From NCBI GenBank assembly GCA_016125225.1, contig WGME01000017.1, positions 1 to 64,000 on the forward strand: DNA of 64,000 nucleotides. Reading direction: 5' to 3'. The translations under genes were made by a program, and so were the position numbers. Within the stretch, counting starts at the first letter, position 1. Every line of letters begins with the position of its first letter. A model generated the notes under the pieces. It was not told the origin of the DNA, searched no databases, and saw only the letters and a list, made by a program, of their open reading frames with translations. Origin of the DNA: a bacterium. Lineage in GTDB: Bacteria > Planctomycetota > Planctomycetia > Planctomycetales > Planctomycetaceae. Positions 1-64,000 of this stretch are shown one piece after another.

Positions 1-50
1 AGCGGTGCAACCAGCGACCATAATTCGTCCGACACAATCAACCGGGCCAT
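1..50 (-). mobile_element. IS5-family-like transposase, N-terminal fragment at window edge
   Basis: Reading the minus strand from base 50 gives ATG and then MARLIVSDELWSLVAP before the window ends. This resembles the start of IS5-group transposases, which commonly begin with a basic residue, L-x-D-E-x-W and then a P-L-L-P-type motif. A strong Shine-Dalgarno (AAGGAGG, about 53-60 on the complement) lies just upstream. Only 16 codons are visible, so the family call is inference. The outer end of the element probably lies within about 50-135; I cannot define the inverted repeat. Confidence 0.55.
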
Positions 51-130
51 GCTGTCCTCCTTGACACACCAACCAACCATCAGCCCAGCCTATCGCTCAA
101 ACACCAATTCTCCAAGATGGGTTTTGTTAG

Positions 131-574
131 GTGAGTCTAAGCAAAGAGAAGGGTGCGGCTGTTGTGCCGCTACTGGCAAATCTTTTTGCATGTGAGATTG
201 CGATATTTAATATTGCATTTGATCGATATCGCAAAGTGCACGGCGGCCCAGCTACACTTGGCGACTATCATGTGATGCTTGCAGTCTACCTCGCAGAGCG
301 GCTACCTGAAACTCGATACGACATAGTTAATGGTCTTCCAAGATATTTCTTCGCAAGCATCACATGGACATGGAATGACCAACAGCACGTTGAAGTACGG
401 GATGTTTCATGTGAACCGCTTCCAAACGTTCAACGACTATCGCTAGACGTCGAGGACGACGAACTCCCTTCTGAGCTGCTCGAAATACTTACGGAAACAC
501 GGAATTCGCAGTTTTCAGCTTATGATCTGTTTTTTGCAGCTTACGCGAAACGTGGTGACGACGCAAAAGCTTAG
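131..574 (+). CDS. hypothetical protein, possibly 5'-truncated
   Basis: Open frame of 147 codons with a GTG start and no good ribosome binding site. The product is a soluble, acidic protein with no motif that I recognise. AT content is higher than in the rest of the window, suggesting a different origin. It begins directly downstream of the IS5-like transposase end, so an IS insertion may have removed its natural start. It could be a remnant rather than an intact gene. Confidence 0.4.
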   Translation: MSLSKEKGAAVVPLLANLFACEIAIFNIAFDRYRKVHGGPATLGDYHVMLAVYLAERLPETRYDIVNGLPRYFFASITWTWNDQQHVEVRDVSCEPLPNVQRLSLDVEDDELPSELLEILTETRNSQFSAYDLFFAAYAKRGDDAKA

Positions 575-675
575 TGATGGCAAAGCGATTGGCGATGGTC
601 AAACGCAGCGGTGTTTGCGGGGGCTGGTGTTGCTCCCTTTAAGCCGGATGCTGTGGATCACGAATCTTGAGGTCA

Positions 676-694
676 CACGGCTCACAGAGCCGTG
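676..694. repeat. short perfect inverted repeat (hairpin)
   Basis: CACGGCTC and GAGCCGTG separated by ACA form a perfect 8-bp stem in the roughly 240-base gap before the next gene. No T-tract follows, so it is not a typical terminator. It looks like a REP-type palindromic unit, but only one copy is visible here. Confidence 0.5.
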
Positions 695-812
695 GCACCC
701 AAGTGGAGTTATGCTCCGTGCCCGGATTGGCATGACTGTTGCACAATTTTTCGGCAGCAACAGGGACGGATTGAAGAATCCGCAGACATCCGGGTCTAAA
801 GGTAGTCGCAAC

Positions 813-2243
813 GTGAATAAGCAACCACTGCGAGTCGACAACACATTGACGGCGATTGACACGCATCAAAAAGCCCTGGATGTGAACCTGGACCCTCGCA
901 GATATGGCACTTTTGCTGAAATCGGGGCGGGGCAGGAAGTGGTTCGCTGGTTCTTCCGCGTGGGGGGCGGAGCCGGGACCATCGCGAAGAGTATTTCCGC
1001 TTACGACATGAAGGTGAGCGACGCCATTTACGGGCGGGCTCAGCGGTACGTCTGCCGCGAACGTTTGCAGGCGATGCTCGATTATGAGCACAAGCTCAAT
1101 CTCGACCGGCTGGGTGAGGTCCGGGGAGACACCACCGCCTTCTTTGCCTTCGCCGATACCGTTTCCGCCCGCAACTTCAAAGGGACGAATGAATGCCACG
1201 GCTGGATGGGCATCAAGTTTCAGGCCTATCCGCGCGACGATGACAGCCAGATCATCCTGCACGTCAAAATGCTCGATCATGAGGCGGCATTGCAGCAGGA
1301 AGCCCTGGGCATTGTCGGCGTGAATCTGATTCATGCCGCGTTGTCATTGAATCATGAACCCAAACTTCTGGTGAGTTCGCTGCTCGATGGGCTATCAACT
1401 GCCCGCATTGAAATCGACATGATCGAGTTCTCGGGCATCGCCTTTCGGCATGTCGATAACCGCTTGATGAGCCTGACACTCGTGGAACTCGGCCTCAGCA
1501 ATGCGGCGATGTTCGCCTCGACGGGGGAGGTGCTGCAGCCGTCCGAGTTCTTCTATCGACGGCCGATTCTCGTCGAACGCGGCAGCTTTCGCCCTGTGTG
1601 CAATGTCAACATCGACATGCTGCGGTGTGCGAACGAAAAGTTTCAGCAGCTCCCGAACGTCCAGGGCAAAGATGTCGCGATGGTGATGGAGATCACCATG
1701 CGCAATCTCAAGGCGGGTGGTGAAATTGACCTGCGCGACTTCCTGGCACGAGCCGATGTGATGTCGGCCTGTGGTTACACCGTGCTGATCTCGGATTACT
1801 TTGAGTACTACCGGCTGGCAGCCTATCTGGCGAGCATCACCAAGGAGAGCATCGGCATCACCATGGGGGCCGGTAGCCTGCTCGACCTGTTCGATGAGAA
1901 GTACTACACCCAACTCGATGGCGGCATCCTGGAATCGTTCGGCCGGCTCTTCAAGAACGATCTGAAAATCTATTGCTATCCGCTACTGAATCAGGAAACC
2001 GGCGAACTGATTACCTGCGAAAACCTGGCCATCGCCCCGGAACTACAAAAGCTCTATGGCTATCTATTCGATCGCGGGGGCATCAACCATCTCGACAACT
2101 ACGACCCGAACTGCCTGACCATCTTTTCCCGCGAAGTGCTGCAACACATCAAGCGGGGCGACTCCTGCTGGGAAAGCATGGTCCCTGCCGCCGTCGCGGA
2201 CGTGGTCAAAAGCAAGCGATACTTCGGCTATCAGACGGTCTAG
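813..2243 (+). CDS. conserved protein of unknown function (about 476 aa)
   Basis: The frame is open from base 522, but the first 97 codons look non-homologous. The conserved part starts shortly after a GTG at 813, reading VNKQPLRVDNTLTAIDTHQK and then the block YGTFAEIGAGQEVVRWFFR. From memory this is a widespread ~480-residue family whose database names (TonB receptor, nicotinate-nucleotide adenylyltransferase) are not supported by its sequence: there is no signal peptide, barrel or HxGH nucleotidyltransferase motif here. Conserved blocks include GTNECHGWMG, EIDMIEFSGIAFRHVDNRL and ISDYFEYYRLAAYL. It appears cytoplasmic. The start is uncertain because there is no clear Shine-Dalgarno. Function unknown. 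Confidence 0.8.
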   Translation: MNKQPLRVDNTLTAIDTHQKALDVNLDPRRYGTFAEIGAGQEVVRWFFRVGGGAGTIAKSISAYDMKVSDAIYGRAQRYVCRERLQAMLDYEHKLNLDRLGEVRGDTTAFFAFADTVSARNFKGTNECHGWMGIKFQAYPRDDDSQIILHVKMLDHEAALQQEALGIVGVNLIHAALSLNHEPKLLVSSLLDGLSTARIEIDMIEFSGIAFRHVDNRLMSLTLVELGLSNAAMFASTGEVLQPSEFFYRRPILVERGSFRPVCNVNIDMLRCANEKFQQLPNVQGKDVAMVMEITMRNLKAGGEIDLRDFLARADVMSACGYTVLISDYFEYYRLAAYLASITKESIGITMGAGSLLDLFDEKYYTQLDGGILESFGRLFKNDLKIYCYPLLNQETGELITCENLAIAPELQKLYGYLFDRGGINHLDNYDPNCLTIFSREVLQHIKRGDSCWESMVPAAVADVVKSKRYFGYQTV

Positions 2244-2261
2244 TTTCGAAGCCGATTCCAC

Positions 2262-2720
2262 TCACGCGCCGTCGGGAATCTCCGGTTCCACCAACTGAGC
2301 GAGTTGAGTCAAAGATTCCTGCCAGCCGAGGTAGCACATCTCGACGGGGATCATTTCGGGAATCCCCGCCTGCACGATTTCGAGTTCCGTGCCGCACAGC
2401 ACCTTGCGGAACGTTACCGTGACATCCATGACGCCGGGCAAATTCGGGTCATCGAAGGTGTCGGTATGCCGGATGCGTTCATTCGGTACCAGTTCCACAA
2501 ATTTGACCGTGAACGAGTGGCTTGAACCAGTGCCGAAGTTCGTGAACGACATCTGATAACCGCCGCCGACAGTGGCATTGATCTCATGAATCTTGCCGAG
2601 GAAGCCAAACGGCGGTACCCAGCGGTTAAGCGCGTCGGCCTCAATAAAGGCCCGATAAACCCGCTCGGCAGGAGCACGCAAGACTCGGTGCAGATGGACG
2701 GTGTGCGCAGAGATGGGCAT
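2262..2720 (-). CDS. SRPBCC (AHSA1-like) domain protein
   Basis: 152 residues forming one START/Bet v1-like domain. The opening HRVLRAPAERVYRAFIEADA and the W-VPP region match the AHSA1/polyketide cyclase group, whose members bind hydrophobic ligands or act as co-chaperone-like proteins. No signal peptide or membrane segment is seen. It is the last gene of a minus-strand series of SRPBCC genes and is separated from the DoxX-like gene upstream by a double palindrome. The ligand cannot be deduced. Confidence 0.85.
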   Translation of the reverse strand: MPISAHTVHLHRVLRAPAERVYRAFIEADALNRWVPPFGFLGKIHEINATVGGGYQMSFTNFGTGSSHSFTVKFVELVPNERIRHTDTFDDPNLPGVMDVTVTFRKVLCGTELEIVQAGIPEMIPVEMCYLGWQESLTQLAQLVEPEIPDGA

Positions 2721-2743
2721 GACATCATTTCCACTTGGAGATT

Positions 2744-2837
2744 TTGTCTTAGCCCCCGGTGAGTCACCGGGGGCCGTGCGTTTCGTTGTCTATCGATGAC
2801 AGATTGGCCCCCGGTCAGTGACCGGGGGTTAAGACAA
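2744..2837. repeat. REPIN-like double palindrome
   Basis: Two near-identical palindromes face each other in the gap between the DoxX-like and SRPBCC genes. The first is GCCCCCGGTGA, g, TCACCGGGGGC (2752-2774); the second is GCCCCCGGTCA, g, TGACCGGGGG (2807-2828). The outer flanks TTGTCTTA (2744-2751) and TAAGACAA (2830-2837) are also exact inverted complements, so the whole 94-base unit is an inverted pair. A related single palindrome lies at 40082-40110. It could fold into stable RNA hairpins and separate expression of the two flanking genes. Confidence 0.8.
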
Positions 2838-2848
2838 TGACAGTGCGG

Positions 2849-3250
2849 TTACGGTTTACTGCGGAACGGTACCAGCGCTCGCAAGCGGTAATCGCGCAGG
2901 TACAAACCCAACCATAGCAGCACACCGAATAAGAACGGCATGATCCAGGCATCGCCCACGCGGACATGCGTGGCGATGGCACCTCCCAGGTAACCGGTGA
3001 GGAGAATTGCGCCCAGCACGCTCGTCCGAGGAATGATGTAGAGGATCAGGCAGGCCCCTTCGATAACGCCGAGCGTGCTGACGATTTCCATCGGCCAGCC
3101 AAACTTGGTCATCCCTTCGGTGACTTCTTTCGGTTGCAGGAACTTCATCGCGGTGCTCATGGCGAACAGCGGCATCGGTAGCAGGCTCAGTACCCAGCCG
3201 GTGATGACCATGGCTTTGGAAGACTTCGGGGCGACAACGGGTTCGGACAT
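2849..3250 (-). CDS. DoxX-like membrane protein
   Basis: 133 residues with four hydrophobic segments: roughly VITGWVLSLLPMPLFAM, the region around VSTLGVIEGACLILYII, ILLTGYLGGAIA and FLFGVLLWLGLYL. The pattern, with early ...MKF and a central E-G-x-x-L motif, matches the DoxX_2 family of small quinone-associated or stress-linked membrane proteins. The frame opens at 3316, but ATG 3250 has a good purine-rich AAGAAGAGAG upstream and gives the family-like start. It sits between two SRPBCC genes, a pairing often seen in bacteria. Confidence 0.8.
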   Translation of the reverse strand: MSEPVVAPKSSKAMVITGWVLSLLPMPLFAMSTAMKFLQPKEVTEGMTKFGWPMEIVSTLGVIEGACLILYIIPRTSVLGAILLTGYLGGAIATHVRVGDAWIMPFLFGVLLWLGLYLRDYRLRALVPFRSKP

Positions 3251-3312
3251 AGCGTCTCTCTTCTTTGAAGGCCGGAGTTGCACGAGCAGATTTTTGCGGA
3301 TCGGACATTTAA

Positions 3313-3957
3313 TCACTCAGGCTGATCAGCGGGCTTTGGAGTTGAATCGCTCGATTCGCGGCCGGAAGCTGCCTGCTCGGAAGCCTGTTTGAGTGAGGCC
3401 AATCCTCTTTCGAAATCGCCGCCCAGCATTTTGTCCATATTCATGAAGTGGCAGATGATTTTGCCAATGAAATTGTGCGTGCCCGACATGGTCCAGGTCA
3501 CTTCGGTGCCATCGTCTGTCGGCACAAACGTGAAATTCACATTCGCGGTGTCTTCCATCGGCCGCACAAAATGCAGCTTGATATCAAGCCATTCCCCAGG
3601 CTGGCTGCGGACAATGGTCATGTCACCCTCGCCCGCTTTGTCGTTACCGTTCCAAGCGAATTTTGCGCCCTCTCCAAACTCCGGGCCGGAGAAGGTATGC
3701 ACAGCATCAGGATCGAGATGAATCCAGGGGCTCCATTTCTCCCAATTATGAAAATTGTAGACCTGCCGGAAGACGACCGATGGATCGGTATGGACGGTGG
3801 TACTCCGTTGGATTCGATATTCGTTGGGCAGCATGGCTCCATATGTCAGGAAGCCAGCGAAAATGAGAATCAGGAGCAGGATCAACCGGCGAAGCCGCCG
3901 TCGTCGCGGAGAAATCCCTGCAGCAGTCGTCGGCGAAGCTGGCAAATCAGTGGTCAT
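3313..3957 (-). CDS. membrane-anchored SRPBCC family protein
   Basis: 214 residues. A basic N-terminus (SPRRRRLRR) precedes one membrane segment (about residues 24-43), followed by a polyketide cyclase-type SRPBCC domain (about 50-190) with the conserved NFHNWEKWSPWIHLDP block. The tail is hydrophilic (SEQAASGRESS). By topology the domain probably faces the periplasm. It lies 129 bases downstream of the single-domain AHSA1 gene and upstream of the DoxX-like gene, so it could share their transcript or use its own promoter in that gap. Confidence 0.85.
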   Translation of the reverse strand: MTTDLPASPTTAAGISPRRRRLRRLILLLILIFAGFLTYGAMLPNEYRIQRSTTVHTDPSVVFRQVYNFHNWEKWSPWIHLDPDAVHTFSGPEFGEGAKFAWNGNDKAGEGDMTIVRSQPGEWLDIKLHFVRPMEDTANVNFTFVPTDDGTEVTWTMSGTHNFIGKIICHFMNMDKMLGGDFERGLASLKQASEQAASGRESSDSTPKPADQPE

Positions 3958-4086
3958 AACACGATCCGGTCGGTCGAGGTTTTGGGACGGACAGCCTGTG
4001 GTCAGGCACTGTAGCGGCGATTTTAGCGGACTTCAATTTGAGTCTGCTTAGATCCGGCAGCAATCGGAACCGAGCCCCATGCAGGT

Positions 4087-4563
4087 TTATGCAGCCAACA
4101 GCAATAGGCATTCATCGAGCCGTTCCAGACATGTTGTCCAACCGGGTACGAAGCCCGTGTCGATCGCGGCCTGCGTGGCTTCGGTGGATGGGAACAGGGT
4201 GTGGATCGACAGCAATGTCCCTTCCGGCTGCTCGGCGAAGGTCACGGTGATGCGGGCTTCGGGAGGCAAACCCGCTCCACAACCGGGGCTGCCCTGCGGA
4301 CTGCCGATGAGCACGATCTTCTCGGGTTCAATGACTTCGGCATAGCGTCCCAGGCAGGGATAACCTTGGCCATCAGGGGCGGTGATCACCATGCGGAACT
4401 CGCCACCTGTCTGAGGAGTGACACGGCATTCGGCCGTGGTGAAACCGGCGGGGCCCCACCATTTCGCCAGATGCTCGGGCTGACTCCAGACCTGAAACAC
4501 CAAAGGCCGCGGTGCTTTGAAAACCCGCTCGATCAGAATTTCCTGCGGACCAATCATGGGCAT
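4087..4563 (-). CDS. single-domain AHSA1/SRPBCC protein
   Basis: 158 residues in one AHSA1-like domain: ILIERVFKAPRPLVFQVWSQ, then KWWGPAGFTT and the GGEFRMVITAPDG strand pair typical of the family. The start ATG at 4563 overlaps the stop of the preceding two-domain gene (stop at 4554-4556), with a GGAG about 8 bases upstream, so the two are probably translationally coupled. It belongs to the ArsR-led SRPBCC series. Confidence 0.88.
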   Translation of the reverse strand: MPMIGPQEILIERVFKAPRPLVFQVWSQPEHLAKWWGPAGFTTAECRVTPQTGGEFRMVITAPDGQGYPCLGRYAEVIEPEKIVLIGSPQGSPGCGAGLPPEARITVTFAEQPEGTLLSIHTLFPSTEATQAAIDTGFVPGWTTCLERLDECLLLLAA

Positions 4564-5504
4564 GCGATGGTCTCCGTCTGCGACGATAGCGTTTCCGAAA
4601 GTTTCTCGAGCATCTTGAACCAACCTTGCTGAGTCCGCTCGGCATAGTCGGCCCATTGAGCCGGAATGCGATGGGTCAACGTCAGCCGACAGCCTGCGTC
4701 CAACGCTTCAATGTCGATATCGACCCGGCTTTCATCCAGTGATTGCCCCGCTATACCCCAGGTGAAAGCGAGTTTATGCGGTGGAGCCAGTTCCAGATAA
4801 CTGCCCACATGGTCGATTTCCTGACCTTGTCGGCGGACGACATACGAAAAGCGTCCGCCGGGACGAGGATCGGTCTGCAATCGCACCAGTTCTTCATCCC
4901 GCACGGCCGGACCGAACATCCATTTTGTTAACTGCACGGGATCGAGCCACGCCTGAAACACCGCTTCTGCTGAAGCGGCAAAATCTTTTTGCACCTGAAT
5001 CGTGACCCCAGGCTGGGAGAGGTGATCGAGCAGTTCACCCAATCGGTTGTACGATCCCCGTGCTCCGAATTCCATGCCTGACTGCACATGGCCATCGCGA
5101 TGCAGCTGCGACTCATGCACGATGGTCGCCGTCAACGTGGTGATCCCCTCAGTTTCGGTGAGAACCACCGTCTCAATCGCCGGATGATTGCGAATATCGT
5201 CCACATCGTAAATGAATGTGTTGGAGAGGCGATCCGGCGGCGAGATCTCCAGATACTCGCCGCAAAAAGGATGCTGGCTGCCATCTGGCATTTCGAGCAC
5301 AAAGCGATATTGTCCGCCCACGCGGAAATCCATCTCGCACACCACCATCGTGGAGCCCGAACAGCCCCACCACTGGCGAATGTGTTCCGGTTGTGTGATC
5401 ACAGCATAAACAAGCGCTTTAGGAGCCGCGAACTGCCGGGTGATGCGGATGTCCCGTTCACCCGGCGTTATCAGCTGAAAGGTTTCCTGCAATGAGTCGG
5501 ACAT
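4554..5504 (-). CDS. two tandem AHSA1/SRPBCC domains in one protein
   Basis: 316 residues. Domain 1 (about 15-163) contains IRITRQFAAPKALVYAVITQ, RQWWGCSG and GGQYRFVLEMPDG. Domain 2 (about 166-308) contains IQVQKDFAASAEAVFQAWLD, TKWMFGPA and GGRFSYVVRRQG. The open frame reaches 5720, but ATG 5504 has AAAGGGG upstream and begins the conserved region. Most AHSA1 proteins are single-domain and about 150 residues long, so this is a tandem fusion. It is followed with overlap by a one-domain gene. Confidence 0.88.
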   Translation of the reverse strand: MSDSLQETFQLITPGERDIRITRQFAAPKALVYAVITQPEHIRQWWGCSGSTMVVCEMDFRVGGQYRFVLEMPDGSQHPFCGEYLEISPPDRLSNTFIYDVDDIRNHPAIETVVLTETEGITTLTATIVHESQLHRDGHVQSGMEFGARGSYNRLGELLDHLSQPGVTIQVQKDFAASAEAVFQAWLDPVQLTKWMFGPAVRDEELVRLQTDPRPGGRFSYVVRRQGQEIDHVGSYLELAPPHKLAFTWGIAGQSLDESRVDIDIEALDAGCRLTLTHRIPAQWADYAERTQQGWFKMLEKLSETLSSQTETIACP

Positions 5505-5518
5505 GTCACCAAACCCCT

Positions 5519-5929
5519 TTAGGCCTTGCGAACCATCACCATCCAGTGCACACCAAAGCGGTCTTTCACCATGCCAAAGCGGGGGGAAAAGAACGTTTCC
5601 CCAAGCGGCATGATGGTTTCTCCGCCATCCAGAAGGGCTGCGTAAGTTTTGTCCGCCGCGGGAATGTCCGTCATCGTCAGGGACAGAGTGAAGCCATCGA
5701 ACTTCGGAGTCCCCGTGCATCGTCCGTCGGACATGAAGACCACGGCATCGCCAATCGCCACGGCCGCATGCATGACCTTGTCATCGGGAACTGTTCCCGC
5801 ACAGTTTTCCAGATCCGGGTTCTGGCCGAAACGCAACAGCATCTGAACTTTGGCACCGAGCGCCTGTTCGTAGAACTTGATGGCTTCGTCGCAAAGACCG
5901 TCGAACATGAGATAAGGCTGCAAATGCAT
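5519..5929 (-). CDS. VOC family (PhnB-like) protein
   Basis: 136 residues. MHLQPYLMFDGLCDEAIKFY is typical of PhnB-like glyoxalase-fold (vicinal oxygen chelate) proteins, and the end (FGMVKDRFGVHWMVM) matches the C-terminal strand of that family. The function is usually unassigned; these proteins often sit in ArsR/SRPBCC operons, as here. It lies 14 bases upstream of the two-domain SRPBCC gene and about 40 bases downstream of the three-domain one. Confidence 0.88.
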   Translation of the reverse strand: MHLQPYLMFDGLCDEAIKFYEQALGAKVQMLLRFGQNPDLENCAGTVPDDKVMHAAVAIGDAVVFMSDGRCTGTPKFDGFTLSLTMTDIPAADKTYAALLDGGETIMPLGETFFSPRFGMVKDRFGVHWMVMVRKA

Positions 5930-5971
5930 GATTCGATTCCTTTGAAGATGGATTGAAATGTGAGGCGGTGA

Positions 5972-7378
5972 CTACATCCGTCCTGCCAACACATCGGCGA
6001 GGCGATCAAAGAGTTGTTCATTCGAGGGAACGGCAATCTCTTTCACCGGAGCACAGTCTTCCGGCGTATCAAAGATCATGCGGAAGTCGACGCGGGTTTG
6101 GCCAGCTTCTGCGGTGAATAATGCAATAATCCGAAATTTGTGCATGTCCGCGAGATGGTCGATGACCACTTTGCTGGGCTTGGAGAGATCGACGAAGACG
6201 CAGTGATTGAAAAAGTCGACACCATTCGGGCTGTGCATGATGAACCGCCATTGCCCGCCCGGCTGAAATTCGAATTCATGAAATGTGTTGGTGAAACCTT
6301 TCGGTCCCCACCATTTCGCCAAGGCTTGAGGATCGCTCCAGGCTTGCCACATTTGCTCGGGCGTGCAGGCGAATAACCGCGTCGAAAAGATCTCGCAGTC
6401 GTTGCGGGCCGCACGTGGTGCCACCCGATCTTCGAGATGTTCGGACAGCCGTTGCAATGTGTCGTGCCCCCCCTCAACAGCACCGTGTTCACGCACGACA
6501 TACTCGCGTTCGGCTGGTGTTTCGAAGACCGCCCGTAGGGTGATCTCGGTTTGCTCACCCACTTCGACGAATGTCACTGTCGTATGGAACTTAATCTGTT
6601 CCACATCGGGAGCGTCTCCGGAATGCTTATAGCTCAGTCGCGATGGCGGATCGACTTCGAGATAGACCACCTTGTTCTTGTAGTCGCGGCCATCTGGGCC
6701 GTGCATCGTGAACAGCCACTGTCCGCCGACGCGCAGGTCGCTGGAATGCGTTGTCGTGGAGAAGCCGCGCGGTCCCCACCAGCGAGAAATGTTGACCGGG
6801 TCGGTGAAGGCTTGAAAGACCAACTCCCGCGGAGCCTTCAGCATCCGCCGTGTGACGATTTCGCGATCGGGTGACGTCTCGGCGAGACAGGCCGCCAAGT
6901 GTTCGTCGAGGCAATCGAGGCTGGAACCCCAACCTTCGACCACACCCATGGCTTCGTGCTTTCGGCGATCTTCCACCGAGGCATGCATGATGCGAATGGT
7001 CAAGCGGGTCCTGCTGCCCAGGTCTTCAAAGAGTGTCGTGACGACCATACCTTGCGGCAGATCCATCCCCTCCGGCATCTGGTGGTCTTCGCCGAATTCG
7101 TCGGTCGAGACGAGACGCTCTTCCGGCGAAATTTCCTGGAACTTGCCATGGCAGGGGTATTCCGCACCATCGGGGCCAATCATCACGTAGCGCCAGAAAC
7201 CACCGACCTGGAAATCGATTTGCTCGACGCGGGTGGTGAAGCCTTTCGGACCAAACCAGGCGGCGACATGCTCAGCCTGAATCCAGCACTGCCAGACGAG
7301 GGACCGCGGAGCATTAAAAACTCGGGTGAGCACCAGTTCGAGTTCATTTTCACTCGGAATGAGTGTCGTTTTGTTCAT
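5972..7378 (-). CDS. three tandem AHSA1/SRPBCC domains in one protein
   Basis: 468 residues. Three full AHSA1 repeats follow one another: about 10-167 (VLTRVFNAPRSLVWQCWIQA, AWFGPKGFTT), 171-320 (VTRRMLKAPRELVFQAFTDP, RWWGPRGFST) and 326-468 (FSTRLFACTPEQMWQAWSDP, KWWGPKGFTN). Each keeps the GG-x-W-x-F/Y strand. There is no membrane segment. The start overlaps the ArsR gene by 29 bases, which implies cotranscription. A three-domain fusion is unusual for a family normally found as single domains. Confidence 0.88.
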   Translation of the reverse strand: MNKTTLIPSENELELVLTRVFNAPRSLVWQCWIQAEHVAAWFGPKGFTTRVEQIDFQVGGFWRYVMIGPDGAEYPCHGKFQEISPEERLVSTDEFGEDHQMPEGMDLPQGMVVTTLFEDLGSRTRLTIRIMHASVEDRRKHEAMGVVEGWGSSLDCLDEHLAACLAETSPDREIVTRRMLKAPRELVFQAFTDPVNISRWWGPRGFSTTTHSSDLRVGGQWLFTMHGPDGRDYKNKVVYLEVDPPSRLSYKHSGDAPDVEQIKFHTTVTFVEVGEQTEITLRAVFETPAEREYVVREHGAVEGGHDTLQRLSEHLEDRVAPRAARNDCEIFSTRLFACTPEQMWQAWSDPQALAKWWGPKGFTNTFHEFEFQPGGQWRFIMHSPNGVDFFNHCVFVDLSKPSKVVIDHLADMHKFRIIALFTAEAGQTRVDFRMIFDTPEDCAPVKEIAVPSNEQLFDRLADVLAGRM

Positions 7379-7718
7379 TTTTCGGGTCTTTCGCCTGAAG
7401 TTCCTGTAGGTACTCTTCGAGCCGGTCGAGGCTGTCTTCCCAGAATTGGCGGTACTGCGAGATCCAAAAGGCCGCCGACTTGAGTGGCTCTGCTTTCAAC
7501 TTGCAGGGACGCCATTGCGCTTCGCGTCCGCGTTCGATTAACCCCGCTCTCTCCAAGACTTTAAGGTGCTTGGAGATCGCTGGAAGTGACATCTCAAAAG
7601 GTTCGGCCAATTCCTTGACGGAGGCTTCACCTGTGGACAGACGCACCAGAATCGCCCGTCGCGTCGGATCGGCGAGTGCTCCAAAAGTCATACTGAGCTG
7701 ATCGGTCGCGTCCTGCAT
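7350..7718 (-). CDS. ArsR-family transcriptional repressor
   Basis: 122 residues with a winged helix: FGALADPTRRAILVRLSTG (helices 1-2) and the recognition region ELAEPFEMSLPAISKHLKVL. There are no ELCVCD-type metal-binding cysteines, so it is the non-metal ArsR subgroup often encoded just ahead of SRPBCC genes. It heads the minus-strand SRPBCC/VOC/DoxX series, overlaps the first gene, and probably autoregulates the operon. The TTAAC/GTTAA palindromes just upstream are candidate binding sites. Confidence 0.9.
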   Translation of the reverse strand: MQDATDQLSMTFGALADPTRRAILVRLSTGEASVKELAEPFEMSLPAISKHLKVLERAGLIERGREAQWRPCKLKAEPLKSAAFWISQYRQFWEDSLDRLEEYLQELQAKDPKNEQNDTHSE

Positions 7719-7739
7719 TTAACCGTCCAGTTAATTAAC
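7719..7739 (-). promoter_or_regulatory. putative operator/promoter of the ArsR-SRPBCC operon
   Basis: Directly upstream of the ArsR start are the perfect palindrome GTTAATTAAC (7730-7739) and an overlapping TTAAC...GTTAA dyad (7719-7734). AT-rich dyads at this position suit binding by a winged-helix dimer. No reliable -10/-35 pair was identified. The assignment is inference. Confidence 0.4.
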
Positions 7740-7987
7740 CTGGTGGTAAAATATCGGCGGCAAGTCCGATCGTCAACAATTTTCCGGGCGATTTTCAGAA
7801 GATTCTTCGCGCGCGATCCCAACCTCAAGCGGCAGCGTGAGTTCCATCCCCCACTGAGTTATGATGCTCGTTCCATGCAGCGACCAGGCGAAGATCCGGC
7901 AATCGAAATCTCGCTCGCATGAGCTTATCCAGCTTGGCTGACAGCCGAGAGTTTTGCGCCTTTCGTTTGAGAGTTGGGAACAGCACC

Positions 7988-9781
7988 GTGGCGTTGATTG
8001 TGCAGAAGTTTGGTGGCAGCAGCGTGGCTGATGCCGATCGCATTCGGAACTGTGCGCAGCGGATTGTCGCTTCAAAACGGGCCGGCAATCAGGTGGTGGT
8101 GGTCGTCAGCGCCCGCGGTGACAAAACGGATGAACTGATTGAACTGGCTCGCGCTATCACCGCGAATCCCCCGCCTCGCGAAATGGACATGCTGCTAGCG
8201 ACCGGTGAGCAGGAATCGGTCGCCTTGATGGCGATGGCGGTGCAGGAACTCGGCGAACCTGCGATCAGCCTCACCGGTTATCAGATTGGCATCCTCACCG
8301 ATTCCACATTCACCAAGGCTCGCATCCGCAAGATCTCGGTGGAACGGATGCGAACAGCGCTGGCTGACGGCAATATCGTCATCGCGGCGGGCTTTCAGGG
8401 CATCGACGAGGACTTCAACATCACCACTCTTGGTCGCGGGGGAAGTGACACCACGGCCACCGCCTTGGCAGCGGTGCTCGAAGCCGATGTCTGCGAGATC
8501 TATACCGATGTCGAAGGGATCTTCACGACCGATCCGCGACTGGTGAAAGCGGCCCGCAAGATCACCCGCATCTCCTATGATGAAATGCTCGAACTCACCA
8601 GCCTCGGCGGCGGAAAGATGCATTCCCGTTCCATCGAGTTCGCCAAGAAGTACCGCGTCCCCTTGCTGGTGCGGCCAGCTTACACCGCCGGGGATGGCAC
8701 GCTGATCGCGCCACAGCTCGATGAGCACGCCCCGGTGGTCAGCAGTGTCGCGCTCGTGAAGAGTGAAGCCATCGTCAATCTGCGGGAACTCCCTGACCGC
8801 CCCGGTGTGTTGGCCGCGGTCTTCACGAAGATGGCCGAACGCAAGATTCCGATCGATATGGTGATTCAGGATATCGCTGAGAACAGCGTGGCTTCGGTCT
8901 CTTTCACTGTCCCGCAGGATGATCTCGCCGATGCGTTGACCGCCGCGGAAGAAGCGGTGAAATCGCTCGGAGCTGGTCGTGTGCAGCATGGCACCAATGT
9001 CTCGAAGGTCTCCGTCGTCGGCAGCGGCATGCGGACCCATACCGGTGTCGCGGCGCAGATGTTCCACTCGCTGTCACAGGCGGGGGTCAACATGACGATG
9101 ATCACCACCAGCGAGATCAAGATTTCGGCTCTGGTGAATCGCGATCAGTCACAGATCGCACTCAATGCCGTGCATGATGGGTTTGCACTGGAAAAAGACA
9201 CCGCGACGGCTCCCAGTGTCGGCTATGCCCAGCGTGTTGAAGAATCGCATCCGCGGATGCCCCGCGCCGATTTGGAACGCGATGTGGTATCGCGGCTGGC
9301 GAGCATGGAAGACATTGTCGTCAGCGATGTCCATCTCGATGAGCAGCAGGCCCGCGTGACCATTCGCCGGGTGCAAGATCGGCCAGGGATCGCCGCCGAG
9401 GTCTTCACGGCTGTCGCCGAAGGGGGCGTGATGGTCGACATGATCGTGCAGAACGTCGGCCATGATGAGTTGACTGACCTGTCATTCACGGTACCGCGCG
9501 TCGATCTCGAACGCTGCCTGTTACTGGTCCGCGAACTGATTTCCGACTGGCCGGGCGCAACGTTGAGTTATGACGGCGAGATGGCCCTGTTAACAGTGAT
9601 GGGGATTGGCCTGCGAAGTCATACCGGTGTGGGCGAGCGGATGTTCCGTGCTCTCTCGGATGCCGGTGTCAACGTACAACTGGTCAACACCAGCGAAATC
9701 CGCTTCGGTGTCGTGGTCGCCCGCACCGATGCGGCGAAGGCGCATCAGGCGCTGCTTGCGGCGTTCGGTCTTCAGGCGTGA
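7988..9781 (+). CDS. lysC: aspartate kinase with four ACT domains
   Basis: 597 residues from GTG 7988, which gives the family-typical start (M)[17 protein letters not shown]. It phosphorylates L-aspartate with ATP, the first step to lysine, threonine and methionine. The kinase part (about 1-245) shows [16 protein letters not shown] and [13 protein letters not shown]. Two ACT pairs follow, marked by [12 protein letters not shown] / [13 protein letters not shown] and [13 protein letters not shown] / [13 protein letters not shown], so the regulatory region is duplicated relative to the usual two ACTs. The frame is open from 7919, but those residues are not conserved. Its end overlaps the convergent gene by 10 bases. 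Confidence 0.95.
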
Positions 9782-10128
9782 TCGCTTGCCGCCAACTGTT
9801 GCAGTAGTTGCGGCAGTTCGGCGGAGAATCGGCTGCGGGGAAGGACGTCGTCGAACCCTGCAGCTTTGGCCGCCGCAAGTTTGTCCGTGTCGACATGCGG
9901 GCCAAAAGCCACGCAGCGGATGTTCGCGTCGATTGGTAACAGAGAACGCACATCGCCTGGGGTGACGTCGCTCGACAGATCGAGAATCACGCCGCTCGCT
10001 TCTTGCGTTGCAAGCAGCGACTCCAACTGCTCGCGCGATCCGCACAGCTTGGCGACAAGTCCCAGCGAGTTCGCGGTACTGGTCACTTTGCTGCCGAAGA
10101 AGAGATCGCGTGTGAGCAGGATGATCAT
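9772..10128 (-). CDS. receiver-like (CheY-fold) small protein
   Basis: 118 residues from ATG 10128 ([15 protein letters not shown]). A beta-alpha pattern like a response-regulator receiver is visible: a central GVILDLSSD supplies an Asp at the usual phosphorylation position, and a late [13 protein letters not shown]...[15 protein letters not shown] segment resembles the beta4-alpha5 region. The N-terminal acidic pair is missing (TRD only) and the usual K is replaced, so it may be a pseudo-receiver. There is no output domain. Longer upstream codons on this frame look non-coding. Confidence 0.6.
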
Positions 10129-10144
10129 TTCTATGAACCATGCG

Positions 10145-10166
10145 CCCAGGGAAGGCATTCCCTGGG
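10145..10166. terminator. hairpin between convergent/tandem genes
   Basis: CCCAGGGAA, ggca, TTCCCTGGG form a perfect 9-bp stem with a 4-base loop. It lies in the 79-base gap between two minus-strand genes and has no clear U-tract on either strand. It may be a weak terminator or an RNA stabiliser. A partial direct repeat (TGAACCCTCAAC twice, about 10175-10207) lies beside it. Confidence 0.4.
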
Positions 10167-10207
10167 CTTCCTCTGAACCCTCAACTCTCAACCTTGAACC
10201 CTCAACC

Positions 10208-10597
10208 TTACGCCACCGGTGAACGATGGAAATGCACGTGCTTCCAACCGGCTGGGGTCTTCTGCCAGACGCGGGTTTCGTGTGCCGCGACAGAGACCGG
10301 GTTGCCCGAGCCGTCGAGTTTTTGCACCACGCGCACATAGGTCACCACGGCGGCTTCCCCCATCACGCGTACGGCAGGCGAAGCAATCGTCGACAGTTTT
10401 GGTGAATTGCCGCGGGGCAGGTCAAAGTAGAACTTATGGAACGGCAGGCCGACCACCTGCTGACCCAGGGCTTCGGGTTCAAAGCAGGAAATCGACGGGT
10501 CGCACAATTCGGCATAGGCATTCCAGTTGCCAGCGTCGATGGCTTCGAGCAGCTTGTGGCTCAGCGAGAGCAGTTCTTCCGCAGCGGTGGGCATCAT
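10208..10597 (-). CDS. CaMKII-association / NTF2-like domain protein
   Basis: 129 residues. The sequence (ELLSLSHKLLEAIDAGNWNAY, then ISCFEPEA and KFYFDL, ending ETRVWQKTPAGWKHVHFHRS) matches the bacterial CaMKII association-domain branch of the NTF2-like fold (DUF4440 relatives). These are small cone-shaped domains that oligomerise and may bind ligands; the bacterial function is mostly unknown. It is cytoplasmic, with no signal peptide. The downstream minus-strand gene is the receiver-like protein. Confidence 0.85.
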   Translation of the reverse strand: MMPTAAEELLSLSHKLLEAIDAGNWNAYAELCDPSISCFEPEALGQQVVGLPFHKFYFDLPRGNSPKLSTIASPAVRVMGEAAVVTYVRVVQKLDGSGNPVSVAAHETRVWQKTPAGWKHVHFHRSPVA

Positions 10598-10797
10598 GTT
10601 CCTCGGGATTCAGCACTATTGTGAAAATCGTGTCTCAGCGAACTCCGCAAAGTTTAACAATCGGCCTGGAAACTCGCACGTGACTACGGACTGTATGAAA
10701 CCTCGATGAAGATCGCGGTGGCGATCCTTCCCGTTCCACAATCACTTGCTAGAGTCTGCACCTTGGCAACCCGGCGAGACCAATATCGCTGGCTGAA
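10598..10797. other. divergent intergenic region
   Basis: About 200 bases between the divergently transcribed NTF2-like gene (minus) and the FHA-kinase gene (plus). It should carry both promoters, but I could not identify a convincing -35/-10 pair or any RNA gene in it. Confidence 0.4.
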
Positions 10798-12057
10798 ATG
10801 TCCATTTGCCTCGAGATGCCGGTGATGTCGACGTCGCACTTCCAACTCACGGTCTCACGCGGTCCAGACGCCGGGAGAACATTTCGCGGCACCGTCGGGC
10901 AACCCTTTCGCATCGGTCGCGGGGCGGAAACGGAGACGGCGTTAACCGATCCGAATGTCTCGCGGCTGCAATGCGAGTTTCTGACAGAAGGACGACAACT
11001 CCGCCTGGTGCAGCGCAGCCGCACGGTCCCCACGTTGGTGAATGGCCAACCCATTGATGACCAGGTGCTGGTGCCCGGTGACACGATCCAGGTGGGGGAA
11101 ACGCTGCTGGAGTTCTATTTCGTGGGGGACAATCAGGCTCCGACTCAGCCGACGTCGGAATCACAAACCTCTCCGGCGGATTTGCGAGCATTCACCGAGC
11201 GACTTATCGGTTCACAAGTTCATAAGTACCGTTTGCAGCGAATCATTGCTGAGGGGCGTACCGGAGTCGTCTTTCAGGCGGAAAAGCTCGACGCCCCGGA
11301 ACTCCTGGCAGTGAAGATTTATTGGCCCCACGTCATGCATGCGGCGGAAAGTCGTCAGCGATTTGTCCGCGCGATGAAGACGATGTATCCCATCCGGCAT
11401 CCGCATATCGTGCGGATCGAGAATGCCGGGTACACCAACGACTTCTGCTGGCTGGCGATGGAATACATCGATGGCGAAAACCTGCAGCAACGCATGCAAC
11501 GCCTCGGGGCCGCGAGCCGCCTCGACTGGCAGCAGGCATACCGCGTCGGTGTGCATATGGCGAAGGCACTGGTGGCCGCGGAAGAGCATCAGGTCGTGCA
11601 TCGGAATATCCAGCCGAAGAATATCCTTGTGCGACATTCTGACCAGTCAGCTGTTCTGGGCGATTTGATGTTGGCCAAAGCTACCGAAAGCGAGGATGAC
11701 CAGCAGATCACGCGGGCCGGGCAACTGATTGGTGATGTGGCCTACCTTGCTCCGGAGCGAACGGGTGGAACGGTGGAAATCGATTCCCGCAGCGATATCT
11801 ACAGTCTCGGTGCAACACTGTATGAACTGGTGACCGGCCGCCCGCCCTTCGTGGCCAACTCACTTGCCTCCCTGCTGATTGCCATTCGTACCGAACCCCT
11901 CACGCCGCCGCGAACATTTCAGCTTTCCTTGAACGACCTGTTCGCCGGTTTGATCGAACGCATGCTGGAGAAAGACCCCGCACGGCGTCCGCAATCGGCC
12001 GAGGCAATGTTGCGCGAGATGGAACGCATCGGTCGGATGGCCGGCGTCTCTGTTTGA
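10798..12057 (+). CDS. FHA domain protein with degenerate Ser/Thr kinase domain (probable pseudokinase)
   Basis: 419 residues from ATG 10798; ATG 10825 (MSTSHFQL) is an alternative start. Residues about 12-110 form an FHA phosphothreonine-binding domain (FRIGRG, VSRLQCEF, LVNGQPIDD). Residues about 140-410 form a protein kinase fold with the ATP-loop lysine (LLAVKIYW) and APE-like LAPERTGG. However, the catalytic HRD is HRN (residues 268-270, VVHRNIQPKNIL) and DFG is DLM (289-291). Loss of the catalytic aspartate suggests little or no phosphotransfer and a scaffolding or regulatory role. It overlaps or abuts the next, canonical kinase gene, so the two probably act together. Confidence 0.88.
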   Translation: MSICLEMPVMSTSHFQLTVSRGPDAGRTFRGTVGQPFRIGRGAETETALTDPNVSRLQCEFLTEGRQLRLVQRSRTVPTLVNGQPIDDQVLVPGDTIQVGETLLEFYFVGDNQAPTQPTSESQTSPADLRAFTERLIGSQVHKYRLQRIIAEGRTGVVFQAEKLDAPELLAVKIYWPHVMHAAESRQRFVRAMKTMYPIRHPHIVRIENAGYTNDFCWLAMEYIDGENLQQRMQRLGAASRLDWQQAYRVGVHMAKALVAAEEHQVVHRNIQPKNILVRHSDQSAVLGDLMLAKATESEDDQQITRAGQLIGDVAYLAPERTGGTVEIDSRSDIYSLGATLYELVTGRPPFVANSLASLLIAIRTEPLTPPRTFQLSLNDLFAGLIERMLEKDPARRPQSAEAMLREMERIGRMAGVSV

Positions 12058-12071
12058 CGGGAACGGATGTC

Positions 12072-13895
12072 ATGGATGATCTCGTACCCAGTTCCACGGC
12101 ACGCCCAGCGGCAGACGTCCACGATCAGGCGACGATCCCCCCCGGTGCCATGGCGTCGGCATCCCCTTTGTCGACCGTGACACATCTACAAGGGATGGGC
12201 ACCGGTCAGCAACTGGATGACTACGAACTTCTGGAAGAACTCGGACGCGGCGGCATGGGTGTCGTCTTCCGTGCCCGACAGAAGTCGTTGAACCGAATTG
12301 TCGCGGTCAAGCTCATCCTCACGGGAAGATTGGCGTCAACGGAAGAAATCGAACGCTTTCAGGCCGAGGCAGAAGCCGCCGCGATGCTGGATCATCCCGG
12401 CATCATTCCGATCTATGAAGTCGGGGTGTTTCAAGGCCAACACTACTTCTCGATGGCCTATGTGGCGGGTGAGAATCTGGCCTCGCGGGTGGAACGTGGT
12501 CCTCTTGCGCCAACTGTCGCTGCACAATATCTTCGCCAACTCACAGATGCCGTGGCTTATGCGCATCAGCAGAAGATCCTTCACCGCGATATCAAGCCGG
12601 GGAACATACTGATCGATGAGCACCAGCGGTTGCGGATTACCGATTTCGGCCTTGCCCGACGCTGGGAACCGGGGGCCGATCATTCGTCGCTCAACGATGT
12701 CTGTGGGACGGTCAGCTATATGCCGCCGGAACAGGCCGAAGGACAAAGCCAGCGGATTGGCCCGGCCAGTGACGTCTATGCCTTAGGGGCGACGTTGTAT
12801 TGCCTGCTGACGGGACGTCCGCCGTTTCAGTCAGCGAACCCGATCGACACTTTGTTGCAGGTCGTGCAACAGCCGCCGGTGCCACCACGGCAGTTCAATC
12901 CCGTGATTCCGCAAGACCTCGAAACAATCTGCTTGAAATGTCTGGAGAAAGACCCGGCCCGGCGCTACGACACGGCAGTAGCACTCGGCGAAGATCTCCA
13001 GCGCTTTCTTGATGATCAGCCGATTCTCGCGCGGCCACCGAGTTCCTGGGAACAACTGCGACGCTGGTCGCGGCAACACCCCGGCTTGGCATTATCGGGT
13101 TCGCTCACCGCAGCGGCGATGCTGACTCTCCTGCTCGTCAGCGTGCTGTATAACTTTTTGTTGCAAGGTGAAAAACTACAGTCGCGGGCTGCGATCTTGG
13201 AAGCCCAGCGGTTGCAGCAGTCGACACAGCAGCTTCTGGAACAATTGGCTCAGTTGCGTCAGTCCGAGCGGGCGCTCGAAGTTCTGCAGTTCGCCGAGTA
13301 CGGCCGGTTGTGTGTGCTGCTGCATCTCGCCGAACCGGGCGAATCTCAGCTGCGGAATGAGAAAGTACTTCGAGAACTCACAGCGGTGATCGACCAGCAA
13401 CGGGAAACCACCGACCCCCTGCTGCAGAAGGATCTGCAGGACATTAACCGAATGTTGACGGAACCCGGCCGCATTGATGACAGAACATGGCAACGACTGA
13501 CACAACAGATCACCGAGCATTGTCGTCGACTGTGGCATCATGAAACCGACAGCGTGCCTGACTTACGGGCTCAGGTTCAATGGGTGGTGGCGAACCGGTT
13601 CGTGAACACGGCCCGGCAGTTGTTGCGAAGGGGGGGCGAGAAGTCGCCGGCCGACACACTCCATCAATTGAGGGAACTCGCCTGGGGGGATCTTGCCGTT
13701 GTCGGTTCACCGGAGACGATTGTCTCTGTGGCCACGTTCCTGGAACCGTTTCAACCAGAGCTCAAGCCACCCACATCATCACAATTGCAGCCCTCGCTTG
13801 ATGTACTTTCGGCTGATCTCTTATCAACCGCCGATCCGTCGAACGCCGAGAGGCTATCACCCCGTGAGACTCAGCGTTATGATTCGGAGAGATGA
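12072..13895 (+). CDS. membrane Ser/Thr protein kinase (PknB-like)
   Basis: About 607 residues. The kinase domain (about 50-310) is complete: GRGGMGVVFRAR, VAVKLI, ILHRDIKPGNIL, ITDFGLARR and YMPPEQAEG. A membrane segment follows (LALSGSLTAAAMLTLLLVSV), and then a predicted extracytoplasmic or helical region rich in Q and L. A TTG at 12054 overlaps the previous stop and could be the start; ATG 12072 is preferred. This is the catalytic partner candidate for the upstream FHA pseudokinase. Its C-terminal region has no known sensor motif that I can name. Confidence 0.9.
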   Translation: MDDLVPSSTARPAADVHDQATIPPGAMASASPLSTVTHLQGMGTGQQLDDYELLEELGRGGMGVVFRARQKSLNRIVAVKLILTGRLASTEEIERFQAEAEAAAMLDHPGIIPIYEVGVFQGQHYFSMAYVAGENLASRVERGPLAPTVAAQYLRQLTDAVAYAHQQKILHRDIKPGNILIDEHQRLRITDFGLARRWEPGADHSSLNDVCGTVSYMPPEQAEGQSQRIGPASDVYALGATLYCLLTGRPPFQSANPIDTLLQVVQQPPVPPRQFNPVIPQDLETICLKCLEKDPARRYDTAVALGEDLQRFLDDQPILARPPSSWEQLRRWSRQHPGLALSGSLTAAAMLTLLLVSVLYNFLLQGEKLQSRAAILEAQRLQQSTQQLLEQLAQLRQSERALEVLQFAEYGRLCVLLHLAEPGESQLRNEKVLRELTAVIDQQRETTDPLLQKDLQDINRMLTEPGRIDDRTWQRLTQQITEHCRRLWHHETDSVPDLRAQVQWVVANRFVNTARQLLRRGGEKSPADTLHQLRELAWGDLAVVGSPETIVSVATFLEPFQPELKPPTSSQLQPSLDVLSADLLSTADPSNAERLSPRETQRYDSER

Positions 13896-13954
13896 ACGGC
13901 AACATGGTTGCTGTTCGAAACCGCTGGCCCGGGTGTGTGCGAGGAAGAGACCTG

Positions 13955-14251
13955 ATGTTGCTGCGTTGTTCCAGCCAGAGACTCTGTGGAAGCTCGTTGC
14001 TATCGATCGCCCTTCTGGCTGGCTGTGGGGGTGAGACACCCACGGCAACGCCGGAGTCAGCGGCTCCCACGGTGGATCTGGGAGCACCGGCCGATAGCAT
14101 GACGGAAGGCTCGGCGGCGGAACCCGACATGCGACCTGTTTTGCCGATTCCCGACGACGCGCCCGGTGCGGAAAGTGCACCAGCCGAAGCCCCCGTGAAG
14201 CCGATCCCCGAAGAACCCGCCGCAGCCGAGCCACCGGCTGCGAATCAGTAG
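13955..14251 (+). CDS. small Pro/Ala-rich lipoprotein
   Basis: 98 residues from ATG 13955, preceded by an excellent AGGAAGAG ribosome site. A signal with lipobox LLAGC (cysteine then GGE) predicts a lipid-anchored mature protein. The mature part is low-complexity (E, P, A), with no domain I recognise. The upstream in-frame ATG at 13892 overlaps the kinase stop but lacks a signal-like start. It is cotranscribed with the two kinase genes by spacing and meets the convergent gene with a 7-base overlap. Confidence 0.75.
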   Translation: MLLRCSSQRLCGSSLLSIALLAGCGGETPTATPESAAPTVDLGAPADSMTEGSAAEPDMRPVLPIPDDAPGAESAPAEAPVKPIPEEPAAAEPPAANQ

Positions 14252-15507
14252 GTCGGTAAGCTCTCGATGGTGGCTTCGGGTAAATCCTGCTCGGCGCTTG
14301 GCAGCAGAGTCATTTGCTCCAGCCAGGTTTCCACCTCATCCAGTCGCGCTTGTTCGTCCTCAACATCGATATTGGACGTGGTCAAGTAGCCGATCATCAA
14401 CTGAGCATGATACCCCGTGCCTGGAACCGCTCGGTGGATCGGAGCCTCTGGGGTCTGCGGAATCAGCCAACCCTGAGGGCCATAGGTCATTGATGCGGCA
14501 TTGCGTGGCAGGGCGACCAACAGCTGGCCCAGCTTTTCCGGCTCTTTCGAGTCCACCGTCCAACCTCGCACTTGCCCATTCGAGTCGATGGCGACGTGTA
14601 CCATCGTTGCGGGAACGGTGACCTCAGGAACCAGTGGGAAAATCTCTGTTCCGGCGGAGACCCCCATGCGTCCCTCGGCATCAATCACGATCCTTGCCGA
14701 AGGCGTGTAGGCTGACCCATCAGGGGTGGCGATTTCCAGCAGGCATTCTCCCGTGGCCATGAGGTCGAGGGCATGATGGGTCTCGATGACATGCTGTTCT
14801 GTGTATTCAATGCTGATGCCATCCCAGCGCAATGCCAGTTCGCTCTGTCCCGCTGGGCTTGTCCGTTGGACGGGCGAGACCATGGGCACCTGTCGACAGT
14901 AGCCTCGTGTATGGGCATGGAGCAGATTCTGCCGGTGAACTTCACGCATGCGTCGTAACGCATCGATGGTCTCGGGTGCCACCGCTTCCGACATGCTCGG
15001 CAGACCGGTGTGAACTGACTTTGAAGCATGGGGTACCGAGGGAGGAATGGTCGCCGGGGGCAACGACAGACTTGGCAGCGGATTCCAGAGAGGCGAATTC
15101 GGTCGACGAATTTCCTGTCGCAACCGCAGCATGTCTTCCACCACTCCGGGCGGCAGGTTTTTCAGTTGATTGAACCAGATTTCGTGTTCTTCGGCCGTGG
15201 CATCGGGCAGTTGTTGCTCAATGATGGATCTGACGGCAGACCCCTTCGCACTGGTTTGATGTTCCGGCGGTTTTGAGTTTGTTTCCTGAAGATCCGGGAG
15301 TTCGGTATCTGGAAGTCGCGCGGGGGCAGCATCGACCTCTGCTCCTGCAGGCATCACCGGCCCGAGTTGCATCAGCGGAGATGTCGCTCCACGGCTGCTA
15401 AGCAAGAATAGAGACGCTGAAATTCCGGCACCGGCGAGTGCAGCCACGAGCATCGTGCCCCAACGATGCGACTTGCGGTCTTCTGCCTGCACCATCACCG
15501 ACTCCAT
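14245..15507 (-). CDS. membrane-anchored flagellar rod/hook-like (FlgF/FlgG-type) protein
   Basis: About 420 residues. One membrane segment near the N-terminus (GTMLVAALAGAGISASLFLL) is followed by a Pro-rich linker. The C-terminal half resembles axial flagellar proteins: HHALDLMATGECLLEI matches the PLD-x-A-x-x-GDGFF-x-V block, then AYTPSARIVIDAEGRMGVS matches the YTR-x-G-x-F-x-x-D-x-x-G region, and MIGYLTTSNIDVEDE matches the final LE-x-SNV-D-V motif. RQNLLHAHTRGYCRQ resembles the N-terminal rod motif. The transmembrane anchor is atypical because true rod proteins lack one. The start is uncertain: the frame is open to a TTG at 15576, and ATG 15495 is also possible with a GGAG before it. Confidence 0.65.
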   Translation of the reverse strand: MESVMVQAEDRKSHRWGTMLVAALAGAGISASLFLLSSRGATSPLMQLGPVMPAGAEVDAAPARLPDTELPDLQETNSKPPEHQTSAKGSAVRSIIEQQLPDATAEEHEIWFNQLKNLPPGVVEDMLRLRQEIRRPNSPLWNPLPSLSLPPATIPPSVPHASKSVHTGLPSMSEAVAPETIDALRRMREVHRQNLLHAHTRGYCRQVPMVSPVQRTSPAGQSELALRWDGISIEYTEQHVIETHHALDLMATGECLLEIATPDGSAYTPSARIVIDAEGRMGVSAGTEIFPLVPEVTVPATMVHVAIDSNGQVRGWTVDSKEPEKLGQLLVALPRNAASMTYGPQGWLIPQTPEAPIHRAVPGTGYHAQLMIGYLTTSNIDVEDEQARLDEVETWLEQMTLLPSAEQDLPEATIESLPTY

Positions 15508-15611
15508 CCGGTTTCGTTGCTCTGCGGCCGAGTCGCTGTCACGCTGCTCCGTGGCCGCTTTCCATCCTGACCGCAAATACTAGACGCTTCAGCAGTTATC
15601 AGCAAGCGGAG

Positions 15612-16457
15612 TCATTGGGGGCGGACGTTCGGCAGGTGATTGAGCCACCCTAATGCATCACCGATGAACGTCTCCGGCTGCGGTTCGAATTCTAATGTAT
15701 GCCGGGCGGTGGGATATTCGATGATCTCGACCGTCGATTTTCGAATCTGCTGCAGGCTTTGGCGATTCGCGGTGTTGTCGACGATGTCATCTCGCCCCGC
15801 GAGCAGCATCAAAGTCGGACAGCGAATCTCGGCCATCCGGTCCTTCAGCAAAGTACTCAACCGCAAGTTTGAGAGCAGAAAATCGACCGACACACGGTGT
15901 AACGCCAGTTCATCGCGACGGATAAAGTCCTGCCAGTGTGCGGAATCGGTGAACAGATGCGGTTCATTCAAGGGAATCGGAGCCGTGATGTGGCCCCAAC
16001 CCGCCTGACTGGCGGATTGCAGTTTCCATTGTTGCCAGCGACTGGGTCGCAATCGCGAATTCAGGCCAGGGTAGAACAAGGCCAGTCCATTGATGTCATC
16101 GGGATAGGTGGCCGCATAGCTGGCTGCCAGTTTGCCTCCCCAGCTCACCCCCATGAGAATCAACGGGACTGCAGGAAAATTCCGGCGCGACCATTTCAAC
16201 TCGCTCAGGAACTGCCGGACATCGGCGAGCAAACGGGCTTCATGGGCCGCATGCCCGCGCTGACGGAAATTCATTCCGGAGCCGCGGCGGTCCAGGAAGT
16301 AGACTTCAAAGCCTGCGGCGGCATAGGCCGAACTCGACCGTTGATACCAGCCGCTGTGACTCTGAATGCCATGCACCGCGACGATGATGCCGCGCGCAGG
16401 ACCGACTGGTTTCCAGTGACGGTAGAACAGCGGATAACCATCGGATGCCCGGTACAC
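15612..16457 (-). CDS. alpha/beta hydrolase (monoacylglycerol lipase/lysophospholipase-like)
   Basis: 281 residues, GTG start with AGGA upstream. Oxyanion segment VAVHGIQSHSGWY, nucleophile elbow GVSWGGK, acid GRDDIVDN and final histidine ARHTLEFE make a complete catalytic triad (Ser, Asp, His). The architecture matches serine aminopeptidase S33/MGLL-like hydrolases that act on lipid or small esters. There is no signal peptide, so it is probably cytoplasmic. The substrate is unknown. Confidence 0.88.
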   Translation of the reverse strand: MYRASDGYPLFYRHWKPVGPARGIIVAVHGIQSHSGWYQRSSSAYAAAGFEVYFLDRRGSGMNFRQRGHAAHEARLLADVRQFLSELKWSRRNFPAVPLILMGVSWGGKLAASYAATYPDDINGLALFYPGLNSRLRPSRWQQWKLQSASQAGWGHITAPIPLNEPHLFTDSAHWQDFIRRDELALHRVSVDFLLSNLRLSTLLKDRMAEIRCPTLMLLAGRDDIVDNTANRQSLQQIRKSTVEIIEYPTARHTLEFEPQPETFIGDALGWLNHLPNVRPQ

Positions 16458-16518
16458 TCACAATTCCTGGCGACACGGATGTCTGGCAGATCAAAGCGGG
16501 ATTGTGGGTGAGATGGTA

Positions 16519-17064
16519 TCAGGCGAGCAGGGTTTCTAACACACGGGCAAAGGCCGCAAACGTACCAGCATCGAACAAGACCATGCGAACTTCCAAAGGT
16601 GGCTGATCGGCGGAAGCCTGGAAGACTTTGCGGATTTCGTCGAGAGCGGTTTCTGCGGCGAGATCAAGTGGGTAGCCATAAATTCCCGTGCTGATCGCGG
16701 GAAAGGCGATGCTCTGGCAACTGTGCTGGAAAGCCAGCTGCAGACACACCCGGTAGCAGGATCGCAGCAGTTCCGGTTCGCCTTGATGTCCGCCACGCCA
16801 CACCGGACCGACGGCATGAAAAACGTACTTTGCCGGTAAATTTCCTGCCGTGGTCGCAACCGCCTGACCGGTGGGGCAACCGTCGGGATAACGCGATTCA
16901 ATCTCCCGGATGATCGCCGGTCCCCCCGCACGATGAATCGCCCCATCGACTCCGCCACCGATCTGCAACTGAGCATTCGCGGCATTCACAATGGCATCGA
17001 CCGATTGCCGTGTGATATCCCCCTGCACCAGCTGCAAGCGATGCGGTGCGAATTCAACGAGCAT
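16519..17064 (-). CDS. macro domain protein (ADP-ribose binding or hydrolysing)
   Basis: 181 residues from ATG 17064 (MLVEFAPHRLQLVQGDIT). The hallmarks are clear: QGDIT, VDAIVNAANAQLQIGGGVDG, HAVGP and FPAISTGIYGYPL. Members deacetylate O-acetyl-ADP-ribose or remove ADP-ribose from proteins. The frame is open to 17130, but the upstream residues are not conserved. It lies downstream of a glycosyltransferase gene on the same strand. Confidence 0.93.
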   Translation of the reverse strand: MLVEFAPHRLQLVQGDITRQSVDAIVNAANAQLQIGGGVDGAIHRAGGPAIIREIESRYPDGCPTGQAVATTAGNLPAKYVFHAVGPVWRGGHQGEPELLRSCYRVCLQLAFQHSCQSIAFPAISTGIYGYPLDLAAETALDEIRKVFQASADQPPLEVRMVLFDAGTFAAFARVLETLLA

Positions 17065-17142
17065 GATTGATACGACCTCGGCGTTGCCTACGGTTTGACT
17101 CGCGGTGACTCTCCGCGTTTCTAAGTTCACTCTATCGGAACA

Positions 17143-18201
17143 TCACGCGGCTTGGCGATGCTGACGTCGAATCTGATCGCGTTTCGTGGCCCGGTCTTCA
17201 TCGAGGAGATGGTCGAGAATTACCTCGGGCGATGTTCGCAACCAACCGGATAGAGGATGATTGAGCGTGGGCGGCGGGACATCGAAGATGCGATCAAAGT
17301 CCCAGGTGTCGCAAGCCTCGGCGATGCGGGCTTCGCTTTGATGGAAGGCATTCACCACCTGTTCCCACTGGCTCGCGATGGGAACCACCAATGTCGGTTT
17401 GCCGAGCAGAAAGGCTTCCACCGGCGTGGTCAGCCCGGCATTCGTGATCACGGCTTTGGCTGTTCGTAGATCGTGGAGCATACCCGTGCGGCTGGCCGGA
17501 CGAAACTCGACCCAACCGTGACGACCTCGCGGCATTTGCGAGAACCCATAGGCCCGCACCGGTTGTCGGCGGCTGGCGGCCCAGGCCATCAACGCAGCGG
17601 CGTCTTCAAAATGGCAATAGACCAGAATGTGGTCCCCCTGTTCCGGCCGGGCTTGCAGAATCTCCGGGCGTAATACCGGCGGAACGCAGCGAAACGATGC
17701 TGGCTCGAAGTGATAACCGTACAAGCGATCGGCCCCGCAGGTGAAGAGCCGGATCGCGGTCCGTGTCAGCTTCTTCTCCAACACTTGCGATTCGGGGAGC
17801 GGCACGGCCCGGTCGAACAAGGTCACCTGCCGAGAGATGGCGATCACTTCACAATGCGGCCCAATCAAGGGACTCGCCGTAATGGGTTCGAAGTCGCTGA
17901 GGATCAGTTCCGGCTGAAAGGTCTGCACCAGTTTGCGGACGCGATTCAGGCTGGTCATGAATGCGGGGAAATTGCGGAGCCAGCTGCGGAACGTTTTGCC
18001 ATAGTCGGTCCGACCCTGCTCGACGATATAGGGCAACCCGGTGAGATGCCGGTGCCAGCGGAATGTGTAGTCGCCGGTGGGCTGTGGTCCCGAAGTCACC
18101 AGCCGGACCTCGTGCCCGCGCTGTTCGAGCAGCGGAATCAGGACGGCTGCCTTGGAAAGATGCCCCTGCCCTTGCGAATTGGCTCCGTAGAGAATCCGCA
18201 T
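17143..18201 (-). CDS. glycosyltransferase family protein (GT28/GT-B-like)
   Basis: 352 residues from ATG 18201. The start MRILYGANSQGQGHLSKAAV has the glycine-rich GQGHL motif and the C-terminal half has ITNAGLTTPVEAFLLGKPTL, as in UDP-sugar-dependent GT-B enzymes related to MurG and the MJ1255-type family. No membrane segment is seen; it probably acts at the cytoplasmic membrane face. The acceptor is unknown. The 12-codon extension upstream looks non-conserved. Confidence 0.85.
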   Translation of the reverse strand: MRILYGANSQGQGHLSKAAVLIPLLEQRGHEVRLVTSGPQPTGDYTFRWHRHLTGLPYIVEQGRTDYGKTFRSWLRNFPAFMTSLNRVRKLVQTFQPELILSDFEPITASPLIGPHCEVIAISRQVTLFDRAVPLPESQVLEKKLTRTAIRLFTCGADRLYGYHFEPASFRCVPPVLRPEILQARPEQGDHILVYCHFEDAAALMAWAASRRQPVRAYGFSQMPRGRHGWVEFRPASRTGMLHDLRTAKAVITNAGLTTPVEAFLLGKPTLVVPIASQWEQVVNAFHQSEARIAEACDTWDFDRIFDVPPPTLNHPLSGWLRTSPEVILDHLLDEDRATKRDQIRRQHRQAA

Positions 18202-18326
18202 TGTTCCCCCTGCTGCGGCCGTTGCCGCTTCGCGCACACCGACCCGCGCGGACCACCCCTGCAGGAGTTATCGGCAACCTGGCAGACTTTTCCGCAGAGA
18301 AAGACCCTGCGGGCCATGACGATTTT

Positions 18327-18992
18327 TCAGGCCGATTTCGGGCCGATCAATTCCAGGATGTAAGGATCGGCAAGGCTGCCCGCGATGTGGCGAGCACCCG
18401 CGAAGTCATGGGCGGCGGTGAATTCGTGGGGAATCGAGACCACATGGGCTCCGGCGGCAACAGCCGCGGCGGTGCCGGCCTGGCTGTCTTCCATCACCAG
18501 CATTTCGGCCGGGTCGACCGACAGCATGCGGGCCGCTTTCAGATAAATCTCCGGGTTCGGCTTTCCCTGAGTCACGTCTTCAGCGGTGAGTGTGATGCAG
18601 AACCGTGGCAACAGGGAAAATTGTCCGAGCACGTCGTTCAAGTAGTACCGCGGAGAGCTCGTCGCCACACCCTTGGGCAAACCGTGTTGTTCAATATGAT
18701 CGAGCAATTCAAACAACCCGGGCATGGGAGCCAGTCGCGTCGCTAACATCGCATGAAAGATTTCGCGGGATTCTTCCAGCAATGCTTCGGGCGATTCATC
18801 GAGTTTGAGATAGGCCACTAGCGATTTGAATGACTCCATGGGTCGGCGGCCGATCAGCACATTCATGACCTCAATTGTCATTTCATGGCCACGACGGCGG
18901 AGCAGTTCGCCCCCCGCTTCGAAGAAGACGTGTTCGGTGTTGAACATTAAGCCGTCAAGATCAAAGCAGACGGCACGAATCGGGGTGGTCAT
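18327..18992 (-). CDS. HAD superfamily hydrolase (beta-phosphoglucomutase-like subfamily)
   Basis: 221 residues. Motif I is FDLDGLMFNTE (nucleophile Asp and acid Asp), motif II GVATSSPR, motif III K in TQGKPNPEIYL, and motif IV VMEDSQAG. The cap between motifs I and II fits subfamily IA. The function is phosphatase or phosphomutase on a small phosphorylated metabolite; the substrate cannot be read. It is followed on the same strand, across about 125 bases, by the glycosyltransferase. Confidence 0.9.
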   Translation of the reverse strand: MTTPIRAVCFDLDGLMFNTEHVFFEAGGELLRRRGHEMTIEVMNVLIGRRPMESFKSLVAYLKLDESPEALLEESREIFHAMLATRLAPMPGLFELLDHIEQHGLPKGVATSSPRYYLNDVLGQFSLLPRFCITLTAEDVTQGKPNPEIYLKAARMLSVDPAEMLVMEDSQAGTAAAVAAGAHVVSIPHEFTAAHDFAGARHIAGSLADPYILELIGPKSA

Positions 18993-19072
18993 GCGGTTCC
19001 GTTTCCTATCGGTCGGTGTGAGCCATTTGTTTCGGGTGAGCGCTCACCAATGAGGATCATGAATGCGTGTTA

Positions 19073-19149
19073 GCCACAAAAAACACAGAGAACACAAAAG
19101 TGAAAGGCGTTTGAATTTCACTTTTGAGACTTTTGTGCCTGCTTGTGGC
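19073..19149. repeat. imperfect long hairpin repeat, copy 1
   Basis: An AT-rich inverted unit in the 205-base gap between the HAD and glcF genes. It begins GCCACAA and ends TTGTGGC, with an inner GTGAAA ... TTTCAC pair. It shares its layout (GCC-R-CAAAAA, CAAAAGTGA, CTTTTGTGCCT) with the element at 55025-55103, so it is a dispersed intergenic repeat family, possibly acting as a bidirectional terminator. Confidence 0.65.
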
Positions 19150-19197
19150 CCCTTGCCTTTTTTTGTCATTATTCCAATTGCGATTGATGGCGTTGCG

Positions 19198-20577
19198 TTA
19201 ATGGCTTGTGGTGGGCGTTAACCATTTTGGTAGCGTCTGGCGGTAGCTCCAGTCGAGGATTTCCAGCGGATGGACGACCGGGATGGGCGAGCCGGTTTCG
19301 CGCAAAGCGGCCTGCATCTGCAACGTGCAACCGGCATTTCCGCTGATCACCATTTCTGCCCCGGTGGCGAGGATGTTGTCGATCTTGCGGCGGGCCAGGC
19401 GGTCGGCCATTTCCCCTTCCGTCAGATTATAGCTTCCCGCAGCTCCGCAGCAGATCTCCGATTCCGCGAGGGGCACCAGCTTCAACCCCGGCACCTGGGC
19501 CAGGAGCGAGCGAGGCTGTTCACGGATCTTCTGGGCATGGCACAAATGGCAGGCATCATGATAAGTCGCTGTGTACGGGACCGCACCGGTCGGTTGTACC
19601 AATCCCAACTCGGCCAGGAACTCGGAGACATCACTAATCTTGCCGGCAAATGTCGATAAGGTCTCGCAGACGGCGGGATCATTCCCCGCAACTTCGTGAG
19701 CCATGTGCCCGTAGTCTTTGAGCATCGATCCGCAACCCGCGACGTTGACGATCACCGCGTCAAAGCCCTCGGCTCCTAAAGCCCGTTGATTGCGTAGGGC
19801 GAACTCCAGCGCAGGCTGACCGGCCCCACTGTGATAGTGAATGGCACCGCAACAGACCTGCGATTGCGGTATCACCACATCACAGCCATTGGCCTGCAGC
19901 ACGCGGGCGGTTGCCCAGTTGACGTGGTGGAACATCGCATCGGCGACGCAGCCGGTAAAGAGTGCGACCCGTGCTCGCCGTGGTCCGATCGCGGGCAGAA
20001 TATCGGGCAGGTGCGGCTCACGTGATCGTAAACGGGGCAGCAGACGGTGCATCCGGCGGAGCGGTTCGGGCAACAGTTTCAGTAAGCCCGCCCGTTCGGC
20101 CAACCGATCGAGTTTCAGTGTCTGTGCCAGTTTCGCTGGCCACAGCGTCCACTTCAGGCGGCGCGGATAGGGGAATAAACCGTACAACACCCAACGTTCG
20201 AACCAATGACGGGGAGCCCCGGTCTTCTGTCGTTCAGCAGCCCGCATTTCAACCCGGAACGGTTCGATCAAACGGCCGTACTGCACACCACTCGGGCACG
20301 CCGATTCACAACTGCGGCAATCGAGACACAAATCGAGATGACGGCCGACGGCGTCACTCATTTCGAGGCGACCATCGGTGACCGCGCGCATCAAGTAAAT
20401 GCGACCACGCGGGCTGTTGTTTTCATCGCCGGTTTCGAGATACGTCGGGCAGGCCGCCGTGCAGAGACCGCAATGCACGCAGTCCAGGAATTTGTCGTAG
20501 TCAACTGTGGACCCGAGTGTGGGCAAGGGAGGCGACGCCGCGGGTGAAGTCGGCGAAACAGGTCCGGTGGTGTTCAT
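19198..20577 (-). CDS. glcF: glycolate oxidase iron-sulfur subunit GlcF
   Basis: 459 residues from ATG 20577 (MNTTGPVSPTS). Two 4Fe-4S motifs are visible: CVHCGLCTAACPTYLETG and CLDCRSCESACPSGVQYG. Two CCG domains follow (VCCGAIHYHSGA and ICCGAAGSYN, with the C-x-H-H-like CHLCHAQ region). It passes electrons from flavin-bound glycolate oxidation into the respiratory chain with GlcD and GlcE. It follows glcE on the same strand after a gap of about 58 bases. Confidence 0.93.
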   Translation of the reverse strand: MNTTGPVSPTSPAASPPLPTLGSTVDYDKFLDCVHCGLCTAACPTYLETGDENNSPRGRIYLMRAVTDGRLEMSDAVGRHLDLCLDCRSCESACPSGVQYGRLIEPFRVEMRAAERQKTGAPRHWFERWVLYGLFPYPRRLKWTLWPAKLAQTLKLDRLAERAGLLKLLPEPLRRMHRLLPRLRSREPHLPDILPAIGPRRARVALFTGCVADAMFHHVNWATARVLQANGCDVVIPQSQVCCGAIHYHSGAGQPALEFALRNQRALGAEGFDAVIVNVAGCGSMLKDYGHMAHEVAGNDPAVCETLSTFAGKISDVSEFLAELGLVQPTGAVPYTATYHDACHLCHAQKIREQPRSLLAQVPGLKLVPLAESEICCGAAGSYNLTEGEMADRLARRKIDNILATGAEMVISGNAGCTLQMQAALRETGSPIPVVHPLEILDWSYRQTLPKWLTPTTSH

Positions 20578-20635
20578 CCTGGCGATCAATCTCGGCGAGA
20601 AACTTGCAAGCGGCACGCAACTCTGTTGTAGCAGA

Positions 20636-21871
20636 TCAGGCAGAGATCGGCACGCGATCGATGAACCGGCCGGGACTCAGCAATCCCTGCGGATCGAGTT
20701 GTCGTTTCAATTGCTGCATGATCCCCCAGGCGGGTTCCGGCTGCCCACACATCGGCAAATCATCCTGCCATTCGGGGTCACAATGCAGGATCTGCAGATT
20801 GCCCGTGTGAGCCGAGGCGAACTGCTGTAACGGCTGCAAAAGTGTCAATGCCTGATCACGCGAGGCGGCGGCTTCGGGAAATTGACCGATGATCACCCCG
20901 TTGCCGGCATGGCATTGCACGGCGACATCGAGCCGATTCGCTAACTCGGCGAACTCCCAGCAGCGGGACGGACGCAGATTCGCTTGGAATGTGAGCGGCT
21001 CATCGGTAGGAACCTGAAATTCCGTCAAGGCGGCCGTGAGAGTCCGGGCGTCCTGGTCGAGCAATTGTTCGATCTGCTGCACACCAAACGGGACCGTTTC
21101 TTTGCGGAGGACATCCAGCTGCCAGGCCACTTCGCGGGATGTTCCTTCCACCAGAATCGCCAATACCGGGCAATCGGTGGGCAATGGCAACCGGGACTCC
21201 GTCGCGACCAACTTCGCGGCAGGAACATCGAGCATTTCCAAGGCCATCGGCCGCGCGGCCGAAGTGAGTAGCCGTTCGAGAACATTTTCCATTTCGGCAA
21301 AGGTATCGAAGGTCAGCCACCACCAACCGGCGGCTTCGGGCAGAGGTTTGACCTTCAAGGTGACTTGAGTGATGACGGCCAGGGTGCCTCGCGATCCAAT
21401 CAGCAGTTTGCACAGATCGTAACCGGCGACATTCTTGACGACACGGCCGCCCGATTTGAACAACGAACCTTGGGCATCAATCGCCGAGCAACCGATCAGG
21501 TAATCGCGCAGAGTTCCCGACCCGTGACGCCGTGGGCCTGATGCATTGCAGGCAATGGCTCCGCCGATCGTTGCACGCACCGGTTGAGCGATATCGACCG
21601 GCAGTTGCTGGCGCTCGGCCACCAACAGCCGCTGCAATTCTTCAATCCGCATGCCCGCTTCGACGGTGATGGTCAAATCCCGAGCCGGGTAATCGACCAC
21701 GCGGGTCAGTTCACGGCTATCGATCTGGCAATCCGATTCTGCGGAAAAGCCAAAATGTAACGACGTGCGACCGCCGACGGGTAACAGCTTCTGTCGGGCT
21801 GCCGCGGCGTTCTCTGCCATCCAGCGTGCCAGTTCCGTCTGTGTGGCTGGCACGAATTCCGCGACCGACAT
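20636..21871 (-). CDS. glcE: FAD-binding glycolate oxidase subunit GlcE
   Basis: 411 residues from ATG 21871. The FAD-binding type 4 (PCMH) domain shows VGGRTSLHFGF, TVEAGMRIEELQRLL, GGAIACNASGPRRHGSGTLRD and GGRVVKNVAGYDLCKLLIG. The length and order match GlcE rather than the ~480-residue GlcD. The frame extends to 22117 but the first 82 codons are not conserved. With GlcF it oxidises glycolate to glyoxylate; no glcD is present in the window. Confidence 0.9.
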   Translation of the reverse strand: MSVAEFVPATQTELARWMAENAAAARQKLLPVGGRTSLHFGFSAESDCQIDSRELTRVVDYPARDLTITVEAGMRIEELQRLLVAERQQLPVDIAQPVRATIGGAIACNASGPRRHGSGTLRDYLIGCSAIDAQGSLFKSGGRVVKNVAGYDLCKLLIGSRGTLAVITQVTLKVKPLPEAAGWWWLTFDTFAEMENVLERLLTSAARPMALEMLDVPAAKLVATESRLPLPTDCPVLAILVEGTSREVAWQLDVLRKETVPFGVQQIEQLLDQDARTLTAALTEFQVPTDEPLTFQANLRPSRCWEFAELANRLDVAVQCHAGNGVIIGQFPEAAASRDQALTLLQPLQQFASAHTGNLQILHCDPEWQDDLPMCGQPEPAWGIMQQLKRQLDPQGLLSPGRFIDRVPISA

Positions 21872-22138
21872 ACGCCGACTCAATCCGATACGAGGGGAAG
21901 CTGCACGTTCACAATGTGATGTCAGGAACGGTGAGAACATCCACTCGTACAGCGAGGCACACGATACCAATCGTGCCGAATTGAGAACAGCCTGACGAAA
22001 TGGTTTTCGCCCGGCTTCGATCTTCCGCAAGGGCTTACTGCTGCAACAAAATATGGCAAATTGCTGTTCAGTGATCACTCGGTCCGTTAAACTCAACGCA
22101 TCATTCACATCAGTCAATTCATCCGGGACATTCTCTCC

Positions 22139-25027
22139 ATGAGCAGTGCTCCTTTACCTCAGGTACGACGTGTTTACACACCGGCGATTGGTCCGCGACT
22201 GAAGCCGCTGTTGATTGTGGTATTGCTGCTGGTTTCGCTGCTGGGGGCGAATTCGCTGTACCTGGCCAGTATTACGGCTTTGGAATACTGGTCCCAGCAT
22301 GTCTACCAGAACTACTTCTACCAGGTGATGTTCCTCGTCCACCTGGCTTTGGGGTTGCTGCTGGTCGTCCCGTTTGTGGTCTTTGGTGTGGTCCATCTCG
22401 TGACCTCGCGGAAGCGGCCGAACTGGCGGGCCGTGCGCATTGGCTATGTCCTATTCGCTGCCGGTTTGCTCACGTTGATTTCCGGTTTGCTGCTGATGCG
22501 CGTCGCCGGGTTCGATTTGAAACATCCCCTGGCACGCCCGATTGTCTACTGGCTGCATGTGGCGGCCCCGCTGTTTGCCGGTTGGTTGTACTGGCTGCAC
22601 CGTCTTGCCGGGCCACGGATTCAATGGAAATGGGGGCTGGGGTATTTGGGACTGGTCGCTGCCGCCTGCCTGATCGCCGTGGGTATGCACTCGCAAGATC
22701 CGAAAAACTGGAACGTCGCCGGACCCGAATCGGGCGAGCAGTATTTCCATCCGTCACTGGCCCGCACCGCCACGGGGAACTTTATTCCCGCTGATACGTT
22801 GATGATGGATGACTATTGCCTGCGGTGTCACAAAGATGCCTATGACGGCTGGTTCCACAGTTCGCACCACATCAGTTCGTTCAACAACCCGACCTATCTG
22901 GCCAGTGTGCGGGAAACACGCACCGTCTCATTCAATCGCGACGGCAATGTGCAGGCCTCTCGCTGGTGTGCCGGGTGTCACGATCCAGTCCCGTTCTTCA
23001 GCGGTGCGTTCGATGACCCAAAATTTGACGACGTGAAACATCCCACGGCACAGGCCGGCATCACCTGCACCACGTGCCATGCGATCACCCATGTGAACAG
23101 TGCCCGTGGCAATGCCGACTTTGTGATCGAAGAGCCTTCCCATTATCCGTTCGCCAAAAGCGACAACGTGTTCCTCAAGTTTGTGAACGAACAACTGGTG
23201 AAGGCCAAGCCCGAGTTCCACAAGAAGACGTTCCTGAAGCCGTTCCACAAGACGGCCGAGTTCTGCTCGACGTGCCATAAGGTGCATCTGCCCTATGAAC
23301 TCAACAACTACAAAGAATTCTTACGCGGCCAGAACCATTACGATCCGTATCTATTGAGCGGGGTTTCGGGACACGGAGCCCGCAGCTTTTATTATCCGGA
23401 AGTCGCCCAGACGAATTGCTCGGGCTGCCATATGCCGTTGCAGGCTTCGCACGATTTCGGCGCGAAGTTCTTCGATGGCAAAGGCGAACTGCAGATTCAC
23501 AACCATCTCTTTCCAGCGGCGAATACCGGCATCGCCTTCCTGAAGAACCAACCCGAGATCGTCGCCAAACATCAGGAATTCCTGAAGGGGACCATGCGGG
23601 TCGATATCTTCGGCATCAAGGAAGGGGGCACGATTGACAGCCCGCTGACAGCACCATTGCGACCCGAAACACCTACACTGAAACCGGGCAGCGACTACCT
23701 CTTGGAAACCGTCGTCCGCACGATGAAACTCGGCCACCTCTTTACCCAGGGAACCGTCGATTCCAATGAAGTCTGGGTGGAAGTCAAAATCACGAGTGGT
23801 GACCGCCTGATTGGCCACAATGGCCGAATTGCAGACGATGGGCATGTTGACCCGTACGCCCACTTCATCAATGTCTTCATGCTCGACCGGCATGGCAATC
23901 GGATCGATCGCCGCAATCCGCAGGACATTTTCGTGCCTCTTTACAACCACCAGATTCCGCCCGGTGCGGGGCAAGTGGTGCATTACGGGTTCAAGTTGCC
24001 GCAGGATGTCGATGCCCCGGTCACGATTGAAATGGCGTTGAAATACCGCAAGTTCGACCAGACTTACATGGACTTCGTAACGAAGTCGGCGAAGCCGGGC
24101 GATCTCCCCATTCGCGGTTATACCCCGGGTGAACCCTACATCAACGAATTGCCCATCACGACCTTGGCGGTTGACCAGATCACATTGCCGGTGGAAGGTG
24201 TGGAGGCGGTGGTCAGCAACGACAAGTCGCCCATCATCGAATGGCAGCGCTGGAATGATTACGGCATCGGCCTGCTACTGGAAGGGCAGTCGCAAGGCAG
24301 CCGCGGTGAGTTGCGACAGGCGGAAGAAGCCTTTACCCATGTCGAACAGCTCGGCCGGTACGATGGGGCTTTGAATCTCGGTCGGGTCTACTTCAATGAA
24401 GGTCGGTTGGAAGATGCGACGGCGGCGGTTCAACGAGCCGCTCAATTCAGCGATCCCCCCGCTCCCGTCTGGACCATGTCCTGGCTGTCAGGCATGATTA
24501 ATCAGCAGCAGGGGCGACTGGACGAAGCGATCGAAAACTTCCGCAATGTCCTCACCATGAAGACGGAAGAAACCGTCAAGCGGAAGTTCGACTTCAGTCT
24601 CGATTACGAGGTGATCAATCAACTCGGACAAGCCCTGTTTGCCCGCGCCAAGCAACTGCGGGGTGAAGATCAGTCCGCTCAGCGAGAAGACTTGCTTCAC
24701 GATGCCGTGCAGCAACTCCAGGCGACTTTGAAGATCGATCCCGAAAACGTCACGGCCCATTACAATCTCGGATTGTTGTATGCCACTTTGGGCGATACGG
24801 AACAAGCCAAGACGCATCAGGCATTACACGCCCGCTACAAACCCGATGACAACGCCCGCGATTCGGCGATTGCGGCCGCCCGCAAGAAATACCCTGCCGC
24901 CAATTTCGCGGCGGAAGCCCTGGTGATCTATCCGCTGCAGCGTCAGGGAACGCCGGGCATTGAATCGGCCGATCAGCAACCCCTACGAACCGCCACGGCT
25001 GCGGAAACTCAGGACCGTGTCCCATGA
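22139..25027 (+). CDS. membrane pentahaem cytochrome c with TPR domain
   Basis: 962 residues. The N-terminus has about five membrane segments (between residues 22 and 185). The next region carries five CxxCH haem sites: CLRCH, CAGCH, CTTCH, CSTCH and CSGCH (about residues 227-435), plus extra histidines (HSSHH) that could ligate haem. A beta-rich middle and TPR-like helices (about 720-900) follow. The likely role is envelope electron transfer; the donor and acceptor are unknown. It overlaps the next gene by 4 bases (ATGA), implying an operon with the CRTAC1 genes. Confidence 0.85.
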   Translation: MSSAPLPQVRRVYTPAIGPRLKPLLIVVLLLVSLLGANSLYLASITALEYWSQHVYQNYFYQVMFLVHLALGLLLVVPFVVFGVVHLVTSRKRPNWRAVRIGYVLFAAGLLTLISGLLLMRVAGFDLKHPLARPIVYWLHVAAPLFAGWLYWLHRLAGPRIQWKWGLGYLGLVAAACLIAVGMHSQDPKNWNVAGPESGEQYFHPSLARTATGNFIPADTLMMDDYCLRCHKDAYDGWFHSSHHISSFNNPTYLASVRETRTVSFNRDGNVQASRWCAGCHDPVPFFSGAFDDPKFDDVKHPTAQAGITCTTCHAITHVNSARGNADFVIEEPSHYPFAKSDNVFLKFVNEQLVKAKPEFHKKTFLKPFHKTAEFCSTCHKVHLPYELNNYKEFLRGQNHYDPYLLSGVSGHGARSFYYPEVAQTNCSGCHMPLQASHDFGAKFFDGKGELQIHNHLFPAANTGIAFLKNQPEIVAKHQEFLKGTMRVDIFGIKEGGTIDSPLTAPLRPETPTLKPGSDYLLETVVRTMKLGHLFTQGTVDSNEVWVEVKITSGDRLIGHNGRIADDGHVDPYAHFINVFMLDRHGNRIDRRNPQDIFVPLYNHQIPPGAGQVVHYGFKLPQDVDAPVTIEMALKYRKFDQTYMDFVTKSAKPGDLPIRGYTPGEPYINELPITTLAVDQITLPVEGVEAVVSNDKSPIIEWQRWNDYGIGLLLEGQSQGSRGELRQAEEAFTHVEQLGRYDGALNLGRVYFNEGRLEDATAAVQRAAQFSDPPAPVWTMSWLSGMINQQQGRLDEAIENFRNVLTMKTEETVKRKFDFSLDYEVINQLGQALFARAKQLRGEDQSAQREDLLHDAVQQLQATLKIDPENVTAHYNLGLLYATLGDTEQAKTHQALHARYKPDDNARDSAIAAARKKYPAANFAAEALVIYPLQRQGTPGIESADQQPLRTATAAETQDRVP

Positions 25028-26871
25028 CTTTGCCGCCTCCCGTTCTCGAATCCGATCAACCCGATGATGCCGTCATTGGTCGAGCCCTGAAATGGTCGCT
25101 TGCAGTGATGGCAACATTCGCCGTGGCCATCGCCGTGCTGCTGTGGGTGCTGCAACCGAAAGCCCCTGCCGTGGCCGCAAAGCCACAGGCGGTCACATTG
25201 CCGGAAACCCGCACGCTGCCACAGCTAGCGATTCCGAAAATCCCGTTCGTCGACATCACCGTCACAGCGGGCATTCAATTCGTGCATCATGCTGGGGCGA
25301 CAGGAGACAAGCTGTTGCCGGAAACGATGGGGAGCGGCGTCGCGTGTTTCGATTTTGACAACGATCAGGATGCTGACCTGTTGTTCATCAACTCCCGGTC
25401 GTGGCCTTGGGACCCGGCTCCCAAACAACCGCCGACATTGGCCCTCTACCAGAACGATGGCCAGGCTCACTTCACCGATGTCACCGCCGATGTCGGCCTG
25501 GATGTCTCGTTGTACGGCATGGGTGTCGCGGTCGCCGATTATGATCACGATGGTGATTGCGACATTTTCGTCACGGCAGTCGGAGCGAACCACCTCTTCC
25601 GGAACGACAACGGCCGGTTCGTCGATGTCACCAGCGAAGCGGGGGTGGCCGGTGCGGAAACGGAATGGAGCACCAGTGCGAGCTGGTTCGACTACGACCG
25701 CGATGGCGATCTCGACTTGTTCGTGGCGAACTATGTGAAGTGGTCGCGCGAAGGCGATTTAGCCCAGGATTTCCGGCTGGTCGGTCTCGGCCGCGCTTAT
25801 GGCCCCCCCTTCGCGTTTCAGGGAACTTACCCGTATCTCTATCGCAACGAAGGCAACGGGAAGTTCACCGAGGTGGCCGAACAAGCCGGGTTGCACATTC
25901 AAAACCCGGCGACCGATGTTCCCATGGCGAAGTCGCTGGGAGTGCTGGTTCACGATCTCGATCAGGACGGCTGGCTCGATCTGGTGGTCGCCAACGATAC
26001 CGTGCAGAACTTCCTGTTCCACAACCAGCAGAATGGCACCTTCACGGAAATGGGGGCCGCCAGCGGCGTGGCTTTTGATTCCGCTGGCAACGCCCGCGGG
26101 GCGATGGGTATCGATGCCGCTTACTTCCGTAACGATGCCGCCCTGGGCATTGCCATCGGCAACTTCTCGAATGAAATGACCGCCCTGTATGTGGCGAACG
26201 GCCCGTCGCTGCAATTCACCGATGATGCGATTCCCACAGGGTTGGGTCCCCCCAGCCGTCTCGATCTGAAATTTGGCGTCATCTTCGCCGACTTTGATCT
26301 CGATGGCCGGCCCGATCTCGCGGCGGCGAATGGTCACTTGGAAGAAGAAATTCATCAGGTGCAGTCGAGTCAGCATTATGCCCAACCGCCGCACCTCTTC
26401 TGGAATTGCGGACCCGAGCAAACCACGGAATTTGTGTTGCTCGATCAGACCAGCGTCGGGCCAGATCTTTTGAAACCGATGGTCGGCCGCGGCTTGGCCA
26501 CCGCCGATTTTGATGGGGACGGCGATCTCGATCTGGTGTTGACCGCAAATCGTGGCTCACCGCGTTTGCTCAGAAACGATCAGGCCCTGTCGCACCACTG
26601 GCTACGGATTCACTGTGTTGATCCGCAGCTGCCCGAAGCGATTGGCACAGTGGTCGAAGTCGACAGCGGCGGTCGCACATTGCGGCAGGTCGTCTCGCCG
26701 GTGCGCGGGTATCTTTCGCAATCCGAGTTCCCGTTGACGTTCGGACTGGGCCCGTCCACCGAGGTCACCGAAGTACGCTTCCTCTGGCCAGATGGCACAC
26801 GACAAACTCTCGACAGCCTGCCGGTTGACCAGTTGCACCAGATCACCAAGGCCACTGACCAATTGCCCTGA
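25024..26871 (+). CDS. CRTAC1 family protein (FG-GAP/VCBS propeller plus UnbV/ASPIC domain)
   Basis: 615 residues. One N-terminal membrane segment (SLAVMATFAVAIAVLLWVL) anchors a series of Ca-binding-type repeats (FDFDNDQDADLLFINS, DYDHDGDCDIFVT, DYDRDGDLDLFVANY, DLDQDGWLDLVVAND, DFDGDGDLDLVLT), forming a seven-bladed propeller. The C-terminus (GTVVEVDSGGRTLRQVVSPV...FGLG) is an ASPIC/UnbV domain. It faces outside the cytoplasmic membrane. It is translationally coupled to the haem protein gene. The ligand is unknown. Confidence 0.88.
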   Translation: MTLPPPVLESDQPDDAVIGRALKWSLAVMATFAVAIAVLLWVLQPKAPAVAAKPQAVTLPETRTLPQLAIPKIPFVDITVTAGIQFVHHAGATGDKLLPETMGSGVACFDFDNDQDADLLFINSRSWPWDPAPKQPPTLALYQNDGQAHFTDVTADVGLDVSLYGMGVAVADYDHDGDCDIFVTAVGANHLFRNDNGRFVDVTSEAGVAGAETEWSTSASWFDYDRDGDLDLFVANYVKWSREGDLAQDFRLVGLGRAYGPPFAFQGTYPYLYRNEGNGKFTEVAEQAGLHIQNPATDVPMAKSLGVLVHDLDQDGWLDLVVANDTVQNFLFHNQQNGTFTEMGAASGVAFDSAGNARGAMGIDAAYFRNDAALGIAIGNFSNEMTALYVANGPSLQFTDDAIPTGLGPPSRLDLKFGVIFADFDLDGRPDLAAANGHLEEEIHQVQSSQHYAQPPHLFWNCGPEQTTEFVLLDQTSVGPDLLKPMVGRGLATADFDGDGDLDLVLTANRGSPRLLRNDQALSHHWLRIHCVDPQLPEAIGTVVEVDSGGRTLRQVVSPVRGYLSQSEFPLTFGLGPSTEVTEVRFLWPDGTRQTLDSLPVDQLHQITKATDQLP

Positions 26872-26902
26872 AGCGGCAGCAAATTAAATTGTTCTTCCAG
26901 AC

Positions 26903-27766
26903 ATGACAGTGACTTCCATGCTTGATTCTTTCCGTCTCGCTGTAGCTTTGGGCCTCCTGTGCCAGACATCGCTGATGGCGGCCGATCCCGTCCAACCGCA
27001 GTATCCGCTGGCCGTGGCAGCCACTTCCGATGGTACGGTGTTCGTGGCCGACCGCACGCTGCCTGGAGTCTGGAAGATCGTCGATGGCAAGCCGGAACTC
27101 TACTTCCAGGCCTCGAAGAAGTTTCGCACGCCCTTGAATGCCGTGCGCTGCCTCGCGATCGATAAAGAGGGCAAGCTGCTTGCCGGGGATTCGTCGACAC
27201 GCGAGGTCTACCGCTTTGACGACGCCGGTCAACCGCAACCTCTCACCAAGGGGGGCGTGGGCATACCGATGGCGTTGGCCGTGGACGCGGCGGGCGACAT
27301 CTGGGCCGCCGACCTGGAAATCCACCGCATCGTCAAGATTCCCGCAGCCGGGGGCGAGGCGGTCATCGTCGTGGAAGTCCCCGCTCCTCGGGGGCTCGCG
27401 TTCGATTCCCAGGGCACCTTGTGGATTGCCTCGCAGGGCAAGAATCAACTGGTCACCCTGAAGCCGAATGCCACCGAGACGGAAGCGGTTGTCACCGGTC
27501 AACCGTTCAATTTTCCGCATCAGGTAGTGGTGGACGCGCAGGGCACGGCTTACATCACCGATGGCTACGAAAAAGCGGTCTGGAAAGTTCCGCCAGGTGA
27601 AGCCCCGTCCAAGCTGCTGTCGGGTCCACCCTTTGATAATCCCGTCGGCATTGCTCTGCAGGGTGAAAAACTGCTGGTCGTTGATCCGCGAGCCAATGCG
27701 TTGTTCTCGGTGACCACGGCCGGGCAGATCGATGCCACCTGGAAGCTGGGCACCCCTCTTCCCTGA
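26903..27766 (+). CDS. secreted NHL/SMP-30-like beta-propeller protein
   Basis: 287 residues. A cleavable signal (LAVALGLLCQTSLMAADP) is followed by repeated strand units such as LAVAATSDGTVFVADR, ALAVDAAGDIWAADL, GLAFDSQGTLWIAS and QVVVDAQGTAYITDG, characteristic of six-bladed NHL/gluconolactonase-like propellers. No catalytic metal site is obvious. It lies 31 bases after the CRTAC1 gene in the same operon, so it is probably a periplasmic or surface partner. Confidence 0.85.
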   Translation: MTVTSMLDSFRLAVALGLLCQTSLMAADPVQPQYPLAVAATSDGTVFVADRTLPGVWKIVDGKPELYFQASKKFRTPLNAVRCLAIDKEGKLLAGDSSTREVYRFDDAGQPQPLTKGGVGIPMALAVDAAGDIWAADLEIHRIVKIPAAGGEAVIVVEVPAPRGLAFDSQGTLWIASQGKNQLVTLKPNATETEAVVTGQPFNFPHQVVVDAQGTAYITDGYEKAVWKVPPGEAPSKLLSGPPFDNPVGIALQGEKLLVVDPRANALFSVTTAGQIDATWKLGTPLP

Positions 27767-27837
27767 TCGCGGCCTTGGCATGGCTTCCGATGACATCTTC
27801 TCTGCGGCGGTGCAGGCCATTGGTTCAAGGAGCGGGC

Positions 27838-30800
27838 ATGAGGTTTCCGCAAATCTGGTCCGGACGGGGCGGCCCTGCTCGACTGGCGATCATTGCCCTG
27901 CTGCTGACGGGCTGTCCGGCGAAGCCCCCGGCTCCCCCAACGCCTGCACCAACTCCGGCAGATGCTCCGCAGAAATCGCTGAGTGCGGCCGACTGTGCGG
28001 AGTTGGCAAGGCTGCGGAATCTTGCCTTAGGAGCACTGGAAAACGAAAAGCTGACGGAAGCCGAGCAGCATCTCACTGCGATCGCAAAGTTGGCTCCGGA
28101 CAATTTGCTGGTGAAACGCAATGTCGCCGTGCTGCGGCATCTCGGGTTGCAAGTCGGCACGATGTCGGCCGCAGCGGCTCAAGCGGCCATTAACGATCTC
28201 CAGTCGACAGAGTCCTCGGCTCGCGATGCCTGGCTCGTGGGCCGCATCGGAGTCACCCTCGCAGAAAAAGAGACCGACGCAACTACGCGCGAAACGGTCT
28301 TGGGCGGCGCCATTCAGTCCCTGCAGAAAGCCCAGCAACTCGACACTAAACGGCCCGCAATTCCGTGGGAAATCTACGAAGCCCTGCGGTATGGTTCACC
28401 GGATCAGCAAGTGATCGCCCAGGCCGCGATCGTCGAAGCGGCTAGGCGCGCTCCCGACAATCTTTTCGTGCTGACCGAACGCCTGTTGCAGCAGGCCGAT
28501 GCCAAAGATCCCGCTCTTGTTGAAACTCTTGACCATCTGCAGCAGATCGCGGGGCCACTGCGCGACGGCATTCAACGTCGAGCCCGGGTCGATATTCTTG
28601 ACCTCATCGCCACGGCCCGTACAGCGGTTGGTGCCAATCAATGGCCGCAGGCCACGGGCCGGGTTCGTACTTTGAACGCGGTCTTGCGACCGGAAGATCA
28701 AGCCCAGAGCGACCGCCGTCAGTTGTCGCCCCATCCGCTGATGTTCGTGATGGCCGATTTCGATCCAGCGATCTGCGACCCGCCTTCGCCGTCAGTCGTT
28801 CCAACTCCCATCACCTTCGCCGCCGAAGCGTTCCCGCTCCCCCCGACACTCACGGACCTCCGCAGTGTGGAGATCGCCGACTTCCAACTGGACGGCTGGC
28901 CCGATCTGTGGATTCTGGGCGAGTCTGCTTTCGAAATCTGGTCGCGAACAGCGGTCGATCAACCCTGGAAATCAGCACAGGCTTTGCCGCTTGCTGGGGA
29001 TTATGCCGGACTCATCGCGGTCGACTTCGATCGTGATACGGTCAAGGGATTGGCTCAACCCGCCACGGGAGTCTGTCACGATGCTGATGCCGATCTGGTC
29101 CTCTTTGGTCCAGCGGGGATCGCCGTCTATCGCAACGAGTTGAACGCTGAGGATCAGCGAGAATTTGTACCGGTCGAACAAACCGCGGGTCTCAATGAAG
29201 TCCGCAATGTCAGCACGGCGATTCCCGGCGACTTCGATCACGATGGCGATCTCGACCTGGCCTTGTGGACCGATACCGGTCTGCAACTCTGGATGCAAAC
29301 CGGCGGCATGATCTTCACCAACAACACCGATCGCGTTCAACTACCCCCGCAGCCGATACATGGAACGAAGTTGATTGCCGTCGATTGGGATCGCGATGTC
29401 GATCTGGATCTGGTGGTGATCAGCACACTTCAGCAAGGGTATTTCGAAAATTTGCGGCACGGCGAATTTCGCTGGCAACCTTTCAACAAACTGCCTGGAG
29501 AAATCACTTCGGTCGTCACCGGAAGTGTTGCGGAACTCGATGGCAATGTTTCCTGGGATCTGGTGTTATCGGGACCGGCCGGAGTAGAGACTCTGTTGAC
29601 GACGACCGTCCCTGCTCAAAGTGTGACGTTTGAGTCCCGGCATTCCTTGTCGAGCGACATCATTCATGAGCAGGCCGTGGGAGACTGGAACAACGACGGC
29701 TGGCAGGATGTCTGCGTGGCGAATGCCCAGGGACTGCAAGTCTTCGCGGGTCAACGAGGCACGAATTGGACGGCGATGCCGACGCATCAGGACGCTGGGT
29801 TTGTGCCGCAGAATTTGAAAACCGCCGATCTGGACAACGATGGTCGCCTTGATGTCGTGGCCTTCAGTCCCGACCAACTCGCGATGTTACAGAACACCTC
29901 GGATTCCTCATCCGGCTGGCTCACGGTGCGGGTGCGCGGTGATGAAGACCCGCAGAGTGGCCGGGTCAATCAGTACGGTATTGGAAGTCTTGTCGAAGTC
30001 CGCACCGGCGATCATTACCAGGCGCAGGTGATTACTGGGCAGGTGACACACTTTGGTCTCGGAACTGCCGCAGAAGCTGATACCTTACGTGTCCTCTGGA
30101 CCAATGGCGTGCCTCAGGTTACCCTGCAGCCCGCGCGCAATCAGGCCCTGTGCGAACGGCTCGCACTCAAAGGGTCTTGCCCCTATCTTTACACCTGGGA
30201 CGGCGAACGGTTCGCGTTCTTTACCGATTTGCTCTGGGCGGCCCCTTTGGGATTGCAGTTTGCAGAAGGTGTGCTGGCTCCCTCACGACCGTGGGAATAC
30301 CTGCTCGTGGATGGTGACGCTCTGAAAGAGCACAAGGGTCAATACGACATCCGTGTCACGGAAGAACTGTGGGAAGCAGCCTATTTCGATCAGATCGAAC
30401 TGCTGGCGATCGATCATCCGGCGGAAGTCGAGGTCTTTTCGAATGAGAAGGTCGGACCACCCGACATTGCGGCGATGCAGGTGCATACAGTACGTGAGCG
30501 TCGCCTGCCCGTGTCCGCGCACGATCAGCGTGGGCGAGATGTCAGCGATCAGTTGCGGGACATCGATGACCGTTACGTCAAAGCGTTTGATACGGAATAT
30601 CGTCAGGGGCTGACCGAGCCGCATTACCTCGAACTCGATCTGGGAGAATTTCAGCAACCGCAAAAGATCGTGCTGTTTCTTACCGGATGGATTTATCCGA
30701 CCGATACCTCGCTCAATGTAGCCTTGTCTCAAGATCCGCACCTCGACGGTCCGCGACCACCTTCGTTATCTGTGCCGGATGCCGCGGGAAACTGGCAGGT

Positions 30801-31485
30801 GGTGCGGCCGTTTATGGGCTTCCCCGGGGGCAAGACGAAGACGATCGCGATCGATGTGAGTGATGCGTTTTTGACCGATGATTATCGACTGCGGATTGAA
30901 ACCACCCACGAAATCTATTGGGATGCGGCTTTCTTCACCGTCGATGAAGATCCTGCCGAGGTCCGCGTCACACCGCTGCAGTTAACCGCCGCTGATCTGC
31001 GGTACCGGGGTTTCTCCGCTAGTGTTCCGCCGCGGGAACATGCTCCGGAGCGCTACGACTATCAACAGGTTTCGATAGCACCGAAATGGCCCCCCATGCT
31101 CGGCCATTTCACTCGCTATGGAGAGGTGCGCGAGCTGTTGACCGCGACCGATGATCGGCTGGTCGTGCTCGGCTCTGGTGATGAAATCGCTTTGAGTTTC
31201 GCCGTGCCTCTGGAACCGCTCCCGACGGGCTGGAAACGCGACTTCTTTCTTCATAACGTGGGCTGGGATAAGGATGCCGATCTGCATACCGTGTACGGTC
31301 AGATGGTCGAACCGTTGCCCTATGTGGCGATGCCAGGCTATCCCTATCTCGATCAGACGGGGCCGACCGAGAGCCCGGCCTATCGAGAGTATTTACAGCG
31401 GTATCAGACCCGCACGGCGAGAATGGCGGATTATTGGCGATTGCCTCTGCACGGCTCGCTGCCGCGATCGACTTCCACACCTTGA
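27838..31485 (+). CDS. giant lipoprotein with TPR-like and FG-GAP/UnbV regions
   Basis: 1215 residues from ATG 27838, chosen because of the perfect AAGGAG six bases upstream and the lipobox LLLTGC that follows. The mature part has a Pro-rich linker, helical TPR-like repeats (about 40-260), FG-GAP-like strands (DFQLDGWPDLWIL, DFDHDGDLDLALW, DWDRDVDLDLVVI, DLDNDGRLDVVAF), an ASPIC-like segment (GSLVEVRTGDHYQAQVITG), and a long beta-rich C-terminal half that I cannot assign. It is lipid-anchored outside the cytoplasm. Co-location with the haem protein suggests a multi-protein envelope assembly. Confidence 0.85.
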   Translation: MRFPQIWSGRGGPARLAIIALLLTGCPAKPPAPPTPAPTPADAPQKSLSAADCAELARLRNLALGALENEKLTEAEQHLTAIAKLAPDNLLVKRNVAVLRHLGLQVGTMSAAAAQAAINDLQSTESSARDAWLVGRIGVTLAEKETDATTRETVLGGAIQSLQKAQQLDTKRPAIPWEIYEALRYGSPDQQVIAQAAIVEAARRAPDNLFVLTERLLQQADAKDPALVETLDHLQQIAGPLRDGIQRRARVDILDLIATARTAVGANQWPQATGRVRTLNAVLRPEDQAQSDRRQLSPHPLMFVMADFDPAICDPPSPSVVPTPITFAAEAFPLPPTLTDLRSVEIADFQLDGWPDLWILGESAFEIWSRTAVDQPWKSAQALPLAGDYAGLIAVDFDRDTVKGLAQPATGVCHDADADLVLFGPAGIAVYRNELNAEDQREFVPVEQTAGLNEVRNVSTAIPGDFDHDGDLDLALWTDTGLQLWMQTGGMIFTNNTDRVQLPPQPIHGTKLIAVDWDRDVDLDLVVISTLQQGYFENLRHGEFRWQPFNKLPGEITSVVTGSVAELDGNVSWDLVLSGPAGVETLLTTTVPAQSVTFESRHSLSSDIIHEQAVGDWNNDGWQDVCVANAQGLQVFAGQRGTNWTAMPTHQDAGFVPQNLKTADLDNDGRLDVVAFSPDQLAMLQNTSDSSSGWLTVRVRGDEDPQSGRVNQYGIGSLVEVRTGDHYQAQVITGQVTHFGLGTAAEADTLRVLWTNGVPQVTLQPARNQALCERLALKGSCPYLYTWDGERFAFFTDLLWAAPLGLQFAEGVLAPSRPWEYLLVDGDALKEHKGQYDIRVTEELWEAAYFDQIELLAIDHPAEVEVFSNEKVGPPDIAAMQVHTVRERRLPVSAHDQRGRDVSDQLRDIDDRYVKAFDTEYRQGLTEPHYLELDLGEFQQPQKIVLFLTGWIYPTDTSLNVALSQDPHLDGPRPPSLSVPDAAGNWQVVRPFMGFPGGKTKTIAIDVSDAFLTDDYRLRIETTHEIYWDAAFFTVDEDPAEVRVTPLQLTAADLRYRGFSASVPPREHAPERYDYQQVSIAPKWPPMLGHFTRYGEVRELLTATDDRLVVLGSGDEIALSFAVPLEPLPTGWKRDFFLHNVGWDKDADLHTVYGQMVEPLPYVAMPGYPYLDQTGPTESPAYREYLQRYQTRTARMADYWRLPLHGSLPRSTSTP

Positions 31486-31509
31486 ACATTTGCTGAGAGG
31501 ATGCTTTTG

Positions 31510-31911
31510 ATGATGGCTCGAACTTTGGGGTTACTGGTCCTGGCGGCCGGTCTGGTGGTGATCAGCATGGGCAATTCGCACAACATGGCGGCCGATTCCG
31601 CACCTCCGAAATTGCTGCGGCACATGGTGCTGTTCCAGTTCAAAGAAGGCGTTTCCAAGGCCGAAGTCGACGAAGTGGTGACCGCCTTTGCTGCGTTGCC
31701 GGGCAAAATCTCACAGATTCATAGCTTTGAACGCGGGACCGATGTCAGCGTCGAAAACCTTGCGGCGGGATTCACGCATGGCTTTCTGGTGACGTTCAAG
31801 ACCGCAGCCGACCGCGATGCTTATCTGCCCCATCCGGAACATCAGAAGTTTGTCGATCTGGTCAAGCCGCGCGTCGAAAAGGCATTGGTGTTCGATTACT
31901 GGGTGGAATAA
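31510..31911 (+). CDS. secreted Dabb (stress-responsive A/B barrel) protein
   Basis: About 133 residues. A hydrophobic signal (LGLLVLAAGLVVISMG) precedes a Dabb domain: LRHMVLFQFKEGVSKAEVDE, HSFERGTDVS, THGFLVTFKTAADRDAYLPH, HPEHQKFVDLV. Dabb domains dimerise as ferredoxin-like barrels; roles range from stress to polyketide chemistry. GAGAGG fits initiation at 31510 better than at 31501. It ends the cytochrome/CRTAC1 cluster. Confidence 0.85.
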   Translation: MMARTLGLLVLAAGLVVISMGNSHNMAADSAPPKLLRHMVLFQFKEGVSKAEVDEVVTAFAALPGKISQIHSFERGTDVSVENLAAGFTHGFLVTFKTAADRDAYLPHPEHQKFVDLVKPRVEKALVFDYWVE

Positions 31912-32148
31912 CGCCACACGGCAATCCGTCAGGAAAATCGGCCGGAGGGTTTGCAGCGGGGCCATGTGCGGCTAAAATCCGTCCTCCCGTGCAGGACCGT
32001 GCGAACCGTGGGGTGAACCCGCTGTCTGTTTTCACTGTCGTAACCGCAGTTCTCCGCTGCAGTTAAGCACCGATCTTTGACAACAGAAAAGAACGAGACA
32101 CATACGTCTTCTGAAATCCGATCCCGCAAGACGGTCGGTTTCCGGAAC
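31912..32148. other. intergenic region upstream of tRNA-Lys
   Basis: 237 bases without a credible gene. A TTGACA (32077-32082) with a weak CATACG about 18 bases later (32101-32106) could be the tRNA promoter. Nothing else was recognised. Confidence 0.4.
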
Positions 32149-32444
32149 GACTCGGTAGCTCAGTTGGTAGAGCAACGGACTTTGATAATAGGAGTGCCCC
32201 GGTCGCAAGGCTGGAGGTAGAACCGCGCCATATGCTGGAACACCCTGAGAGCCGTCGGTACGCAACCGCGTGACAATCCGGCGGATTGGGCAATCAGCAG
32301 GAAACCCGCAAGGGGCTCCTCAGAGACTTGACGCGTGGCTCCCCTCGTGGGAGATGGTAAAGTCCAGACCGCAACAGTTTGGCCGGTGAAAGCCGGTGCG
32401 GTAGGTTAATCCGTAGGTCCCGCGTTCGAGTCGCGGCCGAGTCA
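32149..32444 (+). tRNA. tRNA-Lys(UUU), interrupted by a group I intron
   Basis: Acceptor GACTCGG (32149-32155) pairs with CCGAGTC (32437-32443); discriminator A at 32444; CCA not encoded. The D arm is GCTC/GAGC. The anticodon 5' strand ACGGA (32175-32179) pairs with TCCGT (32410-32414). The T arm is CCGCG-TTCGAGT-CGCGG. The exons are 32149-32182 and 32406-32444. Joining them gives loop CUUUUAA with anticodon UUU, that is lysine. The interruption falls after U34. This split tRNA is the only tRNA gene seen in the window. Confidence 0.92.
32183..32405 (+). ncRNA. self-splicing group I intron inside tRNA-Lys
   Basis: 223 bases. P1: exon ACUU pairs with internal guide GAGU (32192-32195), giving the U-G wobble at the 5' splice site; the last intron base is G (32405). 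P2 is CCGGUC/GGCUGG with a GCAA loop (32199-32214). P7 is GACUU (32325-32329) with AAGUC (32360-32364). P8 is CUCCC/GGGAG (32339-32353). P3 is CGCGU with ACGCG. The core phrases CAGAGACUUGACGCG and GGUAAAGUCCAGA match the conserved R and S elements of subgroup IC introns. It encodes no homing endonuclease. Size and position resemble the small introns of cyanobacterial tRNA-Leu. Confidence 0.9.
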
Positions 32445-32581
32445 ATCGTGTCTTGTTCCTTTTCTGTCACTTCGCAGGTAGCAGCTCTCTTACAAGTTGT
32501 TGAAGTCGCTGGCGAGTTGCTCGCCTGCTCTCTACCATCCACCCAACTCGTGCTCACACTTTGTGTCCGTGATGACGTGGA

Positions 32582-33490
32582 ATGATCGAATACAATCGCT
32601 ACAGCTGGTGGCAGACCACATTTTCGCTGCATGGCACGGCCTTGCCTCGGGCGGCCGGGCGGGTCTTGATCTTCACGGTCTATGCCACATTCGTGCAGTG
32701 GGCCTTTGAAACCGGTTTGAGTATCGGTTGGATCGACAGCCAGCAGTTTCTGGGACTCGATCCCGTAGGCCATGCGGTGCTGGGGTCGCTGCTCGGCTTT
32801 CTGATTGTCTTCCGCATGAACGCGTCGAACGCGCGGTATTGGGAAGGTCGCTCGCATTGGGGGCAGATCATCAATTCGAGCCGCAATCTGGTACGGCTCG
32901 GCAGTGCCCATTTGCCCGATGCTCGCGAACTGGCGGGCTTGGTCGCAGGGTATGTCATTGCCCTCAAGCGGTCGCTGCAGGGGCATCGCGATGCCGAAGG
33001 GGCCGAGATTTACCTCTCGCCCTCGGTGCTCGACCGGATTTCACACTTCGGCAATCCCCCGACGGCGGTCGCTGGTGCCACGTCAGACTGGATCGCTGCG
33101 AGGCATCGCTCGGGCGAGATTGATGCTCTGATGGTGCGGCAAATGGAAGAGCAACTCTCCAAGCTGGTCGATGCACAAGGGGGCTGCGAAAAGATTCAGA
33201 AAACACCGCTACCCTTTGTTTACGTGGTGATGGTGAAACAGCTCATCGTCGCGTACCTGTTGACATTGCCTGTCGTGCTGTGTGAGCGGTGCGGCTGGTG
33301 GTCCCCCATGCTGATGTCCGTGGTGTCACTGGGCCTGTTTGGCATGGAAGAGGCGAGCGTGGAAATTGAAGATCCCTTCGGCTCCGACGACAATTGCCTG
33401 AACATGGACGCATTCTGCCTGACCATCGCCCGTGATACCGGGCAGCTCGCCAAATATGCTTCGCAGCCAACAGCGTCCGTCAATTCGTGA
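32582..33490 (+). CDS. bestrophin-like anion channel
   Basis: 302 residues. MIEYNRYSWWQTTFSLHGTA and the region FLIVFRMNASNARYWEGRSHW match the bacterial bestrophin/RFP-TM family, and the C-terminal GMEEASVEIEDPFG carries the conserved acidic/EDPFG signature. The hydrophobic segments (about 25-45, 65-80, 215-260) fit a four-helix pore subunit of a pentamer. Bestrophins conduct chloride and bicarbonate. It is followed after about 36 bases by a beta-carbonic anhydrase, which suggests bicarbonate handling. Confidence 0.9.
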   Translation: MIEYNRYSWWQTTFSLHGTALPRAAGRVLIFTVYATFVQWAFETGLSIGWIDSQQFLGLDPVGHAVLGSLLGFLIVFRMNASNARYWEGRSHWGQIINSSRNLVRLGSAHLPDARELAGLVAGYVIALKRSLQGHRDAEGAEIYLSPSVLDRISHFGNPPTAVAGATSDWIAARHRSGEIDALMVRQMEEQLSKLVDAQGGCEKIQKTPLPFVYVVMVKQLIVAYLLTLPVVLCERCGWWSPMLMSVVSLGLFGMEEASVEIEDPFGSDDNCLNMDAFCLTIARDTGQLAKYASQPTASVNS

Positions 33491-33526
33491 TAAGCTGATC
33501 AGGATTTGTTCGACGGGAGTTCGATC

Positions 33527-34429
33527 TTGGACGTCATTTACCGCTACGATCCGTTTGCACCGCTGGAACAACCGAAAACGCCCGACGCTGCGACAGCGAT
33601 CCGGCGACTGACGGAAGGCAACGAGCGCTTTGCCGAGATGGTCCGCCGGATGCAGGAACGGACGCTGGGAGGCGATGCGGGAGAACCGATCGTCATTCCC
33701 GTCAGCCCAATCACCCTGGGATTACCGCTCTATGAGGGAGCAATTCCGACTCAGGCCCCCTACGCCGTGGTGGTTGGCTGCTCTGATGCCCGCGTCCCCA
33801 CGGAAGCGATTTTCGATCAGTCGTTCAACAACCTCTTTGTACTACGCATTGCGGGCAACGTGCTGGGGGCAGAAGGACTGGGGTCGATTCACTATGCCGT
33901 GGCGAATCTGGGCGACAGTCTGAAGGCGATCGTTGTCCTCGGTCATTCCAAGTGTGGAGCGGTCACCGCCAGTGTGGATGCTTATCTTTCTCCCGAAGGG
34001 TATATCGACATTGCAGCCACTCATGCTCTGCGGTCGATCGTGAATCAAATTCAAATCGCCGTCCGCTCTTCCGCACAGGCTTTGGAAGCCGCCGCCGGGT
34101 GCCCGATTCACAAACTCGGCGACTACCGGTCTCTGCTGGTTGCGGTTTCGGTTTACGTGAATGCGGCTGTTTCCGCCTATGCACTGCAACGGGAAATTGA
34201 GCGGCCTGATGGCACGGGACCCCGCGTTTACTTCGGAATCTACGATTTCGAGACGGTTCGCGTCCGCTGTCGACCCGCCGGCCACGACGAATTTGTCCCC
34301 TCGGGCATGCGACCGGCCCCGGCTTCTTCGCAGGAACTTGCCAGTTACGCCACTGAAGTGGCCCATGCGTTCCTCAACCTGGATGACGACGACCGCGACC
34401 GGAACTGTAAGTTGACGATGAAGTGGTAA
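33527..34429 (+). CDS. beta-carbonic anhydrase
   Basis: About 300 residues from TTG 33527 (GGGAG seven bases upstream); a TTG at 33506 is the alternative. The zinc ligands and active site are clear: CSDARVP and GHSKCGAV, with FVLRIAGNVLG between them. It interconverts CO2 and bicarbonate. At about 300 residues it is longer than the usual 200-220 and includes an insertion around 40-70 and a Gly/Ala-rich late region. It probably forms a transcription unit with the bestrophin gene. Confidence 0.93.
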   Translation: MDVIYRYDPFAPLEQPKTPDAATAIRRLTEGNERFAEMVRRMQERTLGGDAGEPIVIPVSPITLGLPLYEGAIPTQAPYAVVVGCSDARVPTEAIFDQSFNNLFVLRIAGNVLGAEGLGSIHYAVANLGDSLKAIVVLGHSKCGAVTASVDAYLSPEGYIDIAATHALRSIVNQIQIAVRSSAQALEAAAGCPIHKLGDYRSLLVAVSVYVNAAVSAYALQREIERPDGTGPRVYFGIYDFETVRVRCRPAGHDEFVPSGMRPAPASSQELASYATEVAHAFLNLDDDDRDRNCKLTMKW

Positions 34430-34526
34430 CCGACTGAGAGCCCACGGGCGGGCAGTTCGGCCGATGCTCTGGTATGCTAACGGGCTCTTCCAGTTTTAAT
34501 GCGATCGTGAAGATGGCCTGCTGCCA

Positions 34527-36302
34527 ATGGATGTTCCCTATACCGCCTTAGCCCGGCGATTTCGTCCGCAAACCTTTTCCGAAGTCGTCGGACAAGGGCG
34601 CATTGCTACGACTTTGCGCAATGCGATTCTCGATGGTCGCGTGGCCCATGCCTACCTCTTCACCGGGGCACGCGGAGTCGGCAAAACGTCGATGGCCCGC
34701 ATCTTCGCCAAAGCACTCAACTGCCCGAACGCGGTGGATGCGGTCCCATGCAACACCTGCGAAATCTGTCGCAGTATCGCCGCCGGGCAGGATGTCGATG
34801 TTTCCGAGATCGATGGTGCCTCGAACCGCGGGATCGATGATATCCGGGCATTGCGAGCCAACGTTAATGTTCGGTCGATGCGCTCGAAGTACAAAGTCTA
34901 CATCGTCGACGAAGTTCACATGCTCACCAAGGAGGCTTTCAATGCCCTCCTGAAAACTTTGGAAGAGCCGCCACCGGGCGTGAAGTTCGTCTTCTGTACG
35001 ACAGAACCGAACAAAGTCCCCGATACCATTCTTTCGCGGTGCCAGCGATTTGATTTCGGTACGGTCGCCACGGACGAGATTGTCGGCCGGCTATCGCAGA
35101 TCGCGGAGGCGGAAGGCTTCCAGGTCGAGCCAGCGGCCTTGGCATTGGTGGCTCGACGTGCAGCCGGTTCGATGCGCGACAGCCAGTCGCTGTTCGATCA
35201 GTTGCTGTCCTTCGGTTCTCAGTCGATCACGGCCGCGGATGTGCATCGACTGTTGGGAACGGCTCCAGACGACCGGTTGGTCAGCCTGATTCAATCCCTG
35301 CTCGACCGCGAACCGCAAGCGGCACTCAGCCAACTCGATGCCGCCCTGTCGGAAGGAGTGCAACTGGAACCGCTGATGGACCAGGTGGTCGCTTATTTCC
35401 GCGACCTGATGGTCACCTCCACCGGGGCCAGCGATCTACCGCTCCTCAGTGTCGGCGATGACCAGCGCGAGGTGCTGCAAACACAGACTGGCAACTGGGG
35501 ATTGTCGACAATCGTGGCGGCTCTCGAAATTCTCGCCGAAACCAAGCAGAAGATGCAGCGAACCACATTGGGGCGTGCTCTCGCTGAACTGGGTCTGGTC
35601 CGTGTGGCGTTACTGCGTGATCTCGACTCGTTGACCCAGTTGATTGCGGGGCTCAAGTCCGGAACTGTCGTAGGCACGGCAGTGCGATCAGCGGCTTCCG
35701 TGTCCAGCACAGGACGGCTGCCAGCCCCGGCATCGGTCCCCGCAACACCGCAAAAAAAAAGTAGCCCCAACAGTCTAGCGGCTGTTCCGGAGACCGATTC
35801 CCAAACAATTAGTCGACCGGAAGCGGAAGAGCATGCGGTTCCGGAAATCGCCTGGAATTCCGAATGTGCCCCACAGATTCTCGCGGCACTCCGCCAGCGA
35901 TTTAACGATATTACGGGGACATACCTGCAACAAATCACGTCAAGTGCAATTTTTGGGCCAAATCAGCTGGAATTCTTGTTCCCCAGCAGCTATGATATCT
36001 CGCGTCGGGCGTGTGAGCGTCCGGAAGTCCTTGCCAGGATTGAGTCTGCGATTCAAGAACTGACAGGGCAGCCGATTCGGGTGCGTTTTCGCCTGTGTGA
36101 AAATTCCCCGCCTGTTTCGGTTGCTCGGTCTGCCAGCCCGCAGAGCATGGCTCGCCATCGAACAGTGGAAACCCCTGCCGATGAGTTGGTTGCCGAAGTG
36201 GGCCGTGTCTTCGGAATCGAGACTTGGACTAGGCAAGCACTGGGAATCACTCGCGTGGTAACCGATGCCACGGAGGAAGAAACCGGCGCGGATGAGGATT
36301 AA
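34527..36302 (+). CDS. dnaX: DNA polymerase III subunit gamma/tau
   Basis: 591 residues. Clamp-loader AAA+ ATPase: Walker A GARGVGKTS, zinc cysteines (CPNAVDAVPCNTCEIC), VYIVDEVHML, sensor/SRC motif SRCQRFDFG. The tau-specific C-terminus begins after about 400. At codons 409-411 the sequence is CAA AAA AAA followed by AGT AGC; slippage by one base would place TAG directly after the A-run and end the protein at about 412 residues, a gamma-sized product. It heads dnaX-ybaB-recR, the classic replication/repair cluster. Confidence 0.96.
   Translation: MDVPYTALARRFRPQTFSEVVGQGRIATTLRNAILDGRVAHAYLFTGARGVGKTSMARIFAKALNCPNAVDAVPCNTCEICRSIAAGQDVDVSEIDGASNRGIDDIRALRANVNVRSMRSKYKVYIVDEVHMLTKEAFNALLKTLEEPPPGVKFVFCTTEPNKVPDTILSRCQRFDFGTVATDEIVGRLSQIAEAEGFQVEPAALALVARRAAGSMRDSQSLFDQLLSFGSQSITAADVHRLLGTAPDDRLVSLIQSLLDREPQAALSQLDAALSEGVQLEPLMDQVVAYFRDLMVTSTGASDLPLLSVGDDQREVLQTQTGNWGLSTIVAALEILAETKQKMQRTTLGRALAELGLVRVALLRDLDSLTQLIAGLKSGTVVGTAVRSAASVSSTGRLPAPASVPATPQKKSSPNSLAAVPETDSQTISRPEAEEHAVPEIAWNSECAPQILAALRQRFNDITGTYLQQITSSAIFGPNQLEFLFPSSYDISRRACERPEVLARIESAIQELTGQPIRVRFRLCENSPPVSVARSASPQSMARHRTVETPADELVAEVGRVFGIETWTRQALGITRVVTDATEEETGADED
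35752..35760 (+). promoter_or_regulatory. A9 slippery run in dnaX (programmed slippage candidate)
   Basis: Nine consecutive A residues in the zero frame, followed by G-TAG. A -1 ribosomal shift at A-AAA-AAA or one extra A in the transcript places AAG then TAG in frame. The position matches the gamma/tau boundary. Confidence 0.6.
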
Positions 36303-36308
36303 CGGCTG

Positions 36309-36668
36309 ATGTTCAAGGAACTTGGTCAACTTGGGTCGCTCCTCAAGCAGGCCCAGTCGATGTCCGGTAAGGTGCAGGAAGCCCGGGAAGCGATGGCCCG
36401 TAGGGAATTCGTGGGCCAATCGAGTGATGGTCTGGTCACCGTGCGTCTCTCAGGACAAGGGGTTCTGCTCGCCTGTCATATCGATCCGGAACTGCTGTCT
36501 CCAGCCCGTCAGGTGGCGGCCGAGGCAGGGGTCATCGAAGCGATGGGGCAGGCTCAGTCGCAACTTCAGGAAGCCACGGCGGCCCTGATGTCCGAAATGA
36601 CGGGCGGACTTGATCTCGGCGCCCTGGGGGCTTCCCTCGGCAATCTCGGTTTTGGTCCCAAAGGATAG
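36309..36668 (+). CDS. YbaB/EbfC nucleoid-associated protein
   Basis: 119 residues, typical length. MFKELGQLGSLLKQAQSM is the family N-terminus, followed by the coiled dimer helix and a Gly-rich tail (GGLDLGALGASLGNLGFG). It binds DNA as a dimer. It lies six bases after dnaX and upstream of recR, the usual order. Confidence 0.93.
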   Translation: MFKELGQLGSLLKQAQSMSGKVQEAREAMARREFVGQSSDGLVTVRLSGQGVLLACHIDPELLSPARQVAAEAGVIEAMGQAQSQLQEATAALMSEMTGGLDLGALGASLGNLGFGPKG

Positions 36669-36744
36669 CGTTGAGAGATGATTCAGTACCGTGTCCCGGT
36701 CCTGAAGGTTCGGATGTCTCTGCTGGAATGGACACCTCGGTATT

Positions 36745-37368
36745 ATGGCTCGCTTTCAAGTCGCTGCGCAGCATCCGTATGGCCCGAGCGTCGGCCAGTT
36801 GGTCGATCGACTGGCGGCCTTGCCGGGGATCGGCCGCAAATCGGCCGAACGTCTGGCTCAGCATCTGCTGGGTTGCGATGAAGCTGAAGCCTTAGCTCTG
36901 GCTCAAGCGATTCAGGACGTCCGTCACAATGTGAAACACTGCCCCAACTGTTTCAATCTGACGGAAGACGCCGAATGTGAAATCTGTCGTGACAGCCGTC
37001 GCGATCCACAGGTGGTCTGCGTCGTCGAACAACCCAAAGACCTGTTGGTGATTGAAGCGACGGGGGTTTTTCAGGGGCAATATCACGTGCTCGGAGGGAG
37101 AATTTCTCCACTCAGCGGTGTGGGGCCCGATGATCTCAACATTGCTGCCCTGGTGCGGCGTGTTCGCAAGCAAGGTGTCCGGGAAATTGTGATGGGGACC
37201 AATCCCACATTGGAAGGAGATGGGACCGCTCTCTACATCTCTAACCTGCTCGCTGACGACAATGTGCGAATTACGCGCCTCGCCCGGGGAATTGCCTCCG
37301 GCAGCGTGCTAGAGTTTGCCAACCGGGAGATGCTTGCCGATGCCATGAAGGGACGGCAGGCCTTCTGA
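36745..37368 (+). CDS. recR: recombination mediator RecR
   Basis: 207 residues. Helix-hairpin-helix ([17 protein letters not shown]), zinc finger ([16 protein letters not shown]), Toprim domain ([32 protein letters not shown]) and the Walker B-like C-terminal region ([16 protein letters not shown]). It acts with RecO and RecF to load RecA at gaps. It is the third gene of the dnaX-ybaB-recR cluster, with a 76-base gap. Confidence 0.96.
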
Positions 37369-37441
37369 CCCCGATTAACACTTTTAACCGTTATATCCCG
37401 AAGATTTCCGACAGAGTCTCGCCAACGGATCACTGCCGATC

Positions 37442-38929
37442 ATGCAACTGAATCTCTCACAAAGCATGAAGATGAGCCAGCAAATGCGGCTGGCTCCGCG
37501 CATGATCCAATCCATGGAGATCCTGCAGCTTCCGGTGCTCGCGCTGGAAGAAAAGATCGAGCAGGAACTCAGCGAAAACCCGTGCCTGGAACTTCTCAGC
37601 AGTGATCCGACCGAGCCGCGTATGCAGCAGGCGGTGGACGATGCCCGCGAAGATGCCACCGAAAAGCCGATCTCCGAACGGGAGATGACGGCCGATGGCA
37701 ACGACAACAACGAAGCCGACTTCGAGCGTTTGCTCGAAATGTCCTCGGAATGGCCGGAAGACAATTACACATCCGGCAGCAAGCCCTCATCGAATCGCAT
37801 TGAAGAAGCGGGCGATCGTGCGGCAGACATGATCTCCAACGTGGTTCAGCGGCCGCAGTCGCTGCATGAGTACCTCGTCGAACAGTTCGGCTATTTCGAC
37901 AGCCCGCGGGAAGTTCGTGAGTTCGGCGAATTCCTGATTCAGAATCTCGATCATCATGGCCGGTTGCCGAGTTCGCTGCAGGAACTGATGGCGATTTATG
38001 GCAAATCAATCTCGGAGACCGATGCCCAGGCCGCCTTGCGGTTGATTCAGCAACTCGATCCGCCCGGTGTCGGGGCTCGCGACGTGCGGGAATGCCTGCT
38101 TTTGCAGGTGAAGGACGACATGCCCTATCGGGATGTGCTGATCACCCTCATCTCTTCCCATCTGGAAGATCTCGCACAGAACCGTTTGCCGCTCATTCAG
38201 CGGAAGACGGGGTATTCCCTCGAACAGATCAAAGACGCTTTCGAGGAACTTCGCACAAAGTTCGATCCCTGGCCGGGGGCGACTTTCGAATCGCGACCGG
38301 TGCAGTCGGTCAAGCCCGACCTGTTCGTCGAACCCGATGAGAACGGCAAGTATGTCGTCCGTCTGGAAGATGAATTCACGCCTCGGTTGCGGATCAGCAA
38401 GCACTATCAGCAGATGATGCGCGACGGGGTCGATGCCAAGACCAAGGAATTCATCAAACGCAAAGTCGAATCGGCCAAATGGCTGATCGAATCGATTGAA
38501 CAACGGCATGGCACGCTGAAGCGAGTCGCCCAAGCCATTGTCGATCGGCAAACCGATTTTCTGGAGCATGGTCCGGAAGCGATCGTCCCGCTCAAGATGC
38601 AGCAGATCGCCGATGTCGTCGGCGTGCACGTCACCACCGTTTCTCGTGCGGTGGATGACAAGTGGATTCAAACACCACGCGGATTGTATCCCCTCAAGCG
38701 GTTCTTCGGCGGTGGCACCGTGACCGAGTCGGGCGAGGAAGTCGCCTGGGACATCATTCGCCTGAAGCTGCGAGAGATCGTGGACGGCGAAGACAAAGAC
38801 AATCCGCTGAGTGATGACGACCTGGTGAAAGAACTCGCCAAGCAGGGCTACAACCTTGCCCGCCGCACGGTCACCAAGTACCGCAAGGCTCTCAACATCC
38901 CCTCATCACGCCAACGCCGTGCGTATTGA
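37442..38929 (+). CDS. rpoN: RNA polymerase sigma-54 factor RpoN
   Basis: 495 residues. Region I is Q/L/M-rich ([20 protein letters not shown]), an acidic region II follows, then the core-binding domain and helix-turn-helix ([19 protein letters not shown]), ending with the RpoN box [17 protein letters not shown]. It directs enhancer-dependent transcription from -24/-12 promoters. It stands alone between recR and a membrane protein gene. No sigma-54 promoter was convincingly seen in the window. Confidence 0.96.
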
Positions 38930-39012
38930 GCCGTGGCTTCGCAATCATTCTGCATGCAGGGATGAAATCGACCGGGTAGAATCTTGATCAATCGATCAGG
39001 AGATCATCCGCG

Positions 39013-40071
39013 ATGCCTTCCGTGTCACATCTCGAAGCAAGTCCGTCAGTTCCCAAATTCCGGCGTGTCCACGAACGCAACCGCATCCCCTGTTGGAGCT
39101 TGCCATTCCATGGCCTGTGGACGGGCGTTGTGCTGGATCTCATGATTGGCGGTGTGATCTTTGGGATGTTTTTAACATTGATCACCTGTATGTTTTTAAC
39201 AGGGGGAATGCCGCCGGGTAAGCCGATTGGAGTTTGGGGATTCATACAGAGTACGAGTTTCTTTGCTGCATTCGTACTCGGTTTTTGCGGAGTGATTGCC
39301 CTGCCAATGGGCTTGTTCTGTCTGCTTGTGAAACCCCGTCCGATTCTGATTGTGGGAGTCGAGGGACATCTCGAGGCTTACTGGAATCGGAAAAAGGTTC
39401 AGCTACCCTTGGCTGAGTGTCGCTGGAAAGTCGGGCGAATCTGGACTTGGGATGATGCCGGAGCCATCTTACATTGGCAGCCCCGATTGATCATCACATG
39501 GATTCGCGAGCCCCCAAGTTCAGGCAAGCGGCCGGAAGCGAAAACCCTTTCAGTGGGACTCACGCCCGCCAAGTATCAAGAGTGGTTGAACTATCTCGAA
39601 GCGCAGCGTGTGCCTCCACATGATCATCGTCTCGCAATCGCGGTCATGCGCGATGCATTCATCGGCGCAATCATCGGCATGGGAATCGGATTGGTGATGG
39701 CCGAATCAATTCGGCTCGCCTTCAATGCAATGATCGCCGGCGGAATTGTGGTGGTCTGTGTGTTGGATGGCTGCTTAATTGGAGGAATCCGTAAGTATGC
39801 TCGGAGCGGCGAGATTCAGCGGGTTAAGGCGTTCTTTCTAAAATATGGAAAGTTTGCACCGCCAGGCTTTGGCCTTTTGTTTGGGCTATTAGCGTTGAAG
39901 ATCATGAGTGGCATGGGCTTTGCCGTCATCATTCCGGCGGGAATTTTGAATGGATTGCTCGGAGCCGCCAGTCTTTATGCCATCCAGCAGGAGTTTCAAA
40001 AGCGTGAACGTGCGAGTGCCGAGGAGCAGAACGACAGTGCTCAGGAGGAAGAGCTTGAGGGGTTAGTGTAA
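39013..40071 (+). CDS. hypothetical multi-pass membrane protein
   Basis: 352 residues. Membrane-like segments occur at about 37-65, 80-105, 215-255 and 275-310, separated by a soluble strand-rich middle (GHLEAYWNRKKVQLPLAE...). The C-terminus is charged and acidic (AEEQNDSAQEEELEGLV). I recognise no family. It has no operon partner: rpoN lies 83 bases upstream and a strong palindrome lies downstream. Confidence 0.75.
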   Translation: MPSVSHLEASPSVPKFRRVHERNRIPCWSLPFHGLWTGVVLDLMIGGVIFGMFLTLITCMFLTGGMPPGKPIGVWGFIQSTSFFAAFVLGFCGVIALPMGLFCLLVKPRPILIVGVEGHLEAYWNRKKVQLPLAECRWKVGRIWTWDDAGAILHWQPRLIITWIREPPSSGKRPEAKTLSVGLTPAKYQEWLNYLEAQRVPPHDHRLAIAVMRDAFIGAIIGMGIGLVMAESIRLAFNAMIAGGIVVVCVLDGCLIGGIRKYARSGEIQRVKAFFLKYGKFAPPGFGLLFGLLALKIMSGMGFAVIIPAGILNGLLGAASLYAIQQEFQKRERASAEEQNDSAQEEELEGLV

Positions 40072-40081
40072 AGCGAGCAAT

Positions 40082-40110
40082 GCCCCCCGTTGACGAGCAA
40101 CGGGGGGCTA
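40082..40110. repeat. GC-rich palindrome, REP-like and probable terminator
   Basis: GCCCCCCGTTG, acgag, CAACGGGGGGC form an 11-bp stem, followed by TAA. It lies between two converging genes and shares the GCCCCC...GGGGGC core and adjacent TAA/TTA with the double palindrome at 2744-2837. The same sequence could terminate transcription from either side. Confidence 0.7.
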
Positions 40111-40124
40111 AATAGTTCAGCGGC

Positions 40125-41417
40125 TTATACCTGCGGTTCCCAACCGGGGCGGTATTCGCGCTTCCAGAATTTCTCGGCATCACTGTCGCCGATGATCTTC
40201 TTGGTTTCCTGGTCGATATGCAGGGTGCGACCGGTGCGGTAGCTGATGTTGCCCAGATGGCACAGCAGCGTACTGGCCTGGCCGATGGCGATTTCCGAGT
40301 TCGGTGTGCCACCAGTCTTGATACATTCGAGGAAATTCTCGATGTGGCCCTGTTCGCCGCCGGGTCCGGTACCGCTGTCGGTCTTCTTGCCGCTGATATC
40401 GTAGATTTCGTAGCCGCTGCCGACGATGTGCAGTTCCCCTTCGGTGCCGTAGAACACGGCGAACGGAGTTTTGGTGCCACGGCGGGGGTGGCAACTGCTG
40501 ACTTCCCATGAGCAGCCGACATCACCAAAGTCGAAAATGGCGCTGCCGGTGTCGGGGGTTTCCTGGTCATCGTCGTAGTAGTAACGGCCGCCGACAAAGC
40601 TGACGGTCTTCGGGCAGTCGACGCCGAGACCCCAGCGAACGACATCGAGAGTGTGAATCCCGTTGTTGGCGAGTTCGCCGCCGCCCCAGTGCCAACGCCA
40701 GTGCCAGTTGTAGTGCAGCAGGTTATCGAGATAGGGTTTCTCGGGGGCCGGGCCTTGCCACATGGCGTAATCGAGGTTTTCCGGAACCGGAGCAGGTTTG
40801 CCGATGCCGATTCCCGGACGCAGGTTGTCGTACCAGCAGCGGGCATACCGAACGGTGCCGATGGCTCCGGATTTCAGCTTTTCGATGCCTTCGATAAGGC
40901 CCGGCCAACTGCGGCGCTGGTTCCCCATCTGCACCACCCGCTGATACTTACGGGCAGCTTTGACCACCATTTCGCTTTCCCAGGCGTTGTGGCTGCCGGG
41001 CTTTTCGACATAGACGTGCTTGCCGGCGGCACAGGCCATGATGGCCGCCGGGGCATGCCAGTGATTGCAGGTGGCGATGAACACGGTGTCGAGCTTGGGG
41101 TCATCGAGCATCCGCCGCAGATCCTGAATCGGCGTCGGCATTTCCTGCTGGCTCTCTTCGACCCCGGGAGCCACCGACTTCATGCCCCGCTCGAGTCGCT
41201 GGGTGTCGACGTCGCAAATGTAGGTCAGCCGGGCGTTTTTGGCTTTCAGAATCGCCGCGGCATGGGAGAGGCCTCGTCCTAAGCCGATGACACCAGCGGA
41301 CATCTGCTCGCTGGGGCTCTCTGCTTGTGCGGCTCCCAAATGGACTTGGCTCGCCAGCACAGCAGCAGCGGCCAAGGTCGAAGACTGTAAGAATTCGCGG
41401 CGATCAAGGTAGTTCAT
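40125..41417 (-). CDS. Tat-exported Gfo/Idh/MocA family oxidoreductase
   Basis: 430 residues. A twin-arginine signal (DRREFLQSSTLAAAAVLAS) directs export. The Rossmann start is VGVIGLGRG-like (MSAGVIGLGRGLSHAA), with HWHAPAAIMACAAGKHVYVEKP, the catalytic EKP lysine motif. The C-terminal half has the sheet domain typical of secreted planctomycete sugar dehydrogenases. Cofactor NAD(P); the substrate is probably a sugar or cyclitol but is not readable. It is one of two such genes in the window (also 50720-52027). Confidence 0.92.
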   Translation of the reverse strand: MNYLDRREFLQSSTLAAAAVLASQVHLGAAQAESPSEQMSAGVIGLGRGLSHAAAILKAKNARLTYICDVDTQRLERGMKSVAPGVEESQQEMPTPIQDLRRMLDDPKLDTVFIATCNHWHAPAAIMACAAGKHVYVEKPGSHNAWESEMVVKAARKYQRVVQMGNQRRSWPGLIEGIEKLKSGAIGTVRYARCWYDNLRPGIGIGKPAPVPENLDYAMWQGPAPEKPYLDNLLHYNWHWRWHWGGGELANNGIHTLDVVRWGLGVDCPKTVSFVGGRYYYDDDQETPDTGSAIFDFGDVGCSWEVSSCHPRRGTKTPFAVFYGTEGELHIVGSGYEIYDISGKKTDSGTGPGGEQGHIENFLECIKTGGTPNSEIAIGQASTLLCHLGNISYRTGRTLHIDQETKKIIGDSDAEKFWKREYRPGWEPQV

Positions 41418-41579
41418 AGCAGGTTCCCTGAGGTAGACTCAAGCGGCCGAATCGCAAAGCCGCCGATGCGTGAGCAGCGGTTGATGCATGGCAGCTTAGT
41501 CGAACTTGAGAGGCCTCGCTACCCAGTGGCAGCGAACCTGTCGCAAGGGGGCGTGTCTTGGCGGAAGTCGGCTTCAGAA
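41418..41579. other. divergent intergenic region
   Basis: About 160 bases upstream of the minus-strand oxidoreductase and of the trxA promoter. No gene or RNA is recognisable; it should include the promoter of the oxidoreductase. Confidence 0.3.
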
Positions 41580-41607
41580 TTGACACTTCTGGCGATCCCC
41601 CTATAAT
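41580..41607 (+). promoter_or_regulatory. near-consensus sigma-70 promoter of trxA
   Basis: TTGACA (41580-41585) and TATAAT (41602-41607) are separated by 16 bases, about 80 bases upstream of the thioredoxin start. Both hexamers match the consensus exactly, which is rare in this window. Confidence 0.75.
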
Positions 41608-41687
41608 TCGGCCGACGATATTGAGTGGACAAAGTTTGCCGCATGAAGGGGTTTTATGCTGGCAAACGATGATGAGAGGACAGGCCC

Positions 41688-42014
41688 ATGGCCGGCAACG
41701 TAGTTGAATTCACCGACGACAACTTTGAGACCGAAGTTCTGCAAAGTGCCCAACCTGTGCTGGTCGATTTCTGGGCTCCGTGGTGCGGTCCGTGTCGTTT
41801 GATTGCGCCGACTGTCGAAGAGCTGTCGAATGACTTTGCCGGGCGGGCCAAGGTCGGCAAACTGAATACCGATGAAAACCCGAAAGTCGCCTCCAGCTAC
41901 GGCATCAGTGCGATTCCGACCGTGCTGCTGTTCAAGGGGGGCCAGATCGTCGACAAGTTCGTCGGTGTGCAGCCCAAGACCCGGATGAGCGCCGCTATGG
42001 ACGGCCATATGTAG
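41688..42014 (+). CDS. trxA: thioredoxin
   Basis: 108 residues with the standard active site WCGPC (W32 to C36) in LVDFWAPWCGPCRLIAP, the cis-proline region AIPTVLLFKGG and the usual fold length. A cytoplasmic disulfide reductant kept reduced by thioredoxin reductase. Single gene with a near-perfect promoter and a downstream hairpin. Confidence 0.97.
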   Translation: MAGNVVEFTDDNFETEVLQSAQPVLVDFWAPWCGPCRLIAPTVEELSNDFAGRAKVGKLNTDENPKVASSYGISAIPTVLLFKGGQIVDKFVGVQPKTRMSAAMDGHM

Positions 42015-42092
42015 CCGTGCGTTCCTGATATTTCTCGGGAAATGTGGGTGGAATTGAGATAGCCCTGTTTCTTGGGAATCAACTATAAACCG

Positions 42093-42124
42093 CGACGAGG
42101 TCTCGACATACCGGGGCCTCGTCG
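42093..42124 (+). terminator. hairpin after trxA
   Basis: CGACGAGG and CCTCGTCG enclose a 16-base loop 78 bases past the trxA stop; a short T-rich stretch follows (TTGTGCTTTATG). Probable terminator for trxA, or a leader hairpin of the next gene. Confidence 0.45.
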
Positions 42125-42223
42125 TTGTGCTTTATGTGCTTGTTCACAGACTCCGTTGTCGCAGGATGCGAAAGCGGTTGTCTGTCGTTCGATTCAGATC
42201 TGTTCGACCGGGAAAGGATTCCC

Positions 42224-44122
42224 ATGAGCCAGAACGATTCCGCTTCGGAGTTTGAGATTCCTCAGGCATCTCCTTCGCAGCGTGCCGCAGAACCGCGAAA
42301 TCCTGCCCTGCGGTTTCGAGTCGATGGCCCGCATCTGCCCTTCACCTCGGCAGCGCCCACACCGCAGCCAGAGCGTCCCGCCGGGCGACGTGATCCGCAT
42401 GTGCTCCTTGAAGCCACGCAGATGCTGCAGCGTCTGCAAGAAGAAATGGCCGAACAGGATCAGCGAGAAGCCGAGCTTTTGTCCGGCGAGGAAAAACTGG
42501 TCCAGGATCGGGAAGCCTTCGACCAATGGGCCACACGCATCCGAACAGAACTCGAAGAACGCCGCAATGCCTTGGCTATCGGTGAATCGACCGTCATGGC
42601 CCGCTTAGCCGCCTTGGAAAACCGCCTGACAGAGCTCGATACAGAACGAACATTGGTGCAAGCCGAGCGCGAACAGCTTGATCAGGCCAAATGGACCATC
42701 GAACATGAACTGCAGACCCGGCTGAAGGTCGAACGCGAAGAACTGCAGGCGTTGCGTCAGAACGTGGCCGATGAATTCACGAACCTGCAAGTCGCCCGCA
42801 GCAACTTCGAAGAGGAACAAGCTGCCGCCGAACAGGAACGGGCCGCGATCCTGCAACAGGAACGTCAGCAACTCTGGTCGGCCCTGACCACGGAATGGCA
42901 ACAGCATCGGCAAGAGTTCGAAGCCGAACGCCGCGCGTGGGTCGTGCAACGTCAATCGCAAGACACCGAGCTGAAGCAACTGCGAGATCGTTACGATCAA
43001 GCCTTGCTGGGACTCGAAACGCAACTGACCAACCGCCGGGCTGCAGCCGAAGCGGAATTGCGGCAAAGGCACGATGACTGCGAACACGATTTGAAGTCGC
43101 AACGCGCGGCCTGGAATGAAGAGCAAGCCCGGCAGAAAGCCGAACAGCAGCGAGAACGCGTCCAATGGGAAACCCGATTACGGTTCCAGTCCGAACATCT
43201 CGATAAGGTTCGTCAGGAATTAGAAGCCGCTCAGGCGGAGTTCAAACTCGAACGCCAGCGCGAACGCCAGGTTCTCGAAGACGATGCCCGTCAGCTCGAA
43301 CGACTGCGGACGCAAACGCAACTCTTCCGCGAATCGATCGATGCCCAAGCTCAATCGCTGGAACGCGAACGGCAGGCCCTGCTCAAGTCACGCAAGGCCT
43401 GGGATTCGTCGGTCGAGACGGATCGAGCCGCGTTACTGGCGGAGCGCGATGCCTGGGAACAGGAACACCGACGTGAACAGATCGAGTTGCAACGTCAAAG
43501 CGACGCCATTGCCTCTCATGCGGAAACATTGGAGCGCAAACGCCAGCGGTTGGATGTGCTGCGGACCGAGCTGGAAGACACTCACCGCTCCACTCTGGAA
43601 CTGCGTTTGGCGGTGGAAGAAGCCTGGGCCATGATCGCCGATGCTTTAGGGAGTGACGACGAAGCCCGCATGCGCGTCGATCAGGCGCGGCAAGCCCTGG
43701 TGCTCTACTATCAGGAACTCCATACCGCGATCGCCAGTCAACGGGAAGACCTGCTCGAACAGCAAGCCCGCTTCGATCAACAGCGGCTCGTCTTTCACGA
43801 TGAACGCCAGACGTTGATGAACTGGCTGAATGACCGTGATGAACAGCTGCGGCAGGCCGAAGAACAACTGCGTTTGGAACAGGGCGCCATCACACAACGT
43901 GAGCAGGACTGGCAGAAGGCTCAAGATCAATGGTTGATGGAAAAGCTGTCAGCAGAATCGTTGATTCGCAAACTGCTCGGGGAACTGGGCGATGCCCTTC
44001 CCGAGGGCGAGATCCGCATTGCTGACAATGCTGAAACAGCATTAGCAGCGGTCAATCCCCCGCATTTTCTGCAGCGGACACCACAGATTGATCCGGCTGC
44101 CAAATCCTCGATCAGTGAATAG
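42224..44122 (+). CDS. long coiled-coil protein, function unknown
   Basis: 632 residues from ATG 42224 (AAAGGA seven bases before). After a short N-terminal region with Pro-rich linkers (about 1-60) it is almost entirely helical with dense Glu/Gln/Arg heptad character from about 65 to 590. There are no membrane segments and no enzymatic motif. A rod-like scaffold or structural protein is plausible. The frame is open from 42125, but those residues look non-coding. It converges with epmA. Confidence 0.8.
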   Translation: MSQNDSASEFEIPQASPSQRAAEPRNPALRFRVDGPHLPFTSAAPTPQPERPAGRRDPHVLLEATQMLQRLQEEMAEQDQREAELLSGEEKLVQDREAFDQWATRIRTELEERRNALAIGESTVMARLAALENRLTELDTERTLVQAEREQLDQAKWTIEHELQTRLKVEREELQALRQNVADEFTNLQVARSNFEEEQAAAEQERAAILQQERQQLWSALTTEWQQHRQEFEAERRAWVVQRQSQDTELKQLRDRYDQALLGLETQLTNRRAAAEAELRQRHDDCEHDLKSQRAAWNEEQARQKAEQQRERVQWETRLRFQSEHLDKVRQELEAAQAEFKLERQRERQVLEDDARQLERLRTQTQLFRESIDAQAQSLERERQALLKSRKAWDSSVETDRAALLAERDAWEQEHRREQIELQRQSDAIASHAETLERKRQRLDVLRTELEDTHRSTLELRLAVEEAWAMIADALGSDDEARMRVDQARQALVLYYQELHTAIASQREDLLEQQARFDQQRLVFHDERQTLMNWLNDRDEQLRQAEEQLRLEQGAITQREQDWQKAQDQWLMEKLSAESLIRKLLGELGDALPEGEIRIADNAETALAAVNPPHFLQRTPQIDPAAKSSISE

Positions 44123-44132
44123 CGAAGGCTGG

Positions 44133-45194
44133 TCACGCACGATCCCAGGCAAAGGGCAGTACGTCTGCAATACGTGTGGTCCCGGCGATCAGCATCACCA
44201 AGCGGTCAAAGCCCAGGGCGACGCCCGAGCATTCCGGTAAGCCGCCGGCCATGACTGACACCAGCCGGCTTTCGACCGGCAAGGGTCTGACTTGGGCGGC
44301 TTGACGGATAGCCGCGCTCTCGATGTTACGCCGGTGCAGTTCCTCAGGATTTGTCAGTTCGTGATAGCCATTGCAGTATTCGATGCCATCGATATAGAGC
44401 TCGAATCGCTTCGCCACGGTGATCCCATCCGGCCGGGTGACAGTCTTGGCTAAGGCCGCCTGACTGGCAGGATAATCGATTAAGAATGTCGGCCGATCGC
44501 GTCCCAGTTGCGGCTCGATCAACTCGGCCAGCAACCAGTTCAACCAACCGTCCCTGTCCGTCAGATCGAGTGACGGCGGCGGACACAAACCATACTGTTT
44601 CGCGATCGCATGCAGAGCTGTCATAGGCGCTTGCAAAACGGCAACCCCGGTCAAACGTTCAAAAGCCGCCTCATAGGGCAGGCATTCAAACGGCGTTCGG
44701 TTCAGCAATTCGGCAAGTCGAGTGGTCTGAGTTGCTGGTAAAAGTTCCGGACGTTGGAGCACGGCCGAAATCAGGTCTGTCACATACTGTTCGGTGAACC
44801 GGATCTGTGCCTCAAAGTCATCGCCCACCCGATACCATTCCAGCATGGTGAACTCGGGGTTGTGACGGTTGCCAACTTCTCCGTTCCGAAACACTTTTCC
44901 GAGCTGATAAATGGCCTTGGCCCCGGCCGCGATGAGTCGTTTCATCGAAAACTCGGGGGAAGTCTGCAGGTAATAGGGCCGTAGCCCGCTCGCGTTCCAT
45001 TGCGTGGCGTCCGGAACATAGGGCGTGACAAATGGTTCGATCCAGGGGTCAACGATCACGTCGGCGGAAAGCACGGGGGTATCAACCTCCATGTACCCGG
45101 CCCGATCGAAATAACGGCGAGTCTGTTGCAATATCCAGGCCCGCAAATGCAGAACAGAAAGAGAGGCAGACGGCTCAAGGGGAGTTGGAATCAT
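44133..45194 (-). CDS. epmA: elongation factor P lysyl-lysine ligase EpmA
   Basis: 353 residues from ATG 45194. Class II aminoacyl-tRNA synthetase fold like the LysRS core but without the anticodon domain: TSPEFSMKRLIAAG (motif 2 region), GKVFRNGEVGNRHNPEFTMLEWYR, and motif 3 SGVALGFDRLVML. It attaches beta-lysine to EF-P (GenX/PoxA activity). The length is near the ~325-residue family norm. The extension to 45278 is not conserved. Confidence 0.93.
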   Translation of the reverse strand: MIPTPLEPSASLSVLHLRAWILQQTRRYFDRAGYMEVDTPVLSADVIVDPWIEPFVTPYVPDATQWNASGLRPYYLQTSPEFSMKRLIAAGAKAIYQLGKVFRNGEVGNRHNPEFTMLEWYRVGDDFEAQIRFTEQYVTDLISAVLQRPELLPATQTTRLAELLNRTPFECLPYEAAFERLTGVAVLQAPMTALHAIAKQYGLCPPPSLDLTDRDGWLNWLLAELIEPQLGRDRPTFLIDYPASQAALAKTVTRPDGITVAKRFELYIDGIEYCNGYHELTNPEELHRRNIESAAIRQAAQVRPLPVESRLVSVMAGGLPECSGVALGFDRLVMLIAGTTRIADVLPFAWDRA

Positions 45195-45437
45195 GGGATT
45201 GTTATCGATAGGGCCGATCGTGTTCTGCCATCTTAGTTTTTGGCGATAGGAAATCGGAATCCGCAGAGGGATGTTCACTGACAGCCAGAAAAAGACAGCT
45301 TGAAACCCGGTCTCTGATTGCTGAGGCCGGTACTTCCGCGTTTAATGCTGAGTACGCAGGCCGCCAACCACGGTTGGGAACACGGCAGAAGTTGAGCCTT
45401 TGGTATTTCCCTTACTCTATAACGTCGGGCTTCTGAG
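45195..45437. other. divergent intergenic region
   Basis: 243 bases between epmA and the LecA-like gene. A TATAAC (45418-45423) sits 14 bases before the LecA-like start, with no well-placed -35; nothing else was recognised. Confidence 0.3.
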
Positions 45438-46145
45438 ATGAAACCACGCACAACGTATCACCTGTGGCTGGCCAGTCTGATTGTAGTGGTTATGACGACG
45501 TCGGGCCTGTTGGGGCAAACCGGAAAAAGCAAATCGAAGTCGAAAACATCAACGCCCTCGCCGGCCGCTGTCCGTCAGCTCGATCAGCGGGCGAAAGAAA
45601 TGCAGGAACAATTGCTCCGAGATGCCTCCGAAATCTCAAAAGGTTACGAAGACGCCGGAGAATACGAACGAGCCAAGTGGCTGCTCGAAGTTCTGGAAAA
45701 ACTTGACCCAAAGTTGCCCGGACTCAAGGAGAACATCGACCGGCTGACCGATAAGAGCCTTAACGCCACAGAGTTCGAGTTTGAATTGGATGTGAGCCGA
45801 GGCTGGAGTGCTCCGGTGGGAGTCGTACAGCAGGGACGGGTCGTACGCATTGCTGCAGAGGGTGACTACAAACTCATCACCAGTTTGCCAGTGACAGCGG
45901 ATGGTCTGCCGCAGAACGAGAGCGGGGCAGATTTGATTTCCGGGATGTCGCTGGGTTCGGTGGTGGGTATGATTGTTGATCCCAAAGAGAAAAAGCCCGG
46001 AAAACCCTTCGAAATTAAGGCTCAACGTGAATGGACGCCGCGGGAGAGCGGACTGCTGCTGTTGAAAGTCAATCTGCCCAACGGTCACAAATCGACTGGC
46101 AAATTGACGATCCATCTCGGGGGCGTCTCTCCAGTCGTGAACTGA
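45438..46145 (+). CDS. secreted protein with LecA-like domain
   Basis: 235 residues. Signal-like N-terminus (LWLASLIVVVMTTSGLLGQ), a helical repeat-like region (about 40-105: EQLLRDASEISKGYEDAGEY, TPR-like), then a beta domain resembling the PA-I galactophilic lectin fold: GWSAPVGVVQQGRVVRIAAE, GSVVGMIVD and SGLLLLKVN. The lectin resemblance is by pattern only; calcium-binding residues are not verified. Periplasmic or extracellular. Its 3' end overlaps the next frame by 115 bases. Confidence 0.6.
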   Translation: MKPRTTYHLWLASLIVVVMTTSGLLGQTGKSKSKSKTSTPSPAAVRQLDQRAKEMQEQLLRDASEISKGYEDAGEYERAKWLLEVLEKLDPKLPGLKENIDRLTDKSLNATEFEFELDVSRGWSAPVGVVQQGRVVRIAAEGDYKLITSLPVTADGLPQNESGADLISGMSLGSVVGMIVDPKEKKPGKPFEIKAQREWTPRESGLLLLKVNLPNGHKSTGKLTIHLGGVSPVVN

Positions 46146-47116
46146 AGCCGGTCCCCGTAGCGCCCCCTGCCCGTCAAATTGGACTGGTGGGTCTGGACCG
46201 ACGTGGATGGCACCGACTCGAGCAACTCAGCCTCCGCGACGACTGGCAAGTGGTTGCGGCAACCGATTCCCTGGCAGACCGCCGTGCGACAGCCCGAGTT
46301 TCGTTACCCGGAGTTGTCGATTCCCTCCCCGATCTGCTGGCCATTCCCGGCCTGACAGGCGTGCTGATCACGGAACCCGCGCGCCACCGCAGTTCGATCA
46401 TCGATGCTTGTCTAACCGCGGGAAAAGAAGTCTGGGTGGAACCGCCGTTGGCGATGGATCTCCGCCAGGTGCGCCGATTGCAATCGGTTGCGAAGCAACG
46501 GCGTGTGCCCCTGCATGTGCTGCAACCCGAACGGTTTGAACGCGATTATCGGGCGGCCTTAACCGCGGCAGAATCCGGGCGCCTCGGCAATCTGCGGGCG
46601 ATCCGTCTCACATCGGCGGAATGGACGACGTTTGCGGGAGACCAGGGGGCTGCGGTTTGTCCTCTGGTCGATCCGATCGAACAATTCGCCCCGCATGGAT
46701 TCGATCAATTGCTCGGTTTCGTTCAAGGCGATCCCCATTGGATCTGGTCGCGGCGGTTTACGGGTGAGGATGGTTTCCTGGCGGTGATGGGCTTTACTTC
46801 GGGAACCACGGTGCAGATTGAAATCCGCCGCCGGTCGCGGGCGACATTGAATACCGGTTGGGTGCTTGACGGAGAGTTAGCCAGTTACCAGCAGGGCCGC
46901 ATCATTTCCGTGGCAGGTGACGGAGAACTGCTGGATGAGCCCGTCACGGTACCGCCTTGCCTGGAAGATCCGTTTGTGGCCTCACTGCTGGCGACACCTT
47001 CGGCGGGCGAGGCCGAGCAGCGGCGAAACTGGCTCACAGTCGGTTTGATGCTGGGCGTTCAGAAAGCCAGCCTGCGAAATACCACGGTCCGGTGGGACGA
47101 AGTCGTCGGCGGATAA
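46031..47116 (+). CDS. Gfo/Idh/MocA-like oxidoreductase, short and divergent
   Basis: 361 residues. A Rossmann start (IGLVGLDRRGWHRLEQLS, about residue 50) and the pattern TGVLITEPARHRSSIIDACL then VEPPLAMD (in place of EKP) show a diverged Gfo/Idh fold. The usual catalytic lysine motif is missing, so it may not be an active dehydrogenase. The only in-frame start before the Rossmann motif is ATG 46031, so the gene overlaps the LecA-like gene by 115 bases. It has no Tat signal. Confidence 0.65.
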   Translation: MDAAGERTAAVESQSAQRSQIDWQIDDPSRGRLSSRELKPVPVAPPARQIGLVGLDRRGWHRLEQLSLRDDWQVVAATDSLADRRATARVSLPGVVDSLPDLLAIPGLTGVLITEPARHRSSIIDACLTAGKEVWVEPPLAMDLRQVRRLQSVAKQRRVPLHVLQPERFERDYRAALTAAESGRLGNLRAIRLTSAEWTTFAGDQGAAVCPLVDPIEQFAPHGFDQLLGFVQGDPHWIWSRRFTGEDGFLAVMGFTSGTTVQIEIRRRSRATLNTGWVLDGELASYQQGRIISVAGDGELLDEPVTVPPCLEDPFVASLLATPSAGEAEQRRNWLTVGLMLGVQKASLRNTTVRWDEVVGG

Positions 47117-47222
47117 ACTGCCGGCACCGTTCCCCTTGCATTCCGGGCAGCCATTTCCGACAATCCGCAGAGGACAGGCAGAGCCCCGGCTCTGCGCGGA
47201 TTCTGGAAAAGAGGTCGCCTGG

Positions 47223-47789
47223 ATGTCGATCGAACTGGCTGAAAAACTGAAAACGAAGCTCACCGATCAGTGGGTGGTTGTGGATAGTTCCGTCCCTGAG
47301 TTACGGCGATTCGCCGATTGGACCGGCAAGGTCAAGTCGGTCAACATGAATTGCCGGGCGCTCGTGGAGTTCGATGGACCGGTCGATATCGGCTGGTACG
47401 ACATTGATCCGGCATTCCTTACGGTTGTTGATGGTCCCAAGCCCAAGCAGGCCCCTGCCGCGAAGGCCGAAGCCAAAGCTCCGGCTGCTCCGAAACCGGC
47501 GGGCAGTGCGAATCCTCTCGAAGCGGCTCGTGCCCAAGGGGCTGCGAAACCCGCCGCTGCCGGAGGGAAACCCTCGCCGCTCGATATGATTCGCAAGATG
47601 GGAGCTGCCAAAAAAGATGCCGCTCCGTCAGCCGAAGCTCCTGCTGCCGTGGAAGCCCCTGCGGCTCCGGTTGCCGCAGAACCGGCTCCGGCCGCCCCAT
47701 CTGCGCCCGTGTCGATGACTGACAACTCGGGCAAGAAGCTGTCACCGCTGGAAATGGCCCGCAAGATGGGAGCCGCCAAGCGCGAATAG
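47223..47789 (+). CDS. Ala/Pro-rich protein with repeated PLE-x-ARKMGAAK motif
   Basis: 188 residues from ATG 47223, eight bases after AGAGGT. Residues 1-75 are a compact domain (MSIELAEKLKTKLTDQWVVV, FDGPVDIGWYDIDPAFL) that I do not recognise. The rest is low-complexity Ala/Pro/Lys with three copies of a short motif: PLEAARAQGAAK, PLDMIRKMGAAK and PLEMARKMGAAK at the very end. Repeated short motifs on a flexible tail suggest multivalent binding. Function unknown. Confidence 0.7.
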   Translation: MSIELAEKLKTKLTDQWVVVDSSVPELRRFADWTGKVKSVNMNCRALVEFDGPVDIGWYDIDPAFLTVVDGPKPKQAPAAKAEAKAPAAPKPAGSANPLEAARAQGAAKPAAAGGKPSPLDMIRKMGAAKKDAAPSAEAPAAVEAPAAPVAAEPAPAAPSAPVSMTDNSGKKLSPLEMARKMGAAKRE

Positions 47790-47821
47790 GTGGTGGACCT
47801 GTTACAGAAGGTGGCAGATCA

Positions 47822-47848
47822 AGCCCAGAGGTGTTGCATCTCTGGGCT
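47822..47848 (+). terminator. hairpin before ligA
   Basis: AGCCCAGAG, gtgttgcat, CTCTGGGCT form a perfect 9-bp stem, followed by GTCTTGTTG. It stands between the repeat-motif gene and ligA (start at 47872). Probable intrinsic terminator for the upstream gene. Confidence 0.6.
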
Positions 47849-47871
47849 GTCTTGTTGATGGAGACCAGAGC

Positions 47872-49887
47872 GTGTCGGATTCCGTGAAGCAGGACATCGA
47901 TCATCTTCGCGAGGAAATCCTCAGGCACGATGCTTCGTACTATCAGGACGCAAGTCCTGAGATCACCGATCAGGAATACGACCTCCTCGTTCGCCGCCTG
48001 CAAGAGCTGGAACAGTCCCATCCGGAATTTGACGCTGCGGACAGCCCGACAAAAAAAGTCGGCGGTGCCCCCATCGCGGGTTTCGTCACGGTCGAGCATC
48101 GCGTGCCGATGCTTTCCATCGAGAATGTTTACAACGAAGCGGAACTCGCTGAGTTTGGACAACGGGTCGTCCGTCAGACTGGTGCGGACCCAATCGAATG
48201 GCTCGCCGAGTACAAAGTGGACGGCGTGGCATTATCGCTGATCTATGAACAGGGCGTGCTCGCGCGTGCGGTAACCCGGGGCGATGGACGTCAGGGGGAT
48301 GATGTCACGCACAATGCCCGCACCATGCGTGGTGTTCCCTTACGGTTGCTGGGCGATGCCCCACCCGTGCTCGAAGTCCGAGGCGAAGCCTTCATCAGCA
48401 ACAGCGACTTCGCCCATCTACGGGCCGAACACGAACAGCGCGGGCTCGATCCGCTGAAAAACTCCCGCAATGCCACGGCAGGGGCCATCAAATTACTTGA
48501 TCCCGCTGAATGTTCCCGACGGCATCTGCGATTCTTTGCTCACAGCGTCGGCCAGTTGGAAGGGATCGCTTTCGAGACGCATGCCGAGTTTCTGCAGCAC
48601 GTCCGGAAGTGGGGCTTGCCAACCGTGCCCGGTGTCGAAGTGCGTGCCTCGTTCGAAGCCGCCTGTGATTACACGCAGGAACTGATGGCGAACCTGCATG
48701 CACTCGACTTTGAAGTGGATGGGATTGTGCTGAAGGTCAACCGTCTGAGCGTGCGCGAACGGTTGGGAGCCACCAGCAAAGCGCCGCGGTGGGTGGTCGC
48801 TTTCAAATGGGAAAAGTATGAAGCCGTTACGCGCGTGGCGAACATATCCGTGCAGGTGGGTAAGACGGGCACGCTGACGCCGGTGGCTAATCTTGAACCG
48901 GTGGAGATTGCCGGGACAACGGTGTCGCGGTCGAGTCTGCATAACAAAGATGAGATCGCCCGGTTAGGAGTGCAGATTGGCGATTGGGTGGTGGTCGAGA
49001 AGGCCGGCAAAATCATTCCCCACGTGGTACGGGTGGAAGAGCACCGCCGCACGGGCGACGAGCAGCCCTTCCACTTTCCCGAACACTGCCCGGAATGTCA
49101 GACCCCCGTGGTGCAGGACGAAGGGGGCGTTTACATCCGCTGCCCCAACCCCAACTGCCCGGCTCAACTGCGGGAAAGCCTGCGGTACTTTGCCTCTCGC
49201 GCCGCGATGGATATTGAAGGCCTGGGCATCAAGTTGATTGAGCAGCTCACCGAGGGGGGCTTCCTCAAGAACTTTGGAGATATCTATCGCCTGCAGCAGC
49301 ATCGCGGTGAGTTGATTGAACTCGATCGGCAGGGCGAGAAGTCGATTGATAACCTGCTTGCCGGGATTGAAGCCTCGCGAACCCGTCCGCTGTGGCGGCT
49401 TTTGACGGCACTCAATGTTCGTCATGTGGGCACACGCACCGCTCAACAGTTGGCCGATCACTTCGGCACGCTCGATGCCATCGTGAATGCCTCGGTCGAA
49501 CAGTTGGGGCAGGTGGAAGAGGTTGGTGAAGTGATTGCCCAGGCTGTCCACGCCTTTTTTCAGAGTGCATACGGCCGTCAGATTATCGACGATTTGCGCT
49601 CTCTCGGATTGAATTTTGGTACCCCGCTTCCCGAGCGAACGGCACCACCATCCGATGGCCCGTTGATGGGTAAAACGCTGGTGGTCACGGGGACGCTGCA
49701 ACGCTTTCGCCGCGAAGAGATTCAGGAATTGATTCACGAACTCGGCGGCAAGGCCGCTTCCAGTGTCTCGAAAAAAACCGATTATGTCGTCGCCGGAGCG
49801 GAAGCCGGCAGCAAGCTGGAGAAGGCCAAAACCCTCGGCGTGACGGTTCTCACTGAGGATGAGTTTCTGGCGTTGATTGGTCGGTAG
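47872..49887 (+). CDS. ligA: NAD-dependent DNA ligase LigA
   Basis: 671 residues, GTG start, near the normal length. Adenylation domain with K115 in EYKVDGVALSL; OB domain; zinc finger (CPECQTPVVQDEGGVYIRC, CPNPNC); helix-hairpin-helix region; and a BRCT domain (about 590-671, GKTLVVTGTLQRFRREEIQE). It seals nicks using NAD. Its 3' end overlaps the convergent hydroxylase gene by 38 bases. Confidence 0.97.
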   Translation: MSDSVKQDIDHLREEILRHDASYYQDASPEITDQEYDLLVRRLQELEQSHPEFDAADSPTKKVGGAPIAGFVTVEHRVPMLSIENVYNEAELAEFGQRVVRQTGADPIEWLAEYKVDGVALSLIYEQGVLARAVTRGDGRQGDDVTHNARTMRGVPLRLLGDAPPVLEVRGEAFISNSDFAHLRAEHEQRGLDPLKNSRNATAGAIKLLDPAECSRRHLRFFAHSVGQLEGIAFETHAEFLQHVRKWGLPTVPGVEVRASFEAACDYTQELMANLHALDFEVDGIVLKVNRLSVRERLGATSKAPRWVVAFKWEKYEAVTRVANISVQVGKTGTLTPVANLEPVEIAGTTVSRSSLHNKDEIARLGVQIGDWVVVEKAGKIIPHVVRVEEHRRTGDEQPFHFPEHCPECQTPVVQDEGGVYIRCPNPNCPAQLRESLRYFASRAAMDIEGLGIKLIEQLTEGGFLKNFGDIYRLQQHRGELIELDRQGEKSIDNLLAGIEASRTRPLWRLLTALNVRHVGTRTAQQLADHFGTLDAIVNASVEQLGQVEEVGEVIAQAVHAFFQSAYGRQIIDDLRSLGLNFGTPLPERTAPPSDGPLMGKTLVVTGTLQRFRREEIQELIHELGGKAASSVSKKTDYVVAGAEAGSKLEKAKTLGVTVLTEDEFLALIGR

Positions 49888-50701
49888 GGTGCGGCGGTAG
49901 AGCGGCCGCCGTCCAGGGCAACATGCAGATACCCCCCAGACGGCTCACCTGGCGTTCCTCGCGAAAGTTTTCCAGTCCAATCGTCATGGCCACATGCCCG
50001 GCAGCGGGCTGCGCTCGATACGTCTGAAACAGAAAATCCCAGCAGGACAAGTGGAATCCATAGTTGCTGTTGGTTTCCTCTCGCACGATGGAATGATGCA
50101 CACGGTGCATGTCGGGCGTGACAATCAGCCAGCGCAGTCGCCGGTCGAATCCCACGGGCAACGTTAGATTGCTGTGACTGAACATCGCCCCGGCATTCAG
50201 GATCACTTCGAAGAACAGCACGGCGACAGGTGGGGCACCCAGTAACATCACCCCGCCAATCTTGATGCCCGCCGACAGTAGGATTTCCAGAGCATGAAAC
50301 CGTAGTCCGGTGGTCACATCGAAATCGAGATCAGCATGATGGACCCGGTGCAACCTCCACAACCAGGGGACATGATGAAACAGCACGTGTTGCCCATAGA
50401 TTGTGAGATCGAGCAGCACCAAAGCCAGCCCGATCTCAATTGTGGGGGGCCAATCAATAAGGTGCAACAGCCCGATGGAGTACGTCTCTGCATGGATCGC
50501 TGCACCAACGGCTGTGATGGGGATCAGCAGCCGCGTGAGCAATGTGTTGATTGTCAGCAAGGCCAGATGGGTTCCCCACCGACGGTAGCGGTTCTGCTGC
50601 CATCTTCGCCGGGGAAACAAACTCTCAGCGATGGTTAATGTGCCGAAGAGTGCGAGAAAGATACCCAGACGTAGGCCGCCCGTGGATTCCGTGTCCCACA
50701 A
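49850..50701 (-). CDS. fatty acid hydroxylase/sterol desaturase family protein
   Basis: 283 residues, integral membrane. Histidine-rich di-iron motifs occur in order: HVLFHH, HRVHHAD and HRVHHSIVREET, with membrane helices at the N-terminus (about 12-28, 47-65, 85-105). It is an oxygen-dependent membrane di-iron hydroxylase. The substrate could be a sterol, sphingoid or fatty acyl lipid and cannot be told apart. It ends 38 bases into ligA, on the opposite strand. Confidence 0.9.
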   Translation of the reverse strand: MWDTESTGGLRLGIFLALFGTLTIAESLFPRRRWQQNRYRRWGTHLALLTINTLLTRLLIPITAVGAAIHAETYSIGLLHLIDWPPTIEIGLALVLLDLTIYGQHVLFHHVPWLWRLHRVHHADLDFDVTTGLRFHALEILLSAGIKIGGVMLLGAPPVAVLFFEVILNAGAMFSHSNLTLPVGFDRRLRWLIVTPDMHRVHHSIVREETNSNYGFHLSCWDFLFQTYRAQPAAGHVAMTIGLENFREERQVSRLGGICMLPWTAAALPPHPTDQSTPETHPQ

Positions 50702-50719
50702 TTCCGGGGTTCCTCTCGC

Positions 50720-52027
50720 TCAGAGCACGCGCGGTGTGGCCCAGTGGTCACGATATTCCCGGGTCAACATCGTTTGTGCTTCCGCATCATCGACAATCGT
50801 TTCCGACTTTGGATCGAAACGCACGGTCCGCCGGGTGCGAGTGGTGATATTTGAAAGATGGCACAAGGTCGCCGACAGATGACCTTCTTCAATGTCGCCA
50901 TTGGGACGGGCTCCGGAGCGGACACATTCGAGGAAGTTGGTATGGTGAGCCACCAGGTCAGGAGCACCGGTCCGTTCCAGCAGCAGCTTGTTGCGGGGGC
51001 CGTAAACCTTAAACCCGCTGGCTTTCTGCAGGATCAATTGCCCTTTGGTGCCATAGAAGGCGTTCCCGTTTTCGCCCCCTTCCTGATGGTAAGGCGACCA
51101 GTCGCGTTGTTCGTAAATGAGCTGCCGGATCTGGCCCGGTTGTCCACCGGTCTGATATTCGGCGACCGTGTAGTAAGTGTCCGGAAACTCCTGGTCATCA
51201 TCGAAGAAGAACTTGGAGCCAAGACCCGACACGGTATCGGGATGCGTGGTGACACCCAGCCCCCAACGGGCAATATCAATTTCGTGCACACCATCGTTCC
51301 CGATGTCTCCGGCACCGAAGTCACGCCAGAATCGCCACACCCCCGGCAGCATATTCTTTCGATAAGGACGGTAGGGGACGGGACCGAGCCACGATTGGTA
51401 ATCGAGCCGGGAGGGTGGTTCCGTCGGCTCGGTCTTGCCGATATTGCCACGGAGCTGGCTGTTCCAGGCTTTGGCAATGAGCACATCGCCAATCATGCCG
51501 GATTTCAGGGCCTGCATGGCTTCAATGATATGGGCTGAGCTGCGGCTCTGCGTGCCAACCTGGACCACCCGATTGGCAGACCGTGCGGCGTCCAGCATTA
51601 GCCGCCCTTCGCGCACGTTGTGCGAGCAGGGCTTTTCGACATAGACATGCTTACCGGCCTGGAGTGCCAGCAACGTCGCCGGGGCATGCCAATGATCGGG
51701 AGTGGCAATCCAGACGGCCTGGACTTCAGGATCATCCAGAATCAACCGCATGTCGGGCACGGTTTGGACGGTGGAGCGAAGCTGGCTTTCCACGGCTTTC
51801 GCGGACGCAGCGAGGCGTTCCGAGTCGCAGTCACAGAGATATTTGAGATGCACATCAGGGCGTTGGACCAGCGACCGCAGATGATTGTTCCCCATGCCAC
51901 CGCAGCCGATCAAAGCAATCGTCACACGATTGGCCGGCGAGTCGGCTGCATGCGCGGAACTAAGAAATGCCGAGGTGGCAACCGCCATCGATTGCCCCAG
52001 AAAACTGCGGCGCGTGGGCTCAGACAT
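50720..52027 (-). CDS. Tat-exported Gfo/Idh/MocA family oxidoreductase
   Basis: 435 residues from ATG 52027. The Tat signal is TRRSFLGQSMAVATSAFLSS. Rossmann motif VTIALIGCGGMGNNHL, catalytic HWHAPATLLALQAGKHVYVEKP, and the characteristic late block GDIGNDGVHEIDIARWGLGV. Exported NAD(P)-dependent dehydrogenase; substrate unreadable. It is a paralog of the 40125-41417 gene. Confidence 0.92.
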   Translation of the reverse strand: MSEPTRRSFLGQSMAVATSAFLSSAHAADSPANRVTIALIGCGGMGNNHLRSLVQRPDVHLKYLCDCDSERLAASAKAVESQLRSTVQTVPDMRLILDDPEVQAVWIATPDHWHAPATLLALQAGKHVYVEKPCSHNVREGRLMLDAARSANRVVQVGTQSRSSAHIIEAMQALKSGMIGDVLIAKAWNSQLRGNIGKTEPTEPPSRLDYQSWLGPVPYRPYRKNMLPGVWRFWRDFGAGDIGNDGVHEIDIARWGLGVTTHPDTVSGLGSKFFFDDDQEFPDTYYTVAEYQTGGQPGQIRQLIYEQRDWSPYHQEGGENGNAFYGTKGQLILQKASGFKVYGPRNKLLLERTGAPDLVAHHTNFLECVRSGARPNGDIEEGHLSATLCHLSNITTRTRRTVRFDPKSETIVDDAEAQTMLTREYRDHWATPRVL

Positions 52028-52093
52028 GCGGACCTCCAGTGGTGTGAATGGGAGAGTCGGCACTGCGGCCGCCGTTTGATGAGGGCATGGGAT

Positions 52094-53386
52094 TTATGCG
52101 GCGGAATCTGCAGTGATTTCGTCTCCGGTGAAATGGACATCGATGAGCGTGGTCACGCCACGACCCGAGCGGCGATTGTAACCCTTACGGAAGTTAACCC
52201 GCCAGACCCATTCGCCATCAACTTTGGAAAGACCTTCTTCCGACGGAATGTAAGAGACCCAAGTCTCGCCCGGCTGAATGACCTGATCGAGTGCCTGGCC
52301 TTTGAGATCGAACTCGCTGAATTCGGGCATGTCGTAGTTCAGATGAATTTCACCGCTGTCTTCGGTCTGCCCATTCGCCGGACAGAGAAAGTTGAGGGCG
52401 AACAGTCGATCCATTTGAGGATCGAAAATGCGGCGGAAGACCAGTGTACGGTCTAACGCTGGAAAGGCCTGGTCTTTGGACACATTCTCGAACTTCAACC
52501 ACAGTTTCAGGACCGGCTGCGTCGGCGGTTGGGTCGCCTTGGCATTGCCATAGGTATGCACAAACTCCAACGGCCCACGCGTGACTTTCACAGGCGTGAC
52601 CAGCAAACTTCCAAAGCGCTGTGATTCGCCCAGCTTGAGAACATGCCCCGGAGCCACTTGATGTTCTGGCAACACCCGCTTCATGCCGATGGTGCCATCC
52701 TTGCGGATATCTGGCACCAGGTCGGGCAGACTTTCCAGAAAGTGCGGCTTCGCGGAGAACGAACTGTAGATGAAGTAGAGCAGAATCAATGTCGCCGCAC
52801 TGGCATAGCTGGCCACAATGATGAACAGCTTGCGTGGCACCACTTCATCGGCGGCGGCAGTTGGACCACTCGCCGGGGTGGCTTTCGCAGCCGGCTTAGT
52901 CGCAGTGGCAGGCGCTGCAGGAGCGGGTGATGTTGCGGCTACGGCCTCAACAGGTGCTGTCGTGACCGCCTGTTGAGCCGCCTCGACGGCCTGTTTATTC
53001 AAAACCTGAGTCGGCTCCTCCGAGAGACGTTCTTCTTCCGCCGAAGTGGGAATTTCGCCGCTCAGCTGCCCCATGGGGTTGGGACGTTCGAAACTGAAAC
53101 TCGGTGCGGCTTCGGGAGCCGCCACGGGGCTTTCGACGGGTTCGGGGACTGACGTCATCGAAATCGTCGGCACCTCGTCTGCTGCGTGCACGGCGACGGC
53201 GGTCTCTTCAGCTTCTGCCGAAGTAGTCTCTGCGACAGGATGTTGCTCGGACGAACTCGCTTCGCCCGCAAACTCCGATTCCGGGATCGATAAGTGAGCC
53301 CCGCACAGCGGGCACTCCACGATGACCCCGGCTGTCTCCACGGACAATTCGCCGCCACACGCCCCGCACGTAATCTCGAACGCCAT
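52094..53386 (-). CDS. zinc-ribbon single-pass membrane protein
   Basis: 430 residues. The N-terminus is a small zinc ribbon (CGACGGEL ... CPLCGAHL). A long low-complexity Ala/Glu/Pro linker follows (about 45-195), then one membrane segment (KLFIIVASYASAATLILLYF), then a beta-rich C-terminal domain (FGSLLVTPVKVTRGPLEFVH, AFPALDRTLVFRRIFDPQMD). The ribbon is cytoplasmic and the C-terminal domain probably extracytoplasmic. The function is unknown; the layout suggests a transmembrane sensor or scaffold. Confidence 0.75.
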   Translation of the reverse strand: MAFEITCGACGGELSVETAGVIVECPLCGAHLSIPESEFAGEASSSEQHPVAETTSAEAEETAVAVHAADEVPTISMTSVPEPVESPVAAPEAAPSFSFERPNPMGQLSGEIPTSAEEERLSEEPTQVLNKQAVEAAQQAVTTAPVEAVAATSPAPAAPATATKPAAKATPASGPTAAADEVVPRKLFIIVASYASAATLILLYFIYSSFSAKPHFLESLPDLVPDIRKDGTIGMKRVLPEHQVAPGHVLKLGESQRFGSLLVTPVKVTRGPLEFVHTYGNAKATQPPTQPVLKLWLKFENVSKDQAFPALDRTLVFRRIFDPQMDRLFALNFLCPANGQTEDSGEIHLNYDMPEFSEFDLKGQALDQVIQPGETWVSYIPSEEGLSKVDGEWVWRVNFRKGYNRRSGRGVTTLIDVHFTGDEITADSAA

Positions 53387-53450
53387 GCCGTTCTACCCTG
53401 TTGTCAATTGTGTGATTGACTCGCTGCCAGTGGCGGACCCTGTTCAAAGA

Positions 53451-54173
53451 TCACGCGATTGACCCGGCAGGCGATGAAATCTCGTTCATCAAAGATGCCC
53501 AATGTACCGTGACAGTGTGACCGTCGTGAAGTAACTCGCGGGTCTCGCCCCAGGGAATCTGTCCCAGCACAGGAATTCCTGAACGAAGCGTAATTTCGTG
53601 GGCATTTTCTGCCACGGAAGGGTCGTCATCGCCGGTCTGGCTTTGATTCAGCACAACTCCCACGACCGCTAAATGGCGTCGTTGAATGGCTTCAATGGTC
53701 AGCAGCGTATGGTTGATCGTTCCCAGACCCCGCCGGGCCACGATGAGCACCGGCATCTGCCAGCGAGCCACCCAGTCGGCGAAGGTGGACGTCGGCGTCA
53801 TCGGACAGAGCCACCCCCCTGCCCCTTCGACAATCACTTGCGGCGCCTGCGTGGCCCATGCTGTTAAACCCGCATCGATCTGGGCGAGATCAACGGTCCG
53901 CCCTTCCCGAGTGGCTGCCATGGGCGGGGCGAGTGGAGCCTCGAATCTCTGCGGGCAAATCTGCTGTCGATCAAACCGACCATCCAGGGCCGCATGCAAC
54001 CGTTCGACATCGTCCCAGACCGGTTGCCCGGCAGGATTCATTTCTGCACCAGAACAGGCGGGCTTATACAACCCGACTGCATGCCCCGCCCTTTGCAGTT
54101 GCCGGGCCATCAGGCAGACCACATGTGTCTTGCCGACACCGGTATCAGTTCCCGTCACGAACAGTCCGCGCAT
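53451..54173 (-). CDS. bioD: dethiobiotin synthetase
   Basis: 240 residues. P-loop GTDTGVGKTHVVCLMARQL, the DAPA/CO2 site region (YKPACSG, EGAGGWLCPM) and GVVLNQSQTGDDD match BioD. It converts 7,8-diaminopelargonate and CO2 to dethiobiotin with ATP. Other bio genes are absent from the window. It starts eight bases after the end of the SAM hydroxide adenosyltransferase gene. Confidence 0.93.
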   Translation of the reverse strand: MRGLFVTGTDTGVGKTHVVCLMARQLQRAGHAVGLYKPACSGAEMNPAGQPVWDDVERLHAALDGRFDRQQICPQRFEAPLAPPMAATREGRTVDLAQIDAGLTAWATQAPQVIVEGAGGWLCPMTPTSTFADWVARWQMPVLIVARRGLGTINHTLLTIEAIQRRHLAVVGVVLNQSQTGDDDPSVAENAHEITLRSGIPVLGQIPWGETRELLHDGHTVTVHWASLMNEISSPAGSIA

Positions 54174-54181
54174 GATGTCCT

Positions 54182-54979
54182 TCAGGTTGCTGCGAGAGAC
54201 GGAGCCAATTCCACGACGACCGGATCTCCGACTCGTCCCTGCAGAACATCCGCGGCCGATCCATTCCGGACGGCGACTTCGAGCCGACTGCTGCTACCGA
54301 TGAGAGCCAGCAAGGTTCCCACATCGGCATCGGCATAGCATCGCACCAAGGGAATCGCTGCGGCATCGCGCCAATGCACCGATGCCACGTTGTCACCGAT
54401 GTGAGATGACGGCAGATTGGTGATCAGGTTCCCGAAGTGGTCGACCCACAAGACTTCACCACGCAATCCATTGCTTGTTTGCTGTGGTTCCGGGATGGGC
54501 AGTGTCACAAGGGGAAGCGTGATCGGTGGTCCGAGTGCTGCCAAGCTCACGCCGTTTGCCAGGTGAGCAGCGACGGGGCTGAAGAGATCGCGGCCGTGAA
54601 ATGTCGCCGACATCTGCTGGCGGTGATAGGCGGGATTCGTCAGTTCCACGGCAGACTGCTGCGGGAACTTCTGCAGCACCACGGTCAGCAGCCCATTGTC
54701 CGGGGCAATAAATGTTCTGTCACCGGCTTGCACGGCGATGGCGGCCCGCGATGAACCGACGCCCGGGTCAACGACGGCCACATGAATGGTCCCCGCGGGA
54801 CAGGCATCAACAGCATTGGCTAGAAGAATCGCCCCTTGGAGCACATTCTGCGGAGAGACGTCGTGGGTCAGATCAATCACACGGGCCTGTGGTGCGATCC
54901 CCGCAATGACGGCATGCATCTCGCCGACATAGGTGTCGCGATGTCCAAAGTCGGTGAGCAGAGTAATGCAGGCGGACAT
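54182..54979 (-). CDS. SAM hydroxide adenosyltransferase (DUF62 family)
   Basis: 265 residues. The opening ITLLTDFGHRDTYVGEMHAV and VVDPGVGSSRAAIAV, then HGRDLFSPVAAHLANG, are the hallmarks of the SAM-hydrolysing/fluorinase-like family. The enzyme is expected to split SAM to adenosine and methionine. It sits immediately upstream of bioD on the same strand, an unusual pairing that could reflect SAM turnover. Confidence 0.92.
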   Translation of the reverse strand: MSACITLLTDFGHRDTYVGEMHAVIAGIAPQARVIDLTHDVSPQNVLQGAILLANAVDACPAGTIHVAVVDPGVGSSRAAIAVQAGDRTFIAPDNGLLTVVLQKFPQQSAVELTNPAYHRQQMSATFHGRDLFSPVAAHLANGVSLAALGPPITLPLVTLPIPEPQQTSNGLRGEVLWVDHFGNLITNLPSSHIGDNVASVHWRDAAAIPLVRCYADADVGTLLALIGSSSRLEVAVRNGSAADVLQGRVGDPVVVELAPSLAAT

Positions 54980-55157
54980 GGTGGCTATCGTGCGTTTAAT
55001 GGTTCAAATTCGAAAAGACTGTTGGCCGCAAAAAGGCACAAGAGTAGCAAAAGTGAGATTGCAAGACCTCGTTTTTTATGCGTCTTTTGTGCCTTTTTGC
55101 GGCTTAAGATTTTGTATTTGGGCATCGAACCCGCGAAGGCTATTGTGATCTCAAGTG
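54980..55157. other. intergenic gap with long hairpin repeat, copy 2
   Basis: The gap contains a strong inverted repeat at 55025-55103: GCCGCAAAAAGGCACAA (55025-55041) and TTGTGCCTTTTTGCGGC (55087-55103) are perfect 17-bp complements. It shares its layout with the 19073-19149 element. It separates hrpA from the SAM hydroxide adenosyltransferase gene. Confidence 0.7.
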
Positions 55158-58100
55158 TTAAGGATTGACCAGCGTCCATTGTTTGTCGAGTCGTTTTTGT
55201 GAGACGCTGACCGCCGTTCCTAATTCTTGGGCGAACACATGCACGCGAAACTCTTCCAGCATCCAGCGATACGTTTCCAATTCAGGGTCGAACTGCCCGC
55301 GAGCGACGCATTGCTGCTCGCGCTCTTTCCAGCGATTCCATAACGGAAGCACGGTTGGCAATTGCTGCAGATCACGCGGGCCACCGCCCGCCGTCAGTTT
55401 ATCGAGCCGACGGACAATAGCACGCAGATACCGCGGCAGATGGATCAGCCACGGCCAGGGAATGCGCGACAAAAACCCTGGTCGCAGCAATTGCGACAAC
55501 TGGTCGTGAATATCTTGTCGCGTGGAAGCAAACTGCGGGTGGTTGGTCCGCTGCCAGATTTTGCGGATCTGGCCGTAAGACTCGAACAGCGGTTGAATGG
55601 CACGTACGACTTCCGCCGCCGCCGTCGGCAACAACGGCTTCCCGGTTGCGACCGCGAGACCGAAATCGGCCTGAGTGCGGGGCCAGAGTTCGCGCGTCAG
55701 GAAGGCCCGCTCGGCGATCAGTTCCAGAAGTTGCTCACGCACCGGAAAGGGTTGCGGCATGGTCTTCGATGACAGCACCCAACTGTTGAGATGGGGCAGA
55801 TGATCAACTTGCTGCTTGAGTTCTCGGGGAACGGCCAGACAGAACAGACGCCGTAAACCAAACCGTAATTCATGCTGCGACTGTACGGCGGAATCGAGCA
55901 ATCGCAGGCCGACACTGGTCCCTTGATCGATCAATGTCGGATAGCCTGTCAGCGTGAGTCCGCCTCGTTGGATGGGGACCGCAGTTGGGAGTGGTCCGAA
56001 TGACCAGGTCCGCAATCCCTCTTGATTCCACCGAGGATCGGGTGCGGATGAAAACTGCGCGGCGGCCTGCGCTCCCAGCTTCTGCTGCAGTTCCGGCAGA
56101 TCACGACCGGTGGCGAGCGTTTCCTCATTCTGGCCGAGCACTTCGATCCGCAAGCGGAGATGGGCCGGTAGCCGTGACTCATCGAAAGCGGTCGCTGGGA
56201 TTTTGGCTCCACAGACGGCTTCCAGGGCACGACTGATCGCCTGTGGCAACGCCCCTTCTCCGAACCGCAGGCGGGCTGTCACCTGCTTGGCGATGTCGGG
56301 CAAAGGGACCAGCTCCCGTCGCAGAGCTTTCGGCAGCGATTTCAGTAAGGCCAGCACCTTGTCTTCGAGCAGGCCGGGCACCAGCCAACCCAGGCGTTCC
56401 GTCTCCAACTGATTCAACGCCGGTTGCGGCACGCGGATGGTGACACCGTCGCTGTCGCTGCCGGGGTCATGTTGATAGACCAGCGGGAGCTGCAACTGCC
56501 GCACTCGCAAGGCTTCCGGATAGAGCTCAGCCGATGCCAGTTCCGCCTGCGGAGACAAGACATCGGCTTCGGTCATGCGGAGCAGTTGTGGCCTGGTCTT
56601 GCGCTGGCTTTGCCACCACTGCACCAGCGAACGACCATCGCAGATGTCCGAAGGAATTTGCTGTGCGTAAAACTCTTCGAGATCGGTATCGTCCCTCAGC
56701 ACGGCAGGTTGACGCGCCCGGGCCTGCAACTCGGTGACGCGACGGATCAATTCGAGATTCTCTTGCAGAAACGGGGGCGGCTCGGGCCATTGGCCGTGGA
56801 CCAGACCTTCTCGGATGAAAAGTTGCCGGGAGAGTTGCGGGTCGATGCGCTGATACCGCGTTCGACGGCGAGGCACGATGGGCAATCCCAGCAGGTGCAC
56901 CTTTTCCGTCGCCATCGTGGCCAACGCTTCCGCATCCCAATGGGGTTCGCTGTAACTCCGTTGAATGAGATGGCTGGCCAGCGGCTCAATCCATGCGGGA
57001 TCGATGCGGCCCACCGTGCGGATGTAGCGCCGCCCTGTTTCGACCTGCTCGGCACTGACGACCCATTTCACCGCTTTGCTGGCGAGTCCGGAACCCGGCC
57101 ACACGGATGACTTGGCACCACCCGCCACGAGATATTCACCCGTTTCGGTGCGCATCGCCACGCCAGACAGCAAGCCCGTCAACAACGCCCGATGAATGGC
57201 CGCATACTTCGCCGGGTCGAATGGGCCTTCCCATGTCCGCTGAGATTTGGGACCGGAGCATGGTTCCGTTTTCGGACCACGCCGTTCCCGAATGCCCGAG
57301 GTTCGCACGATCTCGACGAGTTCGCGATGAACGTCGAGCCATTCCTTCATCCGCAGGTACGACAGAAAGTTCTGCTGGCAGGCCTTGCGGAGTTGGCCTC
57401 GGGTCAGTTCGTCTTTCAACTTGTGGAAAAAGTCCCACAGTCGCAGATAGCCGAGAAAGTCGGATTCCGGGTCGGCGAAGCGGGCATGGGCTTCGTCGGC
57501 CAGCTGTTGTTTCTCTAATGGCCGGTCGCGCGGGTCTTGCACTTCCATCGCCGCTGCGATGATGAGAATGTCTTCGAGACAATGTTCCTGCTCACCGGCC
57601 ACGATAATCCGGGCAATGCGCGGATCGACCGGCAGGCGATGCAATGTGCGGCCCAGTGGCGTCAGCTTTTGCTCACCGTCAACCGCTCCGATTTCGAACA
57701 GCGTCTTGTAGCCATCGCGGACCGCTTCCGCTTTTGGCGGATCGAGAAACGGGAACGATTCGACAGCCCCCAGTCCGAGGGCTTCCAGCTGCAAAATGAC
57801 CGCCGCCAGATTCGATCGCAGAATTTCTGGTGGCGTGTACGCTTCTCGCTGCTGATAGTCTTCCTCGGCGTACAGCCGCACGCAGATACCCGGACCGACA
57901 CGGCCGCAGCGTCCGGCCCGTTGATCGGCCGAGGCCCGTGACACACTTTCGATCGGCAGCCGCTGCAGTTTCGAGCGCGGGGAATAGCGGCTGATGCGGG
58001 CAGTTCCCGTATCCACCACATAACGGATTCCCGGCACCGTCAACGACGATTCAGCCACGTTCGTCGTCAACACGATCCGACGTGGTCCATGCGCTTCAAA

Positions 58101-59111
58101 GACCCGCTGCTGGTCTTTTACAGGCAGCCGCGCGTACAACGGCAGCAACTCGGGGTGAATGCCCGCAAAGGTGCGACCTTTCAGGGTCTTCATCGTATCG
58201 TGAATGTCTCGCTCAGTCGGCAGAAAGACCAGCACATTGCCGGGACCGGTGTCGCTTACTTCGCGAATTGCCGCGGCGAGGGCTTCCTGCGGATCGGGAT
58301 CTTCCCCCTGCTCATCGGGTAACAGCGGCCGATAGCGAATCTCGACGGGATACATGCGGCCCGAGACTTCGATGATCGGGACCGTACCGACAGCCGCACG
58401 AAAATGTTCCGCGAACCGCTCGGCATCGATCGTGGCGGAGGTGATGATTAATTTCAGATCCGACCGCCGCGTGATCAACTGATGGAGATAGCCCAGCAGG
58501 AAATCGATATTCAGGGAGCGCTCGTGGGCTTCATCGATGATCAAAGTATCGTAACGGTTCAACCAACGATCAGTCTGCGTCTCGGCGAGCAACAGGCCGT
58601 CGGTCATCAGCTTGATCAGCGTTTGTGGACCGGTGGCATCGGTGAAGCGAACTTGATAACCGACTTCGCGACCCAGCGGCACCCGGAGTTCTTCTGCCAC
58701 TCGACTGGCAATGGTGCGGGCCGCGATCCGCCGTGGTTGCGTATGCCCGATCATCCCGGCGATGCCCCGGCCAAGTTCCAGGCAAAGTTTCGGTAGCTGC
58801 GTCGATTTTCCCGATCCCGTTTCCCCGCAGATGACAATCACGCGATGTTCGCGAATGGCCGCAGCGATTTCGTCATGGCGTGCCGTGATCGGAAGGGCCG
58901 AATCGTAATAGATCTGCGGGTGTTGCGACTGCCGCGTGAGAAACGTCTGCCGTGATGCGTCGAGTTCTTCCCGACAGCGTGCCAGGTTGAGGTCGAAGGG
59001 TTTGCCGCTGCGCTCGCTGGCTCGCAATTGTTGGAGTTTGCGGCGCAGCCGATGACGATCGACCAGCATGGTCTCATCAAGCAGGGCGGCGAACTCGTCG
59101 AGACTGGACAT
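55158..59111 (-). CDS. hrpA: ATP-dependent RNA helicase HrpA
   Basis: 1317 residues, matching the usual ~1300. DEAH-box helicase: Walker A GETGSGKSTQLPK, TQPRRIAARTIA, DEAH in IIDEAHERSLN, TSATIDAERF, then helicase-C QRAGRCGRVGPG, HA2/OB regions and the DUF3418-type C-terminal part. It unwinds RNA and has been linked to ribosome rescue or mRNA processing in bacteria. No frameshift was seen over the whole length. Confidence 0.95.
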   Translation of the reverse strand: MSSLDEFAALLDETMLVDRHRLRRKLQQLRASERSGKPFDLNLARCREELDASRQTFLTRQSQHPQIYYDSALPITARHDEIAAAIREHRVIVICGETGSGKSTQLPKLCLELGRGIAGMIGHTQPRRIAARTIASRVAEELRVPLGREVGYQVRFTDATGPQTLIKLMTDGLLLAETQTDRWLNRYDTLIIDEAHERSLNIDFLLGYLHQLITRRSDLKLIITSATIDAERFAEHFRAAVGTVPIIEVSGRMYPVEIRYRPLLPDEQGEDPDPQEALAAAIREVSDTGPGNVLVFLPTERDIHDTMKTLKGRTFAGIHPELLPLYARLPVKDQQRVFEAHGPRRIVLTTNVAESSLTVPGIRYVVDTGTARISRYSPRSKLQRLPIESVSRASADQRAGRCGRVGPGICVRLYAEEDYQQREAYTPPEILRSNLAAVILQLEALGLGAVESFPFLDPPKAEAVRDGYKTLFEIGAVDGEQKLTPLGRTLHRLPVDPRIARIIVAGEQEHCLEDILIIAAAMEVQDPRDRPLEKQQLADEAHARFADPESDFLGYLRLWDFFHKLKDELTRGQLRKACQQNFLSYLRMKEWLDVHRELVEIVRTSGIRERRGPKTEPCSGPKSQRTWEGPFDPAKYAAIHRALLTGLLSGVAMRTETGEYLVAGGAKSSVWPGSGLASKAVKWVVSAEQVETGRRYIRTVGRIDPAWIEPLASHLIQRSYSEPHWDAEALATMATEKVHLLGLPIVPRRRTRYQRIDPQLSRQLFIREGLVHGQWPEPPPFLQENLELIRRVTELQARARQPAVLRDDTDLEEFYAQQIPSDICDGRSLVQWWQSQRKTRPQLLRMTEADVLSPQAELASAELYPEALRVRQLQLPLVYQHDPGSDSDGVTIRVPQPALNQLETERLGWLVPGLLEDKVLALLKSLPKALRRELVPLPDIAKQVTARLRFGEGALPQAISRALEAVCGAKIPATAFDESRLPAHLRLRIEVLGQNEETLATGRDLPELQQKLGAQAAAQFSSAPDPRWNQEGLRTWSFGPLPTAVPIQRGGLTLTGYPTLIDQGTSVGLRLLDSAVQSQHELRFGLRRLFCLAVPRELKQQVDHLPHLNSWVLSSKTMPQPFPVREQLLELIAERAFLTRELWPRTQADFGLAVATGKPLLPTAAAEVVRAIQPLFESYGQIRKIWQRTNHPQFASTRQDIHDQLSQLLRPGFLSRIPWPWLIHLPRYLRAIVRRLDKLTAGGGPRDLQQLPTVLPLWNRWKEREQQCVARGQFDPELETYRWMLEEFRVHVFAQELGTAVSVSQKRLDKQWTLVNP

Positions 59112-59287
59112 TGCCCGTTCGGATCATCGGAACCAGTCGGTTCCCAGGCCACCCGGCGTCCTTCCGGGCCTATCACTATTCTATCGTTGGAAAGACCGAC
59201 TGGCGAGGTCGCCTGCAGTGGGCGGGGCGTGATATTCTGGCTGTTCAGCCAGTCGCACCATGGCAGCGGGTAAGAGAGCAGGCGGAG

Positions 59288-62200
59288 ATGAGTGGTTCGC
59301 GCGAACTTGTTGGGAGATACCTCGCGGTCGCGATGGCCTTCTGTCTGCCCGGATGGTTGCACGCCCAGACACCGGTCCCCGCCGATCATCCGCAACGCAT
59401 TGAACGCGGACTCAAGCTCTTCGATCAGTCGCTGGAACGATTGCTGACGAAACACTGCCTGGAATGCCATCACGGGGCGACCGCATCTGGGGGGCTGGAT
59501 CTTTCGCAACGCGAGGGGCTCATCAAGGGGGGCGAGCGTGGGCCGGCGATCCTGGTGGAACGTCCACGCGACAGCCTGCTGGTCAAGCTGGTCGCTCGGC
59601 AGCACGAACCCTTCATGCCTGAAGACGGACCGCCGCTGACGGAAGCGGAAATTAAGTCGCTGGTGGAATGGATCGATTGCGGTGCTCCGTATCGACGGCC
59701 ACTAGGCCAGCCGGAAAGCCCGAACGCAGAGGATTGGACGCGCCGAACAATTGATCCAGCCGACCGTGAATTCTGGTCCTTTCGAGCCTTGGCACGGCCC
59801 GATGTTCCAGCCGTGAATACGCTTCGTGGGGTGAAGAATCCCATTGATGCGTTCATCATCGCGGCGCAGGCGGAACAAGGCCTCACGATGACCGCTCCGG
59901 CAGATCGTCGGACGCTAATCCGTCGCCTGTCGCTGGATCTCCTCGGATTACCGCCGACGTTTGAGCAGGTGGAGTCGTTCATCGACGATGACCATCCCGC
60001 CGCCTATCAGCAACTGGTCGACGAACTGTTAAGTCATCCGCAATACGGCGAGCGCTGGGCACGCCACTGGCTCGACCTGGCCCGTTTTGCGGAGAGCCAT
60101 GGTTTTGAACACGACTATGACCGCCCGACTGCCTTTCATTACCGCGATTTCGTCGTTCAGGCCCTGAATGCGAATCTGCCTTTTGATGACTTCGTACGCT
60201 GGCAGATCGCGGGGGATGAACTGGCGCCGGAGAATCGCCTCGCCTGGATGGCCACCGGTTTCCTCGCCGCCGGAGTGCACAGCACGCAGATCACCAAAAA
60301 TGAAGTCGAACGGCATCGGTACGATGAACTCGATGACATGGTAGGCACGATCGGTACAGCCATGCTGGGCCTGACGATTGGTTGTGCCCGTTGTCATGAT
60401 CATAAGTACGATCCGATTCCACAGGCCGACTATTACCGCTTGGTTTCCGCATTTACGTCGACGGTCCGCAGTGAGATGGAGCTCGACTTTGATCCGCAGC
60501 GGTATCAGCGGGAGCGATTGCGGTTCGATGCGGAGCATGCCCGGTATCTTGCGGCACTGAGTGACTATGAACAGAACTCATTACCGCAACGGCTACAGGA
60601 ATGGATCAACAGCCCTGGTGCACAAGCCTTGCAGCCCGAATGGTTCAGTCCGGAGACTGTGGCCATCACTTCGGAGGCGGGGACGACTTTTCAACCGCAG
60701 TCTGATGGTTCCTGGTTAGCAACGGGGCCGGTTGGCGAGCAGGATGTGTATACCATCACGGTCACTTCGCAGTTGCCCAGGCTGGCGGCCCTGCGGATCG
60801 AAGCTTTGTCGGATCTTTCCTTGCAACACGGTGGACCGGGACGGGCTGGAAACGGCAATTTTGCACTATCGAATCTGGAGATCGTTCGGGTTTCGCAGAA
60901 TCAGACCGTCAATCCACAACCGGTACCACTCTCGAATGCGCGTGCCACTTTCGAACAAATTGGTCTGCCGGTCGCCGCTGCGATCGACGACAACCCCCAC
61001 TCTGCGTGGGCCGTCGATCCACAGTTCGGACGACATCACGCGGCGGTTTTCGATTTCGCGAAACCGATCGTCTCATCCGAGCCTGTGCAACTCGTCATCA
61101 AATTGAGTTTTCATTGCAACACCCGGCATAGCATCGGGCGATTGCGGTTGTCGTTCGCCAGTGTGGACCAGCTTGCGGCCAACAATTCTGACCCGTTCGA
61201 TGCGCGGGTCTATCGGACGTTACAGCAGCCCGTGACCACTTGGATCGAATCAGACCGGCAGCATGTGCTGCAGTGGTTTCGCAGGCAGCATGTCGGCTGG
61301 CAAAAACTCGACCAGGAACGGCAGGCCCATGCGGCATTGGCACCGCAGCCGCAAACACAGAAAGTGCTGGTCGCCACAGAAGGCCGACCCGCGATTGTCC
61401 TGCATACCCAAGCGGCCCGTGAATACCTCGACGAAACGCATTTTCTGCGACGTGGCGACCCGAATCAGAAAGAACGCGCCGCGGCCCCGGGGGTCTTGCA
61501 GGTGCTTTACCGATCCTCGAATGATGAAAGCCCGGCGGCTCTCGACTCCTGGAATCGTGCCGTCGGTGAAGAAGGAGTCACTTCGGGCCGACGACGGGCC
61601 GTTGCGGGATGGCTGACCGACACTCAGCATGGAGCAGGGGCGTTAGTGGCACGCGTCGCGGTCAATCGACTCTGGCAGCATCATTTCGGGCAGGGATTGG
61701 TCCGCACTCCGAGCGATTTCGGCCAAAGGGGCGAACGTCCAACGCATCCGGAATTGCTGGAATGGCTGGCCTGCGAACTCGTTGACAGTGGCTGGGATGT
61801 CAAACATCTGCAGTGTCTGCTCGTTGGTAGTGCGGTCTATCAGAGTCAAGTGGCCAATTCGCTGATCGATGAATCTGCCGACCTTGACAACCGCTGGCTC
61901 ACGCACTGGCAACCGCGGCGGTTGGAAGCCGAAGTCTTACGAGATGCGATCCTGAAGACCTCAGGTCAAATGGATGACCGGATGGGTGGTCCCGGCGTGC
62001 TGACTCCCCACGCGCGGCGGAGCCTGTATTTCACGGTCAAACGGAGCCAGCTTGTGCCGATGCTTACGGTCTTCGACGCTCCCGATGGGACCGTGGGAGT
62101 CGCCGAGCGGCCTCAAACCATTGTGGCACCGCAGGCACTGTGGTTTTTGAATGATCCCGTCGTCCGCAACGCAGCCAGGCAGCTATCGGACCAGATCAAG

Positions 62201-62383
62201 TCGCTCAGCTCCAATCCTACGGATCAGGTGCGGCTGGTCTACCAACACATTCTGCAACGCCAGCCGCAAGGACCCGAGAGCGAACTCGCGGTACGTTTTC
62301 TCGCTGAGTCTCCCGCAGAAACAGGACTCCGCGATCTTTGCCACACATTGTACTGCCTGCCAGAATTTCAACTTTGGCCATGA
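59288..62383 (+). CDS. PSD1 and planctomycete cytochrome c domain protein
   Basis: 1031 residues from ATG 59288 with signal-like AVAMAFCLPGWLHAQ. The first part is a planctomycete-type cytochrome (PSCyt1) with one CxxCH (HCLECHHG). DUF1549 follows (IDAFIIAAQAEQGLTMTAPADRRTLIRRLSLDLLGLPP and HWLDLARFAESHGFEHDYDR), then a beta domain and DUF1553/PSD1 (PSDFGQRGERPTHPELLEWLA, YQSQ). It is exported and probably acts in polysaccharide breakdown at the envelope; the exact function is unproven. Residues before 59288 lack a plausible start. It converges with the kinase at the right edge. Confidence 0.92.
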   Translation: MSGSRELVGRYLAVAMAFCLPGWLHAQTPVPADHPQRIERGLKLFDQSLERLLTKHCLECHHGATASGGLDLSQREGLIKGGERGPAILVERPRDSLLVKLVARQHEPFMPEDGPPLTEAEIKSLVEWIDCGAPYRRPLGQPESPNAEDWTRRTIDPADREFWSFRALARPDVPAVNTLRGVKNPIDAFIIAAQAEQGLTMTAPADRRTLIRRLSLDLLGLPPTFEQVESFIDDDHPAAYQQLVDELLSHPQYGERWARHWLDLARFAESHGFEHDYDRPTAFHYRDFVVQALNANLPFDDFVRWQIAGDELAPENRLAWMATGFLAAGVHSTQITKNEVERHRYDELDDMVGTIGTAMLGLTIGCARCHDHKYDPIPQADYYRLVSAFTSTVRSEMELDFDPQRYQRERLRFDAEHARYLAALSDYEQNSLPQRLQEWINSPGAQALQPEWFSPETVAITSEAGTTFQPQSDGSWLATGPVGEQDVYTITVTSQLPRLAALRIEALSDLSLQHGGPGRAGNGNFALSNLEIVRVSQNQTVNPQPVPLSNARATFEQIGLPVAAAIDDNPHSAWAVDPQFGRHHAAVFDFAKPIVSSEPVQLVIKLSFHCNTRHSIGRLRLSFASVDQLAANNSDPFDARVYRTLQQPVTTWIESDRQHVLQWFRRQHVGWQKLDQERQAHAALAPQPQTQKVLVATEGRPAIVLHTQAAREYLDETHFLRRGDPNQKERAAAPGVLQVLYRSSNDESPAALDSWNRAVGEEGVTSGRRRAVAGWLTDTQHGAGALVARVAVNRLWQHHFGQGLVRTPSDFGQRGERPTHPELLEWLACELVDSGWDVKHLQCLLVGSAVYQSQVANSLIDESADLDNRWLTHWQPRRLEAEVLRDAILKTSGQMDDRMGGPGVLTPHARRSLYFTVKRSQLVPMLTVFDAPDGTVGVAERPQTIVAPQALWFLNDPVVRNAARQLSDQIKSLSSNPTDQVRLVYQHILQRQPQGPESELAVRFLAESPAETGLRDLCHTLYCLPEFQLWP

Positions 62384-62398
62384 CCATTCTTGCGATGG

Positions 62399-64000
62399 CT
62401 AGACACAGGCATGGGTTGTGCCTTCTCGTGCAAACCAGTCCTGAAAGTGTTGTACGGCATCTTGCAGTCCGGCAATATCGCTGTCGATGCCGTCGAGATT
62501 GCCTGTCTGCCCGCGCCATTCGATGCGAGCCGCCAGCCGGGTGATGCTAACGGCTGCGACTGTGGCTGCCGCCCCCTTAAGGGAATGCGCTGCTGCCGCC
62601 AGGCGTTGGGGTTGGCCACCCAACCCGAGCAGTTCAATTTCGCGCAGATGATCGCTCAATCTGTTGGAGAATTTTTGCAGAATCCGGGCCTGCAATTCCT
62701 GGCTGTGTCCGCAGCGTTCCCGCAAATTGGCATGATCAATCGGCGAATCATGTCGTTCGATGGCGGTTACTGGCCGAGTCATCGGAGAGGGTTGAGGTGC
62801 ATCGGTCAGGTAGCGTCGCAGCAGGGTGATCAGTTCCGATCGATGAATGGGCTTGGAAAGGAATTCGTTCATGCCCGTGCTCAGACAGCGATCGCGATCA
62901 CTGGCGGTGGCATTGGCGGTTAAGGCCACCACCGGGATCGGCGGTCGGCCCGAACGAGCCTCCCACTGCCGCAGTGCTCGCGTGAACTCCAGCCCGTCCA
63001 TTTCCGGCATCTGCAAGTCGGCGAGAACCAGTCCGTATTCGCGTGAGCGACAGGCCTCCAAAGCCTGGGCACCGTTATCGACAATCTCACAGAGATAACC
63101 CAAAGACCGGAGCAGCTCTTCAATCACCAGTTGATTCACTTCGTTGTCTTCGGCAACGAGAATCGGCAACGTCGAGCGTTCATTCGTGAAGGCCGATTCG
63201 ACAGACGCACTCGTGTCGATGGTCTGCTGATCGGACTGTTGTTTCATCATCTGCAAGAGCAGGTCCAGCAACCGAGAGCGGCGAATCGGCTTCGTCAACG
63301 ATGCCGTAATGCCCATGTTCTGCAAGTCTGCCTGGTCAAAGGTGTGATTCCACGACGAGAGCAACGCCACCTTGGTGTTGGCCAACTGGGGACGGCGGCG
63401 AATCTGCTGCGCCAACTCGCACCCATTCATCCCGGGCAATTGCTGATCCAGAAGCATCACTGCAAAGGGTCGTCCACCAGCGGCGGCTTCCGATGACAGA
63501 TTCAATGCCGATTCCGCATCGACAGACGTGGTGACATCGCAGCCGAAGTGACGCAGATGGTCACGCAGCACGAGGCGATTGGCTTCCACATCGTCGACAA
63601 CCAGCACGCGCATCGCCTGCAAGGCATCAACTGCCGGGTTTTCCGGAACACGATTCGAGGTTGGCAAGGGAATTTCGAACCAGAAAGTGGTCCCTACGCC
63701 GGGTTCACTATCAACACCGATCTGGCCTTTCATGGCTTCCACCAGTTGCTTACAGATTAGGAGACCCAGGCCAGTGCCACCATGCTTGCGGGTGACGGAA
63801 GCATCGACCTGCGAGAACGCCTGGAACAATCGCGACAAGCGTTCCGCAGGAATTCCAGGGCCCGTATCCGACACTGAGATGCGCATCCGTGGATCGTCGT
63901 TAAGGATCGAGACCGGAGCGATCTCAATCCGGATCGAGCCATGCTCGGTGAATTTCAAAGCGTTGCCCACCAGGTTCACAAGGATCTGGCGGAGACGTTC
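62399..64000 (-). CDS. hybrid sensor histidine kinase with two receivers and HPt (partial)
   Basis: The 3' 534 codons of a gene that continues past the right edge. Visible in order: the histidine kinase ATPase (NLVGNALKF N-box, SDTGPGIP, GGTGLGL), receiver 1 (VLVVDDVEANR, LLDQQLPGMNG, then TKPI), receiver 2 (LVAEDNEVNQLV, LADLQMPEMDG, SKPI), and an HPt domain (AHSLKGAAATV). The sensor and dimerisation parts lie outside the window. This is a complete internal phosphorelay in one protein; an output partner is not visible. Confidence 0.93.
   Translation of the reverse strand, partial: ERLRQILVNLVGNALKFTEHGSIRIEIAPVSILNDDPRMRISVSDTGPGIPAERLSRLFQAFSQVDASVTRKHGGTGLGLLICKQLVEAMKGQIGVDSEPGVGTTFWFEIPLPTSNRVPENPAVDALQAMRVLVVDDVEANRLVLRDHLRHFGCDVTTSVDAESALNLSSEAAAGGRPFAVMLLDQQLPGMNGCELAQQIRRRPQLANTKVALLSSWNHTFDQADLQNMGITASLTKPIRRSRLLDLLLQMMKQQSDQQTIDTSASVESAFTNERSTLPILVAEDNEVNQLVIEELLRSLGYLCEIVDNGAQALEACRSREYGLVLADLQMPEMDGLEFTRALRQWEARSGRPPIPVVALTANATASDRDRCLSTGMNEFLSKPIHRSELITLLRRYLTDAPQPSPMTRPVTAIERHDSPIDHANLRERCGHSQELQARILQKFSNRLSDHLREIELLGLGGQPQRLAAAAHSLKGAAATVAAVSITRLAARIEWRGQTGNLDGIDSDIAGLQDAVQHFQDWFAREGTTHACV

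What the first reader, a model, noticed from the sequence alone, without database searches (positions are those of the whole stretch)
32149..32444. Group I intron inside tRNA-Lys(UUU), inserted after U34
The exons join to a perfect tRNA-Lys cloverleaf only if 223 bases are removed. Those bases show P1 (ACUU/GAGU with the U-G pair), P2, P3, P7 and P8 and end in G, all as expected of a small IC-type intron. Bacterial tRNA group I introns that I know of are in Leu(UAA), Ile(CAU), Arg(CCU) and fMet genes. A lysine host in a planctomycete would extend the range, and the insertion site equals that of cyanobacterial tRNA-Leu introns, hinting at a shared insertion history.
Basis: partly seen in the sequence, partly recalled or inferred. 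Interest (0 to 1): 0.87.

Follow-up and report, generated by a model that had tools for sequence, protein, structure and literature searches.

The report
Self-splicing intron in a lysine tRNA
A lysine tRNA gene of a planctomycete is interrupted in its anticodon by a small RNA that very probably cuts itself out; the same insertion recurs in related bacteria and in a second phylum.

Summary
Window 32149-32444 is a tRNA-Lys(UUU) gene split after U34 by a 223-nt group I intron (32183-32405): P1 with a U-G pair, P2-P9, the P3/P7 pseudoknot, terminal G. Rfam's group I model matches it end to end (27.2 bits, E 3e-5), below the 50-bit cut-off. No intact tRNA-Lys(UUU) was found in this genome. The intron recurs at the same site in 5 of 170 genomes of the family, at least 32 of 45 of the Paludisphaera (Isosphaeraceae) family, a Gemmataceae genome and 11 of 201 of the Svornostia (Thermoleophilia) order. 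In 43 of the 49 distinct introns typed, 95.8% of pairing cells are kept and 29 of 54 pairs change on both sides, P7 included though the search model lacked it. Four intronless relatives carry exactly the predicted spliced tRNA. 'IC-type' is half right: P3-P7 resembles 23S rRNA introns, P8-P9 resembles tRNA-type introns, so the family looks mosaic. No group I intron in bacterial tRNA-Lys(UUU) appeared in the paper listings seen; one paper claims much shorter inserts in tRNA-Lys(CTT). Splicing itself was not tested.

The parts
32149..32182 (+). 5' exon of tRNA-Lys(UUU), ends ACGGACUU (through U34)
   Evidence: intronless relatives are tRNA-Lys(TTT)
32183..32405 (+). group I intron, 223 nt, ends in omega-G (32405); no ORF of 90 aa or more lies wholly inside it
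   Evidence: RF00028 27.2 bits, E 3.1e-5; covariation in 43 relatives; ORF list
32406..32444 (+). 3' exon, UUAAUCCGU..., discriminator A73
32179..32195 (+). P1: exon ACUU (32179-32182) with guide GAGU (32192-32195); U34-G pair at the 5' splice site
   Evidence: sequence; a GGAG lies in the first 110 intron bases of 57 of 58 typed records (pairing not checked one by one)
32199..32214 (+). P2 hairpin, GCAA (GNRA) loop
32223..32338 (+). P3: 32223-32228 with 32333-32338
   Evidence: 99.6% of cells paired, 5 of 6 pairs change on both sides
32233..32299 (+). P4: 32233-32237 with 32295-32299; P5: 32243-32245 with 32288-32290
   Evidence: invariant pairs in 43 sequences, so no covariation support of their own
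32252..32284 (+). P5a: 32252-32258 with 32278-32284 and inner stem 32260-32263 with 32268-32271
   Evidence: 6 of 7 outer pairs change on both sides
32300..32319 (+). P6: 32300-32302 with 32317-32319; loop variable in length among relatives
32325..32364 (+). P7 (guanosine-binding helix): 32325-32329 with 32360-32364, pseudoknotted with P3
   Evidence: 100% of cells paired in 43 sequences, 2 of 5 pairs change on both sides though P7 was left out of the model
32339..32353 (+). P8: 32339-32343 with 32349-32353
   Evidence: 88.3% of cells paired; one pair unpaired in 25 of 43
32368..32402 (+). P9 (32368-32372 with 32398-32402) and P9 hairpin 32383-32396 with GAAA loop

Best explanation
It is a small group I intron that interrupts the only tRNA-Lys(UUU) gene found in this planctomycete, between U34 and U35. 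Inferred mechanism: guanosine bound at P7 attacks the U34-G wobble pair of P1, the freed U34 attacks after the terminal G, and the exons join to give tRNA-Lys with anticodon UUU. It belongs to a family of tRNA-Lys(UUU) introns shared by Planctomycetota and Thermoleophilia. In the Paludisphaera family it is so common that ancestral presence with losses is likely; in this window's own family it is scattered. Shown: structure, covariation, site, and no other copy found in this genome. Inferred: the chemistry, whether it is autocatalytic or protein-assisted, and the route of spread.
For: RF00028 match over all 253 model positions, E 3.1e-5. Of 21 distinct Lys introns scanned within their loci, 8 give an RF00028 match, 27.4-47.5 bits. 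Covariation: 312 cells changed on both sides against 86 in shuffles, 95.8% paired against 34-42% when slid. No intact Lys(TTT) among 43 typed tRNAs of G000. Same site in 5 of 170, at least 32 of 45 and 11 of 201 genomes, and in a Gemmataceae record. Four intronless genomes have a tRNA letter for letter equal to the spliced product of eight distinct intron-bearing genes. Terminal G in 41 of 41 loci.
Against: The Rfam score is below the curated cut-off in every Lys intron scanned, 13 of 21 give no RF00028 match in their loci at the limits used, and whole-window, 801-base and whole-genome scans miss this one. Fold energy alone is unremarkable (z -1.45), though that method cannot form the P3/P7 pseudoknot. 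Five of 18 intron-bearing genomes also carry an intact Lys(UUU), so splicing need not be essential there. No RNA evidence.
Confidence: 0.95

Rival explanations
1. It is a tRNA-Asn(GUU) gene with an intron after U33, as ARAGORN reports: the intron would lie one base earlier at both ends.
For: ARAGORN's call; the -1 register also gives a perfect cloverleaf.
Against: The last intron base would then be G, C, A or T in different relatives, whereas group I introns end in G; 25 of 25 intronless relatives are Lys(TTT); an intact Asn(GTT) exists and Lys(TTT) would be missing; A73 fits Lys, while the intact Asn gene has G73.
Confidence: 0.02
2. A dead or degenerate intron in a tRNA pseudogene.
For: Rfam score under cut-off; some relatives have a spare intact Lys(UUU).
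Against: Core helices intact, most of them covarying, tRNA body perfect, no other Lys(UUU) found in this genome.
Confidence: 0.02
3. A plain IC3 tRNA intron sharing one insertion event with the cyanobacterial tRNA-Leu(UAA) intron.
For: Same site after U34 (recalled). The P8-P9 part is closer to three IC3-like introns of CAU-anticodon tRNAs. Thermoleophilia members share a P8/J8/7/P7 stretch with the Anabaena intron as recalled (6 of 208 loci, 4 distinct genes; scores 30-52 for 7 of 7, shuffled maximum 26; 3 of 12 Isosphaeraceae members also exceed it, 27-33). The tree does not reject Lys+Ile together (p-AU 0.45) and draws Ile, with two planctomycete 23S introns and one more, on the Lys side of an unstarred fork.
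Against: The P3-P7 part scores at chance level against the IC3-like introns (medians 17-19, null 99% 23) but above it against 23S introns (medians 25-36). A P5a hairpin is present; PMC11835236 states that the P5(a-d) regions are absent from IC3.
Confidence: 0.15

Closest known systems
[quoted passage not shown]
   Same: small, in an anticodon loop after U34; similar P8/J8/7 in Thermoleophilia members (site and sequence recalled)
   Different: host is Leu; core P3-P6 unlike; no P5a hairpin (recalled)
tRNA-Ile(CAU)-type group I introns (Azoarcus kind by recalled motifs; here L079, L080, L088)
   Same: tRNA anticodon loop; P9 and J8/7 sequence alike
   Different: insertion before C34 in L079/L080 by eye, short P5, different P3-P6 core
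23S rRNA group I introns, some with LAGLIDADG genes (IB4-like; here L085-L087, L167-L172, L174-L176)
   Same: P3-P4-P5-P5a and the 5' strand of P7, e.g. TATGCTGGAA, GACAATCAGCAGG, CCTCAGAGACT
   Different: rRNA host; a LAGLIDADG gene in the three tested (L086, L174, L175); different P9 end
tRNA-Arg(UCU) intron of G381 (L083)
   Same: tRNA host with a 23S-like core; RF00028 64.1 bits
   Different: inserted after U36 by eye, different P9
'Group I introns' of 22-49 nt claimed in cyanobacterial tRNA-Lys(CTT), Arg and Gly (PMC5733544, passages read)
   Same: claimed lysine host
   Different: far too short to hold a group I core; other anticodon

Membership tests
Group I introns | P3/P7 pseudoknotted core with P4-P6 and P8 | tested here: met
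   P3 99.6%, P7 100% of cells paired, with changes on both sides; P4 and P5 invariant
Group I introns | P1 with U-G wobble at the 5' splice site | tested here: met
   ACUU/GAGU in the window; GGAG within the first 110 bases of 57 of 58 typed records
Group I introns | last intron base is G | tested here: met
   41 of 41 loci found by a model that does not require it
Group I introns | G-C pair of the guanosine-binding site in P7 | tested here: met
   first P7 pair G-C in 43 of 43; its role recalled
Group I introns | Rfam RF00028 gathering score of 50 bits | tested here: not met
   27.2 bits, E 3.1e-5; best of 21 Lys introns scanned 47.5. A curation threshold, not a biological feature: L079, L080 and L088 score 29.3, 31.5 and 44.3
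Group I introns | guanosine-dependent splicing | not testable with these tools
   needs RNA
IC3 tRNA introns | no P5a-d extension | tested here: not met
   P5a pairs covary; absence in IC3 stated in PMC11835236 (passage)
IC3 tRNA introns | core sequence similarity from P3 to P7 | tested here: not met
   at null level against 3 IC3-like introns
IC3 tRNA introns | P8-P9 sequence similarity | tested here: met
   medians 24, 36 and 32 against null 99% 21, maximum 23
IB4 (LSU rRNA) introns | core sequence similarity from P3 to P7 | tested here: met
   medians 36, 26 and 25, best 54; null 99% 23, maximum 29
IB4 (LSU rRNA) introns | P8-P9 sequence similarity | tested here: not met
   medians 14-17, below null 99% of 21 (single best pairs 21-28)
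IB4 (LSU rRNA) introns | best score against subgroup covariance models | not testable with these tools
   GISSD models not held

The most novel reading that the evidence does not exclude
The tRNA-Lys introns are a mosaic ribozyme family. A 23S rRNA-type (IB4-like) core was joined to the P8-P9 end of a tRNA-type (IC3) intron, once, before the Lys introns spread through Planctomycetota and Thermoleophilia. The borrowed 3' end may be what let an rRNA intron work in an anticodon loop.
Probability: 0.35. Interest if true: 0.7.

Novelty: new variant of a known kind. Interest (0 to 1): 0.55.

Why it matters
It adds lysine(UUU) to the tRNAs that carry group I introns, and Planctomycetota and Thermoleophilia to the hosts named in the reviews read. 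In 13 of 18 intron-bearing genomes no second, intact copy was found. ARAGORN misses the window gene by default and, with introns allowed, calls such genes Asn, Leu or Gln, so these genomes can look as if they lacked tRNA-Lys(UUU). At least 32 of 45 genomes of one family have it, while four sisters have an intact gene identical to the spliced product, which gives a natural series for studying intron gain and loss. The two-part resemblance makes recombination between ribozyme lineages testable.

Tried and rejected
Rejected: tRNA-Asn reading (terminal G, intact Asn gene, relatives); pseudogene; chance. To find the same locus in two same-genus genomes I searched the downstream protein (32582-33487, bestrophin-like by eye): G007 gave only a 34% match, as similar as a second copy in the own genome, and G008 (64% complete) none. 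No ORF of 100 aa or more around their Lys genes (6-kb stretches) matched those around ours, so whether the intron alone or the whole tRNA gene changed hands in this genus is open. Those two Lys genes also have a different acceptor stem.

The core tree (40 rows: 24 Lys, 12 LSU, 3 Ile, 1 Arg) is too short to settle relations: 8 of 36 inner branches are starred; one clade of all Lys introns is not rejected (p-AU 0.51), and neither is Lys+Ile (0.45). The mosaic contrast was therefore tested by regions chosen after seeing the alignment (p 0.0001-0.0015; the four groups are not independent) and again by local scores with shuffles, independent of the model alignment. Both rest on only three IC3-like reference introns. 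In one search the 3' comparison dropped rows whose 3' part was under 40 bases. Four extra short matches (rows 41-44 of A7) were left out; one search used 6 of 12 LSU rows and 21 of 24 Lys rows (without L196, L207, L208). The pair count used 43 of 49 distinct Lys introns: L196, L205, L207, L208, L117 and L094 were left out before it, several of them because the model placed their long 3' end badly (one search lists them).

Plasmid search with the window gene: nothing. Viral contigs, three patterns: nothing. Own slips: one search aligned three loci on the wrong strand (redone); the regex was wrong and typed nothing (redone, whose regex itself asks for a G before TTAAT; the 12 other loci that it left untyped were then read and hold no tRNA-Lys).

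Full report
OBSERVATION. The two exons (32149-32182, 32406-32444) join to a perfect 73-nt tRNA-Lys(UUU) with A73. The 223 bases between them can be drawn as a complete group I intron: P1 ACUU/GAGU, P2 with a GCAA loop, P3, P4, P5, P5a, P6, P7, P8 and P9 with a GAAA loop, ending in G. Default searches see nothing: ARAGORN without introns, Rfam at gathering score, Rfam on 801 bases at E 1, RF00028 on the own genome at E 10. Given only the 296 bases, RF00028 aligns from its first to its last position with 27.2 bits, E 3.1e-5, under the curated 50. Minimum-free-energy folding is not distinctive (z -1.45).

WHICH tRNA. ARAGORN with introns calls Asn(GTT), because a shift by one base at both ends also works. 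The Lys reading wins. The own genome (6.35 Mb, 42 contigs, completeness 100) has 43 Rfam tRNA hits; typing them shows Asn(GTT) and Lys(CTT) intact and no intact Lys(TTT). Of 30 family loci fetched with the window gene as query, 5 are interrupted and 25 are uninterrupted, all 25 typed Lys(ttt). In the 41 Lys loci found by the covariance model the last intron base in the Lys register is G every time and the one before varies. In 49 of 58 typed records the intron starts with a base other than U, so only two U follow C32, which fixes the 5' site after U34.

RELATIVES. BLAST over the 170 genomes held of the own family found the intron in 5: the own genome, three of genus g50 and one of g32. A covariance model R1 built from four of these found the same five there, plus two introns in tRNA-Ile(CAU)-type genes (L079, L080) and two weak hits taken as chance (L081, L082). 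In 392 genomes drawn from the phylum R1 hit 8: the own gene, a second tRNA-Lys (L084), a tRNA-Arg(UCU) (L083), a CAU-anticodon tRNA (L088), three 23S rRNA introns (L085-L087) and one weak match (L089) without tRNA or group I support. A pattern scan of named genomes gave 31 loci, of which 17 carry an R1 match; all 17 are tRNA-Lys introns. Their records are titled Planctomycetaceae, Planctomycetales or Planctomycetota, Isosphaeraceae (with Tautonia sociabilis and Paludisphaera soli), Gemmataceae, Thermoleophilaceae, Solirubrobacteraceae and Svornostia abyssi (Actinomycetota, Thermoleophilia). Three metagenome bins have other labels (L108 'Bifidobacterium breve', L116 and L117 'Candidatus Kuenenia'). 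L116 has the contig length and position of G131 of the own family; the genomes of L108 and L117 were drawn into the Svornostia order and the Paludisphaera family. The pattern demands a particular P9 and 3' junction, so it is a lower bound.

PREVALENCE. In the family of Paludisphaera soli 36 of 45 genomes have an R1 match; 32 were typed as tRNA-Lys (30 loci fetched, and L117 and L094), four were not typed (G745, G774, G775, G779). Of the nine without a match, four (G758-G761) have an intact tRNA-Lys identical letter for letter to the spliced product of ten loci, eight distinct genes. One (G757) shows only a match that looks like the array-type gene, one (G765) two matches not typed, and three none. 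In the order of Svornostia abyssi 20 of 201 genomes have a match; 11 are tRNA-Lys; of the other nine genomes eight have 23S rRNA introns and one (G693) introns in what reads like a coding region.

IS THE GENE NEEDED. Of 18 intron-bearing genomes, 5 (G076, G125, G132, G540, G543) also have an intact Lys(UUU), four of these within runs of 7-11 tRNA genes; 13, this one among them, do not by the pattern used. One of the 13 (G546) has an array-type copy that is itself interrupted. The pattern needs a CUUUUAA loop and GUUCRA, so it could miss an odd gene. In four further intron-bearing genomes (G766, G771, G548, G580) the pattern gave no match resembling the spliced gene.

STRUCTURE TEST. On 43 of 49 distinct Lys introns 95.8% of 2167 pair cells are standard (79.8% in shuffles, 34-42% when slid); 29 of 54 pairs change on both sides; 312 cells do (86 in shuffles). 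P7 was absent from R1, so its 100% pairing and two doubly changing pairs do not come from fitting the alignment to it. Weak spots are one P8 pair, one P9 pair and one P2 pair, unpaired in 25, 16 and 12 of 43. The rows are related sequences, which shuffles do not allow for; the slid controls do.

AGAINST RFAM. Of 21 distinct Lys introns scanned in their loci, 8 match RF00028: L163 47.5, L156 44.5, L103 and L179 42, L106 34.5, L098 32.9, L078 29.2 and L166 27.4 bits. Thirteen, the window's among them, do not at those limits, and none reaches 50.

WHAT KIND OF GROUP I INTRON. The 5' two thirds (up to the second strand of P3) resemble the 23S rRNA introns found by the same model, and the 3' third (P8 to the end) resembles the tRNA-Ile introns. 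Local alignment scores, 5' part: medians 36, 26 and 25 against 23S introns and 19, 18 and 17 against Ile introns (null 99% 23, maximum 29). 3' part: medians 14, 14 and 17 against 23S and 24, 36 and 32 against Ile (null 99% 21, maximum 23), for Planctomycetaceae with Gemmataceae (5), Thermoleophilia (7) and the Paludisphaera family (12). A column permutation test agrees. Thermoleophilia members also match the Anabaena tRNA-Leu intron over P8-J8/7-P7 (scores 30-52, 7 of 7; shuffled maximum 26; 23S introns at most 22), but that sequence is recalled, not fetched. So the label IC3 fits one end only. Recombination is the simplest reading; unequal rates of change are not excluded, and the tree cannot decide. 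The IB4 label is inferred from the 23S sites near 1923 and 1931, which PMC6125680 lists for archaeal IB4 introns; positions were counted by eye. Three of three reading frames tested in these 23S introns are LAGLIDADG endonucleases.

MECHANISM. Inferred from the anatomy and from established group I chemistry: external guanosine at P7 attacks after U34, then U34 attacks after the terminal G. The excision restores the anticodon UUU. No ORF of 90 aa lies within the 223 bases (a mechanical minus-strand ORF, 32294-32986, overlaps the end), so spread by reverse splicing, by recombination or together with the tRNA gene is more likely than homing by an enzyme of its own. In this genus the flanks of the tRNA gene differ from those of two relatives.

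LITERATURE. Passages read: PMC4033280 (tRNA introns in cyanobacteria, alpha- and betaproteobacteria; Leu and fMet named), PMC8450103 (fMet and Ile2), PMC3984707 (no 'lysine' or 'tRNA-Lys'), PMC11835236, PMC5733544 (22-49-nt inserts in cyanobacterial tRNA called group I, Lys(CTT) among them, too short to be so), PMC6125680 (abstract and passages: 39 archaeal introns, all in rRNA genes), PMC4090602. Nine topic searches of open-licence papers were seen as listings, some cut short (e.g. 25 of 37, 15 of 94); apart from PMC5733544 none of the titles or abstract starts pointed to a group I intron in a bacterial tRNA-Lys. One search covered only for letters of the recalled intron and found nothing. 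Subscription papers and tRNA databases were not searched.

Noticed in passing
L079, L080 (own family, G059 and G071), L088 (G412): Group I introns, IC3-like by recalled motifs, in tRNA-Ile(CAU) or other CAU-anticodon tRNA genes of planctomycetes.
   Followed up: partly
L083 1501-1799: Group I intron in tRNA-Arg(UCU) after U36, RF00028 64.1 bits, core like 23S introns.
   Followed up: partly
L167-L172, L174-L176; L168/L176/L178 from one genome (G606): 23S rRNA genes of a Thermoleophilia order with one or several group I introns; LAGLIDADG genes confirmed in L174 and L175.
   Followed up: partly
L173 and L177 (G693 contig 223): At least two group I-like introns close together in what reads by eye like a phage structural gene (two R1 matches, one RF00028 match).
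   Followed up: no
L135 (G546): An array-type tRNA-Lys(UUU) is interrupted at its anticodon loop by about 207 bases with short inverted ends (CAATACC...GGTATTG) and a 10-base repeat CTTTTAAACC on both sides: a transposon-like insert, not a group I intron, by eye.
   Followed up: no
L131, L133, L137, L147, L151: A second, intact Lys(UUU) in five intron-bearing genomes, in four of them within runs of 7-11 tRNA genes.
   Followed up: no
window 32149-32444: A one-base shift at both splice sites would turn the product into a tRNA with the asparagine anticodon GUU, so splice-site fidelity decides the anticodon.
   Followed up: partly
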